Source: Legionella micdadei (lineage in GTDB: Bacteria; Pseudomonadota; Gammaproteobacteria; Legionellales; Legionellaceae). From it: a stretch of 64,000 nucleotides of DNA. Positions 1 through 64,000 of the stretch are shown piece after piece. A program made the translations under genes and the position numbers. Numbering within the stretch: the first letter of the stretch is position 1; each line of letters begins with the position of its first letter. The notes beneath the pieces were generated by a model that was not told where the DNA came from, made no database searches, and saw only the letters and a list, made by a program, of their open reading frames with translations. The stretch covers positions 2,905,001-2,969,000 of the forward strand of contig NZ_LN614830.1 of the NCBI RefSeq assembly GCF_000953635.1, given 5' to 3'.

Positions 1-1
1 A

Positions 2-1054
2 GATCTTTTACTTTATTCAATAAAAGAGTTCCTGACTTCAATTGCTAAAGTTTGTGAACTTCAATATTCTGGATTTAAACCGGCATTTGACTATTCTCGA
101 TATATTGAGCACAAGCTTCTTTTCAGCGATCACGCTCAACAGATTGGCGGATTGCACAGTTTCGAAAAAGTAGTAATTTTAGATGAAGAAGAAATCACTG
201 AGTTATTTGAGGCACTGGAGCCGTTAATTAGTGCGATTCAACCACTTTGCCTTTGTATTGAATCACACGACCACGATATCTTTATCAGTTACGATATCGA
301 AACCAGGCTTTGGCAAGTCACCGATATCAATGATTTAGACGGCGAAACGGATGATTATTATCTCAGTTACGGTAACGCCTCTATCGCAGGAGCTGTACTC
401 GACTGTTTTGCAGACCAAGATACTTGTCTAATGAAAATTAAGTTCATCACTCCAGCTAGTATTGAATCAAAAAATATTAAACAATTAAAAGATTGTCTCG
501 GAAAATTTGCTCGCATTGATGAACAAAGGGTTAAGATGACCAATTGTGATGGCGTCGGCCTACTTTACCTCGAGGCACAACGAGGCAATCTTTCTAAAGT
601 GAATCAGTTATTAGCTTTAGGGGCCGATCCAAATCAATCTTCTTGTTCCAAAAGGTTTGGGGCTGCTTTTATCGCTTGCGAAAATGGTCATTTGGAGGTT
701 CTCAAAGCACTGCTAGAAAAAGGAGCTAACCTCAATGCCACAACCAAAGACGGTAATACGCTTTTACTGACTGCATGCATGAGCCATCAATGGCATGTCG
801 CAGAATATCTCTTAGCTCACACTGATATCGATGTTAATCTCTGCAACAATGAGGGGATCACCGCTTTACACCTCGCTGTTTGTAATCAGCAAAAACGACT
901 TTGCGCACAGCTGATTGAAAAGAAAGCAAATATTCATGCAGTAGCCCCTGAGATTGGCACGCCCCTTGAAATAGCCGGGTTCCTAAAAAATCAAGCCATT
1001 GAATCCTGTTTTGTGCCTACACCCACATCAACTATAGTGACAGTCCTTAGGTAA
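2..1054 (+). CDS. Ankyrin-repeat protein, 5' end outside the window
   Basis: The frame is open from the left window edge to the TAA at 1052, so this is the last ~350 codons of a longer gene; the TTG at 152 is internal and unlikely to be the start. The C-terminal half carries four to five ankyrin repeats, with the typical 'G.L..V..LL..GADPN' and 'NGHLEVLKALLEKGANLN' patterns between about 590 and 990. The part before the repeats matches no family I recognise. Ankyrin proteins are common Dot/Icm effectors in Legionella, and this gene lies close to dotA, but the last residues lack an obvious glutamate-rich export signal. Ankyrin call firm; effector role is inference. Confidence 0.8.
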   Translation, partial: DLLLYSIKEFLTSIAKVCELQYSGFKPAFDYSRYIEHKLLFSDHAQQIGGLHSFEKVVILDEEEITELFEALEPLISAIQPLCLCIESHDHDIFISYDIETRLWQVTDINDLDGETDDYYLSYGNASIAGAVLDCFADQDTCLMKIKFITPASIESKNIKQLKDCLGKFARIDEQRVKMTNCDGVGLLYLEAQRGNLSKVNQLLALGADPNQSSCSKRFGAAFIACENGHLEVLKALLEKGANLNATTKDGNTLLLTACMSHQWHVAEYLLAHTDIDVNLCNNEGITALHLAVCNQQKRLCAQLIEKKANIHAVAPEIGTPLEIAGFLKNQAIESCFVPTPTSTIVTVLR

Positions 1055-1111
1055 CTGCTGGACTGTTGAGATTGTGAGTTAAGCAGCTAACCTTTTGCAG
1101 TTTTTTAGGTT

Positions 1112-1158
1112 AAGGTCTGTTGACCATAGATCACTTCTTCAAATTGTCAACAGACCTT
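1112..1158. repeat. 47-bp element with perfect 13-bp terminal inverted repeats
   Basis: AAGGTCTGTTGAC at 1112-1124 is exactly inverted at 1146-1158. GGTT occurs directly on both sides (1108-1111 and 1159-1162), as a 4-bp target duplication would. The right end read inward (GGTCTGTTGACAATT) recurs at 36294-36308. It could be a tiny non-autonomous transposon relic, or simply a transcription-termination hairpin after the ankyrin gene. Confidence 0.5.
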
Positions 1159-1201
1159 GGTTTTATTACACTACTTAACTCAAGGCCTGTTCAGGAAGAA
1201 T

Positions 1202-1699
1202 ATGAGTACAAACTTAACCCAGAATATTTATGCAACTGAAGTTACAACCATTGATGGGCAAAACATCACGTTAGACCACTACAAAGGACAAGTGTTGCTT
1301 ATCGTGAATGTAGCAAGTCGATGCGGCTTTACCCCGCAGTATGCAGAGCTTGAGACCCTTTATCGTGAATTTAAGGATCGAGGATTCAATATACTTGCAT
1401 TCCCGTGCGACCAATTTCTACATCAGGAGCCGGGAACCAATCAAGAAATCCAACATTTTGCCGAAAGTTGCTTCCGTATCACTTTTCCTCTATTTGCCAA
1501 AATTGATGTAAAAGGAAAAAATCGGGCTCCCTTATATTCTTATCTCGCAAACCATATTGAAAAAAAACCTTGGAAATTCATTCCTTGGAATTTCACTAAA
1601 ATTTTAGTTGATACGCAGGGAAGAGTTTTAAAGCGCTATCTACCCACAACATCTTTCAAAAAAATACGGCGCGAGATCGAACCACTTCTCCCCAAATAA
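1202..1699 (+). CDS. Glutathione peroxidase (cysteine type)
   Basis: Thiol peroxidase of the glutathione peroxidase/BtuE family, 165 residues, reducing hydroperoxides in the cytoplasm. The catalytic site is visible: Cys in 'ASRCGFTPQY', the 'FPCDQF' segment (usually FPCNQF) with the Gln and second Cys, and the Trp in 'WNFTKILVD'. The ATG at 1202 follows a good ribosome site (AGGAAG); the longer reading from 1157 would add 15 residues with no family similarity. The gene stands alone, converging on dotA across a shared hairpin. In cysteine homologues the physiological reductant is often thioredoxin rather than glutathione. Confidence 0.9.
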   Translation: MSTNLTQNIYATEVTTIDGQNITLDHYKGQVLLIVNVASRCGFTPQYAELETLYREFKDRGFNILAFPCDQFLHQEPGTNQEIQHFAESCFRITFPLFAKIDVKGKNRAPLYSYLANHIEKKPWKFIPWNFTKILVDTQGRVLKRYLPTTSFKKIRREIEPLLPK

Positions 1700-1722
1700 A
1701 AAAGGCCTGGATACCAGGCCTT
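1694..1722 (-). terminator. Terminator for icmV-dotA (possibly bidirectional)
   Basis: A 9-bp stem (AAGGCCTGG / CCAGGCCTT) with a 3-nt loop. Read on the minus strand it is followed by an uninterrupted T-run (1703 downward), the form of an intrinsic terminator downstream of dotA. The plus-strand side, just after the peroxidase stop, is less T-rich. Confidence 0.75.
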
Positions 1723-1738
1723 CATTTTCATCTTCACC

Positions 1739-4700
1739 TTAACTTGGACCTGAATCGGGGCCAAGGTTAACATCGGTTTTACCTTTAGATGCACCGCCTT
1801 TAAGTTTGGCAATTCCTTTTTCACCATAACCTTGCAATTGTGAATCTCGGGTAGCCATTGCCTTACTTGTTTCCTTACCACCGGCTTCTACCTTACCTTC
1901 CGCTTTTTCACCCCATTGAGCGGCTTCACCCCCGTAACTTTCAGGCTGTCCACCAATCCAGCGCAATACCCTATCGGGTAGAATGGTGATTAACGTGAAC
2001 GCCTTTTGCACCACAATCAGGTACATCGTCGTGTAGATTAGGACAGCAAAGAAGAAGCCATAAATGCCTGCCCATCCACTGTAACCCGTGCTCATTGAGC
2101 TGAAGTTATTGGCAGCAGCTTGTGCTGCAGCATTGGCAGCAGCCTGGCCAGCAGCACCACCTGAAGATGCGGTATTGCCTTGGAAAGCTTGTCCTGCAGC
2201 TTGTCCTGCGTTTTTCATATCTTGCGCCCAACTTGAAGAATTTTGCAAGTTATTCTGCGCACTGTAATTCCATTGCAGGCCTGTAGCCGTACCTTGAATA
2301 AAGGCTGCCGCATTGGCAAAACCTGCATTGATAATCCATACCGAAACATAGGAAAGAGCTATTGCAGCGATATAACCAATAATCATCATCGCAGGACGTA
2401 AAAAGACATTCAATATAATCATGATGGCTTGCTCGCCCTTACCAAAAGCCTCGTGCCCCTCAGGATGAGTAACCCCCAAAGCGACAATAGGCGCTGCAAC
2501 CATTGCCTCGATAACCGCCATGAGCCAGGCTATCGAACCGAATGTAAAAATCATGTACGGCAAAAATGGAATATAGTAAGCCGTGATAAAGCCTATCCCG
2601 ACCATCACTCCCATCCAAGAAAGCAAAAGGGGCATGGCTAATGCAATCAGAGGGAAGATAAAGATTCCGAAGAGAGGGATCATGACTGTTGTGACTGACA
2701 AACCGATCAAGAGAACCCATAGGTCATTAGCAAAGTTAATATAGTTCACACCCATATTTGCCAGCGCAACAACTGGATTAACAGTTGGCTGCTGGATAAT
2801 CGCAACCCCCTGTTGGAAAATCTGCGCAATAGCGAGCAAAGGAGCGGCAAGGAAGCTCATGATGACAGCATTAATCACTGGTGCAACCATGCTTAAGAAG
2901 AAATTAAACAGGTTCTTAATAATCAGGTTGTAGAAAACATTACCCAGTAATGATCCTAAGCAGAATTTAAAGAACATAATCTTAACTGTTCCGCAAGGGA
3001 AATCTTGAGATTGCAATTGGAACTGGCCAAGATTAATGTCGATATTAAACTTCATTGCAAACTGCGGAGGAGTCAATCCTGGTTGTCCTGGCAAATTAAC
3101 CATGCTGGAATTGTTAACAAAACCAAAAACCGTGTTAGCACCAGGAGGGGGTATTGCTTTAGTGCTAGTGGCATTAAAAGTAGGCGTAGAAAGGGTTGGT
3201 ACAACGCCTGAACCATTAATCAAGCTAATTACGTTTGCAACAGAGTCTGATGCGTCTTTAAGTAACTTCTGGCTCGGGATACCGCCAGTCAACCAAACAC
3301 ATAAATTGGCGTAGTTTCCTGAGCATCCTAAATTACCATTACTGCCAAATGCTGAGCCGGGTAAACTTGCATCAAACGAACTACCATCAAGACCTGTATT
3401 GGAATCGGTGAGGTTTGCGTTATTTATTGCAGAGGCATTTAAAAGAGCTAGATTGAAGAAATAGCTACCCGCTAAAATCCATCCTTGAGAATTTGCTTGC
3501 TGGATAAACGAGCGTAGGTTGTTTGCGTTTGTGGCATTATTCGCCTGCTGCATCAAATTAAGTGTTGGCAGCATAATTCCATTGTAATCGGCAATCGCCC
3601 CTAAAAACTCGCTACCACTAAATAGGGCTGATGAATTATTCGTTGGCGCACCCCAAGAAGTACAACTAGCACTTACTGTCGTACAAGGCGTACCTGAGTT
3701 TAAGAGAGGTATCCCAAAAGGTTGTGTTGCTGTAGTAGGTGGTGTATTATTGGGAGGAGTGTTTTGTTGCTGATTCAATTCTGGATCATTATTTACCATA
3801 ATTTGTGCAACGGTCGATAAATCAAGATACATCTGTTGAACCGCCGTTGCTCTTGAAAGCTGGGCGGTTTGAATATCCGTCTGACTCAATGTGGAAATTG
3901 AGCTTATTGTACTGGGATTAAACGGAGCCCAAGTGATTGTACCGCAGATACCATTTAAGAATGAATAAGGGCCGCTAGCGAAATTAGGCATTTGTACAGA
4001 ATAATTTTGTGTCGTATTGGTAGTGTTTGTACTTTGAACTGTCACCGCATTGACGGTGCTTAAGAAATCGGGCACTTGCGAGTTACAAAAATCTTGCATT
4101 ACTCCCGAAGGTGAATTAGCACAAGGTCCAGATTCATTTTGTTTAGCGGTTTGAAATTGTTTTTGATAACTTTCTAACACACTCTGCAGCCCCAGCATAC
4201 AAACTTGTCCTGCAAGAATCGTTGAAGCACCTTGGGCAACTGACGTCGACGCATTGCTCGTCAAAGAGAATGGAGTCATGTTGGTCTGAACAATAACCCC
4301 TCCCCGGTTTAAATAGCTTAAAGCGGCACCCCATACTTTATCAGCTGCCCCCACCCCTTGTACCACAATCCACATCACAAAAATTTGCATTAAACAATAC
4401 CCTGTGCCTTTGGGGATAAGTAGGGCCAGACCTAAAGTAGAACGTAAGGGCACCCATATGGATGACCACTTTTGGCCTAGCATTTGCCCTTCGTGGGCCG
4501 TATTCATGGTGGACACCAACAACGTGTACATAATGATGATACCGCCAAGTGCTAACACGGCGGAGTTGAATACACCAAACATACTGCCCATGATTTGGCT
4601 ACCAGTACCGTGTAGCACGCCATCCACAATACCAAATATGTTGCCTAAGAAAATAACGGAAACATCACTTGGCGGAGGAGCAAAACTCAACGAAGAACCA

Positions 4701-4777
4701 GTCGAAGTAGAGGATGAAGCAAAAGCCAATGCTGGGAAAAGCAAGGACAGCATGATCAGAACTATTTTTTTCATCAT
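1739..4777 (-). CDS. dotA: DotA, polytopic inner-membrane protein of Dot/Icm type IV secretion
   Basis: 1012 residues, close to the ~1048 of L. pneumophila DotA. It begins with a cleavable-type signal (about 1-20, ending AFASS), then hydrophobic segments near 55-160, a long Asn/Ser/Thr-rich periplasmic region (about 170-600), then a cluster of membrane segments at about 620-860 and one at about 920-945, and a Gly/Lys-rich cytoplasmic tail. DotA is essential for effector export and intracellular growth in L. pneumophila. Its ATG overlaps the icmV stop by 4 bp (ATGA), so the two are translationally coupled. The divergence from L. pneumophila lies mainly in the low-complexity periplasmic loop, as judged from composition only. 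Confidence 0.95.
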   Translation of the reverse strand: MMKKIVLIMLSLLFPALAFASSSTSTGSSLSFAPPPSDVSVIFLGNIFGIVDGVLHGTGSQIMGSMFGVFNSAVLALGGIIIMYTLLVSTMNTAHEGQMLGQKWSSIWVPLRSTLGLALLIPKGTGYCLMQIFVMWIVVQGVGAADKVWGAALSYLNRGGVIVQTNMTPFSLTSNASTSVAQGASTILAGQVCMLGLQSVLESYQKQFQTAKQNESGPCANSPSGVMQDFCNSQVPDFLSTVNAVTVQSTNTTNTTQNYSVQMPNFASGPYSFLNGICGTITWAPFNPSTISSISTLSQTDIQTAQLSRATAVQQMYLDLSTVAQIMVNNDPELNQQQNTPPNNTPPTTATQPFGIPLLNSGTPCTTVSASCTSWGAPTNNSSALFSGSEFLGAIADYNGIMLPTLNLMQQANNATNANNLRSFIQQANSQGWILAGSYFFNLALLNASAINNANLTDSNTGLDGSSFDASLPGSAFGSNGNLGCSGNYANLCVWLTGGIPSQKLLKDASDSVANVISLINGSGVVPTLSTPTFNATSTKAIPPPGANTVFGFVNNSSMVNLPGQPGLTPPQFAMKFNIDINLGQFQLQSQDFPCGTVKIMFFKFCLGSLLGNVFYNLIIKNLFNFFLSMVAPVINAVIMSFLAAPLLAIAQIFQQGVAIIQQPTVNPVVALANMGVNYINFANDLWVLLIGLSVTTVMIPLFGIFIFPLIALAMPLLLSWMGVMVGIGFITAYYIPFLPYMIFTFGSIAWLMAVIEAMVAAPIVALGVTHPEGHEAFGKGEQAIMIILNVFLRPAMMIIGYIAAIALSYVSVWIINAGFANAAAFIQGTATGLQWNYSAQNNLQNSSSWAQDMKNAGQAAGQAFQGNTASSGGAAGQAAANAAAQAAANNFSSMSTGYSGWAGIYGFFFAVLIYTTMYLIVVQKAFTLITILPDRVLRWIGGQPESYGGEAAQWGEKAEGKVEAGGKETSKAMATRDSQLQGYGEKGIAKLKGGASKGKTDVNLGPDSGPS

Positions 4778-5229
4778 TTTTCACCCAACAGACCTTTCCG
4801 ATACCATTCTTGCATAGTACAACCTAATCTTCGCTCCTTGATTTGGAAATACCAAAAGTGGTATCGAAAAGCCAGAACCAAAGCAATTAGCATTACTACC
4901 AGGCTAATTATCACTGCCCGGTAACCTCCATAAACCAAATGGTAGATTGCATAAGCAAAGATAAATAGCGCCGCTACACACATCAACAGACTTAAACGGT
5001 ATAGAGCTGTTTTTTTATCTTGAAGATCCTTTTCGCTTATGTTTAATCTTGACATAGCATCCTCAAAAGATTCTCCAGGGCCAGTAAGTTTCTGTGGCAC
5101 GAACATTTTTTTAAAACCATTGACCAAATAGGTCGTAAATGATTTAAGGCGATCAAAATCTATCCACGCCCTTAAATTAAATATACTCGATAAAATTGTA
5201 ACTATTCTGGAACTTTGTTTCTTTTTCAT
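4774..5229 (-). CDS. icmV: IcmV, Dot/Icm inner-membrane component
   Basis: 151 residues, the same length as L. pneumophila IcmV. A basic N-terminus (about 1-50) is followed by a short soluble part and two adjacent membrane segments (about 85-105 and 107-125), then a basic tail. It is the first gene of icmV-dotA, divergent from icmW-icmX. IcmV is a membrane-associated Dot/Icm component needed for export, with no known enzymatic activity. Family and gene order agree, so the call is firm. Confidence 0.93.
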   Translation of the reverse strand: MKKKQSSRIVTILSSIFNLRAWIDFDRLKSFTTYLVNGFKKMFVPQKLTGPGESFEDAMSRLNISEKDLQDKKTALYRLSLLMCVAALFIFAYAIYHLVYGGYRAVIISLVVMLIALVLAFRYHFWYFQIKERRLGCTMQEWYRKGLLGEK

Positions 5230-5233
5230 AAAA

Positions 5234-5331
5234 TTTACTTTTTATAAATAGACTTTTACTCTTCTTACTATACTATAGTAGTTAGAATACCTATCGTCCA
5301 TCAATGAATACCAGAGTAAAAAAAGAGTAAA
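5234..5331. promoter_or_regulatory. Divergent icmV/icmW promoter with CpxR-like GTAAA repeats
   Basis: On the icmV strand GTAAA-type half-sites lie at 5255-5259, 5264-5268 (one mismatch) and 5234-5238. On the icmW strand two exact GTAAA repeats lie 11 bp apart at 5316-5320 and 5327-5331, running up to the icmW start. CpxR recognises GTAAA-spacer-GTAAA, and CpxR directly controls icmV and icmW in L. pneumophila. Back-to-back TATACT/TATAGT elements at 5269-5279 could be the two -10 boxes. The icmW-side repeat overlaps the ribosome-binding region, so its regulatory role is less certain. Confidence 0.5.
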
Positions 5332-5333
5332 AA

Positions 5334-5789
5334 ATGCCCGATTTAAGCCATGAAGCATCAGCAAAATACTGGTACGACTACGTAGACCCGATGATCTATC
5401 GAGTGATTACGTTCATGGAGAGTGTCGAAGACTGGACCCTTGACGGCGACCCTGAATTAGAAGCCGCAATTACTCAACTAGGTAAAGAGTTGGATGATAT
5501 CGAAAAAATTGACATGGGTGCACTCGCTCAAGAAGATATTTTTATTCGTTTAGTAGGCAATATTAAATCGGGTAGAGGTTTGCGCCTACTCCAAGCGATA
5601 GATACAGTACATCCGGGCAGCGCCTCTCGAATTTTAATTCACGCAGAAGAAACGAGCACGGGAACCCATGATCCCGCCGGTTTTTTCCTTAAACGAAACA
5701 TAGTCTTTGAACGATTACGATTATTAGCTCGTGTTTTCTCTGAATATCGATTAAAACTTGTTGCTCGCGCTCTTGAAGGGGATGAATAA
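5334..5789 (+). CDS. icmW: IcmW, Dot/Icm effector-adaptor protein
   Basis: 151 residues, soluble and acidic, the length of L. pneumophila IcmW. IcmW pairs with IcmS to form the chaperone-like adaptor that brings many effectors to the DotL coupling complex. No membrane segment or signal is present, in keeping with a cytoplasmic role. Its TAA overlaps the icmX ATG by one base (TAATG), giving translational coupling. The leader has no clear Shine-Dalgarno sequence, only A-rich GTAAA repeats. Confidence 0.95.
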   Translation: MPDLSHEASAKYWYDYVDPMIYRVITFMESVEDWTLDGDPELEAAITQLGKELDDIEKIDMGALAQEDIFIRLVGNIKSGRGLRLLQAIDTVHPGSASRILIHAEETSTGTHDPAGFFLKRNIVFERLRLLARVFSEYRLKLVARALEGDE

Positions 5790-7183
5790 TGAAATCGTTA
5801 AGCCGCATAGTGTTACCTGGGGTTTTATTTTTTGCCACATCAACGTCTGCTTTCGCTTCGGATAATTCAGCTAACCAGAGTTTAAATGATCTGACTAATT
5901 ATCTACTTAATTTAGGTGCTTATTTGGGTTATAATTTACAAGGCCCCCCCTCCAGTACCGATTCGAGCGGTAATCAACAACCCATAGCAATTAGCCAAAC
6001 TTTAATTAACAATGGCGCCCAGACACAACTCTTTTCCAATTTCACTATTAACAGCTACTTAGGGGCGTTACTGATCAATTCTGCAGTACCTAACTCATCG
6101 CCGATAGTCTCAAACACTGTTTCACCGAACATTCCTAATGCTACCTCGTTAAACGCTTTTGCAAACTACACTTTTTCCCAACCATCACCCTATTCGACTG
6201 CTGCCCAGGACACTGTTTCAGTTTCACCGTTGATTGATCAACCCCCTTATCAAACTGATCCCGTCAGTCAGGCAGTTTTAAATATTTTATCAACACCAGA
6301 CCCCAGTTATTGCTTGAATAATGCTCAAACAGAAATTGTCTCTTGTACTTATCCTCAAGGGATGTTGAATACGAACAAAGTGATAATGAATACAGTGGGA
6401 ACTCTGCCGAATACCAATAATTATTTTACTTATAATCAGGTACAGCCACTTTTAGCTGAATTAAACGTAAATAGTTTGATTACCCCTATGCTTTATTCAC
6501 CGCAAGCCACAGCAGGGACAGGCACACCAACTTCAGCGGGCGCATCACCACTTATACCCGGAGGCAGTAACACTCAGCAACAAGGCCTGGTTGCAACAAG
6601 TCCTGAACAACAAGCCGCGAATTTCATTCGTTATGCTACGGGTGCGGTCTCACCAATGCCCATGCCCAATCGCAATGATTATGATGCCTTGTTGTTACAA
6701 ACACAAAACACAAATAACCCAGTACAACAAGCTCAAGCTCAGGCAACTTTAGCCAACTATTTAAATAGTATCAGGATTTACGCTGCCCAAAGTTCGGTTG
6801 GGGTTGCTAACCTCTATTATATTTTGTCAAAGAGATTGCCCCAAAATCTAAGTGGCAATACGTCAGGCCAATCAGGCCAGATAACAAGCCAAGCCTTAAA
6901 TGAGTTCACTATGGCCACTTGGCGCCTTTACAACACCGATAACAGCCCGAATACCCAATGGGTATCTCAAATTAACAATGCTTCCGCAGCAACTGTGCAA
7001 AAAGAAATGGCCATTTTACTTGCGGAGATTAATTATCAACTCTATTTAAGCCGTCAACAGCAAGAGCGCATTTTGTTGACCAATACCATGTTATTAATAC
7101 AGAACGCTCGCGCTTCTCAACCGAGCCCTACTTTCACTGCCGCAGGTTCTTCTTCAGCTTCTAGTGCCAGTGGCGCTCAGTAA
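5789..7183 (+). CDS. icmX: IcmX, periplasmic Dot/Icm protein
   Basis: 464 residues with a signal peptide ending near ATSTSAFAS (about residue 24). The mature part is rich in Asn, Gln, Ser and Thr with few charged residues, as in L. pneumophila IcmX, which is exported and localises at the periplasmic side of the apparatus. The C-terminus is a Ser/Ala-rich tail. It is second in icmW-icmX and followed by a GC-rich hairpin. Composition varies greatly among IcmX proteins, so assignment rests on position, signal peptide and size. Confidence 0.9.
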   Translation: MKSLSRIVLPGVLFFATSTSAFASDNSANQSLNDLTNYLLNLGAYLGYNLQGPPSSTDSSGNQQPIAISQTLINNGAQTQLFSNFTINSYLGALLINSAVPNSSPIVSNTVSPNIPNATSLNAFANYTFSQPSPYSTAAQDTVSVSPLIDQPPYQTDPVSQAVLNILSTPDPSYCLNNAQTEIVSCTYPQGMLNTNKVIMNTVGTLPNTNNYFTYNQVQPLLAELNVNSLITPMLYSPQATAGTGTPTSAGASPLIPGGSNTQQQGLVATSPEQQAANFIRYATGAVSPMPMPNRNDYDALLLQTQNTNNPVQQAQAQATLANYLNSIRIYAAQSSVGVANLYYILSKRLPQNLSGNTSGQSGQITSQALNEFTMATWRLYNTDNSPNTQWVSQINNASAATVQKEMAILLAEINYQLYLSRQQQERILLTNTMLLIQNARASQPSPTFTAAGSSSASSASGAQ

Positions 7184-7208
7184 TTTAAGACGATGAGCGG
7201 TTAATAAT

Positions 7209-7234
7209 CCCGCGGCTCACCCAGCCGCGGGTTT
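7209..7234 (+). terminator. Probable terminator after icmX
   Basis: A 9-bp GC-rich stem (CCCGCGGCT / AGCCGCGGG) with a 5-nt loop, followed by only a short TTT. It sits between icmX and the convergent malic-enzyme gene. Confidence 0.55.
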
Positions 7235-7288
7235 CGAATGACACCAATAAGTCAAACTGCTATTGAGTAACCGTTTAAGCGTGAGTCC

Positions 7289-9004
7289 TTACTCTTTAAC
7301 TTTGGGTATATAGGGAACATACTCCGGTTTCCAAACATGGCGTTGAATACATTCTTCGATTTCTTGATCCGATAAATCATCCGCCAAATCGGACTTAATC
7401 GCTTCCTTCAATACAGCAGTAGCAACTTTAAATGAAATATCCCTTACTTGAGTGAGTGGAGGCAATAAATTCGCATTAGGATCACCCTTCGCCGGGGAAC
7501 AATCAGCAAGTGCTTTTGCAGCAGCCATAAACATCTTATCTGTCACTTTTTTCACTTTTCCAGCAATTAAACCTAGCCCCATACCAGGAAAAATATAAAC
7601 ATTATTGGTTTGGTCCACTCTAAATAGCTGGCCATTTTTTACAATATTGCCAAAAGGGCTTCCTGTTCCGATAACAGCACGATTATCAGTCCAAATCATA
7701 AGATCACTTGGCTTAGCTTCACTGTGTGTAATGGGGTTTGATAAAGGCATGATAATCGGCTGTTTTACGTGAGCCGCCATTTCTCGAATTAAATCTTCAG
7801 TAAATAATCCTGGCTGCCCTGACACACCAAGCAGAGCATTAGGATGCAAATTTTTAATGACATCTTTCAAGCTGATAATATTACTATTTTCTAGGTGCCA
7901 ATTAGCAACAATGTCTTTGGACTTTAGGAGTTTTTGTTGGAATGGCAGTAAATTTTTCATTCCTTCGATTAAAAGCCCATCGCGATCGACCATAAAAATA
8001 TGGTCCCTTGCTTCTTGTTCAGAAAGACCATCCTCCATCATAGCATGCACGATAAGCTCGGCAATACCACACCCAGCCGTACCTGCGCCTAAAATAACAA
8101 TGCGTTGTTCTGTTAAGGGTATTCCTGTGACTTGGACAGCAGCAAACAAAGTGCCCGTAGCAATTGCGGCAGTACCTTGAACATCATCATTAAAAGTACA
8201 AAGTTGATCGCGATATTTCTCCAATAAGCGTGTTGCATTCTGTAAAGCAAAATCTTCCCATTGTAAGAGAATGTGAGGAAAGCGCTTTTTTAGGGCGATG
8301 ACAAAAGCATCAACGAAGTCGTCATAGTCTTTACCTCGTACGCGCTCATGCCGCCAACCAAGGTATAACGGATCTTTGATCAATTCAGGATTGTTCGTCC
8401 CGGTATCTAATAAAACGGGCAAAGTAGCCGAAGGATGGATTCCTGAACAAGCACAATACAAAGCCAACTTCCCAATCGGAATTCCCATTCCACCCGCACC
8501 TTGATCCCCTAATCCTAAAATTCGCTCACCATCGGATACCACAATGGCTTTCACTTGATCAAATCGGGGGTTTGCTAAGATCTGGTCGATTCGATCGCGA
8601 TATGGGTAGGCTACAAATATACCGCGCGGCCGTCTATAAATATGACTAAAATTCGTACAAGCATCACCCACTGTAGGCGTATAAACTATAGGCATCATTT
8701 CAGTGATGTGCTCGCAAAGCAAACTATAATAAAGTGTCTCGTTTGAATCTTGCAAATCGCGCAAATAAATATATTTATCCAGGTCGGTTTCTTTGCTCTT
8801 AAACGCTTTATAAGAACGATTGCGCTGCTCAACGATTGTACTTTCTTCAGGGGGTAGGAGACCAAATAATTTAAAATGTTCCCGTTCTTTATTCGAAAAA
8901 CCAGTCCCTTTATTTAGCAAAGGATTTAAGATAAGTTTATAATCGCTTGTACTTACTTCAAAATAGGGGTTTCCGTTTTTATCGATGTGTTGCTCATAAT
9001 CCAT
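7289..9004 (-). CDS. maeA: NAD-dependent malic enzyme
   Basis: 571 residues, the size of the MaeA/SfcA group. It oxidatively decarboxylates malate to pyruvate. Visible signatures include 'RPRGIFVAYPYRDRI', 'VVSDGERILGLGDQG', the metal-binding 'FNDDVQGTAA' region, the Rossmann motif 'VILGAGTAGCGIAELI' and 'PLSNPITHSEA' near residue 420. Intact and full length. It is monocistronic and convergent with icmX. Cofactor preference is inferred from overall similarity to the larger NAD-type enzymes. Confidence 0.93.
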   Translation of the reverse strand: MDYEQHIDKNGNPYFEVSTSDYKLILNPLLNKGTGFSNKEREHFKLFGLLPPEESTIVEQRNRSYKAFKSKETDLDKYIYLRDLQDSNETLYYSLLCEHITEMMPIVYTPTVGDACTNFSHIYRRPRGIFVAYPYRDRIDQILANPRFDQVKAIVVSDGERILGLGDQGAGGMGIPIGKLALYCACSGIHPSATLPVLLDTGTNNPELIKDPLYLGWRHERVRGKDYDDFVDAFVIALKKRFPHILLQWEDFALQNATRLLEKYRDQLCTFNDDVQGTAAIATGTLFAAVQVTGIPLTEQRIVILGAGTAGCGIAELIVHAMMEDGLSEQEARDHIFMVDRDGLLIEGMKNLLPFQQKLLKSKDIVANWHLENSNIISLKDVIKNLHPNALLGVSGQPGLFTEDLIREMAAHVKQPIIMPLSNPITHSEAKPSDLMIWTDNRAVIGTGSPFGNIVKNGQLFRVDQTNNVYIFPGMGLGLIAGKVKKVTDKMFMAAAKALADCSPAKGDPNANLLPPLTQVRDISFKVATAVLKEAIKSDLADDLSDQEIEECIQRHVWKPEYVPYIPKVKE

Positions 9005-9130
9005 TGAACTTCTCCTTCTTATTCGTATTGTGATTCCTAATTACAGCTTAGCATTGTTAAACCTTTGCTGCTTGTTCCTACCTCAACTTTTCTATAAAGT
9101 TAGTACAAAATTTTTAACAAGCGAAAAGAA

Positions 9131-9853
9131 ATGATCCTGACCGAAGAAATTGAGTATAGCGATGATGAAACCTTATGCCGCGGCTTCTTGGCTTATGATG
9201 ATAAAAACGTTCACCCCAAACCTTGCGTTCTCGTCGTTCATGATTGGGGCGGACGGGCTGAAGCCTTTTGTAACAAAGCAAAGCAGCTAGCCAACATGGG
9301 TTTTGTTGGCTTTGCCGTCGATATGTATGGTCAAGCAAAGCTAGGAAAAGACAAGGTGGAGAAACGAGCGCTGATGACCCCTTTGAGACAAGATAGAAAA
9401 CGCCTCGCCGCTCGCATGGTTGCCGCTTTTAACACTGTCGCAGCATTACCTCAAGTGGATCCTAAAAAAATTGCTGCTATGGGTTATTGTTTTGGAGGGT
9501 TATGTGTTTTAGATCTCGCACGTACCGGAATTGATATTAAAGGAGTTATCAGTTTCCATGGGGTTCTTTCTGCTCCCAAAGACACTGATCTTACTCCTAT
9601 GTCGGCAAAAATTCTGGTCTTGCATGGTTATGATGATCCGCTTGTATTACCTGATGAAGTCTTTCAATTTGCCCATGAGATGACTCAAAGAAAGGCTGAT
9701 TGGCAGATTCATATGTATGGACAAACAGCGCATTCTTTTACTGATCCCACAGCTAACGACGATGAAATGGGTTTGCATTATAATTCAACCGCTGACCGTC
9801 GTTCCTGGAAAAGTACCGAGTTATTCTTACAAGAAATTTTCTATGAAAACTAA
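9131..9853 (+). CDS. Dienelactone hydrolase family protein
   Basis: 240-residue alpha/beta hydrolase. The nucleophile is Cys in 'GYCFGG' (about 119-124), typical of dienelactone hydrolases rather than the Ser of esterases; the acid is in 'HGYDDPLV' and the catalytic His in 'TAHSFTDP'. The oxyanion region 'VHDWGG' is near residue 36. No aromatic-degradation genes are nearby, so the natural substrate is unknown. Its stop overlaps the start of the acyltransferase gene by 11 bp, suggesting co-expression. Confidence 0.88.
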   Translation: MILTEEIEYSDDETLCRGFLAYDDKNVHPKPCVLVVHDWGGRAEAFCNKAKQLANMGFVGFAVDMYGQAKLGKDKVEKRALMTPLRQDRKRLAARMVAAFNTVAALPQVDPKKIAAMGYCFGGLCVLDLARTGIDIKGVISFHGVLSAPKDTDLTPMSAKILVLHGYDDPLVLPDEVFQFAHEMTQRKADWQIHMYGQTAHSFTDPTANDDEMGLHYNSTADRRSWKSTELFLQEIFYEN

Positions 9854-11894
9854 TGATGGGTTAATATACCCAAGATATCGTGCAGACATCGATGGCTTAC
9901 GAGCCATCGCCGTTTTATCCGTAATCGGCTTTCATGCTTTTCCAAAGTTGTTTAGAGGCGGTTTCATTGGTGTCGATGTTTTTTTTGTTATTTCTGGGTT
10001 TCTCATTTCTACTATACTGTTTGAAAATTTAGAACGAGAGTCCTTCAGTTTTATTGACTTCTATAAAAAGAGAATTAAACGAATCTTTCCAGCACTGTTG
10101 CTTGTATTAAGTTTCTGTATTGTTTTAGGGTGGTTTGTGTTGCTTCCTGATGAATACACTCAACTCGGTAAACACATCGCTGGTGGGGCTGGCTTTATTT
10201 CCAATTTTTTGCTTTGGCATGAATCGGGCTATTTTGACGCTGCAGCTGAAACTAAACCTTTGCTGCATTTATGGAGCTTAGGGATAGAAGAGCAATTCTA
10301 TATCATTTGGCCTTTGCTTTTATGGGTTACATGGAAGAATCGCATCAATTTGCCTGCAATTATCGTCATAATAGCCTTGATTTCATTTATTCTTAACTTA
10401 AAAAACGTGCACTCAGACGCTATTGCCGTTTTCTATTCCCCACAAACCCGTTTTTGGGAATTATTAAGCGGGAGTTTACTTGCATGGCTAATACTGAATA
10501 AGCAAACTTTTTTTGCGGGTTTGAGTCAAAACTCAATCACTTGGTTAAACAAAATCTCTTTTAAAAAATTGAATGCGAATAGAGCAACGATAAACCATAT
10601 TATGTCGATGCTAGGCTTCTTGCTCATTGAATATGGCATATATCAGTTTACAAAGGCCGATTTTCCTGGCTTCTGGGCATTAATACCTACTCTGGGTGCG
10701 GTGTTGATCATTTTCGCTGGTTCCCAGGCATGGATAAATCGCGTCATTCTCTCTAACCGTATTCTTATTTGGTTTGGCCTAATTAGCTTTCCTTTGTATT
10801 TATGGCACTGGCCTTTGTTGGCGTTTGCACGCATCATTGAAGATGAAAAGCCTAATAAAAAAATTCGTATTGCCGCCGTTATTATTTCAATCGCATTAGC
10901 CTGGCTTACCTACCGGCTAATTGAAAAACCCATTCGCTTTGGCAGCAGTTCAAGTAAACTCAAAGCGGTTTTGTTATTAATCTTAATGTCTTTTATGGGG
11001 GGTATGGGTACTTACATCTATACACACCAGGGATTCAAATCAAGATTTAGCAACTTAAATGATTTGAATGAATTAGTCACTTTAATTGATTACCCCTATC
11101 CAAGTGGTAGGGATTATTTTTGCGCTAATTTAATACCTGAGTTAAAAGACTTTGACTTCGATGGAGGTTGTCGCTTATCCAAAGAATCAGCACCAACGAT
11201 CTTGTTTATGGGCGATTCCCACACAGCACATTATTACAATGCGGTGTGGAAACAATTTCCACAGGAATCTGTCTTAATGATTGTACAGACCTCCTGTTTA
11301 CCCTTTTCGAGCGGTTATTTCTTGCAAGGTGAATGCAAGCAAAAATTCGATGCTATCCTTTCTTTTCTTAAAACAAATTCCACCATTAAGGAGGTCTATT
11401 TATCCGGCTATTGGGCCTACTTAATGTCAGGCGGTTTTGGTGAAACAGGAGAGCGTTGGCGTCATGCAAAAGCCATCGATAAAGAAGGAGCAAAAAGCTT
11501 TAAAGAAAATGGAAAACATTTCTTTGCACAAGTCCTTAAAACAAATAAAAAAATTATTTTTTTAAAAGATATCCCTGATCTCAATTTTAATATTAAATCT
11601 TGCTTCAAAATAAGGCCATTTCAATTATCTTCCAAAATTAGGGATGAGTGTTGGATCGATTTTGCCGACTACACCAAAAGGGTTGCTGATTATGACAAAA
11701 TCATTGATGACCTGTTAGCAGATTTTCCGCAAGTTAAAATTTATGACCCACGCTCTTTACTCTGTAATAATCAAAAATGCATTGCCCGCGATGGTAAACT
11801 TCCCTTTTACTTTAATGGCGACCATTTAAATCATTACGGTGCTGAACTTGTTATTCGGGACATGTTAAACAAACAGCAATCTAAACTCGCCTGA
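9843..11894 (+). CDS. OafA/YrhL-type O-acyltransferase with SGNH domain
   Basis: 683 residues in two parts: an acyltransferase-3 membrane domain of about ten segments (about 10-390, beginning 'YRADIDGLRAIAVLSVIGF') and a C-terminal SGNH hydrolase-like domain (about 440-680) with 'FMGDSHTAHYYN' as block I and 'FNGDHLNHYGAE' as the Asp-His block. Such fusions O-acetylate surface polysaccharide: the membrane part receives the acyl group and the SGNH part transfers it. The chosen ATG at 9843 opens directly onto the conserved N-terminus; reading further upstream only overlaps the hydrolase out of frame. Likely target: LPS O-chain or another envelope glycan. Confidence 0.9.
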   Translation: MKTNDGLIYPRYRADIDGLRAIAVLSVIGFHAFPKLFRGGFIGVDVFFVISGFLISTILFENLERESFSFIDFYKKRIKRIFPALLLVLSFCIVLGWFVLLPDEYTQLGKHIAGGAGFISNFLLWHESGYFDAAAETKPLLHLWSLGIEEQFYIIWPLLLWVTWKNRINLPAIIVIIALISFILNLKNVHSDAIAVFYSPQTRFWELLSGSLLAWLILNKQTFFAGLSQNSITWLNKISFKKLNANRATINHIMSMLGFLLIEYGIYQFTKADFPGFWALIPTLGAVLIIFAGSQAWINRVILSNRILIWFGLISFPLYLWHWPLLAFARIIEDEKPNKKIRIAAVIISIALAWLTYRLIEKPIRFGSSSSKLKAVLLLILMSFMGGMGTYIYTHQGFKSRFSNLNDLNELVTLIDYPYPSGRDYFCANLIPELKDFDFDGGCRLSKESAPTILFMGDSHTAHYYNAVWKQFPQESVLMIVQTSCLPFSSGYFLQGECKQKFDAILSFLKTNSTIKEVYLSGYWAYLMSGGFGETGERWRHAKAIDKEGAKSFKENGKHFFAQVLKTNKKIIFLKDIPDLNFNIKSCFKIRPFQLSSKIRDECWIDFADYTKRVADYDKIIDDLLADFPQVKIYDPRSLLCNNQKCIARDGKLPFYFNGDHLNHYGAELVIRDMLNKQQSKLA

Positions 11895-11974
11895 AGATCC
11901 GTTCATAGCCGGCAACAAAAAAACACTGTAGTTGTTTCTAAATTGTAAATTTTAAAATCAAAGAGACAGCAAAA

Positions 11975-12001
11975 TTGGCAATTAGATAAATTTAATATAA
12001 A
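11975..12001 (+). promoter_or_regulatory. Possible promoter of the giant repeat gene
   Basis: TTGGCA at 11975-11980 and TATAAA at 11996-12001 are separated by 15 bp, slightly short of the sigma-70 optimum. Confidence 0.35.
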
Positions 12002-12068
12002 ATTTGCGCTCTTGCTGTGCAGCAATACAAATATGACGAAAGCAGCGCTTACCTTGGGAGATTTGTTT

Positions 12069-15000
12069 ATGGCCATGGGCGAACTTCTTGATGAATTGAC
12101 ACACACTCTGCCCACCCTATTTTGGAGTATGACCACGGGATTAGCCCGGCTAGGCGCGATCAGCTCGTATTTCATTCGCGACACATTCAGAGCCCATTTT
12201 AACCTTATTGCACAATATACAGCCCCAATTGAACAAGAATTACTAAATAAAAACCCGCCAAAACCGAGTGACTTAAATCCATTAGGACAAATAGCACTGA
12301 CCATTTTCCCTCTGACAATAGTAAGTTGGTTAGCAGCACTAACAGCCGCTCCGTTGATCTATAACTCTGTATTACTTTTTATCGCTGGATTTGTACGCGT
12401 AACTAATTTGGCTTTATTTGACTTACCTAGACGACAAATAAATATCCCTGAAGGAAGTATGCCCTGGTACCGCATCATTTTTGGTCTTCCAGGATTGATT
12501 ATCGGTGGTTCTTTAGGGGCCATTTCAGCGGGGCTAATCAGTTTGGTACGGCTTACAATTAACTCGTTTAAAAGCGGAAAGTATAGTTTTGTCAAAATCA
12601 CCAATTTAGCTTTAGATCAAGATGATTACCTTCTTTTCGATCAAGATGAACGCTCGAAAATAGAGAAGTACGGTTTCGGGCTACCTGGCCTTGTCTTCGG
12701 GGGAATCGTAGGGGCTGTAGGCTTCACCGCCGCAGGTCTTGGACGGGTGGTGATTAACTCCTTTTTTAGTTTCATCAGCATTAATGCTTCCGCATTTAAT
12801 CTCGTTCGCCAAGAAAAATTTAAGGGCGGCCTACAGGACGGGCGTACTCCTTTCCTCATCTATGGCTTAGGTCTCCCCGGGCTCATCTTAGGCAGTATTA
12901 CAGCCCCTGTTGCTATCGCTATCGCCGGCGCTGAGCGCATCGCCATCGAAAGCTGGAAAACCACAAAAGAATTGTTCTTCGCTACTGTTAAACTAGCCTT
13001 ACCCGCTGAACAACCAGAAGAAGCGCAAGAACTGATGGAAGAAGTCAAAAGGGAAAAACGCTCCAAGCTTAATGCCTATGGTTTCGGTGCTCCCGGTGTC
13101 TTACTGGGTGTCCTCTCAGGAAGTATAGGCTTTGCCGGCATTGTTTTTGCCCGTATCGTGGCTAACTCCCTTGCAAGTGGCGCATTCAGTTTCATCCACG
13201 TCACTAATTTGGCTCTCGATCCAAACGATCGCCTTCCTCAAATTCAAGAAGAAGGCTCCAAAATAAAGCGATATGGCTTCGGCTTTCCAGGTATTGTCTT
13301 GGGCGGCATTGCAGGCGGCTTGGGGTTTGCCGTTGCCAGTTTAGGACGGGTGGCTATTAACTCATGGTTTAGTTTCATCGGCCTTAACGCCTCAGCGTTT
13401 AATCTCGTTCGCCAAGAAAAAACCAATCGCGGATTAAAGGACGGGCGTACTCCTTTCCTCATCTATGGTTTAGGCTTTCCCGGACTCATCTTAGGCAGTA
13501 TTACAGCCCCTGTTGCTATCGCTATCGCCGGCGCTGAGCGCATCGCCATCGAAAGCTGGAAAACCACAAAAGAATTGTTCTTCGCTACTGTTAAACTGGC
13601 CTTACCCGCTGAACAACCAGAAGAAGCGCAAGAACTGATGGAAGAAGTCAAAAGGGAAAAACGCTCCAAGCTTAATGCCTATGGTTTCGGTGCTCCCGGT
13701 GTCTTACTGGGTGTCCTCTCAGGAAGTATAGGCTTTGCCGGCATTGTTTTTGCCCGTATCGTGGCTAACTCCCTTGCAAGTGGCGCATTCAGTTTCATCC
13801 ACGTCACTAATTTGGCTCTCGATCCAAACGATCGCCTTCCTCAAATTCAAGAAGAAGGCTCCAAAATAAAGCGATATGGCTTCGGCTTTCCAGGTATTGT
13901 CTTGGGCGGCATTGCAGGCGGCTTGGGGTTTGCTGTTGCCGGTTTAGGACGGGTGGCTATTAACTCATGGTTTAGTTTCATCGGCCTTAACGCCTCAGCG
14001 TTTAATCTCGTTCGCCAAGAAAAAACCAATCGCGGATTAAAGGACGGGCGTACTCCTTTCCTTATCTATGGCTTAGGCCTTCCCGGGCTCATCTTAGGCA
14101 GTATTACAGCCCCTGTTGCTATCGCTATCGCCGGCGCTGAGCGCATCGCCATCGAAAGCTGGAAAACTACAAAGGAAATTTTCATTGCTATCGTTAACCT
14201 AATCTTACCTGCCAAGAAACCAGAAGAATCAACTCAAGAAAGTGCGGAAGAAAACAAGCGCTCTAAACTTGATACTTATGGTTTTGGTGCTCCAGGTTTA
14301 TTGCTTGGGATCATTTCTGGGGGAATAGGATTTGTTGGAATTCTGTGTGCACGTATCCTGATTAATTCATTAATAAGTGCATTGTACATGTTTATCCTCA
14401 TCACGAATAAGGCCCTGGATCCAGCCGATGAGATCCCTCAAATCCAAGATCGTCGCTCTACATTAGAGGTATGTGGCTTTGGGCTGCCTGGACTTTTCTT
14501 AGGCGCACTCATTGGTCGCTTAGGATTTTTTGCTGTAGGTTTAGGACGAATTGCTGTCAATTCATTTTTCACTTTCGTCAACCTTAATGCTGCAGCATTT
14601 AATCTAGTTCGCCAGGAGAAAATCAATCTCGGATTAAGGAACGGGCGTACTCCTTTCCTCATCTATGGCTTAGGCCTGCCTGGGCTTATCTTGGGCAGTT
14701 TTACGGCTCCCATCGCGATTACTATTGCTATTACCGAACGCATCGCTAAGGAAAGCTGGAAAACCACAAAAGAATTGTTCTTCGCTGCTGTTAAACTGGC
14801 CTTACCCGCTGAAAAACTCGGAAAATCATCAGAGCAGGTAGAAGAAAGTAAAAAAGAAAAACGTTCCAAGCTTAATGCCTATGGTTTCGGCGCCCCCGGT
14901 ATTTTGTTAGGGCTTGTGTCAGGGGGAATAGGTTTTACTGCAATTGGTCTTGCACGCACCGTGACTAACTCTTTTATCAGCGGACTAAACAGCTTTATCC

Positions 15001-16595
15001 GCGTCACCAATTTAGCACTGGATCCTAAAAATTACATTAGCCAACCTCTAGATCAACGTTCCAAAATAGAGAAATATGGCTTCGGATTGCCAGGCCTTGT
15101 CTTGGGGGGCATTGTTGGCGGCTTAGGATTTTCTGCCGCAGGTTTAGGACGTGTGGCTACTAATTCATTTTTTACCTTTGTCAGTCTTAACGCTGCAGCA
15201 TTTAATCTGGTTCGCCAAGAGAAAATCAATCGCGGACTTCGGGACGGGCGTAGTCCTTTCCTCATCTATGGTTTAGGCCTTCCCGGACTTATCTTAGGTG
15301 GCATTACTTCCCCTGCAGCTATCGCGATTGCAGTTGCTGAGCGTATCTTCATCGAAAGCTGGAAAACCACTAAAGAATTTTTCTTCGCATTCGTTAAACT
15401 AGCCTTGCCCGCTGAGGAAATAGAAGCACAGGAGCGATCACAACTATCTCAAACAGCGACAGATAATAAAAAGCGCTCTAAGCTTGATACTTATGTTTTT
15501 GGTGCTCCTGGCATCCTGTTGGGTATTCTCTCTGGGGGAATAGGTTTCACCTTCGTAGGTTTACGTCAAGTTGTCACGCATAGTATCGACACAGGCATTA
15601 GAATGTTCACCACCATCGCCAATTTAGGCTTAGTCAATAACGAGCAATTTAACTACAAGCAATTGGAAAAAGAAGATAAGCGTCATTGGCAAGCCAAATA
15701 TCTTTTAGGCTTTCCTGGCGCCTTTATTGGCGCAGGCTTAGGCTTTCTCATGTTGGTAGGAATTGGCTCAGTCAAATTCTTAACGAACACGTTTTACTCT
15801 TGGCTTAGTTTATCCGGCTCCGTATTAAACGGGAGCCTAGAACTACCGTTATTTAGTGGTTTAGCGGGAGATGAACGCACCCAAAACCAAAAAATAATAG
15901 GCGGCCTAGGCTATGTGATTGCATTAGTCAGTACCCTACCCATTGGGGTATTAATTTTAGTAGGCAAAAAAGTTGCTCCTGTGATTGGCGCACTTCTTCT
16001 CGGTGCAATATGCTCACCCTTTGTGGCACTATTGAAGGGGATTAACCAATCGCATAAGAAACCTCGCTTTGAAAATAAGGGCTTAGGCGAAGACGATGAA
16101 AGAATTCAACGATTCAAAAACATTTATTCAGCGCTTACCCCATTAGGACAACTCGCTGAAAACAGCAAAATTCCTGAGCAGCAGAATGGCCGCAAAGGCC
16201 CTCTTTGCTTCACTCGAAAAGCGTTTACTTTCAATATATCAACGGTTACAGAGTATACCCTCGATCAACTTCTATCCGCTTACCGAGCAAGTACTAATAA
16301 AGAGGCTTTTTTTGCATCCGATGGTGAATTCGAAACGGTTCTAGAAAGGGTAAAAGAACACTACAAGGAAATAAGCTGTTTAGACTCTGAGTACCATACC
16401 TCCGCTCGCGATGAGCAGATTGATAGAATCGGGAATTTTGCACGAGATTACATTCTTAACAAAGAAACGACAGTTCCTGATCATTTGTATTCAAGCCCTA
16501 AAAATACGTGGGCTGCAATTTTTTGGGGAAAAGAGCCCAAAAATACTGAGGGATTCCCGAATCCCCAGTTAGGGGTTAATTTGGAGCTCTCTTAG
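12069..16595 (+). CDS. Giant membrane-type protein of Gly/Pro modules (no known family)
   Basis: About 1508 residues. I do not recognise the family. It consists of roughly 17 modules of 60-70 residues, each opening with 'YGxGxPGxxLGxxxG' and continuing into a hydrophobic glycine-rich segment that ends in 'R..xNS' or 'ES'. Three module types follow in fixed order, making five ~201-residue super-repeats, with degenerate modules at both ends. The alternation of glycine-zipper-like hydrophobic stretches and charged linkers suggests repeated membrane insertion. The last ~170 residues are soluble and unlike the repeats. The ATG at 12069 has a good ribosome site (GGGAG, 8 nt away); an ATG at 12033 is possible but has none. 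A secreted host-membrane protein or a surface protein would both fit. Confidence 0.8.
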   Translation: MAMGELLDELTHTLPTLFWSMTTGLARLGAISSYFIRDTFRAHFNLIAQYTAPIEQELLNKNPPKPSDLNPLGQIALTIFPLTIVSWLAALTAAPLIYNSVLLFIAGFVRVTNLALFDLPRRQINIPEGSMPWYRIIFGLPGLIIGGSLGAISAGLISLVRLTINSFKSGKYSFVKITNLALDQDDYLLFDQDERSKIEKYGFGLPGLVFGGIVGAVGFTAAGLGRVVINSFFSFISINASAFNLVRQEKFKGGLQDGRTPFLIYGLGLPGLILGSITAPVAIAIAGAERIAIESWKTTKELFFATVKLALPAEQPEEAQELMEEVKREKRSKLNAYGFGAPGVLLGVLSGSIGFAGIVFARIVANSLASGAFSFIHVTNLALDPNDRLPQIQEEGSKIKRYGFGFPGIVLGGIAGGLGFAVASLGRVAINSWFSFIGLNASAFNLVRQEKTNRGLKDGRTPFLIYGLGFPGLILGSITAPVAIAIAGAERIAIESWKTTKELFFATVKLALPAEQPEEAQELMEEVKREKRSKLNAYGFGAPGVLLGVLSGSIGFAGIVFARIVANSLASGAFSFIHVTNLALDPNDRLPQIQEEGSKIKRYGFGFPGIVLGGIAGGLGFAVAGLGRVAINSWFSFIGLNASAFNLVRQEKTNRGLKDGRTPFLIYGLGLPGLILGSITAPVAIAIAGAERIAIESWKTTKEIFIAIVNLILPAKKPEESTQESAEENKRSKLDTYGFGAPGLLLGIISGGIGFVGILCARILINSLISALYMFILITNKALDPADEIPQIQDRRSTLEVCGFGLPGLFLGALIGRLGFFAVGLGRIAVNSFFTFVNLNAAAFNLVRQEKINLGLRNGRTPFLIYGLGLPGLILGSFTAPIAITIAITERIAKESWKTTKELFFAAVKLALPAEKLGKSSEQVEESKKEKRSKLNAYGFGAPGILLGLVSGGIGFTAIGLARTVTNSFISGLNSFIRVTNLALDPKNYISQPLDQRSKIEKYGFGLPGLVLGGIVGGLGFSAAGLGRVATNSFFTFVSLNAAAFNLVRQEKINRGLRDGRSPFLIYGLGLPGLILGGITSPAAIAIAVAERIFIESWKTTKEFFFAFVKLALPAEEIEAQERSQLSQTATDNKKRSKLDTYVFGAPGILLGILSGGIGFTFVGLRQVVTHSIDTGIRMFTTIANLGLVNNEQFNYKQLEKEDKRHWQAKYLLGFPGAFIGAGLGFLMLVGIGSVKFLTNTFYSWLSLSGSVLNGSLELPLFSGLAGDERTQNQKIIGGLGYVIALVSTLPIGVLILVGKKVAPVIGALLLGAICSPFVALLKGINQSHKKPRFENKGLGEDDERIQRFKNIYSALTPLGQLAENSKIPEQQNGRKGPLCFTRKAFTFNISTVTEYTLDQLLSAYRASTNKEAFFASDGEFETVLERVKEHYKEISCLDSEYHTSARDEQIDRIGNFARDYILNKETTVPDHLYSSPKNTWAAIFWGKEPKNTEGFPNPQLGVNLELS
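12841..14046 (+). repeat. Near-identical 603-bp tandem duplication inside the giant gene
   Basis: The DNA from about 12841 to 13443 is repeated at 13444-14046 with only a handful of substitutions; about 120 bp of a third copy starts at 14047 before similarity falls. The period of 603 bp is exactly 201 codons, so the frame is kept. Flanking super-repeats are much more diverged, so this pair is a recent duplication or has been homogenised by recombination. Confidence 0.9.
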
Positions 16596-16604
16596 TCTTG
16601 GCAA

Positions 16605-16634
16605 TAGCTCCTCTGGCTTCCCACAGAGGAGCTA
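16605..16634. terminator. Hairpin between convergent genes
   Basis: An 11-bp perfect stem (TAGCTCCTCTG / CAGAGGAGCTA) with an 8-nt loop lies between the giant repeat gene and the convergent six-gene cluster. Neither side has a good T-run, so it may act as a transcript-end stabiliser rather than a strong intrinsic terminator. Confidence 0.5.
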
Positions 16635-16640
16635 AACCAC

Positions 16641-17501
16641 TTAGCAACTTAAAAGCGCTAAAGCGTTCTTGCGCCAAAGCTCCTCTTTGCGTGCGGCCGT
16701 CAAACTTATTTCATCAAATAAGGCCGTTGAGTAATCAAACCAAGTTTTAATATCCATTTGATTTGTTTGTCCTAAATCAGAACTATAGATCACTCTGGGT
16801 AAATGGCTTAACACCTCGATAAAATCCTCTCTTGTTTGGTGCCCGAGCAAATAAGTCAGCGTCGTTTGCTCAATCCAAACAAAATCATGTTTCGTGATTT
16901 CCTTTAACGCCATCGCTTGTAAATTTGTCAAAGGATTCGCAGGCTGGTTTAGCAATAAAGCAGCTACATGATGTTTAATGCAAGCGTCAATTAAACAATC
17001 GATTTCCTCTTTTGCCGCATGACCTGTAGATACGACAATCGGATAATCAGCAGCCATTTTCAAAATGTCTATTGCTTCTTTCTTAATTTTAAATTTCGCA
17101 TCAAAAAGTGTCTCACTCACCAAGGTGTGGTCAGTTAAATTTTCATGACTTAGTTGGCGAGTCAATTTAGATTGGTATTTACGGCCAGTGATCGTTGGAA
17201 AATCAACAATGAGCTTTGATGGTATTTGCGGCTGATATTCAGCAAGTGCCTGCAGAATTACCCGGTAATTGATTCCTCCTGCAATAGAATTCAAAACAAC
17301 AGAGGGAAAAACCGGCAGCCCTTGTCTTTGACCAAGTGTGGCCTGTATAGAAGTCGAACCTAAATGGCTTCTTAACACCACGGCACCTGCTAACGCTTGG
17401 TAATGACTTCCTGCTTCTAATGCATTGTGGCGTCGGAGATAAAGATCGGGAGATGCGTGATAATGAATATCAATGAATTGATAATCGCATAATGCTTTCA
17501 A
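16641..17501 (-). CDS. Amidohydrolase-like protein (possibly DUF6282)
   Basis: 286 residues. The N-terminal 'FIDIHYHASPD' has the D-x-H-x-H metal pattern of amidohydrolase-superfamily TIM barrels; further candidate ligands are His in 'VVSTGHA' and Asp in 'VIYSSDLGQ'. I start it at a TTG two bases after the upstream stop, preceded by AAGGA at 7 nt; an earlier TTG at 17525 would overlap the upstream gene and lacks a ribosome site. It is the last gene of the six-gene cluster. Hydrolysis of an amide, lactone or related bond is likely; the substrate is unknown. The DUF6282 comparison is from memory and tentative. Confidence 0.65.
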   Translation of the reverse strand: MKALCDYQFIDIHYHASPDLYLRRHNALEAGSHYQALAGAVVLRSHLGSTSIQATLGQRQGLPVFPSVVLNSIAGGINYRVILQALAEYQPQIPSKLIVDFPTITGRKYQSKLTRQLSHENLTDHTLVSETLFDAKFKIKKEAIDILKMAADYPIVVSTGHAAKEEIDCLIDACIKHHVAALLLNQPANPLTNLQAMALKEITKHDFVWIEQTTLTYLLGHQTREDFIEVLSHLPRVIYSSDLGQTNQMDIKTWFDYSTALFDEISLTAARKEELWRKNALALLSC

Positions 17502-17503
17502 GC

Positions 17504-18163
17504 CTATTTCCTTTTGTTGAGCCAAGGCTGGTCATAGCGATAATCCTTGCGCGCCTGCTCTAACGTTGAGCCAGCCTTTACCGCGGTAATAATTTTGCTT
17601 TCAGTGGCCTGTATATTTTCTGCTTTGCTTATCACCTCATCAACTAAATGTTGGGGGATAACCAAAACACCATCGTCATCGCCCAAAATAAAGTCACCCG
17701 GATTGATTGTGACACCATTCACCATTAAGGGGCATTGCTCCGCTGATTTATAAACACGATTTTTCCCCGAACGCATATAAACCGCAGCACAATACACAGG
17801 GTATTTCGCAGCACGGATACAAGCGGCATCTCTCACTGCACCATGTACGATGGTACCCGCTATTTTTTTATGAATAGCCACTTGGGTTAAAATATCCCCC
17901 CAAGTTGTGCAATCACTTCGCCCTTTATTATCAATGACAATCACGGATTTTGCTGGGACAGAATCAATGTAATCCGCAGCCCCTCTAAATGTATTAGGTT
18001 TTTTCTCATATAGAGAATATTGGATTGTATAAGCAGGGCCAATTAATTTAGTGCCAGCGAGAAGCGGCTTGATATTGAGTAAAGCCCCTTCCACACCGCA
18101 AGCATCCAATGCGTCAGATACTTCAGTCGTACTTAATGCTTGTAATCGCTGATATTGGTTCAT
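17504..18163 (-). CDS. RraA-like aldolase/decarboxylase-family protein
   Basis: 219 residues of the RraA/HMG-aldolase fold. Visible signatures are 'WGDILTQVA', then 'GTIVHGAVRDA' with the substrate-binding Arg and metal-binding Asp, and 'GDDDGVLVIP' near residue 155. Members include 4-hydroxy-4-methyl-2-oxoglutarate aldolase/oxaloacetate decarboxylase, and RraA, which inhibits RNase E. The C-terminal extension and position among metabolic genes favour an enzyme. It is 19 bp after the dehydrogenase gene and 2 bp before the amidohydrolase-like gene. Confidence 0.82.
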   Translation of the reverse strand: MNQYQRLQALSTTEVSDALDACGVEGALLNIKPLLAGTKLIGPAYTIQYSLYEKKPNTFRGAADYIDSVPAKSVIVIDNKGRSDCTTWGDILTQVAIHKKIAGTIVHGAVRDAACIRAAKYPVYCAAVYMRSGKNRVYKSAEQCPLMVNGVTINPGDFILGDDDGVLVIPQHLVDEVISKAENIQATESKIITAVKAGSTLEQARKDYRYDQPWLNKRK

Positions 18164-18182
18164 TTTTATTCGTCATTAAAAA

Positions 18183-19277
18183 CTATATTGTTAGGCAATA
18201 ATCAATAATTGCGCTTGCCATCTCTTCAGTTGTACTTTGGCCACCCAGATCATAGCTAACAAAACGGCGTTCTTTTATTACTTGCTTTACTGCCCGTTTT
18301 ACTTTGTCCGCTTGTTTTGCATAACCAAAATGGTTCAACAAAAGACCAATCGTTAGGAACATTGCACTTGGATTAGCGCGGTGGGCTTTGATTCGCGGGG
18401 CACTCCCATGAACTGGTTCAAAATAACCACCGTGTTGACCTATGTTAGCACTTGGAGCAAACCCAAGGCCACCCATTACCCCAGCGCCAACATCGGACAA
18501 AATGTCACCGAACATATTTTCGGCAACAATGACACCGAACTCCTCCGGGCGCCTCACTAACCATAACCCTACTGCATCAACATTTAAAATATCTGCTTTA
18601 ATATGAGGATAATCACTAGCCACCGATTCAAACAGTTCACGCGCGAAAGCACCGCTTTGACGCAGCACATTCGGCTTATCCGCTAAAGTAACACGCGTCA
18701 TCTTATGACGAACTGCATAATCGAAAGCGAACCTAAAAATGCGGGTTAACCCTTTTTTAGTTTGCAAGCGTAAGCTGCAACTAATCTCATTATTTGGCGT
18801 CTCTTGCCAAGCTTGCTTTTCCTGTAACAGACTTTGAAGCGCTGCGGGAAGGGGATAATAATCAAATCCGGAGTATAGTCCTTCTGTGTTTTCCCTGATT
18901 ACACAAAAATTAAAATCTGGACCTTCCGCTTTTATATTAAAACAAGGCCTAACATTTGCGAATAAATCCAATTGCTGTCTCAGTTGTATGATCGGAGAGA
19001 CATAATGCAACTTCGCATGATTTAATTCGATGGCTAATTCAGCCTTGGCCTCTCGTTCAGGCTTGCTCGTTGTTGCACCAAGTAGTGTTGCATCCGCTTG
19101 TTTAATAAGCGCCCACGTCCTTTCTGGTATTGGATTTCCTTCTTTTTGCCAAAATGTCCAACCAATATCACCAAAGCTTAATTCCGCTGGGATATCAAGT
19201 GCTTTAAAAACAGGTATTGCCGCCATTGTCACATCCGCGCCAATACCATCCCCTGGCAAAACTGCTATCTTTATCAA
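18183..19277 (-). CDS. Isocitrate/isopropylmalate dehydrogenase-family enzyme
   Basis: 364 residues of the beta-decarboxylating dehydrogenase family, which oxidises a 2-hydroxy acid and loses CO2. Seen: 'VLPGDGIGADV' at the start, 'RENTEGLYSG' (about 127-136), the Lys/Asn of 'LADKPNVLR', metal-binding aspartates in 'NMFGDILSDVGAG', and 'PVHGSAPRIKAHRANPSA' replacing the usual 'HGSAPDIAGK'. The altered segment suggests a substrate other than isocitrate or isopropylmalate. The start is TTG with GGAG 8 nt upstream, three bases after the hydrolase stop. No leu or lys genes are near, so housekeeping amino-acid synthesis is unlikely. Confidence 0.88.
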   Translation of the reverse strand: MIKIAVLPGDGIGADVTMAAIPVFKALDIPAELSFGDIGWTFWQKEGNPIPERTWALIKQADATLLGATTSKPEREAKAELAIELNHAKLHYVSPIIQLRQQLDLFANVRPCFNIKAEGPDFNFCVIRENTEGLYSGFDYYPLPAALQSLLQEKQAWQETPNNEISCSLRLQTKKGLTRIFRFAFDYAVRHKMTRVTLADKPNVLRQSGAFARELFESVASDYPHIKADILNVDAVGLWLVRRPEEFGVIVAENMFGDILSDVGAGVMGGLGFAPSANIGQHGGYFEPVHGSAPRIKAHRANPSAMFLTIGLLLNHFGYAKQADKVKRAVKQVIKERRFVSYDLGGQSTTEEMASAIIDYCLTI

Positions 19278-19280
19278 GGA

Positions 19281-19979
19281 CTAAGCTCCACAACTTAATT
19301 GTTCTAAGATGAGACTCTTACAATAATCTTGGTTATCTTGTAGAACCCTCATGCTCGCTTCAGGAACAATGACCAAGCGCCCAACTTTCGGCGTTATGAC
19401 GTTATTTCTATTAACCAAATTTGAAAACTCACCAATTAAATGCAAATGATCAACCGTTGAATTGTTAAGAATCTCTGTTGAATCGGTCTCTAAAACACGC
19501 TGCAACCCAAAAATTAAGCGCTTTGACGCGATTTCTAGGTTATATCTTTGATAATCAATTTGCGGTGCCTTATTTGGGAAAAAAACATGATCATAAAGCC
19601 CTTCAAGTGCTTCCACAACGCGATTTCCTTTGCATAGCCGAATTACTTTGCCTAATTTTTCCTGCAATTGGTCATCAGCAAAAGTTGGGGTGGAAAATAG
19701 GACAATCGGCTTTTTCACCTGCTCAAAAAGAACAAAGCATTGCTGAAGGATAACCCCACCAAAAGAGAATCCAAAAAACGCATCATAATTGACAAGTTGC
19801 TTCTCTAATTCGTTTTGCCAAAGTCGATAGTAACCTTCGTTAGGAAGGTTGTCGGCAACGCTCAACGGGTCTACGAAATCAATCTGAAATTCGCAGTTAA
19901 GAAATGACAAGGTCTTGGCTATGTCTTCAATATCAGATTCTTGAGGCATTACTGGGGCAAGAGTTAGTATTTTTTTCAT
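19281..19979 (-). CDS. Alpha/beta-hydrolase-like protein
   Basis: 232 residues. 'GFSFGG' near residue 75 is a nucleophile elbow (G-x-S-x-G-G), and the order of hydrophobic strands fits a compact alpha/beta hydrolase such as a thioesterase. I do not see a convincing catalytic Asp or His near the C-terminus, so the triad may be incomplete or unusual. It lies 32 bp after the aldolase gene and 3 bp before the dehydrogenase start. In this setting it could release or trim an activated intermediate; that is inference. Confidence 0.65.
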   Translation of the reverse strand: MKKILTLAPVMPQESDIEDIAKTLSFLNCEFQIDFVDPLSVADNLPNEGYYRLWQNELEKQLVNYDAFFGFSFGGVILQQCFVLFEQVKKPIVLFSTPTFADDQLQEKLGKVIRLCKGNRVVEALEGLYDHVFFPNKAPQIDYQRYNLEIASKRLIFGLQRVLETDSTEILNNSTVDHLHLIGEFSNLVNRNNVITPKVGRLVIVPEASMRVLQDNQDYCKSLILEQLSCGA

Positions 19980-20011
19980 TTTATTTTCAATTTGAAGCGG
20001 TTGTTTATCGA

Positions 20012-20896
20012 TTATAACGTTTCTTTATAGATTTTAAGATCCGCTGTTGAGAAGTCAGAAATCCCTCTAATAAACTCATCCATCTCAATGCCCTCATGAC
20101 CAATCCCTAGGGCGCTGCGGACGTAATTTGCTGCGGCTAAAATTTCTGGTAATTTATATTTCTTTATGTCTATTGCATGCAAATAAGCGATAAAAAACTC
20201 CGTTTTGAGGTTACCTATCCCTTTGCCCATCCCTGCAAGCGACACATCGATATACTGAGCACCGTGACTCAAAGCAGCTAAAGCATTTGCTTGCGCCAAC
20301 CCTAAATTGTCATGAGCATGAAATCCAAAAGGAATAGGATACTGTTTAGTGTATTTTTTATAAATCGCTTGTATTCTTGAAGGCAGCATGCTGCCATTTG
20401 AATCTGCGAAATAAATCATATTAGGATTATGACAAGAAAGAACCTCGACCGCCTGATCTAATTCATTTTCCTTATAATAAGACATGTGAATTAAATTGGC
20501 TGACGTTTCTAAATCTAACTCCTTCGCCCAAGAAAGAACAGGATATGCCGACTCTACCTGGCCCTTAGCAATGCAAATTCTCAGCAGCGTAATTCCGCAC
20601 GCTTTTAATTCTTCAAGATCACGCTTTTTAACATTTTCAGGGTGTGCCATGACTGCAATCTTTGCATTTTTTATTAATGACCGACAAAAAAGAAGGTACT
20701 CTTTTTCACAAAGTCCAGCCCTGCCTAAATTTTCAATCGGATGCAAAGAACCGTTGCGATAACCTATTTCAATGTATTCAAGACCTGATTGATCAAGCAA
20801 CTTTAAGATTTCTTCTAAGTCCTTGTCATTAAAATGAAAATTCGTTCGATGGCCACCATCTCTTAATGATGCATCTAAAACTTTGATTATATCCAT
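20012..20896 (-). CDS. DmpG-like aldolase (DRE-TIM metallolyase)
   Basis: 294 residues similar to 4-hydroxy-2-oxovalerate aldolase. 'DASLRDGGHRTNFHF' at residues 8-22 carries the metal-binding Asp, the catalytic Arg and the His that marks the DmpG branch. 'FGFHAHDNLGLA' near 195 supplies the metal-binding H-x-H. These enzymes cleave or form a C-C bond using a pyruvate enolate. The usual partner, acylating aldehyde dehydrogenase DmpF, is absent, so a synthetic rather than catabolic role is plausible. It follows the ATP-grasp gene by 34 bp. Confidence 0.82.
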   Translation of the reverse strand: MDIIKVLDASLRDGGHRTNFHFNDKDLEEILKLLDQSGLEYIEIGYRNGSLHPIENLGRAGLCEKEYLLFCRSLIKNAKIAVMAHPENVKKRDLEELKACGITLLRICIAKGQVESAYPVLSWAKELDLETSANLIHMSYYKENELDQAVEVLSCHNPNMIYFADSNGSMLPSRIQAIYKKYTKQYPIPFGFHAHDNLGLAQANALAALSHGAQYIDVSLAGMGKGIGNLKTEFFIAYLHAIDIKKYKLPEILAAANYVRSALGIGHEGIEMDEFIRGISDFSTADLKIYKETL

Positions 20897-20930
20897 TGTA
20901 ATACTACCACTTTCTCTTTGAGCCTATTGC

Positions 20931-22010
20931 TTAGCCAAAGTAGATAAATAATTCATAGAGAAGGCCCAAAAATATTACAAAAAAAATACTTTTTGTATAA
21001 AAATTAACCTTCTTATTAGTATATAGCACATGCAGGTAAGAAAGAGGATGGCGATATATAAGGCTACGCATGATCTTTTTCGTCACGCGAATAGGAATGC
21101 CGCTCATTGGAATTTCATGAATTCTGATACTAGGATTAACATTCATCTCAATAATGACGCCTTTTGATTCTTCAATTGGAACATTAATATCTTCGCATTC
21201 GACATCAATACCAACTAGATCTAAATTTAATATCGTTGCAGCGCGGATGAGCAACTTACTATTTTCTTTACAGATTTGCTTTCCAAGCGATTTAAAAGTA
21301 CCCCCTCTTGTCGCGTTGCAAGTATAAGCTAAAGAGACTCGCTCGTCTTTAGAAGGAATATAATCTACTCCTAATTTCAATTCATTTAATTTGATATAGC
21401 ATTCCTCATCGATCACAATATTTCCCAAGGCATTATTCAGCTTTGCACGCTGCGCATTGGTACGTTTAACCAATTGTTCTATCGTGTGTTTACCATCACC
21501 AACCACATGGGCAGGATATCTGCGGACGACTCCAATTACCCGCTGATTAAAGACAAGCACCCGATAAGACTTTAACCCAGCGTGAAACTCTTCTATGCTT
21601 AGGTATTCATAAAATGGGAAAGTATTCTCTAGATATCGTTTTAATTGCCCGATGTTTTGAATATTACATAGGACATCACGGCCTCGGTAACCATTCTTTG
21701 TGGGCTTTGCAACTAAAGGGAAGGTCAGATCTGCTATTCTTGACTCAAGCTCACCTTTTTCAAATTCATTTGCATGCAATACAGTTGCTTTAGGGACCGG
21801 AATTCCTCCTCTTTCTAGCACTTTATTCATGCAATACTTATTTAAGGCAATACTTGCACAGCAATAATCATTAAATGGAGCATCACCCCCACGGAAATAG
21901 TAATGCTTTTTACCTAGCCTTACTGCAAATCCTTCAATCGTGTTAATCAATTCGGTAGGGAGTAATAAATCTAATGCGCTTTGGTAATAAAGTTCTGCAT
22001 TCTTATCTAT
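20931..22010 (-). CDS. Membrane-anchored ATP-grasp ligase (CphA/GshF-like)
   Basis: ATP-grasp enzyme joining a carboxylate to an amine or similar nucleophile through an acyl phosphate. Seen: ATP-binding Lys in 'PLVAKPTKNGYRGRD', 'IEEFHAGLKSYRVLV', 'RRYPAHVVGDGKHTI' (shared with cyanophycin synthetase and GshF), and metal ligands in 'IIEMNVNPSIRIHE'. A hydrophobic segment close to the C-terminus (last ~20 residues) should anchor it in the membrane. The start is uncertain: the frame is open to a TAG near 22050 with no ATG or GTG. An ATA at 22010 is preceded by AAGAGGA at 7 nt and gives 359 residues; a TTG at 21950 gives 339 but has no ribosome site. First gene of the cluster. Confidence 0.8.
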   Translation of the reverse strand: MDKNAELYYQSALDLLLPTELINTIEGFAVRLGKKHYYFRGGDAPFNDYCCASIALNKYCMNKVLERGGIPVPKATVLHANEFEKGELESRIADLTFPLVAKPTKNGYRGRDVLCNIQNIGQLKRYLENTFPFYEYLSIEEFHAGLKSYRVLVFNQRVIGVVRRYPAHVVGDGKHTIEQLVKRTNAQRAKLNNALGNIVIDEECYIKLNELKLGVDYIPSKDERVSLAYTCNATRGGTFKSLGKQICKENSKLLIRAATILNLDLVGIDVECEDINVPIEESKGVIIEMNVNPSIRIHEIPMSGIPIRVTKKIMRSLIYRHPLSYLHVLYTNKKVNFYTKSIFFVIFLGLLYELFIYFG

Positions 22011-22258
22011 TGCGGAATCCTCTTGCGAAAATTTAAGGTAATCCTAGCATATTTTAGAGAGGAGGGAACCTTCCCCAAAGCACGAACAGGGTAATTGCAT
22101 ACAACAAAATTTTTAATCAATTGAAATAATTATGGTAACTCCTCAGGTACATCATCCTAAGCACGTCTTTTTACGCGAAGGATCACGTGGGGTAGCTCTC
22201 TCTAATATATCCTTGTTATAAATTTTTCCATTCAGGACTAAATGCGAGTTTTATTTAC

Positions 22259-22816
22259 TTAGCCTCCTTGAATTGATTCAGAACAAGATGCAGCGACTGA
22301 ATCAATTTGAGCGTCATATTCTTTATCAGTCATGTTGCTCGAATTCTTAAGGAGTGCCACTAATTTAGGTTGCGAACAATTACAAAAATTTGTGGCGGTT
22401 TCTTTTGCTTGGTCTGTCATTTTGGGATAAATAAGATTCCAAGTATCCTGGCAGAATTGGCTTATATCTTTATCACTAGCTTTATCTAAGCCAACCTCTT
22501 CTTCTAGAGAATCCATCGTATTGTGCAATAGAGTGCGGGACATACAAACTTGAATTGCTTTATCGACAGCCGCATCAGTATCTAAAGGTTGGGTTAAAGC
22601 ACAAGCGCAATACTTTTCCCCAAAATTTTTATAACCTGCCATATTGCCCACGTCACTTACCCTTTTCATCCAAGATGAAAGGCAAATTGCCTGAAATGAC
22701 TCTGCTTGTTTATTCGTATCATCATCCGTTTCAGCAGAGGTCATGAGTGGTAAAAAACAAGTGATGATAGCCGCTAAGATCAAGGCAGGACTTATTTTTG
22801 ATTGATGCAACCGCAT
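22259..22816 (-). CDS. Secreted protein with two four-cysteine modules
   Basis: 185 residues with a signal peptide (about 1-28, ending TSAET). The mature part contains two similar halves, each with the spacing C...CxC...C: Cys at 'AICLSSW', 'YCACA', 'QVCMSR' and again at 'QFCQDTW', 'FCNCSQ', 'ASCSES'. All eight cysteines could form disulfides in the periplasm or outside. I recognise no family. A strong ribosome site (GGAGGGAG) precedes the ATG. It lies alone upstream of the ATP-grasp cluster. Confidence 0.75.
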   Translation of the reverse strand: MRLHQSKISPALILAAIITCFLPLMTSAETDDDTNKQAESFQAICLSSWMKRVSDVGNMAGYKNFGEKYCACALTQPLDTDAAVDKAIQVCMSRTLLHNTMDSLEEEVGLDKASDKDISQFCQDTWNLIYPKMTDQAKETATNFCNCSQPKLVALLKNSSNMTDKEYDAQIDSVAASCSESIQGG

Positions 22817-22912
22817 AATGCTCCCTCCATTGGATAATGATTAATCCTTCATGTTGTCCGATTTATCATAGCTGAAAGAGAATAAATAAGCTAATTCAGA
22901 CATTAATCCGGT

Positions 22913-23611
22913 TTAGGCATAATGCAACATTTTAAGCTGGGCTACCATTTCTCCGTAGCCCGATTCGATATTAATGTAATTTTTTGTGGCAAGATAATAA
23001 GAAAGAGATCCATCATCCTGAGCATGGTTAGACTGTAGGGCAACATTGAAATTAAGTCGCTTTAGCCGCTCATAATCTTCTTTTTTAGTCACAAAATAAA
23101 AATTTCGGTGATTCGTGAAAGCCCGATAGTGGAGGGCTTTCGCATCTTTAGCCAAAGAACGGTTAGGGAAATACTCTTTGATGGAATAATTCCGATTATT
23201 GTGCACAGCAATCACTTTGCCTTTAGGCAATAATCGAATAATTTTATTCGCCAACTTTTTGACCTCTCTATGAGCAGCCAACGAATAAGGTCCATATTTT
23301 TTCAGCGTCCTTTTTATACCTTTGTCAGTAAAAATGCGGTTAGGGTCAAACTCGTAATGAACACCCCTTAAGTAAAATTCAACATTGCGTTTGCCGGAGT
23401 GCTTAAGGGTGATCAATGATCCACCCTCCCGCTTAATAAAACATTTAGCAGCAGCTAACGCAGTAAATTCACTCTCATGCAGGTGAACAAACGTTTTGCC
23501 CCGGCCGTGTAATTTTATCACCCTAACTTTCGTATCACCCAATTTAACCACATGCGTTTGCGCATGAACTAAGCTGCTAACGATCAAAAACAGGTATAAA
23601 AAATATTTCAT
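22913..23611 (-). CDS. Secreted protein with M14-like metallohydrolase pattern
   Basis: 232 residues with a short signal peptide (about 1-17, ending LVHAQ). 'VHLHESEFTA' gives an H-x-x-E pair, 'VIAVHNN' a later His, and 'INIESGYGE' a Glu near the C-terminus, the order of zinc ligands and catalytic Glu in M14 carboxypeptidase-like enzymes. 'FDPNRIF' is a striking conserved-looking motif. The chain is strongly basic. A periplasmic zinc amidase or carboxypeptidase is possible, but the assignment is by pattern only. Confidence 0.6.
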   Translation of the reverse strand: MKYFLYLFLIVSSLVHAQTHVVKLGDTKVRVIKLHGRGKTFVHLHESEFTALAAAKCFIKREGGSLITLKHSGKRNVEFYLRGVHYEFDPNRIFTDKGIKRTLKKYGPYSLAAHREVKKLANKIIRLLPKGKVIAVHNNRNYSIKEYFPNRSLAKDAKALHYRAFTNHRNFYFVTKKEDYERLKRLNFNVALQSNHAQDDGSLSYYLATKNYINIESGYGEMVAQLKMLHYA

Positions 23612-23679
23612 ATTTGCTGATTAACTTTAAATTGACCAATTATTATACTTTGTTCGGCGCAATTTAGGCAACTTCTCTT

Positions 23680-25191
23680 TTAATTGCAGTTACGCTTATA
23701 AGCTGCGACTAAACTATTAGAGTTGGATACTGGCAAATCAGTATCTGCGCTCCACATGATTGCTCCTTTCAATCCTTTCTTTTTCACAAATTCGCACACG
23801 GATTTAACGACTTCCGGAGACTGATACCCCACAAATTGCTTACTAGAGGAATTATAGAGATAAGCTCCGGTAATAAATGATTTATTTTCGACATCCAGTG
23901 CATGAACAAGATAACGCGTGTAACCCAGCTCCTTGATTACTCTGTCGACTGATTTATAAGGGAGCATTCCTGCCTGATTGGTATAGGTTGCCGCAAATTG
24001 ACTGGCACCTGTCCAGGGTTGTTCAAAGCCTGGATGCTCGCTATCCTCCCCTTGCTCAACACCCGCAAATCCTCGCCCATAAGCTGCAAGACCGATTTGC
24101 AATTTTTCTTTTGGCATTCCATAAGCCAACACTTGTTCAGTGACCGAGTCCGTAGCGTAAGTTATTGCAAATTCATCTTTACGGCTGGTTTCGGGTTGCC
24201 TAAGATATGCATGAATGGAAGTATAAGGATCGCTATCATGACTCCAAGGACCATGCAAATCATAAGTCATTAAATTAACGCTGTCAGCGTACTGCGAAAT
24301 TTGCTTAAACCAGCCCCCCTCCACCGACTGATTAATCGCTTCTAAGTACTCTTTATTTACCGTGATAGTTACAGAAACATAAGTCTCAGCCCCTAAAGTT
24401 TGTCGGCTGGCTTTAACTAGCTCATACAACCGTTTATAGTCGGCCAACGTCTTCGTATCAGGAGGTAATTGCGCCCCCGTTTGTAAATTAATAGGCGGTT
24501 CGAAATCATAATCCACTCCTTTTAAATTCTTAAAATGCCCCACCCATGATTTAAATTGATTTAAAAATTTGTTTTGATTGGCAAAAATCGCATCGAACGT
24601 GTAACTGCTAATCCCTTTATTACTCACTGTATTTGCACCGCCTATGGCAATGATCCGTTTTGATGCGTACTTGTTTGAATTAATAAAAGCACCAAAACTA
24701 TTAAGCTGGCCTACCCCTTTTTGATCTGTGTAGGTAAATAGCTCCTTTACACCGGTATTCCCATTGACTTGCACTGACGAACAAGCCCCTTCATTCGCAC
24801 GGCAAAACATTAAGAAATCATTGCTTTCAGGCGGTAAAGATACCCAGGAAGCTTCAAATGGCAATTCGCCCCAAAGATCAGAAAAATGCATTAAGCCATC
24901 CCAGGCATTAGGGATCTGGTATTGTGCTTGGTTAGGATCCTTGCTATTCCAGACCTGCATAAAACTCCAAGCTACTACCTCTGCATTGTTAAATTGGGCG
25001 ACCATATCCTGATTGAATACATACTTTAATTGGCCATACGGTTGGCCATTTTTATAGGCCCCGTCGTACTCGTAAGGATTATCACCATACATCGACCATC
25101 CAGTGGTATAGAGTGTCAGTGATGAATTAGCTGCAATAGGAAAAAATAAGACAGCTAATGCGGATAACATGATTGATTTGTGCGTCTTCAT
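23680..25191 (-). CDS. GH18 chitinase
   Basis: 503 residues from the ATG at 25191, which has AAGAGG 5 nt upstream; an in-frame GTG two codons earlier is less well placed. A signal peptide (about 1-24, ending AANSS) is followed by a GH18 barrel. The catalytic signature is 'GVDYDFEPP' (D-x-D-x-E) near residue 215, and 'VNLMTYDLHGPW' supplies the usual M-x-Y-D. C-terminal 'GAIMWSADTD' is the closing strand with the conserved Trp. It would hydrolyse chitin or related beta-1,4-GlcNAc polymers; export through type II secretion is likely in Legionella. Confidence 0.9.
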   Translation of the reverse strand: MKTHKSIMLSALAVLFFPIAANSSLTLYTTGWSMYGDNPYEYDGAYKNGQPYGQLKYVFNQDMVAQFNNAEVVAWSFMQVWNSKDPNQAQYQIPNAWDGLMHFSDLWGELPFEASWVSLPPESNDFLMFCRANEGACSSVQVNGNTGVKELFTYTDQKGVGQLNSFGAFINSNKYASKRIIAIGGANTVSNKGISSYTFDAIFANQNKFLNQFKSWVGHFKNLKGVDYDFEPPINLQTGAQLPPDTKTLADYKRLYELVKASRQTLGAETYVSVTITVNKEYLEAINQSVEGGWFKQISQYADSVNLMTYDLHGPWSHDSDPYTSIHAYLRQPETSRKDEFAITYATDSVTEQVLAYGMPKEKLQIGLAAYGRGFAGVEQGEDSEHPGFEQPWTGASQFAATYTNQAGMLPYKSVDRVIKELGYTRYLVHALDVENKSFITGAYLYNSSSKQFVGYQSPEVVKSVCEFVKKKGLKGAIMWSADTDLPVSNSNSLVAAYKRNCN

Positions 25192-25268
25192 AACCACCTC
25201 TTCGTCATTAATTGTGCAAATTTTATCTTTAGAGGTAATTACTGAACCACTGATATTTTTGACAGGGG

Positions 25269-26006
25269 TTATAAAGTGAGCAATTGCTCTTCTAAAGCCT
25301 TTGCCAGCGATTGATATTTATTTTTCGTACCTAGTTTTTTATTTATTTTTTGGATATGAAAATTAATTGTCCTTTCACTTAACTCCAGCAATTGTGCCAT
25401 TTGTTTTACTGAATAATGTTTGGCAATAAGTAGTAAACATTGAATTTCGCGCTGCGTTAAGCGAAATGATTGTTTCTCTTGTGTTTCATTAAGAAGATGA
25501 ATTTGAATGTAATGATAATAAAGATGAGCTGCAACAAACAATTCGTACTGTAAACCCTGTTGCTGAAGAATGCTCTGCTCATTTTGCATTTGCACTAGCA
25601 GTAAAATTGCAAAATTATTCTGTGGACCATGAATAGGTATTGACAGCCCTGCCTTAGTACCAAAAGCAATCGAATCTAAGCGCATTTTCCGCTCCGTTGC
25701 AGAAATAGCCTGGGTTAATTGTTGTTTGATATCCCAATAAATCGGTAAATGGCTGTTATACACAAAACTTAGAGTACTATCGATACCATGATAGTGTTCA
25801 GCAAGATAATGCTTATGCCAGTCTTTAAAATTAGCCGAGCTCATGTCGTATTTTAATTTATTAGCGGAATTTGGATGATAAGCATAATAGGTGAAAGAAA
25901 AAGTCGTTATGCCTTTTTTATTTAAATAACGCTCTAAAGCGTGATCACATTGATTAATTAGATTGGCTTGTGCGAGTTCATTTTCAAATTGCTTTAAATC
26001 CCACAT
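25269..26006 (-). CDS. LuxR-family transcriptional regulator
   Basis: 245 residues. The C-terminal ~65 residues form a LuxR-type helix-turn-helix ('LTQREIQCLLLIAKHYSVKQ' then 'LSERTINFHIQKINKKLG'). The N-terminal ~170 residues resemble the autoinducer-binding domain, though I cannot confirm ligand residues. No luxI gene is in the window, so it is an orphan, as is common in Legionella. It follows the MFS gene by one base and is probably co-transcribed, suggesting it may control that transporter. Confidence 0.85.
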   Translation of the reverse strand: MWDLKQFENELAQANLINQCDHALERYLNKKGITTFSFTYYAYHPNSANKLKYDMSSANFKDWHKHYLAEHYHGIDSTLSFVYNSHLPIYWDIKQQLTQAISATERKMRLDSIAFGTKAGLSIPIHGPQNNFAILLLVQMQNEQSILQQQGLQYELFVAAHLYYHYIQIHLLNETQEKQSFRLTQREIQCLLLIAKHYSVKQMAQLLELSERTINFHIQKINKKLGTKNKYQSLAKALEEQLLTL

Positions 26007-26007
26007 G

Positions 26008-27222
26008 TTACTTCAACGTCTTAAAAGTGATCATGACTAACAGACTGTTCGCCACCAAAATGTAAGTAAAAAATCCACAATAACCAAACTGTTGCTCTAG
26101 TAAACCACTTAAAGAGCCAAAGAGAGCAAAACTTAATGCCATGATAGCTGTACAAATTGTATACATTGACATAGGGTACCGACTCTTATTAGCAACTGAA
26201 AGTAAATACCCCATATAAGCGCCATTTGCTAAACCGAAAACAAATTGGCTCAATGCAACGGTGCCCCAAATGAGGGAACCATGCACTTCGCAGTAAGCAA
26301 TAACCAGAAAAAGCACATGGCCTAAAAGAAGAAGAACCGTAAATTTTTTAAGGCAGCTCTCAAGCTTGTAACGCGCCATTAAAAATCCGGAAGTAAAAAT
26401 ACCAAACATTAAAGCAAGGCTGCCTAAAATGCCATACACTTCACCCACATGAGGTAGACTAAAATCGAGACCAGCGCTATCTAAAAGAAATAGAGGCACA
26501 ATTTTTTGCATTTGTGCTTCTGAAAAATTATAAATAAAAATGAAAAATAAAACGGGATAACATTGACGTGTGGATAATAGGTTGCGGAAAATGGAAAAAT
26601 AGTTATTCTTCATTCCTGGAGTAATCTTTTCGGCTTCAGGGATTTTCATGCTGTGATAAATTACTAAAACAAGACTCATCAGCGATAAACAATAAAAAAA
26701 TACTTCCCATGTATTTAAATGACAATAAATTGCATATTGCCCTACAATGACTAGTAATCCTCCTTTAATGACTAAACGCCCCATTTGATAAAAAAAACTG
26801 CGCAAAGCCACATAGCGCTTTTGATTGGATTCATCCAGATTGATCATGTACAACCCATCAGAAACAATATCGTGGATTGCTGAAGCGAACGCCAAACAAA
26901 TTAATCCTATTATACTGATTATTAAGAAATAATTTTGATTCACACTGCAAGCTAAAACAAAAAATAAAATTGAGATAAGCCCCTGCGTAAAAGTCGTTAA
27001 GCGCTTTTTAGTTGAAAATCTTTCCAAAAAAGGTGCAAATACAGGTTTTATAGCCCAAGGAATGATCAATAAACTTGTTATAAAAGCAGATTGTGCGTTA
27101 TTGACTCCCTGTTGCTGATACATGAGCATAGCGATTAAGCTCACAACAACAAATGGCATGCTCTGGAAGAAATAAAGGCTTGCTATCCATTGATAAGGTT
27201 TTCGGACTTGGAAGAGAGGCAC
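26008..27222 (-). CDS. AmpG-like MFS transporter
   Basis: 404 residues with about 12 hydrophobic segments and short loops, resembling AmpG/PAT-type MFS permeases, which import muropeptides or other solutes. A conserved-looking 'ASAIHDIVSDGLYM' lies in an early loop. The only reasonable start is GTG at 27222, with no ribosome site; a TATAAT lies only 5 bp upstream, which could mean a leaderless transcript. Substrate unknown. Confidence 0.82.
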   Translation of the reverse strand: MPLFQVRKPYQWIASLYFFQSMPFVVVSLIAMLMYQQQGVNNAQSAFITSLLIIPWAIKPVFAPFLERFSTKKRLTTFTQGLISILFFVLACSVNQNYFLIISIIGLICLAFASAIHDIVSDGLYMINLDESNQKRYVALRSFFYQMGRLVIKGGLLVIVGQYAIYCHLNTWEVFFYCLSLMSLVLVIYHSMKIPEAEKITPGMKNNYFSIFRNLLSTRQCYPVLFFIFIYNFSEAQMQKIVPLFLLDSAGLDFSLPHVGEVYGILGSLALMFGIFTSGFLMARYKLESCLKKFTVLLLLGHVLFLVIAYCEVHGSLIWGTVALSQFVFGLANGAYMGYLLSVANKSRYPMSMYTICTAIMALSFALFGSLSGLLEQQFGYCGFFTYILVANSLLVMITFKTLK

Positions 27223-27338
27223 AATCTATTATAGAGATCAAAACAGGATCATATTGTAATACAAACATCCAATTTTGAAAATAAAATAGCCCCCAGTATC
27301 ACCTAGTTAGAAATGTACACCTGTTAAAATCACTATAA

Positions 27339-27371
27339 TTTAAGAATTCCTTAACGCTTTGTTGTTATACT
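27339..27371 (+). promoter_or_regulatory. PmrA-like box and -10 upstream of the phosphatase gene
   Basis: Two TTAA cores lie 11 bp apart (TTTAAGAAT at 27339-27347, CTTAACGCT at 27350-27358, 2-bp gap), the spacing of the Legionella PmrA consensus cTTAATatT-N2-cTTAATatT. The outer bases match only partly. TATACT at 27366-27371, 7 bp downstream, is a good -10, leaving the box where a -35 would be, as in known PmrA-activated effector genes. Confidence 0.5.
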
Positions 27372-27401
27372 TTTAACATAATAACTGATCATTATGTTCA
27401 T

Positions 27402-29012
27402 ATGACACTCATTTACAGGGCAGCTAACCTGCGTCTTTATCCTAAAGTCATTAACCACCAGGGTACACATGTATGCCTGGGTGATTTGCATGGAAACGCA
27501 CTTAAATTAATTTACACTTTGATTGAAGAGAATGTCCTTAATATTGACCCGCAACAATATAATGAACTAACAAAAATTTATTTTAAGCCTACTGGTCAAA
27601 TTAATAGCGATGATCTTTTTCGGTTTAGAGCAATTATCGCTAATGCCAAGATTAACAAGGCAAGAGCAGTCACTCTAATTGGTGATGAGTTAGCGGACAG
27701 AGGACAAAATGATTACTTCACTTTATTAGTGCTAAAAAAACTCCACGACGAAAAGGCTAACGTGAATATCATGCTATCTAACCATAGTGTGGAATTCATT
27801 AGAGATTATGAAAGAGAAAAATTTACTGGGCAATACAGACTTCTGGAGGGACAAGGTAGATCGCTTGAGGGCATGCAAACCCTAATCAAAAAAGGCTTGA
27901 TCGACGAAAAAGAAGTTCGAGATATCGTTGAGCAATGTTATCAACCCATGGTTAAGGCAATTGACTATACCCTTACTCCAGAAGGACAACTAACAATATT
28001 CTCACATGCTCCTATCGGACTTGAAACAGTTAAAGCTCTCGCAGAAAAATTTAGAATTCCCTATCGGGATGACAGTATTAGAAATTTAATCCGCACTATT
28101 GATGCAATCAATAAGGTGATTGAAAAACTATCTAAAGAAAAACAATTAGCCCAACTGATTGAATTGGAAGGCCTTGCAAACCCCAATTATCCTATTCCTC
28201 TTACAAAACCTTTGCAGCGGCTAATATGGAATAGAGCCCTAGGTAACGAATTAATGACAGAACCAACAGGTGGATTTAAAGTCAAATTTGTACATGGTCA
28301 TGTCGGTCCTATGAGTGTTTTAAAGAATGGTTCTGAAGCTCTTCCTACCCACGAAAATTTAGATACCCTCTTTGGTAAATCTTTTGAGTGCAGTAAAACG
28401 GGTCCACACGTAACGCATTTAACGAGACACTCTTCTGAAATTACAGCAAAAGAACTTACAGATGAACAATTAAAAGAAATTTCAAGACAATTTTTCAAGG
28501 CCAAATTTAACGAATACTTCGATGAGCTTAAGCTAAAAACCTCCCAACTGATTGATAAGGGAAATAGCAAATCATCTAATTATGATCCCAATTACGCAAA
28601 AGCAGGAAAAGAAGCCGCCATTTTAATCTCTGAACTCAAGCAAGCTGCTGACACTTTCTTTAAAAATACGAAGCCCACAGCAGAAAACTTCATTGCATTT
28701 AAAACCCACTGCGAAAAAGCCATCAGTAACGCTGAAAAAGAGTTTGTTAACCATCGTTCTTGGCATCAACAATTAAGTCCAAGTTTTAGAAGAATTCTTG
28801 GCCTCCTTGCCCTGTTACCCCTAGGCATTCCAGCTTTGGTGATATCATTTAAGTCGCAGTCTGGTTATATTGCAACTTTTTTTGGCAAGCCCTCCACAGA
28901 ATCAGTGGAAAAGTTGCAGACTTTCAAAAATAGATTGAGCAAAATGAATCAAATTTTTGATGAGGAAATTATAGAAAATGAGTTGCCAACAAATAAATTA
29001 GGTGACCGGTAA
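27402..29012 (+). CDS. PPP-type metallophosphatase, probable Dot/Icm effector (Wip-like)
   Basis: 536 residues. The N-terminal ~300 hold the calcineurin-like motifs in order: 'CLGDLHGN' (about 27), 'IGDELADRG' (about 95), 'LSNHSVEF' in place of GNHE (about 128), His in 'FSHAPIG' (about 204), and 'FVHGHVGP' (about 298). This suggests a Mn/Fe-dependent phosphoprotein phosphatase similar in layout to Legionella WipA/WipB. A hydrophobic pair near 465-485 could bind host membranes. The C-terminus contains an acidic 'DEEIIENE' stretch, the E-block type export signal. The gene is monocistronic under a PmrA-like box. Phosphatase fold likely; substrate (Tyr or Ser/Thr) unknown. Confidence 0.75.
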   Translation: MTLIYRAANLRLYPKVINHQGTHVCLGDLHGNALKLIYTLIEENVLNIDPQQYNELTKIYFKPTGQINSDDLFRFRAIIANAKINKARAVTLIGDELADRGQNDYFTLLVLKKLHDEKANVNIMLSNHSVEFIRDYEREKFTGQYRLLEGQGRSLEGMQTLIKKGLIDEKEVRDIVEQCYQPMVKAIDYTLTPEGQLTIFSHAPIGLETVKALAEKFRIPYRDDSIRNLIRTIDAINKVIEKLSKEKQLAQLIELEGLANPNYPIPLTKPLQRLIWNRALGNELMTEPTGGFKVKFVHGHVGPMSVLKNGSEALPTHENLDTLFGKSFECSKTGPHVTHLTRHSSEITAKELTDEQLKEISRQFFKAKFNEYFDELKLKTSQLIDKGNSKSSNYDPNYAKAGKEAAILISELKQAADTFFKNTKPTAENFIAFKTHCEKAISNAEKEFVNHRSWHQQLSPSFRRILGLLALLPLGIPALVISFKSQSGYIATFFGKPSTESVEKLQTFKNRLSKMNQIFDEEIIENELPTNKLGDR

Positions 29013-29068
29013 TCCTATTATTTTCTCATAAATTATTACAGGCTTTTTATTGGACAACTTTAGAGGCA

Positions 29069-30091
29069 CTATTTTTTTGAAAATAGAGACTCCAATTTGG
29101 TAAGCACCGCATCGACCTTCACTAGTTTCATTGTTTCTTCACCATGCGCATGAGTGCCCCAGATCGTTGTTTCAGCTGTTTTATTGAGCACTGTAGTAAC
29201 CGCTTCAGGATAACAATCCACAGCCAAATGCCTGAAAGTGTAAGGGCCAGATACATTAGCGCTAGTTACTGCATGCAAAGCAACAACAGGGGTACCCACA
29301 GCTGCCCCCATATGCGAAGGACCTGTATCCGGGCATAAGACAGCCTGTGCATGGCTGATCACGGCAAGCAGCTGCTTGGGTTTTGTTTTTCCTACCAAAT
29401 CAGTGCATTCGACTTGTTTTAATATTTCATCGGCCAAAGTCCTGTCATACCCCCCCGGACCGCCTGTTAAAACCACTTGCACCTGCCAACGCTTTTGTGC
29501 TTCTTTTATGACTTCAATATAACGCTCCACCGGCCAACTGCGTTCAGGCTTACTGGCAGCGGGATTCACCACTAAAGTAGGTTTTCCTGGAGGTATATGA
29601 GCGCGCGCCCATGCGTGATCAGTCTGACTAATGGGTAAATCCCAGCGCAATTCCTTTTTTTCGATACCCAAGGCAGACGCAAACTTTAAAAACCCATCAA
29701 GGGTATGATCATGACCAGGCGTAATGGTTTCATTAATTACCCAGCTGTGACCATCTTTCGCGCGTACTTTATCATAGCCAATTTTTCTTGGTGCACGAAT
29801 CAAAGGGTAGAGTAAATTTGCCCTAAAACTGGCTTGTGATGCTAACAATACATCGAATTTTCTACCTTTTAATTGTTTTTTAAAGCGCCAATAGTCAGCT
29901 AAATTGTTAGGTTTATTGATAACTATAAACTCAACGCCATCCATCCCTGCTACCAAATCGTAAGCGGGAGGAGAAATCACCCATGTGACAGCTGCATCAG
30001 GTAAATTCGCTTGCAGTGTCCGCACTAATGGGACAAACATCAGCACATCACCCAGGGCTGATAATCGTACAACGCAAATTGATTTTATCAT
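29069..30091 (-). CDS. waaC: Lipopolysaccharide heptosyltransferase (GT9)
   Basis: 340-residue glycosyltransferase family 9 protein. N-terminal 'RLSALGDVLMFVPLVRTL' and C-terminal 'CPDTGPSHMGAAVGTPVVAL' are the family's acceptor- and ADP-heptose-binding regions. It should add heptose to the Kdo of lipid A at the inner face of the membrane. Assignment to WaaC rather than WaaF or WaaQ is from general similarity. Its start overlaps the stop of the upstream zinc-finger gene by 4 bp. Confidence 0.82.
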   Translation of the reverse strand: MIKSICVVRLSALGDVLMFVPLVRTLQANLPDAAVTWVISPPAYDLVAGMDGVEFIVINKPNNLADYWRFKKQLKGRKFDVLLASQASFRANLLYPLIRAPRKIGYDKVRAKDGHSWVINETITPGHDHTLDGFLKFASALGIEKKELRWDLPISQTDHAWARAHIPPGKPTLVVNPAASKPERSWPVERYIEVIKEAQKRWQVQVVLTGGPGGYDRTLADEILKQVECTDLVGKTKPKQLLAVISHAQAVLCPDTGPSHMGAAVGTPVVALHAVTSANVSGPYTFRHLAVDCYPEAVTTVLNKTAETTIWGTHAHGEETMKLVKVDAVLTKLESLFSKK

Positions 30092-30276
30092 TCTAAAACA
30101 AACTTAGATCCACAATAGGGGCAAACTTCCGTACCCGTTTTTTCAATCGGTAAATACACTTTTGGATGCGCATTCCACAAAATCATTTCATCAGTAGGAC
30201 AGCTTAGCGGTAAATCGCGATGATGAACGATATACTTCTTTTTGGTACACGCTGGTTTTTCTTTCGTTTCTGCCAT
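30088..30276 (-). CDS. Small zinc-ribbon protein (zf-CHCC type)
   Basis: 62 residues. 'LSCPTDEMILWNAHPKVYLP' followed by 'EVCPYCGSKFVLE' presents the C-x(n)-H-C-x2-C zinc pattern of the zf-CHCC family, related to the NDUFS6/complex I accessory subunit. The bacterial role is unclear. It sits between miaA and waaC in one minus-strand run. Confidence 0.85.
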   Translation of the reverse strand: MAETKEKPACTKKKYIVHHRDLPLSCPTDEMILWNAHPKVYLPIEKTGTEVCPYCGSKFVLE

Positions 30277-30293
30277 CTATTTTTCCCCACGAG

Positions 30294-31274
30294 TCATTTC
30301 TTGTGTGTTGTTTTCTTTACATGCGTTCCCTTACCAGGATTCGGCATATTATCTAATATTTCACTGATGAGTGCTATGATCTCTCTGAAGATAGCTGGAT
30401 TTTCGCATGCAAAAACTGTTGCTTTTGGCCATGAGCGCAACCACGTTAATTGCCTTTTTGCGAGTTGGCGAGTCGCTGCTACTCCCTTTTGACGCAACTT
30501 CTCATAGTCATAGTCCCCCGCCAAATAGTCAATCACTTGTCGGTACCCCACACATCGCATCGCAGGACAAGTTAAGGTTAAATGCCACTTCTGGAGTAGC
30601 TGAGCCACTTCATAAACCATACCCTGCTCTAACATATGCTCAAAGCGAGTTGCGATACGAGCATGTAACCAGCCGCGGTCTTGAGGAAAGAGAACCAAAT
30701 TGACAAAATTATAGCTTTGATTTTCCTTCTGCCCTGACCAAAAAGAGGAAAGTGGTTTTCCTGTTAAATGATAAACTTCCAGCGCACGTTGAATACGTTG
30801 AGTATCATTCGGATGAATCCTCATCGCTGATTGCGGATCAACCTGTGCTAATTGTTGATGCATATAAGCCCAACCATATAAATTTGCTTGCTGGGAAAGC
30901 GCTGCCCGCAATTCTTCATCAGCATGAGGTAACGGCGATAATCCTTGCTGTAAAGCATGGAAGTACATCATTGTCCCTCCCACCAGTAAGGGGAATTTAT
31001 GACGACTATAAATTTCTTCAACAAGCTTTGTTACATCTTCGCAGAACTGTGCTGCTGAATAGCTTTCTGGTGGATCAATGATATCAATGAGGTGATGTGG
31101 TGCAACTAAAAGTTCTTGCGGGCTTGGTTTAGCTGTCCCAATATTCATTTCTCGATAAATCATTGCTGAATCAACGCTGATGATTTCAAGAGGAAATCGT
31201 TTGACGAGTTCACAAGCTAAAGCCGTTTTTCCTGAGGCAGTTGGACCCATTAGACAAAAAATAGTTTTAGGCAT
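30294..31274 (-). CDS. miaA: tRNA dimethylallyltransferase
   Basis: 326 residues. Adds a dimethylallyl group to N6 of A37 in tRNAs reading U-starting codons. 'GPTASGKTALACELV' is the P-loop near the start, followed by 'IISVDSAMIYREMNIGTAKP' and 'PHHLIDIIDP', all diagnostic of MiaA. Its start overlaps the end of mutL by 8 bp. The mutL-miaA pairing is conserved in gammaproteobacteria; hfq, the usual next gene, is absent here. Confidence 0.95.
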   Translation of the reverse strand: MPKTIFCLMGPTASGKTALACELVKRFPLEIISVDSAMIYREMNIGTAKPSPQELLVAPHHLIDIIDPPESYSAAQFCEDVTKLVEEIYSRHKFPLLVGGTMMYFHALQQGLSPLPHADEELRAALSQQANLYGWAYMHQQLAQVDPQSAMRIHPNDTQRIQRALEVYHLTGKPLSSFWSGQKENQSYNFVNLVLFPQDRGWLHARIATRFEHMLEQGMVYEVAQLLQKWHLTLTCPAMRCVGYRQVIDYLAGDYDYEKLRQKGVAATRQLAKRQLTWLRSWPKATVFACENPAIFREIIALISEILDNMPNPGKGTHVKKTTHKK

Positions 31275-32898
31275 TTAGCAAACCCCTGCAGGTTTCTATG
31301 GATAAATGCTTGCACCACGTGTTTAGTTTATCATGACCCGACGTTTGTATATAACCAATTAAAGTTTCAAGCTCTTCTTCCTTTGCATTCAGGGCAGTAA
31401 ACGATTGGCATATCGTTAACAATTCGAATAATTGAGTGATTGAAGGCATGGAAGAATTAAATATCGACAGAAGAAATTGCTTGAGGTCTAAATGTGGAAT
31501 CGCGGTAGGTAACGAGCGAACTAATACCGCGTGTTCACCTGCTAAATCTAAATCGATCCCAATTTGGCTTAATCCTTCTTTACCAGAATAAATGCATTCG
31601 ATATTTAACGAGTTAACTGGATAACTCACGGGTACTAATAGAGGACGGCTTGGCAAAGGTAATAATTGCGTGGAAAGAAGAGATAATAGCCAAGCGCGCT
31701 GCAATTCAATGACATTAACTAAATACGGTTCTCCGCTAAGAAAAATTACCGCGAATGCAGCATTTAAAACGAGCCAATTTTTCTTCTGATTAAAAAAGTC
31801 AGCCATTTTTGTTGCTGGGTGAATTGCAGGTAAGTAAGGTTCACGTATTTGAGGATTCGTTGCTTCAGCTCCCAGATTTGCTTGCGGATAATCGACGGGG
31901 AACTGAGATTGCTGCAGCGCTTTTTTAATGTTTGAACTTATAAAATCATGAACCAATCGCGGTTGTTGAAAGCGAACTTCATGTTTCGTCGGATGCACAT
32001 TAACATCAACTTCCTCTGGATTTATGGTTAAGTAGAGTAAGCAAGCAGGGTAGCGTCCTGGGTGTAACACGCCCTCGTAAGCTTGTTTAATGGCATGATT
32101 AAGTAATTTATCCTTGACCATACGCTTATTCACATACACCCATTGTTTATCATTCTGACTGCGCTGATACGCACTTGAACTGATCCATCCTGTAAGGCGT
32201 AAACCAGCATGCTCAATGTCTAAAAAATGTGACTGCTCAATAAAATTTTTACCCAAAATCTTACGAATTCTGGCTAACTGCATTTTATCGCTGTTAGCTG
32301 CGGGTAAATTGAAATGCTGCCTACCATTATGATTAAGGCGAATTGCGACACCCGGTGCAGTTAAAGCAAAGCGTCTAACGATCATTTCAATCGCTTGAAA
32401 TTCGATTTGCTCCGATTTTAAAAATTTTTTCCTGACAGGCGCATTAAAAAAAATATCGCGCACATCAATAGTCGTTCCTTGGCTGCGGGCACAAGGTGAA
32501 AGATGAAAAGAATCCCCGCCAGCGGTAGAGAGCATCATAGCATGGTGTTGATCCGCGGGCTTTGAACTAATTGATAAACGCGAAACGGAGGCAATGCTTG
32601 CTAACGCTTCACCACGAAAGCCCATGCTGGAGATTGAATATAGATCCTTAAGTTCATTAATTTTGCTCGTCGCGTGAGCGGCAATTGCAAGGGGTAAATC
32701 ATCGGCCATAATCCCGATACCATTATCACTCATCTTTATTTGATTTAACCCACCATAGCCAATATCAATACTAATAATATCTGCTTGTGCATCGAAAGAA
32801 TTTTCTAATAACTCTTTGACCACTGAGGCAGGTCGTTCAATCACTTCGCCTGCAGCAATTTGATTTGCTACCGCGGTTGGTAACAGCTGGATTCTCAT
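31267..32898 (-). CDS. mutL: DNA mismatch repair protein MutL
   Basis: 543 residues, shorter than E. coli MutL (615). The N-terminal GHKL ATPase motifs are present: 'ELLENSFDAQAD', 'MSDNGIGI', 'ATSKI' and 'GFRGEALASIASVSR'. The C-terminal dimerisation domain shows no DQHAxxExxxxE endonuclease motif, as in MutH-using bacteria. It overlaps the amidase gene by 4 bp at its start and miaA at its end, forming a coupled run tsaE-amidase-mutL-miaA. Confidence 0.94.
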   Translation of the reverse strand: MRIQLLPTAVANQIAAGEVIERPASVVKELLENSFDAQADIISIDIGYGGLNQIKMSDNGIGIMADDLPLAIAAHATSKINELKDLYSISSMGFRGEALASIASVSRLSISSKPADQHHAMMLSTAGGDSFHLSPCARSQGTTIDVRDIFFNAPVRKKFLKSEQIEFQAIEMIVRRFALTAPGVAIRLNHNGRQHFNLPAANSDKMQLARIRKILGKNFIEQSHFLDIEHAGLRLTGWISSSAYQRSQNDKQWVYVNKRMVKDKLLNHAIKQAYEGVLHPGRYPACLLYLTINPEEVDVNVHPTKHEVRFQQPRLVHDFISSNIKKALQQSQFPVDYPQANLGAEATNPQIREPYLPAIHPATKMADFFNQKKNWLVLNAAFAVIFLSGEPYLVNVIELQRAWLLSLLSTQLLPLPSRPLLVPVSYPVNSLNIECIYSGKEGLSQIGIDLDLAGEHAVLVRSLPTAIPHLDLKQFLLSIFNSSMPSITQLFELLTICQSFTALNAKEEELETLIGYIQTSGHDKLNTWCKHLSIETCRGLLNA

Positions 32899-34292
32899 GT
32901 GATTGAAGAAGGAATAATAAGTTTTTGCCCTGCCTGGATTCGCGAACCAGACAAATGATTTGCAGCTTGTAGGGCAGCGACTGATATATGATATTGTTTG
33001 GCAATTTTTGGCAATGACTCCCCTCTTTGTACCAAGTGTGTATTTTTTGTTGGTACCTGGACATTACCATTACCTGCTAAAGCCTCGACTCGTGTACCGT
33101 GTGGGGGGTAGTCCCAGAAATAACGCTTAAGCCCTTGGAAAATCGCTTGCGTAAGTTGGGTTTGGTAAGCATTACTGGTAAGATTCCTCTCCTCACGAGG
33201 GTTGGAAATAAACCCTGTTTCAATAAGAATAGAAGGTATATCCGGTGATTTAAGCACCATGAATCGAGCTTGCTCAACCTTACGGTTATGCAATGTGGTG
33301 ATGGTATCCAAGTTGCGCAACACTCTTTCACCCATATGCAAGCTTGCACCGATCGTCGCTGTTTGTGATAAATCGATTAATACCGTACGTACTAAGCCAC
33401 TTTGATCATCCAAATCGGCTAAATTAACACCACCCAATTCAGAGTAGTTTTCTTTTTCTGCTAACCAACGTGCGGCCTCGCTCGTTGCCCCAGATTGCGA
33501 TAAAGCAAAAACGGAAGCGCCATTCGATTGTTGGTTGATAAATGCATCTGCATGGATTGAAATGAACACATCAGCATTATATTTTCTGGCAATATTTAAG
33601 CGTTCACGCAAACCGATGTAATAATCTCCTTTGCGAGTCAATACTGCACGCATACCAGGTTGCTTATCGATGATTTGTTTGAGCTTTAATGCTATTGCCA
33701 AAGTAACGTCCTTTTCCGAAGTGTTTCTTGGCCCACTTGCTCCAGGATCTTTACCGCCGTGCCCAGGATCCAGCACGACAACAACATCCCGTAAATTTCG
33801 ATTAGATGCATGACGCACCGGAATGGGCGTTCCCGCAGTTTTGGTAGAGCCTGAGGATTTTATTGGAGACGATGGCTTATTCAATGATGATGGGTTAATA
33901 CCCCGTTCGCCGTTTGCAGACAAATCAATAGAGAATCCATGTTTTGCAGCCGCTGGATTTAAAGGGTTTGTTTTTGTTTTCACAACTTGGCTAACCTCTA
34001 ATACTAAACGTAGCGTCTTAGGGTTAGGATGGCCGCTTCGAATATACTTAATCAATGGATTCCCTAAACTGACGCGATTCAGATCCAGCGCTAAATCAGT
34101 ATCCTCAAAATCGATGACCACTCGATTAGGATTGGTAAGGGTAAATACTTTGTGGACAACCGCATTATCCAATTTAAAAAGGACAGAAGGGTGACCTGCT
34201 TCCTGCTTAATTTCAACTGACAGTAGTTTTGCTGCCATTAAGGTAGGACAGATTACCATCAATAAACAAAAGCAAAAAGTTCGCATTTTCAT
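32895..34292 (-). CDS. amiB: N-acetylmuramoyl-L-alanine amidase with AMIN and LysM domains
   Basis: 465 residues: signal peptide (about 1-20), AMIN domain (about 25-125), a Ser/Pro linker, the Amidase_3 catalytic domain (about 170-395) and one LysM module (about 418-463, 'HLVQRGESLPKIAKQYHIS'). The zinc site is visible in 'VLDPGHGGKDPGA', 'ISIHADAF' and 'LIETGFISNPREE'. It cleaves the peptide stem from peptidoglycan glycan chains during cell separation. The domain order matches AmiB/AmiC of gammaproteobacteria, and tsaE-amiB-mutL order is conserved. Confidence 0.94.
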   Translation of the reverse strand: MKMRTFCFCLLMVICPTLMAAKLLSVEIKQEAGHPSVLFKLDNAVVHKVFTLTNPNRVVIDFEDTDLALDLNRVSLGNPLIKYIRSGHPNPKTLRLVLEVSQVVKTKTNPLNPAAAKHGFSIDLSANGERGINPSSLNKPSSPIKSSGSTKTAGTPIPVRHASNRNLRDVVVVLDPGHGGKDPGASGPRNTSEKDVTLAIALKLKQIIDKQPGMRAVLTRKGDYYIGLRERLNIARKYNADVFISIHADAFINQQSNGASVFALSQSGATSEAARWLAEKENYSELGGVNLADLDDQSGLVRTVLIDLSQTATIGASLHMGERVLRNLDTITTLHNRKVEQARFMVLKSPDIPSILIETGFISNPREERNLTSNAYQTQLTQAIFQGLKRYFWDYPPHGTRVEALAGNGNVQVPTKNTHLVQRGESLPKIAKQYHISVAALQAANHLSGSRIQAGQKLIIPSSIT

Positions 34293-34759
34293 TGTTTACC
34301 TACAAGGCAAGACAGCATTGTTTCTCCAGCGGCGCTTAGTGCACGTACCGTTAATAATCGCCCGCTCCCACTGATTTCAAATGCAAAATTCATATCCACA
34401 TGCTCTAAAGTATGACTAGCACGCTCTGGCCATTCAATACAGCATATCGAATTTGCCAAAAAATAGTCTCTAAAACCAATATACTCTAGCTCTGTTTCAT
34501 CATGAATACGATACAGATCAAAATGATGTATTTGCAAGTGTTCGCACTGATAACTCTCAACTAACGAAAAAGTTGGGCTCTTAATTGCCGTTTTTACGCC
34601 CAGGACTCGGAGCATTGCCCGAATGAAAGTCGTTTTTCCAGCACCAATTTCCCCACTAAAAGTTAATATTAAAGGTGGCGTTAAACAGGCTGCTAAGTGG
34701 GTTGCGACCATTTCCGAGCTAGTCTCATCAGGTAAATCAATCGCACTAACAGTTGTCAT
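34289..34759 (-). CDS. tsaE: tRNA threonylcarbamoyladenosine biosynthesis ATPase TsaE
   Basis: 156 residues. Walker A is 'GEIGAGKTTFIRAML' near residue 40; 'SPTFSLVESY' and 'HHFDLYRIHDETELEYIGF' are diagnostic. TsaE drives the t6A37 modification complex with TsaB and TsaD. It overlaps nnrD by 14 bp and the amidase by 4 bp. Confidence 0.94.
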   Translation of the reverse strand: MTTVSAIDLPDETSSEMVATHLAACLTPPLILTFSGEIGAGKTTFIRAMLRVLGVKTAIKSPTFSLVESYQCEHLQIHHFDLYRIHDETELEYIGFRDYFLANSICCIEWPERASHTLEHVDMNFAFEISGSGRLLTVRALSAAGETMLSCLVGKQ

Positions 34760-36242
34760 GTGGTGTCCAATTAACTAACCGATGCAGATAAGGCATTAAA
34801 TCACTAGCCAATACCCCTCGTTCTCCTTTCTCAAGGGCCGCAGCATCCCCTGCACTCGCATGCAACCACGTGCCTAATTTGGCTGCATCAGCAAGTAGTA
34901 ATCCTTGGGCAACTAGACCTGCAATTACCCCGCTCAGTGCGTCTCCCATTCCAGCACTCGCCATGCCGGGGTTTCCTGCAGTGCAAAGATAAATTTCTGA
35001 TTCATCCGTTGCTACCAACGAACCTGTGCCTTTTAAGATCACATTACCGCCATATTGATCTTGCAAACGGATAGCTGCCTGATAACGATCTTGTTGAACT
35101 TCCCCTGTTGTGCAATTCAATAAGCTTGCTGCCTCACCAGGATGTGGTGTCAAAATCCAATTATCATCATGCTGAGGACTTTGGGCCAAAAGGCGCAAAG
35201 CTGAAGCATCGATAACCATAGGTAACTGAGAAGCAAGCGCTGCAGTAAACAAGGCTTTAGCCCACTCATCATCCCCTAGACCAGGACCAAGAATACAAAC
35301 CGTTGCTTTCGCTATCAGCGGCAATAGATCTTTAATTTCGTCTATTCCATGCAGCATTGCCTCTGGAAGCATAGGCAAAACTTGTCTTGCATGCTCAGGC
35401 CGGGAAGCAATAGTAACGAGGCCTGCTCCGACGCGCAAGGCTGCATTGGCGGCCAGACAAACAGCCCCTGGCATACCATAGTTCCCCCCAATGACTAATA
35501 CATGACCGAATTTTCCCTTATGCGAATTTTTTAAACGACGGGGTAGAAGCGTTCTGGGTAAATTTTCATCTAAAAGGTAGGCTGCAGGGTGTATTGAAGA
35601 TAAGCATTTATCAAGTTGGAGATTATGACAAATCACCTGACCACAATGATCAGGTCCATCTAAAGTCATCAACCCTAACTTATAACCAATAAATGTAACT
35701 GTCATGGAGGCTTGCACGCATACACCCATTACACGTCCTGTATCAGCATCCAATCCCGAAGGGACATCGATAGCTAAAATAGGCAGCTGAGCGTCATTCA
35801 TTTGAGTAATGGCAGTAGCTATAGGGCCTTGCACATTTCCTTTTAAACCAATACCTAATAATGCATCAACAATTAATTCGGCATCGCTATCGATAGGATC
35901 ATCCAGACATTGACAAGGCACGCCGGCCGCCACAGCCTGCAAAGCTGCGTGACGAGCCGCTGGCGGTAAATGCTCAATGGCTTTGTATTGGTTAATAATA
36001 ACGGAATACCCTTTTTCTTTAGCCAGACGCGCTAACACATAACCATCGCCCGCATTATTACCGCTGCCGCAAAAGACTGAAATAGTTCTTACGTCAGGAT
36101 GCAACATAGTCAGGGTCGAAAAAGCGCTAGAACCAGCACGCTCCATTAATTCGTCTTCGGTTAAGCCCAATTCATCGACGGCCATTTGCTCACATGCACG
36201 AATATGAGGAGTCTGATAAAGAGCGGTTTTTGCTGATGTCAT
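34746..36242 (-). CDS. nnrD: Bifunctional NAD(P)H-hydrate repair enzyme
   Basis: 498 residues combining a YjeF N-terminal epimerase domain (about 1-215, with 'VFCGSGNNAGDGYVLARL' and 'IDVPSGLDADTG') and an ADP-dependent dehydratase of the ribokinase fold (about 225-490, with 'VIGGNYGMPGAV', 'ILTPHPGEA' and 'GNPGMASAGMGDALSGVIAG'). It repairs hydrated NADH and NADPH. First gene of the nnrD-tsaE-amiB-mutL-miaA run. All motifs look intact. Confidence 0.94.
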   Translation of the reverse strand: MTSAKTALYQTPHIRACEQMAVDELGLTEDELMERAGSSAFSTLTMLHPDVRTISVFCGSGNNAGDGYVLARLAKEKGYSVIINQYKAIEHLPPAARHAALQAVAAGVPCQCLDDPIDSDAELIVDALLGIGLKGNVQGPIATAITQMNDAQLPILAIDVPSGLDADTGRVMGVCVQASMTVTFIGYKLGLMTLDGPDHCGQVICHNLQLDKCLSSIHPAAYLLDENLPRTLLPRRLKNSHKGKFGHVLVIGGNYGMPGAVCLAANAALRVGAGLVTIASRPEHARQVLPMLPEAMLHGIDEIKDLLPLIAKATVCILGPGLGDDEWAKALFTAALASQLPMVIDASALRLLAQSPQHDDNWILTPHPGEAASLLNCTTGEVQQDRYQAAIRLQDQYGGNVILKGTGSLVATDESEIYLCTAGNPGMASAGMGDALSGVIAGLVAQGLLLADAAKLGTWLHASAGDAAALEKGERGVLASDLMPYLHRLVNWTPHDNC

Positions 36243-36293
36243 CGCTTAATGCTCCATTTGGTGAATTGAAGCGTTAATAGAACTCTGTACTAG

Positions 36294-36308
36294 GGTCTGT
36301 TGACAATT
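36294..36308 (+). repeat. Solo copy of the GGTCTGTTGACAATT repeat end
   Basis: GGTCTGTTGACAATT is identical over 15 bp to the inward-read right end of the 47-bp element at 1112-1158. It lies in the 150-bp intergenic region before nnrD. No partner end was found nearby, so it may be a remnant of an insertion sequence or miniature element. Confidence 0.4.
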
Positions 36309-36395
36309 AATTTCATAGCGAAGTAGATTAAGCCAAACGACCCAACCTACTTGGTTAACCAATCATAAATTTCGTCAATATTCCCCTAGAAAATA

Positions 36396-36815
36396 TTAAT
36401 CTTTTTCGTCTTTCTTCACTAGAGTTAATGATGGTTTGCCTCGCCTTGTGGTTGTGGAGCTTGCAGGCGTAGGAGGTGGAGGCGGCTCATTATTGCCATA
36501 TTCTTCGCCAAACTCCATTCCACGGCCATTTTCTTTCGCGTAGATAGCAAGCACAGCCGCAGGCACAACAAAAATTTGTACACTTTGACCTGAAAATCGT
36601 GCAGTGAAAACTATTCTATCATTCTCAAGGTGTAGGCCTCGACAAGCTTTAGGCGAAATATTGAGCACTATACGGCCACCACTCACATGTTCTCTCGGCA
36701 CTTGAACGCTGGGATAATCAGCATTGACTAATATATAGGGTGTTAAATCATTGTCTACTATCCAATCATAGATTGCTCGAATCAGATATGGCTTGTTGGA
36801 AGTCATAGTAGTCAT
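36396..36815 (-). CDS. sspB: ClpXP specificity-enhancing factor SspB
   Basis: 139 residues: a conserved SspB fold (about 1-110, 'KPYLIRAIYDWIVDNDLTPY' near the N-terminus) that binds ssrA-tagged proteins, and a flexible tail ending in 'KPSLTLVKKDEKD', the ClpX-docking motif. It is two bases after sspA, the usual gammaproteobacterial pairing, and probably translationally coupled. Confidence 0.93.
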   Translation of the reverse strand: MTTMTSNKPYLIRAIYDWIVDNDLTPYILVNADYPSVQVPREHVSGGRIVLNISPKACRGLHLENDRIVFTARFSGQSVQIFVVPAAVLAIYAKENGRGMEFGEEYGNNEPPPPPTPASSTTTRRGKPSLTLVKKDEKD

Positions 36816-36817
36816 TA

Positions 36818-37438
36818 TTAGGCCGCTCTTAGTTGTCTCTCAACATCCGATAAACTCGCCTGGAAGGAATCTCGCTTAAATAACCGCTGCATATAGGCAT
36901 TTAGGCCTTTTAATTTCGCAGGTATCTCAATTCCCAATTGCGGTAACCGCCATAATAATGGAGCAAGTGCACAATCTAGCAAAGAGAACTCATCACTTAG
37001 GAAGTAGGGCTTATCAGCAAAAACAGGTTCAAGGCTAACCAAGCTATCGAATAAATACTGGCGAGATTGCTCAACCTCAATCCCCTCTTTTATCCGTTGT
37101 AATAAATTATACCAATCTTGCTCAATGCGAAACATCATTTTACGGGCTTCGGCACGGGCAACAGGATAAACGGGTAAAAGAGGGGGGTGCGGGAATCGCT
37201 CATCCAAATATTCCATAATGATACGTGCCTCATATAACACCAGCTCGCGATCAAGCAGCGTTGGAACTGACCCGTAAGGGTTGACTGTATAGAGATCTTC
37301 CGGAGCTTCATCTTGCTTAGCAGGAAGGATTTCAACATTGACTCCTTTTTCAGCTAAAACTATACGCACTTGATGACTGTAAACATCATCATTGTCAGAA
37401 TACAAAGACATAATTGTACGCTTTGTTACAATGGCCAT
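36818..37438 (-). CDS. sspA: Stringent starvation protein A
   Basis: 206 residues with the glutathione-S-transferase fold but used as an RNA polymerase-binding regulator. 'MSLYSDNDDVYSHQVRIVLA' marks the start of the fold, and 'PYGSVPTLLDRELVLYEARI' follows. The ATG at 37438 has a strong GAGGAG site; the preceding in-frame codons have none. SspA influences acid and starvation responses and phage transcription in E. coli. It lies downstream of petC in the same direction, separated by about 250 bp that must contain its promoter. Confidence 0.92.
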   Translation of the reverse strand: MAIVTKRTIMSLYSDNDDVYSHQVRIVLAEKGVNVEILPAKQDEAPEDLYTVNPYGSVPTLLDRELVLYEARIIMEYLDERFPHPPLLPVYPVARAEARKMMFRIEQDWYNLLQRIKEGIEVEQSRQYLFDSLVSLEPVFADKPYFLSDEFSLLDCALAPLLWRLPQLGIEIPAKLKGLNAYMQRLFKRDSFQASLSDVERQLRAA

Positions 37439-37687
37439 CGTGACTCCTCTGAAAATCATTACTGATGTTGTGTTATTAGCTCAGGTCTCCCATATTTATA
37501 TTTATTCGAACAGCTGTATTCGAGTGCAGTTTTTCGCGTAAGATACGCCAAATACGGCAGTTCCCTGGTAGGGCTGAGCACTTACATACTTTGCAATATG
37601 TCAAAAGGTCGTATTCTATCACAATTTTTAGTTGTAAGAGGTGATATTAATCTAAATTTTTACTAATAGCCTAATGTGCTATTTAAT

Positions 37688-38452
37688 CTAAATCTTTTTC
37701 CAATAATTTTTTTTAAGCAGATAAGCCACTATCCAGAAAATAAACAAAAAAATAACAACCTTTATGCCGATACGATAACGGACTAGTTTTGCAGGCTCAG
37801 ACACATACACCAGAAAGGTGATCAAATCTTCAAGCATTTCATTAAATTGCTGCTGGCTCATCTCTCCATTCTGCTTAAGCACTAATCGGGGTATCTGCCA
37901 AGAACTCTCTTTAACAGCAATCACCTCGCCTTCAAGAGGAGCCAAGATGTTAGGCATTACTGTATCAACAATAAGTAAATTATTGGTACCGAAAGGACGA
38001 GAATTATCTACATAAAAACTTTTTAAGTACGTATAAATCCAACCAGCACCGCGTTCTCGTGCAATGAGAGATAAATCTGGTGGAACGAGTCCAAACCATT
38101 GTCGTGCATCAGTAGCAGGCATACTGACCAGAATAGGATCCTGTACTTTTGCGCCAGTAAAAATAAGGTTGTTAACGAGTAAATGAGTATCCAACTCACC
38201 GTCAAATGTAACTAAACCTAAATCTTTGCCCATTCGATTGTAGCGCAAATATTTTAACGAATGACAGCCAGAGCAATAATTCATGAAAATTTTTGCACCA
38301 CGCTGGAGCTTGGCTTGATCCCGGACATCTGTCTTTATTGGTAATAACGGTACGGAGCTCTGAGCAATTTGCAGCATTAAGAATGTAAGACAACCGATTA
38401 GGTACTTGAAGTGTCTACTCACCTCTTTATCCTCTGAGGTGGTCGTTGACAT
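37688..38452 (-). CDS. petC: Cytochrome c1 of the bc1 complex
   Basis: 254 residues. A signal-like N-terminus (about 14-33), the haem site 'CSGCH' near residue 60, and a C-terminal membrane anchor (about 228-247) followed by a basic tail. It takes electrons from the Rieske protein and passes them to a soluble cytochrome c. Its start overlaps petB by 34 bp, longer than usual; a later start is possible but would shorten the signal peptide. Confidence 0.92.
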   Translation of the reverse strand: MSTTTSEDKEVSRHFKYLIGCLTFLMLQIAQSSVPLLPIKTDVRDQAKLQRGAKIFMNYCSGCHSLKYLRYNRMGKDLGLVTFDGELDTHLLVNNLIFTGAKVQDPILVSMPATDARQWFGLVPPDLSLIARERGAGWIYTYLKSFYVDNSRPFGTNNLLIVDTVMPNILAPLEGEVIAVKESSWQIPRLVLKQNGEMSQQQFNEMLEDLITFLVYVSEPAKLVRYRIGIKVVIFLFIFWIVAYLLKKNYWKKI

Positions 38453-39630
38453 GTTTCATGACGGCTGTAAAAAGGCATCAACACAAAATAGGCAAAATAG
38501 CCTGCTGCGCATACCCGAGCCAAATATTGAGTAAACGGTGTTACATTAACTGTTCCTAAATAACCTAAAATAAAAAAACAAACCACAAATACGCCTAAAG
38601 CACTTCTTGAATAATACCCTTTATATCGCATTGATCGTACCGGGCTTTTATCCAACCAAGGCATAAATAGTAAAACTAAAATTGCTGCCCCCATGGCAAT
38701 AACACCCATTAATTTATCGGGAACGGCGCGTAAAATAGAATAAAACGGGGTCATATACCAAACAGGAGCAATATGCTCTGGTGTTATTAATGGATTAGCA
38801 GGGGCAAAATTCTCTGGTTCTAAAAAATACCCGTCCATTTCAGGGAAAAAAAATACAATAGCAAAAAAAATGATTAAAAAACCGAGGACGCCGACAAAGT
38901 CTTTTACTGTGAAGTAGGGATGGAGAGGAATTCTATCTAAAGGTTTACCTTGTGGATCCAGATTTTGCTTAATTTCGATTCCCTCAGGGTTATTAGATCC
39001 GACTTTATGCAATGCTATAAGATGCAAAAAAACCAAAAACAACAATAAAAGAGGAACCCCAATAACGTGCAGGGCGAAAAAACGCTGTAAAGTGGCATTG
39101 GCAACATTGTAATCGCCCCTAAGCCAGGTCACCAAGCTATCACCAATATACGGAATTGCACTTAATAGGGAAGTGATTACTTGCGCCCCCCAATAAGACA
39201 TTTGCCCCCAAGGAAGCAAATAGCCCAAAAAAGCCTCAGCCATCAACAGGATGAATAATGCCATACCTAAAAGCCATATTAACTCTCTCGGTTTCTGGTA
39301 TGAACCATACAGTAAAGCTTTAAACAGGTGCAAATAGATCACAATAAAAAAGGCGGATGCCCCTGTAGAATGCATATAACGGAATAACCAACCATAATTC
39401 ACATCTCGCATGATGTATTCAATAGAACTAAACGCCTGCTCTGCAGTGGGCACATAAAACATGGTTAACCATAATCCGGTAATGAGCTGCATAAACAGAA
39501 CAACAAGTGCTAATGAGCCAAATAAATAGAAAAAATTAAGGTTTTTGGGAGCGTAGTACTCACTGAAATGTTCTTTCCAGGTAGTCAAAAGTGGGAAGCG
39601 GGCATTTAACCAATGGATTAATTTTTTCAT
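38419..39630 (-). CDS. petB: Cytochrome b of the bc1 complex
   Basis: 403 residues with about eight to nine membrane segments and paired haem-ligand histidines in 'FRYMHSTGASAFF' and in 'FALHVIGVPLLLLFLVFLHL'. 'PEWYMTPFY'-type quinol-site sequence is present as 'PVWYMTPFYSILRAVPDK'. It carries the quinol-oxidising and quinone-reducing sites. Coupled to petA (4-bp overlap) and petC. Confidence 0.95.
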   Translation of the reverse strand: MKKLIHWLNARFPLLTTWKEHFSEYYAPKNLNFFYLFGSLALVVLFMQLITGLWLTMFYVPTAEQAFSSIEYIMRDVNYGWLFRYMHSTGASAFFIVIYLHLFKALLYGSYQKPRELIWLLGMALFILLMAEAFLGYLLPWGQMSYWGAQVITSLLSAIPYIGDSLVTWLRGDYNVANATLQRFFALHVIGVPLLLLFLVFLHLIALHKVGSNNPEGIEIKQNLDPQGKPLDRIPLHPYFTVKDFVGVLGFLIIFFAIVFFFPEMDGYFLEPENFAPANPLITPEHIAPVWYMTPFYSILRAVPDKLMGVIAMGAAILVLLFMPWLDKSPVRSMRYKGYYSRSALGVFVVCFFILGYLGTVNVTPFTQYLARVCAAGYFAYFVLMPFYSRHETCQRPPQRIKR

Positions 39631-40262
39631 GCCGAGTTACCGTGCCCTTGCTCTTCACCAATCACGATGACATTCTCACTAATATATCGATAGGGTGGAA
39701 CCTCTAGGTTTATTGGTGCAGGTACTCCTTTAAAGACTCGTCCGGCAAGATCAAAGATCGAGCCGTGACAAGGGCAATAAAAACCACCTGGCCAATGATG
39801 GCCCAATTCATTTTTAACCGGAGTATATTTAGGTGAACACCCTAAGTGGGTACAAATACCAACTAAAACCAGATACTCAGGATTGATTGATCGATACTGA
39901 TTTTTTGCATAACTAGGCTGTTGCTCGACTAATGAATTTGGATCACGTAACTGCGCATCATGACCACTGAGCTGCGCTAGCATTTCTTTTGTTCGCCGTA
40001 TAATCCAAACAGGTTTACCTCGCCACTCAACAGTAACTTGCTGTCCGGGCTCTAGTTTACTGAGATCGACTGTCACAGGGGCACCAGCAGCTTGGGCTTT
40101 AGCACTTGGTAACCAAGAAGAAATGAAAGGTTTTAAAGCACATGCTGCGCCGATCCCCCCTAAAACACCGGTTGTAGCAAGTAAAAAACGGCGCCTTTGT
40201 TCGTCTATCGTATCATTATCGGAGTTTTCTCGATTAAGATTTTTCTTATCAATTAGGGTCAT
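39627..40262 (-). CDS. petA: Rieske iron-sulfur subunit of the bc1 complex
   Basis: 211 residues. An N-terminal 'RRRFLLATTG' Tat-type signal and anchor helix precede the Rieske domain with 'CTHLGCSP' and 'CPCHGSIFD' [2Fe-2S] ligands (two Cys, two His). I start at the ATG at 40262, which has AAGG 6 nt upstream; a TTG nine codons earlier is less likely. First gene of petABC; about 235 bp separate it from the rpsI terminator. Confidence 0.94.
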   Translation of the reverse strand: MTLIDKKNLNRENSDNDTIDEQRRRFLLATTGVLGGIGAACALKPFISSWLPSAKAQAAGAPVTVDLSKLEPGQQVTVEWRGKPVWIIRRTKEMLAQLSGHDAQLRDPNSLVEQQPSYAKNQYRSINPEYLVLVGICTHLGCSPKYTPVKNELGHHWPGGFYCPCHGSIFDLAGRVFKGVPAPINLEVPPYRYISENVIVIGEEQGHGNSA

Positions 40263-40489
40263 ACACGACCTTGCTAAACTTAAATTCAAATGATCATAAA
40301 AAATTCAGGCTTCGTTTATAGCAAAGATTTAGCACTTTGCAAACGCTTCATATCCTCAATTCATATTAAAACGCACATAAGGGTTAACTAATCTTATTTC
40401 TAACTTAAGATATCAACCGCCCTCACATGTGCATTTATTCCATTCAGCAATGATTAGATCAGGCATTTACTATATTGAGGTAAGGGGTA

Positions 40490-40512
40490 TAAAAAACCCC
40501 GCTTGTGCGGGG
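40490..40512 (-). terminator. Intrinsic terminator of rplM-rpsI
   Basis: A 6-bp GC stem (CCCCGC / GCGGGG) with a 4-nt loop, followed on the minus strand by TTTTTTA. It lies 14 bp past the rpsI stop. Confidence 0.85.
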
Positions 40513-40525
40513 TAGATAAAGAAAA

Positions 40526-40957
40526 TTAACGCTTGGAGTACTGGGTTGCACGCCGTGCTTTGTGCAGACCGACTTTTTTCCTTTCTACGCGTCTTGAATC
40601 ACGGGTTAATAAGCCACGCGCGCGCAGTTTCCTGCGGAAAGAATTGGGATTTGGCTCCGCATCTTCAGCTAGATCATGCTCATCGTAGGCAACTAGGGCA
40701 CGAGCGATACCGAGGCGGACGGCACCAGCCTGTCCAGATATTCCACCACCCACAACAGTAGCGTAGATGTCGAATTTGCCGATTACGTCAACCGTTTCGA
40801 GGGGTTGACGAACAATCATACAAGAAGTCTCGCGACCAAAGTAATCTTCTAAAGCGCGATTGTTTACTTTGATTTCACCCTTACCAGGACGCAAAAAAAC
40901 TCTAGCCGTTGAACTTTTTCTTCGACCAGTACCATAGTATTGCTGTCTATCAGCCAT
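40526..40957 (-). CDS. rpsI: 30S ribosomal protein S9
   Basis: 143 residues. '[19 protein letters not shown]' at the start and the basic tail ending '[10 protein letters not shown]', which reaches the P-site tRNA, are characteristic. It contains a slightly longer acidic insert ('[20 protein letters not shown]') than the E. coli protein. Second gene after rplM (5-bp gap), as in most proteobacteria. Confidence 0.97.
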
Positions 40958-40962
40958 AATAC

Positions 40963-41397
40963 TTATTCCTCAATCTCAAGTTGCTTAGGTTGCTGTGCAG
41001 TATGTGGATGCTCGTTACCGGCATAAACCTTAAGCTTACGATACATTTCTCGGCCCAATGGATTTTTGGGAAGCATACCTTTTACCGCTAGCTCGATAAT
41101 ACGCACAGGATTTTTTGCCTGTAATTTATCGAAAGAAATCGATTTAATACCACCAGGAAACCCAGAGTGATGGTAGTACATCTTCTCTTTATATTTTCGG
41201 CCGGTTACAGTCACCTTTTCTGCATTGGTCACAATAATGTAGTCACCAGTGTCAACGTGGGGTGTGTACTCTGCTTTGTGTTTGCCGCGTAGACGACGGG
41301 CAATCTCGGTAGCAAGACGACCTAAAACCTTATCACTAGCATCGATCACGTACCAGTCACGTTTGACTTCGTGTGCTTTGGCGCTAAATGTTTTCAT
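40963..41397 (-). CDS. rplM: 50S ribosomal protein L13
   Basis: 144 residues with the usual opening '[18 protein letters not shown]' and '[20 protein letters not shown]'. First gene of the rplM-rpsI operon. In E. coli the product represses its own operon by binding the leader; the 5' region here is about 50 nt but I see no defined structure. Confidence 0.97.
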
Positions 41398-41447
41398 TAA
41401 ATTAACTCCGTACCGCCTTTATTGGTAATCTTTCAATCAGACGGGCG

Positions 41448-41476
41448 ATTTTAACTAAAACTAGGATAACCTACAA
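41448..41476 (-). promoter_or_regulatory. Likely rplM promoter
   Basis: On the minus strand TTGTAG (41476-41471) and TAAAAT (41453-41448) are separated by exactly 17 bp, about 50 bp before the rplM start. Confidence 0.5.
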
Positions 41477-41684
41477 GTAAAAATGTCATAAATTCTTGCG
41501 CAAGTATCGCAGTCCTTGTCTTGGAAGGATCTAATTTGACACATCTTGCGAGAAAAAATGCCAAAAAACGACTCGCATCGATAACCTTATTGGCCATCAT
41601 CCATATCAACCTGAATCAAAATTCAACAGCTCGGCCAAAAATAGGCTTGGCCTTCTAAGCTATCACATTATCACAATTTATCCA

Positions 41685-41999
41685 TTAACTAGGGATTCGC
41701 AGGCGTTCTACTGTCTCGCCAGCAATGAGGTGGCTGTTTATAATCTCATCGATATCAGCCATGGTGGCGTAAGTATACCATACTCCTTCAGGATAAATAA
41801 CGATACAGGGTCCCTCGCTACAGCGACCCAGGCAAGCGGTTTTACTAATTCTAATCTTACCAGGTCCATGTAACTCAAGCTCCAGTAATTTTGTTTTCAT
41901 GTAATCAAAAAAGGGCTCTCCACCAGAATTTGCGCAGCACTTTTTTCCGGAGGTTTTCTGGTTTGTACATAGAAAGATATGCTTACTGTAGTAGGTCAA
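41685..41999 (-). CDS. Thioredoxin-like [2Fe-2S] ferredoxin
   Basis: 104 residues. Cys in 'FLCTNQ', 'GKKCCANS', 'TACLGRCSEGPC' give the ligand set of the Shethna-type thioredoxin-like ferredoxins. The start is TTG (no ATG in the conserved N-terminus 'YYSKHIFLCTNQ'). It is 4 bp downstream of ihfA and may share its transcript. Physiological partner unknown; related proteins mature or serve Fe-S enzymes. Confidence 0.82.
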   Translation of the reverse strand: MTYYSKHIFLCTNQKTSGKKCCANSGGEPFFDYMKTKLLELELHGPGKIRISKTACLGRCSEGPCIVIYPEGVWYTYATMADIDEIINSHLIAGETVERLRIPS

Positions 42000-42003
42000 A
42001 CGC

Positions 42004-42297
42004 TTATTTATCCCTTAGTTCAATTTTAGTTTTTAATTTGAGGCCAGGCTTAAAGGTGACTACACGTCGCGCTACTACTGGAATTTCCTCACCTGTTTTG
42101 GGGTTTCTTCCTGGCCGTTGAGCTTTATCACGTAAAGTAAAATTACCAAACCCTGACAGTTTAACATTCTCGCCTCTTTCAAGAGCATGCCTTAAAGTTT
42201 CGTAAAATTGCTCTACCATTTCCTTAGCGTCAGGTTTAGTGAGATTGAGCTCATTACACAAGGTTTCCGCAATCATTGCTTTACTTAGCGCATTCAC
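42004..42297 (-). CDS. ihfA: Integration host factor subunit alpha
   Basis: 97 residues with '[20 protein letters not shown]' and '[13 protein letters not shown]', the DNA-bending arm of HU/IHF proteins. Follows pheT by 2 bp as in most gammaproteobacteria. In L. pneumophila IHF affects the transmissive phase and intracellular traits. Confidence 0.96.
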
Positions 42298-42299
42298 GA

Positions 42300-44678
42300 T
42301 TAGTCCCTCAATATAATAGAAAATTCCTCGTTTAGTCTTTTGATTATAGCACTAATTATTGCATTGATCTCGCTGTCAATCATCGTCCGTTTGTTGTCTT
42401 GTAAAGTTAACGCGATTGCTAAACTTTTTTTGCCTTCCGGAATTGATTCACCGTGATAGACATCAAAAACATCAAATGCTTTTAGCTTGTCATCACTTAC
42501 TACCTCACGAACTTGTGATTCAATTTGGGCAGCAGTAACATTATTATCAACTAACATTGATAAATCACGACGTATCTGCGGAAATTTTGAAATTTGCTGG
42601 TAGCGAATAGGTGCTGCTGCAACCAGCTCATTTAATCGCAATTCAAATAATATTACCTCATAATTCAAATCCAGTGCATCGGCAATGCGCGGGTGCAACA
42701 CACCGCACCAACCAGCCTGTCTCCCCTCGACCATAATTTTTGCTGATTTACCTGGATGCAACGCAGAATGCACAGCGCTTTCAAAACTTATCTTTTTTAG
42801 ATGGAGAGAAGAAAGAAGTGCTTCTAAATCACCCTTAAGATCATAAAAGTCAAATTTTCTTGTTTTTTCGCTCCAGTTCATCGATCCAAATTCACCGGCT
42901 AATAAGCCCGCGACACAAGGGTGCTCTTGCAATGAATCGCCTTGCAAATCAAAAACTACCCCGCTCTCAAAGAATTTAATAGCAGTCTGCTGCCGATGAA
43001 CATTGTAAACCATAGAAGCAAGCAATCCAGGCCACATGCTAACTCGCATCTGTGAAAGTTCAGAAGAAATAGGGTTGAGCAGTTGCAATACTTCTGCATT
43101 TGGGTAAAGCGTTTGCTGCAATTCTGGATCAACGAAACTGTAACTAATTGTTTCGTGGTATCCCCTAGCAGTGAATAACCGGGCAATTCGGGCGGAAAGC
43201 GCCTCATACGGGTTTATAGTCCCTGCTTGTACTGCGCAAGTTATTTTTTCTCCGTGCATTTTATCATAGCCGTAAAGACGGATGATTTCTTCAACTAAAT
43301 CTGCCTCAAGACTGATATCGAAGCGGTGAGAAGGAACTTCCACCTTCCATAAGGCTGATTCCTTCTGTACGCTCATCCCTAAACCTTGCAGCATCGCAAC
43401 CATATCCTCTTCATCGACAGTCATACCAGTGATCTGTTTTACTCTTGCTGGGTTAAATTGCACGCTTACTTTCGCAGGCAAGGACTGAGGCTCTGAAGCT
43501 AACGAAATGGGCCCTGGGCGTCCGCCAACAATATCCAATAGGAGCGCTGTAGCACGCTCTAATGCCAAAACCTGCAAATTAGGGTCAACCCCACGTTCAA
43601 ATCGCTGAGAGGAATCACTCGTTACTCCAAAGCTTCTGGCAACTCCAGCGATCGTAAGTGGATTGAAATATGCACTTTCTAGGAAGATATCTTGAGTATC
43701 TTCCTTCACAGAACTTACCTGCCCACCCATTATACCCGCCATGGCTAAAGGTTTTTCGCTATCTGCAATCACCAAGACGTTATTATTTAATTTTACTTCT
43801 TGGCCATCGAGTAGCTCAAGGGTTTCAGTATCCTTACTAAAACGGGCAATAATATCCCCTTTTATGGTTTGCAAATCAAATGCATGCATCGGTTGGCCTA
43901 GCTCGAGCATGATATAATTAGTCACATCAACTACTGGGTGAATAGAGCGCAATCCTGCACGGCGCAATCGCTCACTCATCCAACCGGGAGTTCTTGCGTG
44001 AAAGTTAATACCGCGAATGATACGGCCAGCATATTGTGGACAGGCATCTTTAGCTTGTAATCGAATCGTTAACGTTTCGTCTGTTGCTGGTTGGGTAGTG
44101 TGTTGAGGAACCACCTTATGTGGTAATCGGGTTATCGCCGATACTTCGCGCGCTATACCCAAGATACTAAAACAATCAGCTCGGTTAGGTGTTAAATCAA
44201 TATCAAGTACGTGGTCATCGAGAGCTAAATAGGTACGTAAATCAGTACCAATTGGTGCATCATCTTCTAATTCGATGATCCCTTCTGAAGCATCCGCTAA
44301 GCCAAGCTCAGTAGCAGAGCAAAGCATGCCTTGAGATAACTCCCCCCGCAGCGTTGCCTCCTTAATCACTAAACCTCCAGGAAGATTGGCGCCAACCTGG
44401 GCAAGAGCTACCTTTAATCCAGCTCGAACATTTGCAGCACCGCAAACCACTTTTATCGGGCTCGCACTGCCTGTATTCACTTCACACAAAGTCAATTTAT
44501 CAGCTTGCGGATGAGGTTTCGTGCTCATTACCTGTGCAACAATGACTCGTTCGAACACACCGGCAACAGGGGTCACTGCATCGACTTCTAAACCAGCCAT
44601 GGTTAAGAGTGACGCAAGTTGCTGTTCATTTAAAGAAGGGTTTACCCACTCACGTAACCACAATTCACTAACTTTCAT
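42300..44678 (-). CDS. pheT: Phenylalanyl-tRNA synthetase beta subunit
   Basis: 792 residues: N-terminal EMAP-like tRNA-binding domain (about 40-150), B3/B4 editing domain, B5 domain with '[17 protein letters not shown]' nearby, and the C-terminal anticodon-binding FDX domain (about 700-792). It forms the alpha2-beta2 enzyme with PheS. Overlaps no gene; 84 bp after pheS. Full length. Confidence 0.96.
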
Positions 44679-44762
44679 AAATATCTGCCTAATATCGACC
44701 TATTGTATCGCTAGGATCCGCTTCTATTTCGCTAGCTTTACCCAAAAAATGTAAACAAATCC

Positions 44763-45886
<1,124 letters not shown>

Positions 45887-45986
45887 CGAATTGGCAACAA
45901 AAACTCTTAAGTAATTACTCAGCCTCTAGCCGGGAACGGCCGAACCGTTCGAGTAAGCATAAGCATGAGGGATGAGCCATTACCTA

Positions 45987-46343
45987 TTAAGCAAGCGCCG
46001 CTTTTGCTTTTTCAGCAACTGCTGCGAAAGCGTGTTTATCGTACACAGCCATATCCGCCAATATCTTGCGATCTAGTTCGATCCCGGCTTTCTTCAAACC
46101 ATCAATTAAACGGCTATATGACATTCCGCACTCACGGGCTTGTGCATTAATTCGGGTAATCCACAACGCACGGAATTGACGTCTTCTCTGACGCCGATCA
46201 CGATAGGCATATTGGCCCGCTTTAATAACTGCTTGTTTGGCGACTCGGTACGTCCGGCTACGGGCACCGTAATAACCTTTGGCTTGGTCTAAAATTTTCT
46301 TATGACGTGCTTTAGCCGTCACACCACGTTTAACTCTTGGCAT
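45987..46343 (-). CDS. rplT: 50S ribosomal protein L20
   Basis: 118 residues. '[20 protein letters not shown]' and '[20 protein letters not shown]' are diagnostic. It binds 23S rRNA early in assembly and represses rpmI-rplT in E. coli. It is 15 bp after rpmI in the infC-rpmI-rplT order. Confidence 0.97.
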
Positions 46344-46358
46344 CTTCGAATCCTCCCC

Positions 46359-46559
46359 TTAACTACCATGCAACATGCGTCTAGCTAAACGCGCGTCACA
46401 CTCTTTTAAAGCACCTGAAGCAACGCGTAAATGGCGTTTTTGCTTGGGTGACTTTTTAGTGAGGATATGGTTTCTGTAAGCACCACGACGCTTAACCCGG
46501 CCATTTGCTGTTTTCCGGAAGCGTTTTGCAGCTCCACTATGTGTCTTCAATTTTGGCAT
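46359..46559 (-). CDS. rpmI: 50S ribosomal protein L35
   Basis: 66 residues, '[20 protein letters not shown]' at the N-terminus and a strongly basic chain, standard for L35. Separated from infC by 102 bp, long enough for the L20-binding region that controls rpmI in E. coli; I did not identify a pseudoknot. Confidence 0.97.
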
Positions 46560-46661
46560 AACATTTTACTCCGCATTCACATTACTGCTAATTATGATGT
46601 AGCGCTTTCAATCAGCTCTTTTGTGGACTCATGCCCACCGAGCAAAGATATTCAACAACTA

Positions 46662-47198
46662 CTATTGCTTTTTCTTCGGCGCTAAAACCATCAACAATTG
46701 ACGACCTTCACGTTTGGCATGCTGCTCAATAACTGCATGTTCAGCAGTATCGCGTTGCAAGCGCTCCATGATTTTCATACCAATTTCCTGATGAGCCATT
46801 TCTCTACCGCGAAATCGCAGAGTGATTTTGACTTTGTCGCCATGATTTAGGAAACGGATCAGGTTGCGTAGCTTGACCTGATAATCTCCATCTTCCGTCG
46901 TTGGACGGAATTTCAGTTCTTTGACTTGAATTTGCTTCTGCTTTTTCTTTGCTTCTGCTTGTTTTTTACTCAACTCAAAGAGAAACTTACCATAATCCAT
47001 GATACGGCATACTGGAGGTTTAGCAGTGGGGGATATCTCCACCAAATCATACCCTCCTTCTTCTGCTGCACGCAGGGCTTCTCGCGTTGATACAATTCCC
47101 ACCTGATTGCCATCGACATCAATTAAGCGTACCTCAGGTACATTGATCTGTTCATTAATCCGCGCGCGATCGCCGTCACGCTTATTTGATGCACTAAT
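46662..47198 (-). CDS. infC: Translation initiation factor IF-3 (ATT start)
   Basis: 178 residues. The reading frame extends past the first internal GTG at 47102 to an ATT at 47198, preceded by GGAGG 8 nt away, giving the N-terminus '[20 protein letters not shown]' typical of IF-3. The rare AUU start is conserved in E. coli infC and lets IF-3 repress its own synthesis by rejecting non-canonical starts. '[20 protein letters not shown]' follows. It is 22 bp after thrS. Confidence 0.95.
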
Positions 47199-47220
47199 AG
47201 TTCATTCCTCCAAATAGCTG

Positions 47221-49146
47221 TTAATCATTTTTAACACGACCTTTTGCCCCAATTTCTTTGTGCAAAACATCGCAAATTGTATCAATACTCATCACACCAA
47301 GGTCAGTACCTTCGCGAGTTCGCACGGCGACGGACTCATTTTCGACTTCTTTGTCACCAATAACGAGCAAATAAGGAACCTTTTGCATGGTGTGCTCGCG
47401 GATTTTAAAGCCAATCTTCTCATTTCTCAAGTCAAAATTTGCACGAATCCCTTGTTTTTGCAAAATATTAGTCACTTTTCGCGCAAAATCATGCTGTTTA
47501 TCACTGATTGTAAGCACAACAGCCTGCGATGGGGCTAACCAAAGCGGCAGCCGCCCAGCATAATGCTCGATTAAAATACCCATGAAACGCTCAAGTGAAC
47601 CTAAAATTGCGCGATGCAACATCACAGGGGTCTGTTTGGATCCATCTTCGGCGATGTATTGCGCACCTAATCGCTCAGGCATGGAAAAATCAACTTGTAT
47701 TGTACCACATTGCCAAATTCGACCTAAACAATCGGCTAAAGAACACTCGATTTTAGGACCATAAAATGCGCCCTCCCCTGGCGCATCTATCCACGTAATA
47801 GCGTGGCCATTCATTGCTTCTTTAAGTGCATTTTCAGCTTTATCCCAAACGGCATCGCTACCCACCCGCTTTTCTGGGCGCAAAGCCAATCGATACTTTA
47901 TTTCTGTGAAACCGAAGTCAGTATAAACTGATTTTACCAGTTCAAGCATCATCGCGACTTCAGATTGGATTTGTTCTTCAGTACAAAAGATATGCGCATC
48001 ATCCTGTACCATATTGCGAACACGCATCAAACCATGTAGAGCACCTGAAGGCTCGCAGCGATGACAATTTCCAAATTCGGCAAGACGCATTGGCAGATCG
48101 CGATAACTTCTTAATCCTTGATTATAGATCTGCACATGGCAGGGGCAATTCATTGGTTTGACCGCATATTGGCGATTCTCTGTTTCTGTAACAAACATTT
48201 CCTCACGGAAATTCTCCCAATGGCCTGATTTTTCCCATAAAATTTTATCAACAAGTTGGGGGGTTCTGATTTCTTGATATCCGTAATCAACTAGCCGATC
48301 GCGCATATATTGCTCAAGCAATTTATAAACAGTCCATCCTTTGGGATGCCAAAACACCATACCAGGTGCAATATCTTGAAAGTGAAAGAAATCAAGGGCC
48401 TTTCCAAGTTTACGATGATCGCGCTTTTCTGCTTCTTCAAGACGATACAAATAATCCGTAAGCGCTTTTTTGTCTGTCCATGCGGTTCCATAAATCCGCT
48501 GCAGCATTTCATTGCGCGCATCACCACGCCAGTAAGCGCCTGCTACCTTAGTTAGCTTAAATGCTTTAAGGCGGCCAGTTGATGGTACATGGGGGCCACG
48601 ACAAAGATCTTCAAAATCCCCTTGCTTATAAAGAGATATGACTTCACCCTTAGGAATATCAGCAATAATTTTAGCCTTGTATTCCTCACCTAAACTGCGA
48701 AAATAATCGATAGCTTCATCCCGAGGAAGCTCACGACGAAGGATTGGATAATCGGCCTTCGCCAATTCGTACATTTTTTCTTCTATACGCTCCAAATCTT
48801 CAGGTGTGAATGGTCTGCCAAAAGCAAAGTCATAATAGAATCCATCTTCAATAACAGGGCCGATAGTGACTTGCGCGCTGGGGAACAAACTTTTAACCGC
48901 TTGTGCCAATAAATGTGCGGTAGAATGCCGGATCACTTCCAAGCTTTCTTTTTCTTGTTTCTCGGTAATAATCACTAATTCACAATCGTGAGAAATGGTA
49001 TAGCTTGTATCAACTAAATCCCCATCTACACGACCTGCGAGAGCTGCTTTGGCCAAGCCAGGACTGATACTTTGAGCCACATCATGAATAGTTATGGGGT
49101 GCTCAAAATGTTTGACGCTTCCGTCTGGTAATTTAATATTTGGCAT
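47221..49146 (-). CDS. thrS: Threonyl-tRNA synthetase
   Basis: 641 residues from the ATG at 49146, which has GGAGGG 6 nt upstream. Domains: TGS (about 1-62), editing domain with '[15 protein letters not shown]', class II core with '[20 protein letters not shown]' (motif 2), 'FYGPKIE', '[21 protein letters not shown]' near motif 3, and an anticodon-binding domain (about 535-635). It charges tRNA-Thr and edits Ser. First gene of the translation-factor operon. Confidence 0.97.
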
Positions 49147-49195
49147 CTTTGTCCCTCCATCCCCCAAGCCCACATAAATATTAATGATTCTATGA

Positions 49196-49220
49196 GAAAA
49201 AAAAACCCTGCGCAGCAGGG
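49196..49220 (-). terminator. Terminator after tRNA-Val
   Basis: A 6-bp stem (CCCTGC / GCAGGG) with a 3-nt loop followed by a long T-run on the minus strand. It separates tRNA-Val from thrS. Confidence 0.85.
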
Positions 49221-49225
49221 TTATT

Positions 49226-49300
49226 TGGTAGGCACGAGTGGGATCGAACCACCGACCACCACCATGTCAAGGTGGTGCTCTACCACTGAGCTACGTGCCT
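49226..49300 (-). tRNA. tRNA-Val (anticodon GAC)
   Basis: 75-nt cloverleaf with encoded CCA end: acceptor AGGCACG / CGTGCCT (7 bp), D stem GCTC/GAGC, anticodon stem CCACC/GGTGG enclosing TTGACAT, 5-nt variable loop, and T stem with TTCGATC loop. The anticodon GAC reads GUC/GUU valine codons. Confidence 0.95.
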
Positions 49301-49331
49301 AGTATTCGTTCTACCATGTGAAATGGCGATG

Positions 49332-49360
49332 ATTATATAGAAGCTGAGATCACAAAGCAA
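49332..49360 (-). promoter_or_regulatory. Promoter of tRNA-Val
   Basis: TTGCTT (49360-49355) and TATAAT (49337-49332) on the minus strand with a 17-bp spacer, about 30 bp before the mature tRNA. Confidence 0.7.
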
Positions 49361-49429
49361 TAACTACTAAGGAAGATGTCTGATTAATCATAGTAAACAC
49401 CTATGATGGTCAATAACCCTTTATTAATA

Positions 49430-49600
49430 GAAAAAAAGAGAGGCTTGAATGGAAGTTATATCGATTCAAGCCACAGAATTTTGCGAGGTTAACTGCTAAG
49501 GTTAAACCACTCTTTCCTTAATTTGGACTCACCTGTAAAGACAATGTTCCATCGGGCCTTACAGTAAATAGACTCTAGCTTGAAACTGTCCCTTAGTTTC
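49430..49600 (-). ncRNA. Candidate small RNA with GGA motifs (possible CsrA-binding type)
   Basis: The 442-bp space between tRNA-Val and the HTH gene contains, on the minus strand, a good promoter (49607-49635), about 170 nt without a convincing reading frame, and an intrinsic terminator: a 9-bp stem (GGCTTGAAT / ATTCAAGCC, 49442-49472) followed by TCTCTTTTTTTC. The predicted 5' end starts with a 6-bp hairpin (GAAACT / AGTTTC) whose loop is AAGGGAC; a second, 8-bp stem (CTGTAAGG / CTTTACAG) holds ATGGAAC, and a third GGA follows. GGA in hairpin loops is the CsrA/RsmA-binding signature of Rsm small RNAs. Not identified as a known RNA; prediction only. Confidence 0.5.
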
Positions 49601-49606
49601 GCATGA

Positions 49607-49663
49607 ATTATTACATAGCGATTTCACATTTGCAACAATTAATTTCTAAAAGAAACTAATTGT
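49607..49663 (-). promoter_or_regulatory. Promoter and upstream palindrome of the candidate small RNA
   Basis: On the minus strand TTGCAA (49635-49630), 17 bp, then AATAAT (49612-49607) with a TGT extension. Immediately upstream is a 12-bp inverted repeat (11 of 12 bases matching, ACAATTAATTTC / GAAACTAATTGT, 49635-49663, 5-bp centre). It contains TTAGAAATT, half of the Legionella LetA box TNAGAAATTTCTNA. It could bind LetA, or be the operator of the divergent HTH gene. Confidence 0.45.
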
Positions 49664-49742
49664 TTCGTTTAATCTGTAATTTGCACGATTTAAAACACTT
49701 TGTTACCATTTGTGTAATTTACTTTTTTGAATCTCTGCATCC

Positions 49743-50216
49743 ATGGAGAAAGTTGACTTAACAAAACAGTTTGCTTACCGTTTACGTGATGCAATGATTG
49801 CTGCGGGATTCAATTCACAGCGTTCGACATCTGGCGTTTGTATTCATAAGTTAGCTGAAATTACTGGTTATTCGGTACAAATATGCCGGAAGTATCTTCG
49901 TGGAGAGGCAATTCCTGAGCCAGTTAAGCTCGTTGAAATTGCAGCGAAACTAAATGTTTCGCCAGGTTGGCTACTATTTGGTGACAGTCATAGCGACGAT
50001 GCGACCTCTGGAAATAAAGTAACTATTACGAAGAATTTGCTTCTCTATATTCTCACTCATGCTGCAAAACTATATAATATGCCTCACTTAGGAAAAGAAA
50101 CTCCTGGCTTTCTTCTTGACTTAATTAACGATGTAAGTCAAATCAATGCCAGCGAAGAGCAATCCAAAAAAATTATCGACCTGGCTTTATCATCAATAAA
50201 GCACTTTAGTCATTAA
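49743..50216 (+). CDS. Helix-turn-helix transcriptional regulator (XRE-like)
   Basis: 157 residues. An HTH of the XRE/Cro type lies at about 30-80 ('KLAEITGYSVQICRKYLRGE'), followed by 'LVEIAAKLNVSPGWLLFGDS', as in phage-repressor-like regulators. The C-terminal ~70 residues are helical and of no family I recognise. No Shine-Dalgarno precedes the ATG. It is followed by a sensor-like protein and a transporter in the same direction, so it may control that set; a palindrome lies about 80 bp upstream. Confidence 0.8.
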   Translation: MEKVDLTKQFAYRLRDAMIAAGFNSQRSTSGVCIHKLAEITGYSVQICRKYLRGEAIPEPVKLVEIAAKLNVSPGWLLFGDSHSDDATSGNKVTITKNLLLYILTHAAKLYNMPHLGKETPGFLLDLINDVSQINASEEQSKKIIDLALSSIKHFSH

Positions 50217-50241
50217 CATGGAGCCTGTTTGAGAGTCAGTA

Positions 50242-50793
50242 ATGGAAACTAATTGCATAGACGCAGTACCCCACCCGCAATTACTGGAGGCTCTTTTTGC
50301 CTTCAGATCCAGAGTATCAAGTGTGTTCAGAGATGTACTGGGCATTCATGAAATTAGCCACATGGCCATATCGCGGATCGATAGAAAACATAAGATACTT
50401 AGTTTTTCCTCTACTCCTGCCATGGAGTTTAACTTATTTAGCAGTAACCTTTGGCGTTACGACAAGTCCTATCACACGGCTTGGTATAGTGCTTGCGGCC
50501 AAGCTAATTGGCAATCCTTATATAGTCCAGAGCGATATGACGAGCTTTACTATTTAAAACAGATTAAACACTGCTATCCGATTGGCTACTCCTTGGCTGC
50601 GAAGTTGGAAAATGATTTTTTTATTTATTCTTTAGCAAGCAGCCGCTCCTGTGATCGCACTCGTGAGTTGTTTGCAAGCCAACACGAAGACTTCTACAAA
50701 ATAGGGCAGTATTGTTCCAGTATGCTCAGCCATCTCTTTCAGGAATATGATTGCTTGCCTCAAACACAGGTTGAATATGAAACATCAAACTAA
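50242..50793 (+). CDS. Sensor-domain protein resembling a LuxR N-terminus, without HTH
   Basis: 183 residues. Its layout ('IDRKHKILSFSSTPAMEFNL', 'LWRYDKSYHTAWY', 'YPIGYSLAAKL', 'FYKIGQYCSSM') resembles the N-terminal ligand-binding part of Legionella LuxR-type regulators, but the chain ends before any DNA-binding domain. The upstream gene supplies a separate HTH. Likely a small-molecule sensor acting through another protein; low certainty. Its end overlaps the transporter start by 17 bp. Confidence 0.55.
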   Translation: METNCIDAVPHPQLLEALFAFRSRVSSVFRDVLGIHEISHMAISRIDRKHKILSFSSTPAMEFNLFSSNLWRYDKSYHTAWYSACGQANWQSLYSPERYDELYYLKQIKHCYPIGYSLAAKLENDFFIYSLASSRSCDRTRELFASQHEDFYKIGQYCSSMLSHLFQEYDCLPQTQVEYETSN

Positions 50794-52123
50794 AATTATT
50801 TTAGGTGGCTTCATGGGGAATGTTGTTGAAGCGTATGACATCTCGATCTGCTATTTCCTATCAGCTGAACTCTCACGAGTGTTAATAGGCGATAACCAAG
50901 GGAATCCCACCGTTATTTTATCTCTCATTTTTCTCGCTTACTTAGCCAAACCTGTCGGGGCTTTCATTTTAGGACTCTTATCTGACCTCTATGGACGAAA
51001 AAACGTGTTGATGTGCTCTATTTTAATCATGGGATTATCAACTGTGCTCATTGGTTTAATTCCTAAATACCAGCAAATCGGTTTTTTTTCTGCCGGGTTA
51101 TTACTTACTTTCAGAATAATCCAGAGCATGGCGTTAGGTTCCGAATTTTTAAACTCAGCCTCTTTTTTGGTAGAAAGCGGCAGTAATGAGCGACGTGGCT
51201 TTCGCGGATGTTGGCCATCAGTAGGGGTAAAAGCGGGCTACCTTCTTGCTTCCACCGTTGTCGAAATGACTCATGCACTGGGTAATACTTATCTCTTTAC
51301 TCAAGACTGGTTATGGCGAATCCCATTCTTACTGGCAATATTTACTACACTGGTTGGTTCATATATCCGTTATAGAATGCCTGAGAGTTTAGCTTATATC
51401 ATGTATTATGCGGAACGAGTAAAGCCAACAACTCGAGCAATTTATAGTCAATCCCTGGACTTCGTAAAGAGAAATCCTTTCATGTTTAACTACGCTTTTT
51501 TTGCCAGTTTTTTGTCTGTTGCTACCGGGTTTTTCTTCTATCTCTACATTCCTTTGCATGCCGCTCAATACTCGCATGTCTCGCGAACCTTCATTGTCAT
51601 GTCGACTATGTCATCGCTTACCTTTGTCACTATTCTTATTCCCCTTTTTGGATGGTTCTCAGACAAACAAGATCGCCTAAAAATGTTAGCGTGGGCAACA
51701 ACTGGATTTTTGGTTCTTTCTTATCCTTTTATGTACGCCGTCAATTATGGTCATCCAAACAGTTTTCTCCTGATGCAGATGTTAATCTCTGTTCCTTGTG
51801 CCTGCTACTATAGTGTGTCTTCTGTTCTCCTCACCGAACTGTTCCCCCTACAAATCCGTTGTACCGCCCTATCTATCGTATTTTCAGTAGCCGCTAGCCT
51901 CGCATCCGGATTGCCGCCCCTTATATCTGATTATTTAGCCCGAAAAACTCATCTCCCTAGCTCACCGTGCCTTATTATGATTGGCCTTGCATGCATTGTG
52001 CTAATTAATGTAAGTATTTTAGCGAAACGATATCGGCTGCAAAAGAATCAATACGACATCGTTTCTCTCCATGAGGAAGAACCGCAATTTGCTATCCACT
52101 ATCAGAAGCCTTTTACGAGTTAA
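50777..52123 (+). CDS. MHS-family MFS transporter
   Basis: 448 residues from the ATG at 50777, giving 'MKHQTKIILGGFMGNVVEAY' at the N-terminus, typical of the metabolite:proton symporter (ProP/ShiA) group. About 12 segments; the MFS loop motif appears as 'GLLSDLYGRKNVLM'. Substrate unknown: organic acids or compatible solutes are usual for the family. The overlap with the sensor-like gene suggests joint expression and a transport role for the cassette. Confidence 0.85.
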   Translation: MKHQTKIILGGFMGNVVEAYDISICYFLSAELSRVLIGDNQGNPTVILSLIFLAYLAKPVGAFILGLLSDLYGRKNVLMCSILIMGLSTVLIGLIPKYQQIGFFSAGLLLTFRIIQSMALGSEFLNSASFLVESGSNERRGFRGCWPSVGVKAGYLLASTVVEMTHALGNTYLFTQDWLWRIPFLLAIFTTLVGSYIRYRMPESLAYIMYYAERVKPTTRAIYSQSLDFVKRNPFMFNYAFFASFLSVATGFFFYLYIPLHAAQYSHVSRTFIVMSTMSSLTFVTILIPLFGWFSDKQDRLKMLAWATTGFLVLSYPFMYAVNYGHPNSFLLMQMLISVPCACYYSVSSVLLTELFPLQIRCTALSIVFSVAASLASGLPPLISDYLARKTHLPSSPCLIMIGLACIVLINVSILAKRYRLQKNQYDIVSLHEEEPQFAIHYQKPFTS

Positions 52124-52214
52124 TTGAAATAGGATGGATTGGGTAACAGATAAATGATAATAGACTTTTTTTGATCCTGGCCTATCTAGCGACCAGGATC
52201 AGTGATCTGTTTAT

Positions 52215-52427
52215 TTATACAGTGACAGTTTCTTTATGGAATTCGGGAATATTTAGTTGAGATTCGCTGTGACGATCAAGAATGTGGCAAGAATTTTGAC
52301 GCTTTACAGGATCTTTCTCCTTAGCACATTGTTCTTGAAACATATCTATTGTTCTATTGGGAGGGACATTAGCAGCAAATGATAATACTGGAATTAACAA
52401 ACCCATTACTAATGCTAATTTTTTCAT
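52215..52427 (-). CDS. Small secreted protein
   Basis: 70 residues with a signal peptide (about 1-19, ending LSFAAN) and a short mature part with two Cys ('EQCAKEKDPVKRQNSCHIL') that could form a disulfide. AAGGG precedes the ATG at 6 nt. No family recognised. Confidence 0.6.
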   Translation of the reverse strand: MKKLALVMGLLIPVLSFAANVPPNRTIDMFQEQCAKEKDPVKRQNSCHILDRHSESQLNIPEFHKETVTV

Positions 52428-52651
52428 TCAATACCCTTTTGTTAAGTTAGGACTTAAAGCACTGAAAAAACCGCAATCCATCGTTTTTTCAAATGCGCTT
52501 GACTACTTTTTCCGTTTGTTATGGGGAATTTACTTTATCGTTTACCTACAGATCCCGCAAACTCAGAGAACATGCGGCTTCCCCTATTAACTGGCGCATT
52601 ATAACACAATAATATGATTTTTCCCAATTGTGAAGATTTGAAAACAGATTC

Positions 52652-53074
52652 TTACGCTTCAGTGGAAAACAATATTAAAGCGATAATCGCGAAAATCATT
52701 CCTAACGTTTGTCGTATCGTAATACCCTGTTTGAGAAACACTATGCATAAGATTAAAGTAATCAAAGGATACATTGAGGTAATTAACACGACAGGCATTG
52801 CTGGGCCTTTACGCAATGCTAAAATGAAAAAAATACAAGCAATGCCACTAGCTAATCCATTCAATAATCCATAGACGCTACCTTTTGCCGAAAGTTCTGG
52901 CTTAAAGTCAAGCAAGGCCAACGCTAACACACCAGAGATTAAGACCCCAAGACTCGAATAAAACGTAATGGATAGAGGATTTATAAAACTGGATGCTCTA
53001 GCCCCCCAATATCCCCATGCTCCATATAATACAAGAGCAATGATTGAGGGATAATACCAACCACTAATAGCCAT
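52652..53074 (-). CDS. EamA/DMT-type small membrane transporter
   Basis: 140 residues, about four to five membrane helices, resembling half of an EamA drug/metabolite transporter ('WYYPSIIALVLYGAWGYWGA' start, 'GPAMPVVLITSMYPLITLIL'). I start at the ATG at 53074, where the conserved fold begins; reading further upstream adds a basic unlike segment. Single-domain members dimerise. Substrate unknown. Confidence 0.75.
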   Translation of the reverse strand: MAISGWYYPSIIALVLYGAWGYWGARASSFINPLSITFYSSLGVLISGVLALALLDFKPELSAKGSVYGLLNGLASGIACIFFILALRKGPAMPVVLITSMYPLITLILCIVFLKQGITIRQTLGMIFAIIALILFSTEA

Positions 53075-53216
53075 TATTAAACTTCTAGAGTTAAAAGAAC
53101 ACTGAGAATAACCGCGCGATGAGAAAAATAAAACCACTTCCAGTTAAAAAATATGGATAACCAAACTAATCTATAGCTTTATTCCCCCGCGTCCATGGAT
53201 AGCGAAACAGTTCCTA

Positions 53217-54335
53217 TCAATTCGTGTTTTGATCCCCTTTTTGGGTTGACATAACCTGCTTAAAAACTTGTTTTGCTATTTTTTTCAAAGGGACATGATT
53301 AGTATTTGCCAAAATTATAATACTAACCTGATCATCAATATGACGAACAATCCAACTGCTATATCCTCTTATTGCTCCATTCTTGAAAGCAACCAGTTTG
53401 TCATGATCGTAAGAGACTTGCCAACCTAAAGCCCATGCCCAATCTTTATGCCCAGCAGGTTGGCCATTTTTTAAGAAAGTTGGGCTCCACAGTTGTTTGT
53501 AAGACGAAGGTGATAATAATTGTCCAGCACTCATAGCAGCATCAAACCTGGCCATATCGGTAATCGAAGAAACAATACCCCCTGATCCCCACATTTGTTG
53601 CCAGGGCTTTTTATTTGGATTTGGCTCGATTACCCCATTGTTAACCTGATAACCAGTAGCTAACCCTGCAGGAAATAAAGTGGGGGGAAAACCAGTCTGA
53701 TTCATCCCCAGCGGTTGAAAAATAGTGTTCTGAAAAAAATCACTCAAGGATTGATGACTAACATTTTCAATAACACGATCAAGCACAATGTAACCAAAAT
53801 TATTATATTTTATACCCGTACCAGGCGTAAACTGCATCGGCTTTTGCGCCATTGTTTGCCAAATTTGCTCCCAAGGCAAATACGGTCCTTGATGTTGTGG
53901 AATACCGCTCGAGTGAGAAAGTAACTGGCGAATAGTGACAGCCTGCCATGCTTGTGGAGCTTTAGGAATATATTGAAGCACAGAGTCGTCAAGATTTATC
54001 TTCCCTTGTTGAACTAACATCATTATTGCAAATGCGGTAATCACTTTAGAAACCGAACCAATTGCAAATAAGGTATCTTTCCCTACTGGCTGCTGCGATT
54101 GAACATCTGCATAGCCATAGCCTTTTAATAAGGTAGGTTTACCCTTTTGCAGCACAGCGATCGCAAGCCCAGGAATGCTATAAAGTTTCATGTTTGTGGC
54201 TACAATCTGATCGACTTGCTGCTCTAGTTGTCCCGATTGCGCAGCGGAATCACTCGGAGTTGAACTATTGGCTGAGTGTAAAGAGAAAAGGAGTGTTAAT
54301 ATAACTAAAAAATATTGAAATCCTTTTATTCCCAT
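53217..54335 (-). CDS. Beta-lactamase-like serine hydrolase (class C / esterase fold)
   Basis: 372 residues with signal peptide (about 1-24). 'SVSK' (S-x-x-K) near residue 93 supplies the nucleophile Ser and the Lys, 'YNN' near 178 is the Y-x-N element, and 'KNGAIRGYSS' near 316 replaces the KTG box. This is the pattern of periplasmic class C beta-lactamases, D-Ala-D-Ala carboxypeptidases and esterases. The imperfect KTG argues against a true beta-lactamase. Confidence 0.8.
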   Translation of the reverse strand: MGIKGFQYFLVILTLLFSLHSANSSTPSDSAAQSGQLEQQVDQIVATNMKLYSIPGLAIAVLQKGKPTLLKGYGYADVQSQQPVGKDTLFAIGSVSKVITAFAIMMLVQQGKINLDDSVLQYIPKAPQAWQAVTIRQLLSHSSGIPQHQGPYLPWEQIWQTMAQKPMQFTPGTGIKYNNFGYIVLDRVIENVSHQSLSDFFQNTIFQPLGMNQTGFPPTLFPAGLATGYQVNNGVIEPNPNKKPWQQMWGSGGIVSSITDMARFDAAMSAGQLLSPSSYKQLWSPTFLKNGQPAGHKDWAWALGWQVSYDHDKLVAFKNGAIRGYSSWIVRHIDDQVSIIILANTNHVPLKKIAKQVFKQVMSTQKGDQNTN

Positions 54336-54450
54336 AATTTAGCACCACCTATTTCGAGTAAACAGAAAAAGTGATTTAAAATGCATCACTACTTACTGTG
54401 AACAAGGAAAGTCTGGATTACGTAATCAAAGTAACTCACATGGGCTCACA

Positions 54451-54813
54451 CTAAAATTCTTCCCTCATTTTCGATATCTTCTCAAGACTTTGTTTAAATC
54501 CTTCGCGCAACGAATCTAAATTTTCGCGATTCATCTCTGCAAATTCACTGCTAGTTAGTCCATCCTCAAGAACCGTGTTTACCAGATTTTTTATTCCGCT
54601 AATTGCTTTTTTTATTTCTTCACTTAAAAGAAGTAATTGTTCTTTACGCTCCTCTTTCAACTCCAATTCATCCCCATCAATCGCTTCAAGTTTTACGTTA
54701 ATTTCTGCTAGGAATCCCTTCAATTTCTGATCCAACCGCAGAATATTATCATGCAAATCTTTATCGACCGCGTTTATAAATAGGAACGGTTTTCCTGATT
54801 GCGTTTCAACCAT
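54451..54813 (-). CDS. Hypothetical coiled-coil protein
   Basis: 120 residues, almost wholly predicted helix with heptad-like Leu/Ile spacing and many Glu/Lys pairs, for example 'ELKEERKEQLLLLSEEIKKA'. No signal peptide or membrane segment. A ribosome site (GGAG) lies 9 nt before the ATG, and TATAAT is about 30 bp upstream. The C-terminus 'KISKMREEF' is charged but short of the usual E-block. No family recognised. Confidence 0.6.
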   Translation of the reverse strand: MVETQSGKPFLFINAVDKDLHDNILRLDQKLKGFLAEINVKLEAIDGDELELKEERKEQLLLLSEEIKKAISGIKNLVNTVLEDGLTSSEFAEMNRENLDSLREGFKQSLEKISKMREEF

Positions 54814-54931
54814 TTATCACTACTCCGAGATGATGATTCAATTTTATTATAATCCTAGCGCTTAACGAACTATTTCGCCAGCTAGATAAAGAATGGTATG
54901 ATTCCCATTTTTTGAACACTAAGCAAAATTT

Positions 54932-55564
54932 ATGTTACTGCATTATCTGTTTATTATGGGCATCTGTGTCGAAGCGGTTACGGGGGCCATAGCCGCTGGG
55001 CGCAAAAAAATGGATTTTTTTGGGGTTGTTCTCATTGCATCCATTGCCGCTCTTGGTGGAGGAACAGTGAGAGATCTCCTATTAAATACCTATCCGCTCA
55101 CTTGGGTAGCTCATCCGGAGTACCTTTTATATACTTCTGCTTGTGCTTTTCTAACTATTTTTATTGCTCACTCATTAGTAAAAATCATGAAAGTTTTTCT
55201 CGTGCTTGACGCGCTGGGTTTATCAACTTTTGTGATTATCGGCACACAAAAAAGTCTCAGTAACGGCTTATCACCTAGCGTAGCCATTCTTAGCGGCATG
55301 ATTACCGGGATCTGTGGTGGGATGCTGCGCGACATACTTTGCAATGATATTCCCTTAGTTCTGCGTAAAGAATTGTATGCTGTGATTGCACTTGCCGGAG
55401 CATTATTATTTATTATTTTGGATTATTTCCAGCTTTCAAACGGCATTAACATCATGATTACTTTGCTTGCTATTTTTTCAACGCGATTATTAGCAATCTT
55501 CTTTCATGTTGAAATCCCAAAATTTGATTACTCTGCCAGCCTGCGTAAACGAGTAAGAAAATAA
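54932..55564 (+). CDS. TRIC-type cation channel family protein (UPF0126/YadS)
   Basis: 210 residues, seven hydrophobic segments in two internal repeats, each bearing the family motif: 'LGGGTVRDLLL' and 'ICGGMLRDILC' (GGxxRD). These are bacterial homologues of trimeric intracellular cation channels, mainly potassium-permeable. Divergent from the coiled-coil gene. Confidence 0.88.
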   Translation: MLLHYLFIMGICVEAVTGAIAAGRKKMDFFGVVLIASIAALGGGTVRDLLLNTYPLTWVAHPEYLLYTSACAFLTIFIAHSLVKIMKVFLVLDALGLSTFVIIGTQKSLSNGLSPSVAILSGMITGICGGMLRDILCNDIPLVLRKELYAVIALAGALLFIILDYFQLSNGINIMITLLAIFSTRLLAIFFHVEIPKFDYSASLRKRVRK

Positions 55565-55775
55565 CTGATTAGTGTTTTGCGTATTAACCATTTCATGCAT
55601 GCGGGCAACAGCATCTCACAACCTCTGCTCAAGCCTGACTTTTTGCCAAAACCAATGAGGTCCTGAATCGACTAAAAATCTGTGCTTAGAACCAAAGCAG
55701 GAATCCGCCAGAGCTTCGACTGTTTGTGAAGCCCTGAACCATCACGGATTATTGCGCTTCATTCCATGGGACTGA

Positions 55776-56267
55776 TCAGATTTCGAGAATTTCGTGAATA
55801 ACCACCTCTTCCACAGGAACATCGGCATGCCCTTTACGCTGACCTGTTTTAACTTTAGCAATAGCGTCCACCACATCCATTCCTTCAACAACTTCACCAA
55901 AAACGCAGTAGCCATAGCCTTGGGCGTGTTCACCGCTGAAATTTAAGAAGGCATTATCAGCAACATTGATAAAGAATTGAGCTGTTGCGGAGTGAGGATC
56001 CATTGTTCTAGCCATTGCGATCGTGCCCCGTTTATTGGGTTTCGCTTGTTTAGCTTCATTCTTTACTGGCGCATCAGTAGTTTTCTGTACCATTTCCGCA
56101 GTCAACCCACCACCTTGAATCATAAAACCATCAATGACCCGATGAAAAATGGTATCGGTATAAAATCCTTTACGAACATAATTTAGAAAATTTTCCACCG
56201 TCTTTGGGGCATTTTCTTCGTGTAGTTCCAAACGAATTTCACCTTTGGAAGTGTTAATCAAAATCAT
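55776..56267 (-). CDS. ppiB: Peptidyl-prolyl cis-trans isomerase B (cyclophilin)
   Basis: 163 residues, cytoplasmic cyclophilin. '[16 protein letters not shown]' and '[17 protein letters not shown]' hold the catalytic Arg and substrate pocket. No signal peptide. It lies 30 bp downstream of tgt in the same direction, possibly co-transcribed. Confidence 0.95.
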
Positions 56268-56297
56268 TAAAGCTCTCCTGTATATTCTTTATATAGC

Positions 56298-57449
56298 CTA
56301 CGAACTAAAGATTAGGTCGCGCATTTTAGCACAAACTTCATTCATTACATGGACATTATGAATACTCGCTAACGCAGTAAAGAGGTTTGCTCTTTGTTTA
56401 CTTAAATGATGCAAAAACGCCCGAGAATGATGTTGGCAAGTATAGCATGTGCATGAAGGCATAATAGGTTCTAAGTCACTAGCAAAACATGCTTTTTTAA
56501 TTTGAATGCGCGCATTCTCATAAGGACTTGCAAACCTTAGCCAGTTCCCCTCTTTGATTAATTCCCCACAGTATAACGATCCATGCCGCGCATTTCTTGT
56601 CGGCGCGACACAATCGAACATATCGATTCCTTCAGCTACTACATCCAGCAAATCTTGAGGCGACATCCCTACCCCCATCGTATAACGCGGCTTGTTTTCG
56701 GGTAAGTATTTATTAATCCAACGGATAATATCAATCGTGGTTTTCATATTAAACCCCACTGTTTCACCACCGATGGCTATACCGTCTGGATTCATCGAGG
56801 TAATGAAATCAGCGCTCTCTTGACGTAAATCTTCATAAATCCCCCCTTGCACGATCCCAAATAAAGCCTGAGTTGCCCCGTACCGAGAAGTAGGATATTT
56901 TTGATGATAGTCTATCGATTGCCTAAGCCAACGATGAGTGCGCTTCATGATACGCTTTACCTCTTCCCGCGAACAGTGATCTGGTGTACATTGGTCAAAC
57001 GCCATAATGATGTCAGCACCAATGATTTTTTGTGTTTCAAGCGACATCTCGGGCGTCATATGAATTAGACGGGTGGATCCTGGCAAGCGAAAATGTGCCC
57101 CCTCTTCATCAATACTACAAATTTCTTTATTCTTCGATAGGCTAAAGACTTGGAAACCACCACTGTCAGTTAACATCGGACCGTGCCACCCCATAAAAGG
57201 GTGCATACCTCCAGCTTTCTCAATCACTGACATGCCTGGAGCACAAAGCATGTGATAAGTATTGCCGCCGAGAACAATTTGGCTGCCCGCCTCAAGTAAC
57301 TCCCGAGGGGTCATATTATTCACACCTGCACGAGTCCCTACAGGCATAAACACGGGGGTTAAAAAATCACCATGGGGCGTACTGATGCGCGTCACTCGCG
57401 CTTTAGTGTAAGCATGTTTCTTAATAAGCTCGGAGCTAAACTTATTCAT
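56298..57449 (-). CDS. tgt: Queuine tRNA-ribosyltransferase
   Basis: 383 residues. Replaces G34 of GUN-reading tRNAs with preQ1. 'TDSGGFQVFSLSK' with the catalytic Asp, 'MAFDQCTPD', 'GIVQGG' and 'MGVGMSPQDLL' are typical. A zinc site near the C-terminus reads 'CTCYTCQHHSRAFLHHL' (Cys/Cys/His). Complete. Related queA and yajC genes, often beside tgt, are not in the window. Confidence 0.95.
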   Translation of the reverse strand: MNKFSSELIKKHAYTKARVTRISTPHGDFLTPVFMPVGTRAGVNNMTPRELLEAGSQIVLGGNTYHMLCAPGMSVIEKAGGMHPFMGWHGPMLTDSGGFQVFSLSKNKEICSIDEEGAHFRLPGSTRLIHMTPEMSLETQKIIGADIIMAFDQCTPDHCSREEVKRIMKRTHRWLRQSIDYHQKYPTSRYGATQALFGIVQGGIYEDLRQESADFITSMNPDGIAIGGETVGFNMKTTIDIIRWINKYLPENKPRYTMGVGMSPQDLLDVVAEGIDMFDCVAPTRNARHGSLYCGELIKEGNWLRFASPYENARIQIKKACFASDLEPIMPSCTCYTCQHHSRAFLHHLSKQRANLFTALASIHNVHVMNEVCAKMRDLIFSS

Positions 57450-57585
57450 ATGAAGGTGCTTTAATAATTACAATGGCTGGCGATAATAGCTAACTGGGTG
57501 CTTATTTACCAGTGGATCAAAGGAGGATTTCTTTTAGAGCGTTAGCCACTTCTCCCTCTTGGCAAAATTATCAAAGCTGTGACTA

Positions 57586-58548
57586 TCACTTTGCAACGCT
57601 TTGATGACAAACCATACAACCATATCCAGAATTAAACATTATCGCTTTATCCGGATCAGAAAATTCTTTCTGAAAATTACCAACATTTTCTCTTGCATTA
57701 GTAATGCGTTTTTCTAACATTTCTCGATAAGGCCATTTTGCATAATTTTTATCGAGTTGAGCATTTTTATAGATTACGACCGCAGTTTGCCAATCCCCAG
57801 ATTTAACTAACATATCTCCCATATTCATGAAAAAACCTTCAAAGCCAAAAGGCGCAATCCAAGAATTGAAGCAAGCTCGTTTTTCACCCTGGTCATCTTT
57901 GGTTGGGGGAACACTATAAACAGGATTTTTGCGATCAATTTTACTTCCTTGGCACAAATCAAGAGTGCTCCATTGCCAAGACAAAGCTTCCTTAAAATTT
58001 TTAGAATCGGGGGGCAAAGTTGTCATTGGATAGCCAGCGGTAAAATAATTAAACTCAGGCCAATTATGTATCGCTTTTTTCAATAGGAAATAAGCCTTTG
58101 TTTCCTCGCGCTGATCATGAAAAATTTGTCCTTCGATTAATTGAGTATCTCCTGCAAACCCTTGATAGATAGGATTTTTTTGATCAAGCTGCAACGCATC
58201 AGCCAGGTATTTTCGAGATAATATAATTTCATTAACGATCGTGGGTGATTCATCTTTATTGCGCTGACGCTCAGTAATTTTCCACAAATGAAGAAGTCCC
58301 AGATGAGCAGCAAGTTTTGGATCATTTGGATTTTGTAAATAAGCAGCCATCAATAGGTAGTCCGCTTTAGGAATATCTTGGTAATTTCCGCCGTGCAAGG
58401 TTTCCCAGAAATAATTTTGTGCTTTGGCGGCAAGCTCGCTGTTTGATGCAATTGCCTGCTTTTTGGGGGTGGATATCACCGCAACTTGCTCGCACCCGGC
58501 TAACCAGCAAACAATGATACTTAAACCTATAGTATGAGATAACCGCAT
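57586..58548 (-). CDS. Lipoprotein with TPR-like repeats and a C-terminal CxxCH
   Basis: 320 residues. The lipobox 'WLAGC' at about 15-19 marks a lipoprotein. The middle has helical, TPR-like sequence ('LAAHLGLLHLWKI', 'ADALQLDQKNPIYQ', 'DWQTAVVIYKNAQ'). Near the C-terminus 'YGCMVCHQ' is a C-x-x-C-H haem c site. It would be a membrane-tethered monohaem protein in the periplasm. It lies near dsbB and cytochrome c5, a redox setting. No family recognised; a structural zinc-like CxxCH without haem is also possible. Confidence 0.7.
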   Translation of the reverse strand: MRLSHTIGLSIIVCWLAGCEQVAVISTPKKQAIASNSELAAKAQNYFWETLHGGNYQDIPKADYLLMAAYLQNPNDPKLAAHLGLLHLWKITERQRNKDESPTIVNEIILSRKYLADALQLDQKNPIYQGFAGDTQLIEGQIFHDQREETKAYFLLKKAIHNWPEFNYFTAGYPMTTLPPDSKNFKEALSWQWSTLDLCQGSKIDRKNPVYSVPPTKDDQGEKRACFNSWIAPFGFEGFFMNMGDMLVKSGDWQTAVVIYKNAQLDKNYAKWPYREMLEKRITNARENVGNFQKEFSDPDKAIMFNSGYGCMVCHQSVAK

Positions 58549-58665
58549 AGTGTCCTTCCAGCGGAGAGGTATTAAAATTTTTATAACACGCTAGTTTATC
58601 CCATTGCAAGAAAAGATAACCTTATCACTGCTAATCAGGACTTTTCAAAGTAAAATTCTTATCCC

Positions 58666-59172
58666 CTAAGCAGCAGCAATCTGCTTACGCAAAATCCAAA
58701 AAACAGGAATTGCTACTATTAATAAGAAAAAGAAATAGAGGGCTGCCCAAGCTGGCATGGATAAACCTAACCATTGCCAGGAAATTTCTGCACAATCGCC
58801 TGTCCCCCAGAGAAGAGTGCGCATCACATCGCGCCATGGAAAATAACGAATTAAGATATCGAGATCTGGCATACAGCTAGGTGCTTGGCCAGCAGGAAGG
58901 GATTGAATCCAGAGTTGGCGGCCTGCAAAAAATAGACCGCATGCAGCAACAAACATTTGTAGCCCAGCTATTATTTTGCCTCCTCTTAAGCTGCGGGTAT
59001 TTACCCCAATAAAGCAAATCATAAATAATAACAACACACAAAAACGCTGCATTAAACATAAGGGGCAAGGTGCTAATCCCTTAACATATTGAAAATAAAA
59101 AGAGCTAGCCAGCACAAAGAAGCTCAAAAAAGCAAGCAGCCCTTGTAAACGTCTATAAGTGAACTTACTCAT
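58666..59172 (-). CDS. dsbB: Disulfide bond formation protein DsbB
   Basis: 168 residues, four membrane helices. The first periplasmic pair is 'CPLC' (about 35-38); the second loop has Cys in 'APSCMPD' and 'GDCAEIS'. DsbB reoxidises DsbA and passes electrons to quinone. Its ATG overlaps the cytochrome c stop by 4 bp (ATGA), so the two are coupled. Confidence 0.93.
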   Translation of the reverse strand: MSKFTYRRLQGLLAFLSFFVLASSFYFQYVKGLAPCPLCLMQRFCVLLLFMICFIGVNTRSLRGGKIIAGLQMFVAACGLFFAGRQLWIQSLPAGQAPSCMPDLDILIRYFPWRDVMRTLLWGTGDCAEISWQWLGLSMPAWAALYFFFLLIVAIPVFWILRKQIAAA

Positions 59173-59594
59173 GATTGCGGTAACATATATTGAATTGCAT
59201 TTTTTATCTCTTCATCATTGCACTGCATACAGGTACCTTTCATTGGCATTGCATTCAACCCTTTAATCGCGGAAGCAACAAGCTCATCCAGTGTTTTTTT
59301 ATCAAGACGAGGCTGCCAATCCGCCTTGTCACGAAATTTGGGCGCGCCCGCAACTCCATCGCGATGGCAAGTTGAACAATATTGTTGATAAGTCGCTTGG
59401 CCAAGTGTTTCCTTAGTATTTGTCTCAGATCCCGTTTGAATCAATCGCTGCGTCGAAGAGGGAGTACTTTGCGAGGCTATGTGAATTTCGCCAATTGGCT
59501 TAATTCTATCCTCGATTTGGTGCCTATCCACAGTGTTGAAAGCATAACTACTTAGCGGTAAAGCAACAAGTAAGGCGTAAACACTAAAACGCAT
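59169..59594 (-). CDS. Cytochrome c5-type monohaem protein
   Basis: 141 residues from the ATG at 59594 (GAGGA 7 nt upstream). A signal peptide (about 1-19, ending SSYAFN) precedes a class I cytochrome c with 'YCSTCHRDGVAGAPKF', and near the C-terminus 'MKGTCMQCNDEE', the extra Cys pair of cytochrome c5 that forms a disulfide. Likely a periplasmic electron carrier. Upstream in-frame codons to 59723 are unlikely to be coding. Confidence 0.88.
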   Translation of the reverse strand: MRFSVYALLVALPLSSYAFNTVDRHQIEDRIKPIGEIHIASQSTPSSTQRLIQTGSETNTKETLGQATYQQYCSTCHRDGVAGAPKFRDKADWQPRLDKKTLDELVASAIKGLNAMPMKGTCMQCNDEEIKNAIQYMLPQS

Positions 59595-59886
59595 GATTAA
59601 ATCCTCTACTTCGAATCTAAATGATGATACTGGCAAGTAAATCGTATTTCTAGATTCCTTGTGAAAATAGGCTTTCTTTAAGGAACAAATAGCAATATTG
59701 CCATTAAACCCTGGGCGACTCAAACCCGGCTTAAACTAAATCTGTAAAAACAAGCCAGTATTGTCAAGAATAATTTAGCTTATCACGCGTTATTTGATCT
59801 GCTATAGTTTGCAAGTTTGGTATTCTTCTTGCCAAGCAACCTGCCTTAAGTTATTGCCATTCTACACATTAAAAGGAAGCTCATCC

Positions 59887-60963
59887 ATGGAGCCAACGAT
59901 AACTCTTACCAGAAAACTTGGTATTCCGTTTCCAATTTTCTTAGCGCCCATGGCAGGTTCCACCACACCCAATCTTGTTGCCGCTGTTTCCAATTCCGGA
60001 GGATTAGGTTCTTTTGGGGCAGCCTATATGCCCGCTGGAGACATAAGAACAACTATTCATGAAATTCGCAAGTTAACCAAGCAACCGTTTGCAATTAATC
60101 TTTTTATACCGAACGAGCATTATGCTTCGCCAGAGCAAATTGCCCATAGCTGCACACTCCTCGAGCAAGCATGTACTGAACTAAATTATAAGCCTCAACC
60201 GGTTTCAGCCCCCTATACTCCTCATTTTGAAGAGCAAATGAGTGTGATTGTTGAAGAAAAGGTGCCCGTTTTTAGCTTCATTTTTGGGTTACTTGATAAA
60301 ACCTGGGTAAACAAGTTAAAGAAACAGAATACCCTACTCATAGGCACAGCAACCAATGTCGAAGAAGCGATTTTACTTGAAAAATCAGGGGTAGATATGA
60401 TCGTTGCCCAAGGCAGCGAGGCCGGCGGCCATCGCGGTACTTTTATTGGCAATGCAGAGGACGGATTAATTGGCCTTTTAAGTTTACTTCCTCAGATCAC
60501 GAAATATGTAAAAATTCCTGTCATTGCAGCAGGAGGAATTATGGAGAAAAAAGCCATTTCAGCTGCCTATTTGCTAGGGGCTTCAGGAGTCCAAATGGGG
60601 ACAGCTTTTTTAACCTGCACTGAATCAGAAATTCATCCTATGTACAAACAGGCCTTATTAGAAACCAAAAAGGATAACACAATATTAACCACAGCATTTT
60701 CAGGAAGGTTAGCTCGTGGTATAAGGAACAAATTTATTGAACGCATGTCCGCTCATGCGAAGGACATCCTCCCTTTTCCAGTACAAAACGCGATGACTCG
60801 CGCAATGCGAATTGAGGCAGGCAAGAAAAATTGCACAGATTTTATGTCCATGTGGGCAGGGCAATCAGCCCATTTATGTAAAGAAATTTCTGTTGCAGAA
60901 TTGATAAGGGAACTAATGGAAGGATTTGATAAAATAACTAGGATAAATATAAATAATTCGTGA
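59887..60963 (+). CDS. Nitronate monooxygenase (2-nitropropane dioxygenase family)
   Basis: 358 residues; FMN-dependent TIM-barrel enzyme. The ATG at 59887 has AAGGAAG 7 nt upstream. Seen: 'PIFLAPMAGSTTPNLVAAV' at the start, 'VAQGSEAGGHRG' with the catalytic His, 'PVIAAGGI' and 'GASGVQMGTAF', the FMN phosphate loop. Detoxification of alkyl nitronates is the family role. Precedes the DUF2339 gene by 36 bp. Confidence 0.9.
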   Translation: MEPTITLTRKLGIPFPIFLAPMAGSTTPNLVAAVSNSGGLGSFGAAYMPAGDIRTTIHEIRKLTKQPFAINLFIPNEHYASPEQIAHSCTLLEQACTELNYKPQPVSAPYTPHFEEQMSVIVEEKVPVFSFIFGLLDKTWVNKLKKQNTLLIGTATNVEEAILLEKSGVDMIVAQGSEAGGHRGTFIGNAEDGLIGLLSLLPQITKYVKIPVIAAGGIMEKKAISAAYLLGASGVQMGTAFLTCTESEIHPMYKQALLETKKDNTILTTAFSGRLARGIRNKFIERMSAHAKDILPFPVQNAMTRAMRIEAGKKNCTDFMSMWAGQSAHLCKEISVAELIRELMEGFDKITRININNS

Positions 60964-60999
60964 TAAAATTCCATCGATAATTTGCGTAAGGAGAAACTA

Positions 61000-62625
61000 G
61001 TGGACTTTAGCAAAATTGAAGAGAGTTTAAATGCTATTGAAGCCCGCCTGTCTTTTATCGAAAATAAATTAGAGTTGAGTCCTCAGAAAAAACCATGTGA
61101 AGTTCAACAAGAAACAGAAAAAGATCAAACCTTTAATAAGCCTCTTCGACCTGTTAGGACGGGCAACTGGCTTGGTATAGTTGCAGTAATATGCTTCGTA
61201 TTAGCTGCTGGATTTATCATTAAACTTTCCATCCAATCAGGCTGGTTAACTCCCCAAAAGCAGCTCGTTTTTGCAACTTTATTCGGTCTTGCTCTCATTT
61301 CAACAGGAATCAAACTATTTGAATATGATCTTGCTTATGCAAGTATGTTGCCTGCAGCCGGCGCGATCATTTTGTACATTTCAGTTTTAGGTGCCTACGG
61401 TTATTATCATCTCATTACATTTCAAACTGCAATTGTAATGACAAGCCTTATTTCTGCATTTTGCATTTGGCTCTATATAAAAATTAACCATGATCTCTAT
61501 GCAATTATAGCGGCATTAGGTGCTTTCCTTAGTCCGCTTCTTTTAGAGTTTGATGCTAATGCAATTTTTGCACTTTATTACTATATTATTTGCTCTCTTA
61601 CCTTCGCCACACTTTCCATCTGGGTTCAATCACGAACGTTAACCCTGATTTCTTCTTATTTAGCGATTTCAGTAACTTCTTACATTGGTTTCCAACTCAA
61701 TCAAGATATCTTAATTGCAATAGTATTAGCTCTGTATTATCTCATTTTTTCTATTGGCACTTATTTCCATACCCAATTGACACAAAAGCAATTAACCGAA
61801 AAAGAAGCCTGGAGCTTTTTCCCCGTTCTCCTAATTTTCTACGCAATGGAATATTATTTTATTAACCGTATTCAACCAGCACTCGCTCCTTGGATTTCAC
61901 TCGGCTTCGCATCCCTTCTTGTCGTTCTTTATTTGTCGGCAAAAACATGGTTTCCAGGTCGTCTGCACAGCAGTAGAATAATTATTATTACATTTTCTAC
62001 AATTGTTTGTTTTCATTCTATTTACCTTGAACTTTTGCCGGCCTTTATAAGGCCTTGGCTATTTGTGATTATTATTTTAGGATTTAGTCTTTATAAAAAA
62101 ATAGAACATCCCAAATTCACTCGTACTTTTCTTTTCCCTTTAATTGCTCTTCTGATTGTTCTTGGAATTGAGTACATCAATATACTAAATCATCTAGCGG
62201 GGTCTTTCAGTTTGCCTTGGCTTTTAGTAGGAATAGCCTCTTTTGCAAGCGTTTGGTTAGTCTTAAGAGTTCATCTCGATGATTTTATGATGAAAGACGA
62301 ATACACTTATTACTTTGCCTTAGGCACAGCCCATCTACTTGGGGTAGCCTGGCTCTATCAACTCACTAATCCCTACGGCTCCTTAGCAGTATCGGCTTCT
62401 TGGCTTTTTTATGCAGTGTGCGTAATTGGCTTTGCCTTCATGCACAAAGATAAAATCATGGCGAAATCAACCCTAATGATCTTAACTTTTGCGACAGTTA
62501 AAGCCTTGTTTTATGACGCCTCATCAACACCAACAATTGTACGTATTTTATGCTTAATGCTCACTGGTGTTGTTCTCTATGGCTCAGGATTTCTAATCCG
62601 GAAAATGGCTAGGTGGAATCACTGA
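61000..62625 (+). CDS. DUF2339 polytopic membrane protein
   Basis: 541 residues from the GTG at 61000, with AAGGAG 7 nt upstream. A short coiled-coil N-terminus (about 1-40) is followed by around 14 hydrophobic segments. This is the layout of DUF2339 proteins, whose function is unknown. It is 36 bp after the nitronate monooxygenase gene. Confidence 0.8.
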   Translation: MDFSKIEESLNAIEARLSFIENKLELSPQKKPCEVQQETEKDQTFNKPLRPVRTGNWLGIVAVICFVLAAGFIIKLSIQSGWLTPQKQLVFATLFGLALISTGIKLFEYDLAYASMLPAAGAIILYISVLGAYGYYHLITFQTAIVMTSLISAFCIWLYIKINHDLYAIIAALGAFLSPLLLEFDANAIFALYYYIICSLTFATLSIWVQSRTLTLISSYLAISVTSYIGFQLNQDILIAIVLALYYLIFSIGTYFHTQLTQKQLTEKEAWSFFPVLLIFYAMEYYFINRIQPALAPWISLGFASLLVVLYLSAKTWFPGRLHSSRIIIITFSTIVCFHSIYLELLPAFIRPWLFVIIILGFSLYKKIEHPKFTRTFLFPLIALLIVLGIEYINILNHLAGSFSLPWLLVGIASFASVWLVLRVHLDDFMMKDEYTYYFALGTAHLLGVAWLYQLTNPYGSLAVSASWLFYAVCVIGFAFMHKDKIMAKSTLMILTFATVKALFYDASSTPTIVRILCLMLTGVVLYGSGFLIRKMARWNH

Positions 62626-62647
62626 AAATGTTAGGGAAGGGATAATT

Positions 62648-62747
62648 TAGGCCCTGTTTTGCATGATTAAATAGCTTGTTTTCAAGCATCGGAACCTAAA
62701 AAATCAATTCATTTTAGCCAAGGTAGTAGAAATGTAAACAGGTTCTA
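62648..62747. repeat. Possible 100-bp miniature element with imperfect inverted ends
   Basis: TAGGCCCTGTTT at 62648 and AAACAGGTTCTA ending at 62747 form imperfect 12-bp inverted ends around about 76 bp of AT-rich sequence in the intergenic region before lqsA. No clear target duplication. Weak. Confidence 0.3.
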
Positions 62748-62819
62748 GCATAACCTTGTTATAAATACCTCAATATCGTTACACTGATCCTGTGTAGACC
62801 TAGATGGATAGGGCAATTA

Positions 62820-64000
62820 ATGGCGAAGCACGATGATCAAAATGCGCTGGATGAAGGGCAAACTATATCTTCTGCTCATGCAAGAGGAAAATTTCCGCCT
62901 TTTGTTAATAACGCCATGCAAGAGTATTTTATGGTGCGAGTCAATCAATCTTGGCATGGAAAGCATATTTTAAAAGGAAAGCCCCCCTCAGCAGAAGCTC
63001 TCATATTCTCTAGTAATGATTATTTACATATTAGCCATCATCCTAAACTTATCGAAGCACAAATTAATGCCCTGCGTAAATATGGTAATGGCCAAATGCA
63101 ATCACCCGTATTTTTGAGAGAGGATAGCCTACTTTCTGCTTGTGAACAGGAATTTGCCCAATTTCTCCGCTATCCTGCTGCCTTACTAGCTCAATCGGGT
63201 TGGTGCGCTAATATTGGCTTAATCCAGGCACTTGCTTCGCGAAATTTACCAGTTTATCTCGATTTTTATGCACACATGTCTTTTTGGGAGGGAGTAAAAG
63301 CCGCCAATGCTAAACCAGTTCCCTTTCGCCATAATTCAATACACTCATTGCGCAAACGCTTAGAGCGATATGGCTCAGGAATTATTGCGGTAGACTCCAT
63401 TTACAGCACAACGGGAACCATTAGTCCTCTATTTGAATACATAAGGCTAGCAAAAGAATTTGACTGCGTACTCATCGTGGATGAGTCTCATTCCCTAGGA
63501 ACTCACGGCCCGCAAGGTTGTGGTTTAGTAGCAGAACTTGGCTTATCCGATCAAGTTGATATTGTCACAGCTAGTCTTGCCAAAGCCATTTCTGGCCGAG
63601 GGGGAATAATCGCTGCGAACAATGACCTTATTGAACTTATCCGCAACACTTCCTTACCAATTATTTTCAGCTCAGCGCTAGTGCCCCACGATCTAGCAGG
63701 ATTTTCCGCCTCGCTTTCGATTATTGCTAAGGAAGAGTGGCGGCGTAGTAAACTGCATGATAATGCATTGTTTTTACGAAATCATTTGCTTGATCTTGGC
63801 TTTTATCTTGGGGAGAGTGATTCGCAGATTATTCCTCTTATTACAGGCAGCGAAGCCAATACAATCTGGTTGCGTAATGAACTTGAGAAAGAAGATATTT
63901 ATGGGGCTGTTTTCTGTGCGCCTGCAACACCTAAGAACAATGCTCTAATTCGATTATCAATTTCCGCCAATCATAGTCAAGAAAATCTAATGAAAGTCGT
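62820..64000 (+). CDS. lqsA: LqsA-type alpha-hydroxyketone autoinducer synthase, 3' end cut by window
   Basis: Starts at the ATG at 62820 and is open to the right edge (393 codons seen, so nearly the whole gene). It belongs to the PLP-dependent alpha-oxoamine synthase family like Vibrio CqsA. Seen: 'SSNDYLHISHHP', 'IVDESHSLGTHGPQG' with the PLP Asp and His, and 'VTASLAKAISGRGG' with the Schiff-base Lys. 'GNGQMQSPVFLRE' resembles the CqsA/LqsA branch. It would make a long-chain alpha-hydroxyketone signal such as LAI-1. lqsR and lqsS are expected just beyond the edge. Confidence 0.85.
   Translation, partial: MAKHDDQNALDEGQTISSAHARGKFPPFVNNAMQEYFMVRVNQSWHGKHILKGKPPSAEALIFSSNDYLHISHHPKLIEAQINALRKYGNGQMQSPVFLREDSLLSACEQEFAQFLRYPAALLAQSGWCANIGLIQALASRNLPVYLDFYAHMSFWEGVKAANAKPVPFRHNSIHSLRKRLERYGSGIIAVDSIYSTTGTISPLFEYIRLAKEFDCVLIVDESHSLGTHGPQGCGLVAELGLSDQVDIVTASLAKAISGRGGIIAANNDLIELIRNTSLPIIFSSALVPHDLAGFSASLSIIAKEEWRRSKLHDNALFLRNHLLDLGFYLGESDSQIIPLITGSEANTIWLRNELEKEDIYGAVFCAPATPKNNALIRLSISANHSQENLMKV

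What the first reader, a model, noticed from the sequence alone, without database searches (positions are those of the whole stretch)
16641..22010. Six-gene candidate pathway: ATP-grasp, DmpG-like aldolase, hydrolase, dehydrogenase, RraA-like, amidohydrolase
Six minus-strand genes with gaps of 2-34 bp combine a C-C bond-forming or cleaving aldolase, a beta-decarboxylating dehydrogenase with an altered HGSAP region, an RraA-like aldolase/decarboxylase, two hydrolases and a membrane-anchored amide-forming ligase related to cyanophycin synthetase/GshF. No standard amino-acid or aromatic-degradation pathway uses this set: DmpF, leu and lys partners are absent. A plausible scheme: aldolase and dehydrogenase build an unusual oxo or hydroxy acid, the ATP-grasp enzyme couples it to an amine at the membrane, and hydrolases trim or recycle. 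The families are established; the pathway and product are inference.
Basis: partly seen in the sequence, partly recalled or inferred. Interest (0 to 1): 0.75.

Follow-up and report, generated by a model that had tools for sequence, protein, structure and literature searches.

The report
Conserved unexplained five-enzyme metabolic pathway
Six neighbouring genes in a Legionella-family bacterium contain a set of five enzymes that recurs, in the same combination, in distantly related bacteria, which points to a shared chemical pathway whose product is not known.

Summary
Observation confirmed: six tightly packed minus-strand genes at 16641-22010 (gaps 2-34 nt). The dehydrogenase is fused to RraA in 17 of 28 family loci and followed by a CinA-like domain in 9 of 11 type B loci. 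The ATP-grasp is not core: elsewhere flavin monooxygenases or the CinA-like domain stand in its place. The 'hydrolase' seems to lack its catalytic triad; the other four core enzymes keep their catalytic residues. Substrate, product and direction are unknown; I favour biosynthesis of a small acid (0.55) over catabolism (0.3). Seven congeners keep only the aldolase, which tells against strict dependence. Side finding: the ATP-grasp gene appears to begin at AUA/AUC/AUU in 16 of 51 homologues, the window's among them. Structure prediction could not be run.

The parts
20931..22010 (-). ATP-grasp ligase related to the ATP-grasp part of cyanophycin synthetase; C-terminal hydrophobic tail; apparent non-canonical ATA start at 22010
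22019..22024 (-). Shine-Dalgarno-like AAGAGG, 8 nt upstream of the ATA codon
   Evidence: sequence
20012..20896 (-). HMGL-type (DmpG-like) aldolase, core gene; metal residues D13, H193, H195 kept
19281..19979 (-). alpha/beta-hydrolase-like (BioH-like) protein with degenerate triad, core gene
18183..19277 (-). isocitrate/homoisocitrate/isopropylmalate-type dehydrogenase, core gene; catalytic set intact, NAD-selecting Asp absent; TTG start
17504..18163 (-). RraA-like aldolase/decarboxylase, core gene; fused to the dehydrogenase in 17 of 28 family loci, separate here
16641..17501 (-). DUF6282 protein (amidohydrolase-like metal-site pattern), core gene; HxH, H, H, D kept; TTG start 2 nt after the RraA stop

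Best explanation
The block is the Legionellaceae form of a widespread orphan metabolic module. SHOWN by comparison: a five-gene core (aldolase, hydrolase-like protein, dehydrogenase, RraA, DUF6282) travels as a unit; dehydrogenase and RraA are one polypeptide in many species; tailoring genes differ by lineage. INFERRED: the core makes a small acid building block. The aldolase makes (or cleaves) a 4-hydroxy-2-oxo acid from a pyruvate-type donor. The dehydrogenase oxidises a 2-hydroxy-3-carboxy acid with a small apolar side group, probably not with strict NAD. Its labile oxaloacetate-type product passes straight to RraA, which decarboxylates it or performs a retro-aldol step; this is why the two are fused. 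DUF6282 opens or closes a lactone or amide, or hydrates, at a metal site. The hydrolase-like protein does a non-hydrolytic step or is a binding or scaffold partner. In Legionellaceae a tail-anchored ATP-grasp ligase then joins the acid to an amine at the membrane, in limiting amount because of its weak start codon.
For: Co-localisation of all five in 51 of 60 scanned loci, of four in 54 of 60. Legionellaceae members form one clade in trees of all five core proteins; type C does so in three of five. IDH::RraA fusion in 17 of 28 (both domains). A CinA-like region follows the dehydrogenase in 9 of 11 type B loci, in one open frame in at least five of them (L149, L169, L171, L172, L176; domains named for L149). 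Dehydrogenase residues S94, R100, R110, R128, Y135, K201, D234, D258, D262 identical in 61 of 61 rows (57 distinct); RraA R111 and D112 in 62 of 62 rows (57 distinct); DUF6282 HxH in 65 of 66 rows (one gap) and D250 in 66 of 66 (62 distinct); aldolase D13, H193, H195 in 61 of 61 (56 distinct). Triad loss in the hydrolase-like protein. For biosynthesis: a Bcr/CflA-type MFS gene beside 6 of 11 type B loci; MFS-like genes within the flanks of 13 of 21 type C loci (families g22 and g26, named by my reading of one sequence each); an ATP-grasp ligase in type A; sporadic occurrence, 9 of 199 genomes in one genus.
Against: No substrate or product evidence. The enzyme families are at least as typical of catabolism. 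The type C monooxygenase resembles SfnG and RutA, which are catabolic. I saw no transporter inside the Legionellaceae clusters. Seven congeners keep the aldolase alone, without close dehydrogenase or DUF6282, so it can serve something else. The aldolase position that matches DmpG's catalytic His (recalled) is Tyr in all type B and C rows that cover it. In the DUF6282 and hydrolase-like trees type C is not one clade. The fusion label changes 5 times on the tree, but well-supported branches force only 1. The hydrolase-like protein is not detected in 3 of 11 type B loci.
Confidence: 0.55

Rival explanations
1. The core is a catabolic pathway that breaks down an uncommon hydroxy or oxo polycarboxylic acid, or a ring derived from one. 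In Pseudomonas the flavin monooxygenase first cuts a C-N or C-S bond; DUF6282 opens a lactone or amide; the dehydrogenase, RraA and the aldolase yield pyruvate.
For: RraA-type aldolases and amidohydrolases pair up in known aromatic-acid degradation (recalled LigI/LigJ/LigK; the window RraA scores 69.6 bits against ligK_PcmE). The type C monooxygenase scores best against SfnG and RutA, with a RutF-like reductase, all below cut-off. LysR-type genes stand beside several type C clusters (my reading).
Against: I saw no conserved uptake system in the flanks (most flanking genes were not named by a family search); exporter-type MFS genes instead. An ATP-grasp ligase stands in place of the monooxygenases in Legionellaceae; most type B loci have neither.
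Confidence: 0.3
2. The six genes are an operon of partly independent enzymes: dehydrogenase, RraA and DUF6282 form one small pathway, while the aldolase and the ATP-grasp have other roles.
For: The aldolase is kept alone in 7 of 22 genomes of the genus, within the Legionellaceae cluster aldolases in the tree. ATP-grasp relatives occur in 48 of 140 family genomes (E 1e-50), DUF6282 in 34 of 140 (E 1e-10), with extra copies elsewhere.
Against: The aldolase stays with dehydrogenase, RraA and DUF6282 in all three layouts, 54 of 60 loci.
Confidence: 0.12
3. A standard pathway in disguise: leucine/lysine-type chain elongation, or the DmpFG lower meta-cleavage pathway.
For: The best NCBIfam hits are homoisocitrate dehydrogenase (AksF2, 302.3 bits) and 4-hydroxy-2-oxovalerate aldolase (PRK08195, 164.2 bits).
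Against: Both lie below the curated cut-offs (540 and 229 bits). No aconitase-type isomerase among the six genes and no DmpF in the genome. The aldolase is 294 aa against 344 and 334 positions of the aldolase models.
Confidence: 0.03

Closest known systems
Protocatechuate 4,5-cleavage lower pathway (LigI/LigJ/LigK; recalled)
   Same: pairs an amidohydrolase-type enzyme with an RraA-type aldolase
   Different: no ring-cleavage dioxygenase among the core genes; adds an Iso_dh-type dehydrogenase and a DmpG-like aldolase; RraA scores 69.6 bits against ligK_PcmE (cut-off 304.5)
DmpFG / BphIJ aldolase-dehydrogenase pair
   Same: HMGL-type aldolase with DmpG-like metal residues (roles recalled)
   Different: no DmpF in the genome; the position of DmpG's catalytic His is Tyr in types B and C
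Homoisocitrate / isopropylmalate / isocitrate dehydrogenases
   Same: superfamily and complete catalytic set
   Different: apart from the family's other Iso_dh proteins; NAD-selecting Asp absent in 57 of 57; W239 in 56 of 57; fused to RraA or a CinA-like domain
PDB 3k4i, 'uncharacterized protein' (I recall it as a Pseudomonas syringae structural-genomics entry)
   Same: matches the RraA profile of this module, E 2.4e-89: almost certainly an orthologue
   Different: no function in the entry name
Cyanophycin synthetase and GshF ATP-grasp domains
   Same: ATP-grasp core aligns over about 264 residues (7wac E 2.2e-37)
   Different: 359 aa against about 900, so the other domains are absent; has a hydrophobic tail
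BioH-type alpha/beta hydrolases
   Same: profile match to 4nmw, whole-sequence E 1.1e-4, though each stretch alone is weak (0.89 and 1.4)
   Different: Ser nucleophile is Ala in 30 of 57 distinct sequences; the acid position is Ser in 57 and the His position Gly or Ser in 57

Membership tests
4-hydroxy-2-oxovalerate aldolase (DmpG) | score over curated cut-off (TIGR03217, 286 bits) | tested here: not met
   147.1 bits
4-hydroxy-2-oxovalerate aldolase (DmpG) | divalent-metal residues Asp, His, His (recalled) | tested here: met
   D13, H193, H195 in 61 of 61 rows, 56 distinct
4-hydroxy-2-oxovalerate aldolase (DmpG) | partner acylating aldehyde dehydrogenase DmpF | tested here: not met
   0 matches to TIGR03215 in the genome; the same search found 2 of 14 control genomes, none over cut-off
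Iso_dh superfamily | Pfam match over cut-off and catalytic Arg/Tyr/Lys/Asp set | tested here: met
   266 bits against 27; residues in 61 of 61 rows
homoisocitrate dehydrogenase (AksF2, NF040626) | curated cut-off 540 bits | tested here: not met
   302.3 bits
RraA-like aldolases | Pfam PF03737 and Arg-Asp motif | tested here: met
   120 bits against 24.5; R111 and D112 in 62 of 62 rows
4-carboxy-4-hydroxy-2-oxoadipate aldolase (LigK) | TIGR02798 cut-off 304.5 bits | tested here: not met
   69.6 bits
DUF6282 | Pfam PF19799 over cut-off | tested here: met
   154.2 bits against 26.8; profile match to five other DUF6282 proteins, probability 99.6
metal-dependent amidohydrolases (Amidohydro_2) | detectable homology | tested here: inconclusive
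   no match of A1 to one Amidohydro_2 protein; no solved structure matched the A1 profile (only a chance-level hit at E 0.69); a weak C-terminal Amidohydro_2 match inside another DUF6282 frame (5.9e-4); no structure could be predicted
serine alpha/beta hydrolases | Ser-Asp-His triad | tested here: not met
   Ser 27 of 57 distinct sequences; acid position Ser in 57; His position never His in 57; positions come from a weak profile alignment, not from a structure; Pfam hydrolase models match at most 2 of 22 members, weakly
cyanophycin synthetase | curated cut-off 850 bits / full domain set | tested here: not met
   202.6 bits over one domain
known characterised gene cluster | published description of this gene combination | tested here: inconclusive
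   none found in ten searches of the open library; most subscription papers are not held

The most novel reading that the evidence does not exclude
An undescribed cross-phylum pathway in which a dehydrogenase-RraA relay makes a new acid building block, a catalytically dead alpha/beta-hydrolase performs or chaperones a non-hydrolytic step, and each lineage bolts on its own finishing enzyme; in Legionellaceae that enzyme is a membrane-tethered ligase kept scarce by an AUA/AUC/AUU start codon, a form of initiation control that I recall for very few bacterial genes (such as infC).
Probability: 0.35. Interest if true: 0.78.

Novelty: new variant of a known kind. Interest (0 to 1): 0.6.

Why it matters
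One member, RraA, apparently already has a solved structure without a function. It gives the uncharacterised family DUF6282 a context, marks an alpha/beta-hydrolase-like protein that probably cannot be a serine hydrolase, and offers a gene family in which non-AUG initiation can be followed across species.

Tried and rejected
DlpA: I recalled an L. pneumophila 'DlpA' of the dehydrogenase family as a possible known relative; the one passage found calls it citrate-synthase-like (PMC4229970, one passage by find), so I made no link.

Literature: ten searches gave no description of the cluster. In PMC554113 (one passage) and PMC3247240 (one passage) nearby DC3000 locus tags appear, but the link of those tags to this cluster is recalled and the passages say nothing on its function. 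All other papers were seen as listings only.

Plasmid collection: of 29 records with DUF6282 matches, one is a Legionella (47.5%; L. adelaidensis, generic product names) and the rest are about 24-35% identical. One dehydrogenase search of plasmids at E 1e-60 found only the same Legionella record. Eight distant DUF6282 loci (L115-L122): my first look by open frames was unreliable in GC-rich DNA, so I repeated it with tblastn: DUF6282 at 24-28% identity in all eight, no core partner in seven; L122 has a short aldolase-like match (35%) and an MFS-like one. That repeat also showed the complete core, dehydrogenase included, in L123.

Structure: structure prediction was asked 15 times; every call returned 'machine is busy', so there is no model and no fold search in this report.

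Promoter and terminator scan: no signal above shuffles (18 against 15.4 with sd 4.3; 7 against 5.3 with sd 2.3).

Rows dropped: only single matches covering at least 75% of a query were aligned; translations with internal stops (IDH 1, RraA 2, AHyd 2, Hyd 1) were set aside. Counts include four to five species present twice; one search gives distinct numbers. Trees used 39 of 55 loci that have aldolase, dehydrogenase, RraA and DUF6282 (every second type A locus; 37 for the hydrolase-like protein). In the start-codon tally only homologues aligned from within the first 8 residues and past residue 280 were used (51 distinct genes).
Full report
WHAT IS THERE. Six minus-strand frames stand at the stated place with gaps of 34, 32, 3, 19 and 2 nt. 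Pfam places five in known superfamilies; every NCBIfam model listed for them scores below its curated cut-off; the hydrolase-like protein matches nothing in either search. The window lies in a 3.31-Mb single-contig genome; the closest named relative at this locus is Legionella maceachernii (DUF6282 82% identical).

CONSERVATION IN THE FAMILY. In the genus, 19 of 22 genomes have an aldolase match at E 1e-20, 18 of them at 57-100% identity. The dehydrogenase of this kind is in 11 of 22, always beside aldolase, hydrolase-like, RraA and DUF6282 genes; in one of the 11 (L039) aldolase and hydrolase-like genes are broken. Across the family DUF6282 relatives occur in 34 of 140 genomes and 6 of 33 genera. 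Of 30 such genomes whose neighbourhood I read, 28 hold all five core genes together; two (G129, G139) hold DUF6282 alone. The ATP-grasp is directly upstream in 23 of these 28; it is not at the site in three, separated in one and possibly off the contig in one. Dehydrogenase and RraA are one polypeptide in 17 of 28 and separate in 11, the window's among them; a fused one shows both Pfam domains.

BEYOND THE FAMILY. A named scan of the 84,980-species collection with two short patterns from the DUF6282 alignment gave 60 loci; relatives without those patterns would be missed. By tblastn: type A, 23 Legionellaceae or related MAG loci, all with five core genes (L129 with broken ones). Type B, 11 loci (Pseudomonas kilonensis, Pseudoalteromonas, Pseudosulfitobacter, a Rhodospirillales MAG, five Bartonella, Prauserella, a Micrococcales MAG): aldolase, dehydrogenase, RraA and DUF6282 in 11, hydrolase-like protein in 8, a CinA-like region after the dehydrogenase in 9, a Bcr/CflA-type MFS gene in 6; Prauserella also has NMO-like and ABM-like matches. 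Type C, 21 loci (16 Pseudomonas, two Burkholderia, Halomonas, Serratia, one unnamed gammaproteobacterium): five core genes in 20 (the other starts at a contig end), luciferase-like monooxygenase in 21, NMO/FabK-like in 21, a small antibiotic-monooxygenase-like protein (my label; no NCBIfam match) in 21, flavin reductase in 15. Five loci hold DUF6282 only or a fragment. So all five core genes are together in 51 of 60 and four, without the hydrolase-like protein, in 54 of 60. The module is sporadic: 9 of 199 genomes in the genus of G618, a genome that matches Pseudomonas sp. GM50; in a sample of 398 genomes of the phylum 10 carry any DUF6282, and of the nine besides the window's only G618 has the partners. 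The hydrolase-like protein was found in 1 of 369 class genomes, the window's own; that search used the single Legionella sequence and would miss relatives at 25% identity.

CO-INHERITANCE. In quick maximum-likelihood trees type A is one clade for all five core proteins; type C is one clade for dehydrogenase, aldolase and RraA, but not for DUF6282 and the hydrolase-like protein; type B is a clade only for RraA, with moderate support. The dehydrogenases stand apart from other Iso_dh proteins of Legionellaceae (the root is weak at 73 and the outgroup branches are long).

ACTIVE SITES (catalytic roles are recalled from the families). Dehydrogenase: the substrate arginines, Tyr, Lys and three Asp are identical in all 61 rows (57 distinct); the loop before the first Arg reads S-P-(I/V/L)-(I/L/V), apolar as I recall it in isopropylmalate dehydrogenase; the NAD-selecting Asp is absent in 57 of 57 (Arg in 22 of 31 Legionellaceae, Ala in 14 of 19 type C). 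Aldolase: metal residues kept; the position of DmpG's His is His in 27 of 30 distinct type A (Asn in 3) and Tyr in all 25 type B and C that cover it. RraA: Arg-Asp kept in all. DUF6282: HxH, His, His and Asp kept, except one gap and one Leu; the wider DUF6282 has His-Pro where this clade has Gln-Pro. Hydrolase-like protein: its profile finds BioH (4nmw, 1.1e-4 for the whole sequence, 0.89 and 1.4 for its two stretches), and through that alignment the nucleophile is Ser in 27 of 57 (type A only) and Ala in 30, the acid is Ser in 57, the His is Gly in 48 and Ser in 9. A serine-hydrolase mechanism is therefore unlikely; the fold itself rests on this weak match.

HOW IT PROBABLY WORKS. Fusion of dehydrogenase and RraA argues for direct hand-over of a labile 2-oxo-3-carboxy acid, the kind of compound RraA-type enzymes decarboxylate or split. 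Exporter-type neighbours, a ligase in one lineage and oxygenases in another suggest a building block that is finished differently, which I prefer over catabolism (0.55 against 0.3). No step has been measured.

AGAINST. Seven genomes of the genus keep an aldolase that falls among the Legionellaceae cluster aldolases but lack close dehydrogenase and DUF6282: in one (L029) three flanking families are kept and the other five genes are gone from the site; in six it lies elsewhere. Hence the aldolase has, or can take, another use. All five Bartonella loci show at least one core gene split between frames in the tblastn pieces, so the module is decaying there or the sequences carry errors.

START CODON. 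The ATP-grasp frame has its conserved N-terminus before any canonical start. Among 51 distinct homologues, cluster members and paralogues, 18 have ATG and 1 GTG at exactly the aligned first codon; 16 have no ATG/GTG/TTG between the upstream in-frame stop and that codon, and there the codon is ATA (11), ATC (3) or ATT (2); seven of these 16 have no canonical codon within the first 40 either. The other 16 of 51 have a canonical codon somewhere upstream. In the 16 without one, codons 2-20 vary as coding sequence does (0.27, 0.19, 0.51 by codon position) while the 39 nt upstream do not (0.64, 0.57, 0.65). A Shine-Dalgarno-like stretch was matched by my simple rule in 9 of 16. The exact codon is not proven: another non-canonical codon within a few positions is possible. 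That such codons initiate poorly and under IF3 control is recalled from infC; whether it holds here is untested.

LIMITS. Direction, substrate and product are open; no structure could be predicted; the literature check covers only the open library.

Noticed in passing
window 22010 (minus strand) and L192, L193, L203, L204, L206, L207, L209, L213, L215, L217, L220, L072, L073, L133, L168: The ATP-grasp gene appears to start at ATA/ATC/ATT instead of ATG/GTG/TTG in 16 of 51 homologues, with an in-frame stop 4-12 codons upstream; ATG stands at the same position in 18 others.
   Followed up: yes
G000:C1:390744-391799 and 172206-173276; L091, L092, L093, L094, L071: The ATP-grasp family has extra copies elsewhere, some in tandem; in L071, L091, L093 and L094 one lies beside a methyltransferase-like gene (Pfam score just below cut-off).
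   Followed up: partly
L029; L033-L038: Solo copies of the pathway aldolase in seven genomes that lack close dehydrogenase and DUF6282; six share one alternative site beside a Dps/ferritin-like gene (my reading).
   Followed up: partly
L171, L174, L175, L178, L182 (Bartonella): The core is present but at least one core gene is split between reading frames in all five Bartonella loci; the hydrolase-like gene is not detected in L178.
   Followed up: no
L149:7085-9244, L169, L176: Fusion of the dehydrogenase with a CinA-like (MoCF_biosynth) domain; its role here is unknown.
   Followed up: partly
window 12012-16595 (+): A 1527-aa protein made of repeated GFGxPGxxxGG-like units (my reading); its two Pfam matches (DbpA, CinA_KH) have no stretch that passes alone; no tandem DNA repeat scored.
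   Followed up: no
window 23680-25197 (-) and 27402-29012 (+): A glycosyl hydrolase family 18 (chitinase-like) protein and a WipA-like phosphatase-domain protein.
   Followed up: no
L190 (NZ_LR134433.1): A 365-kb record labelled plasmid of L. adelaidensis carries the cluster together with eno and pal, so it may be a chromosomal piece.
   Followed up: no
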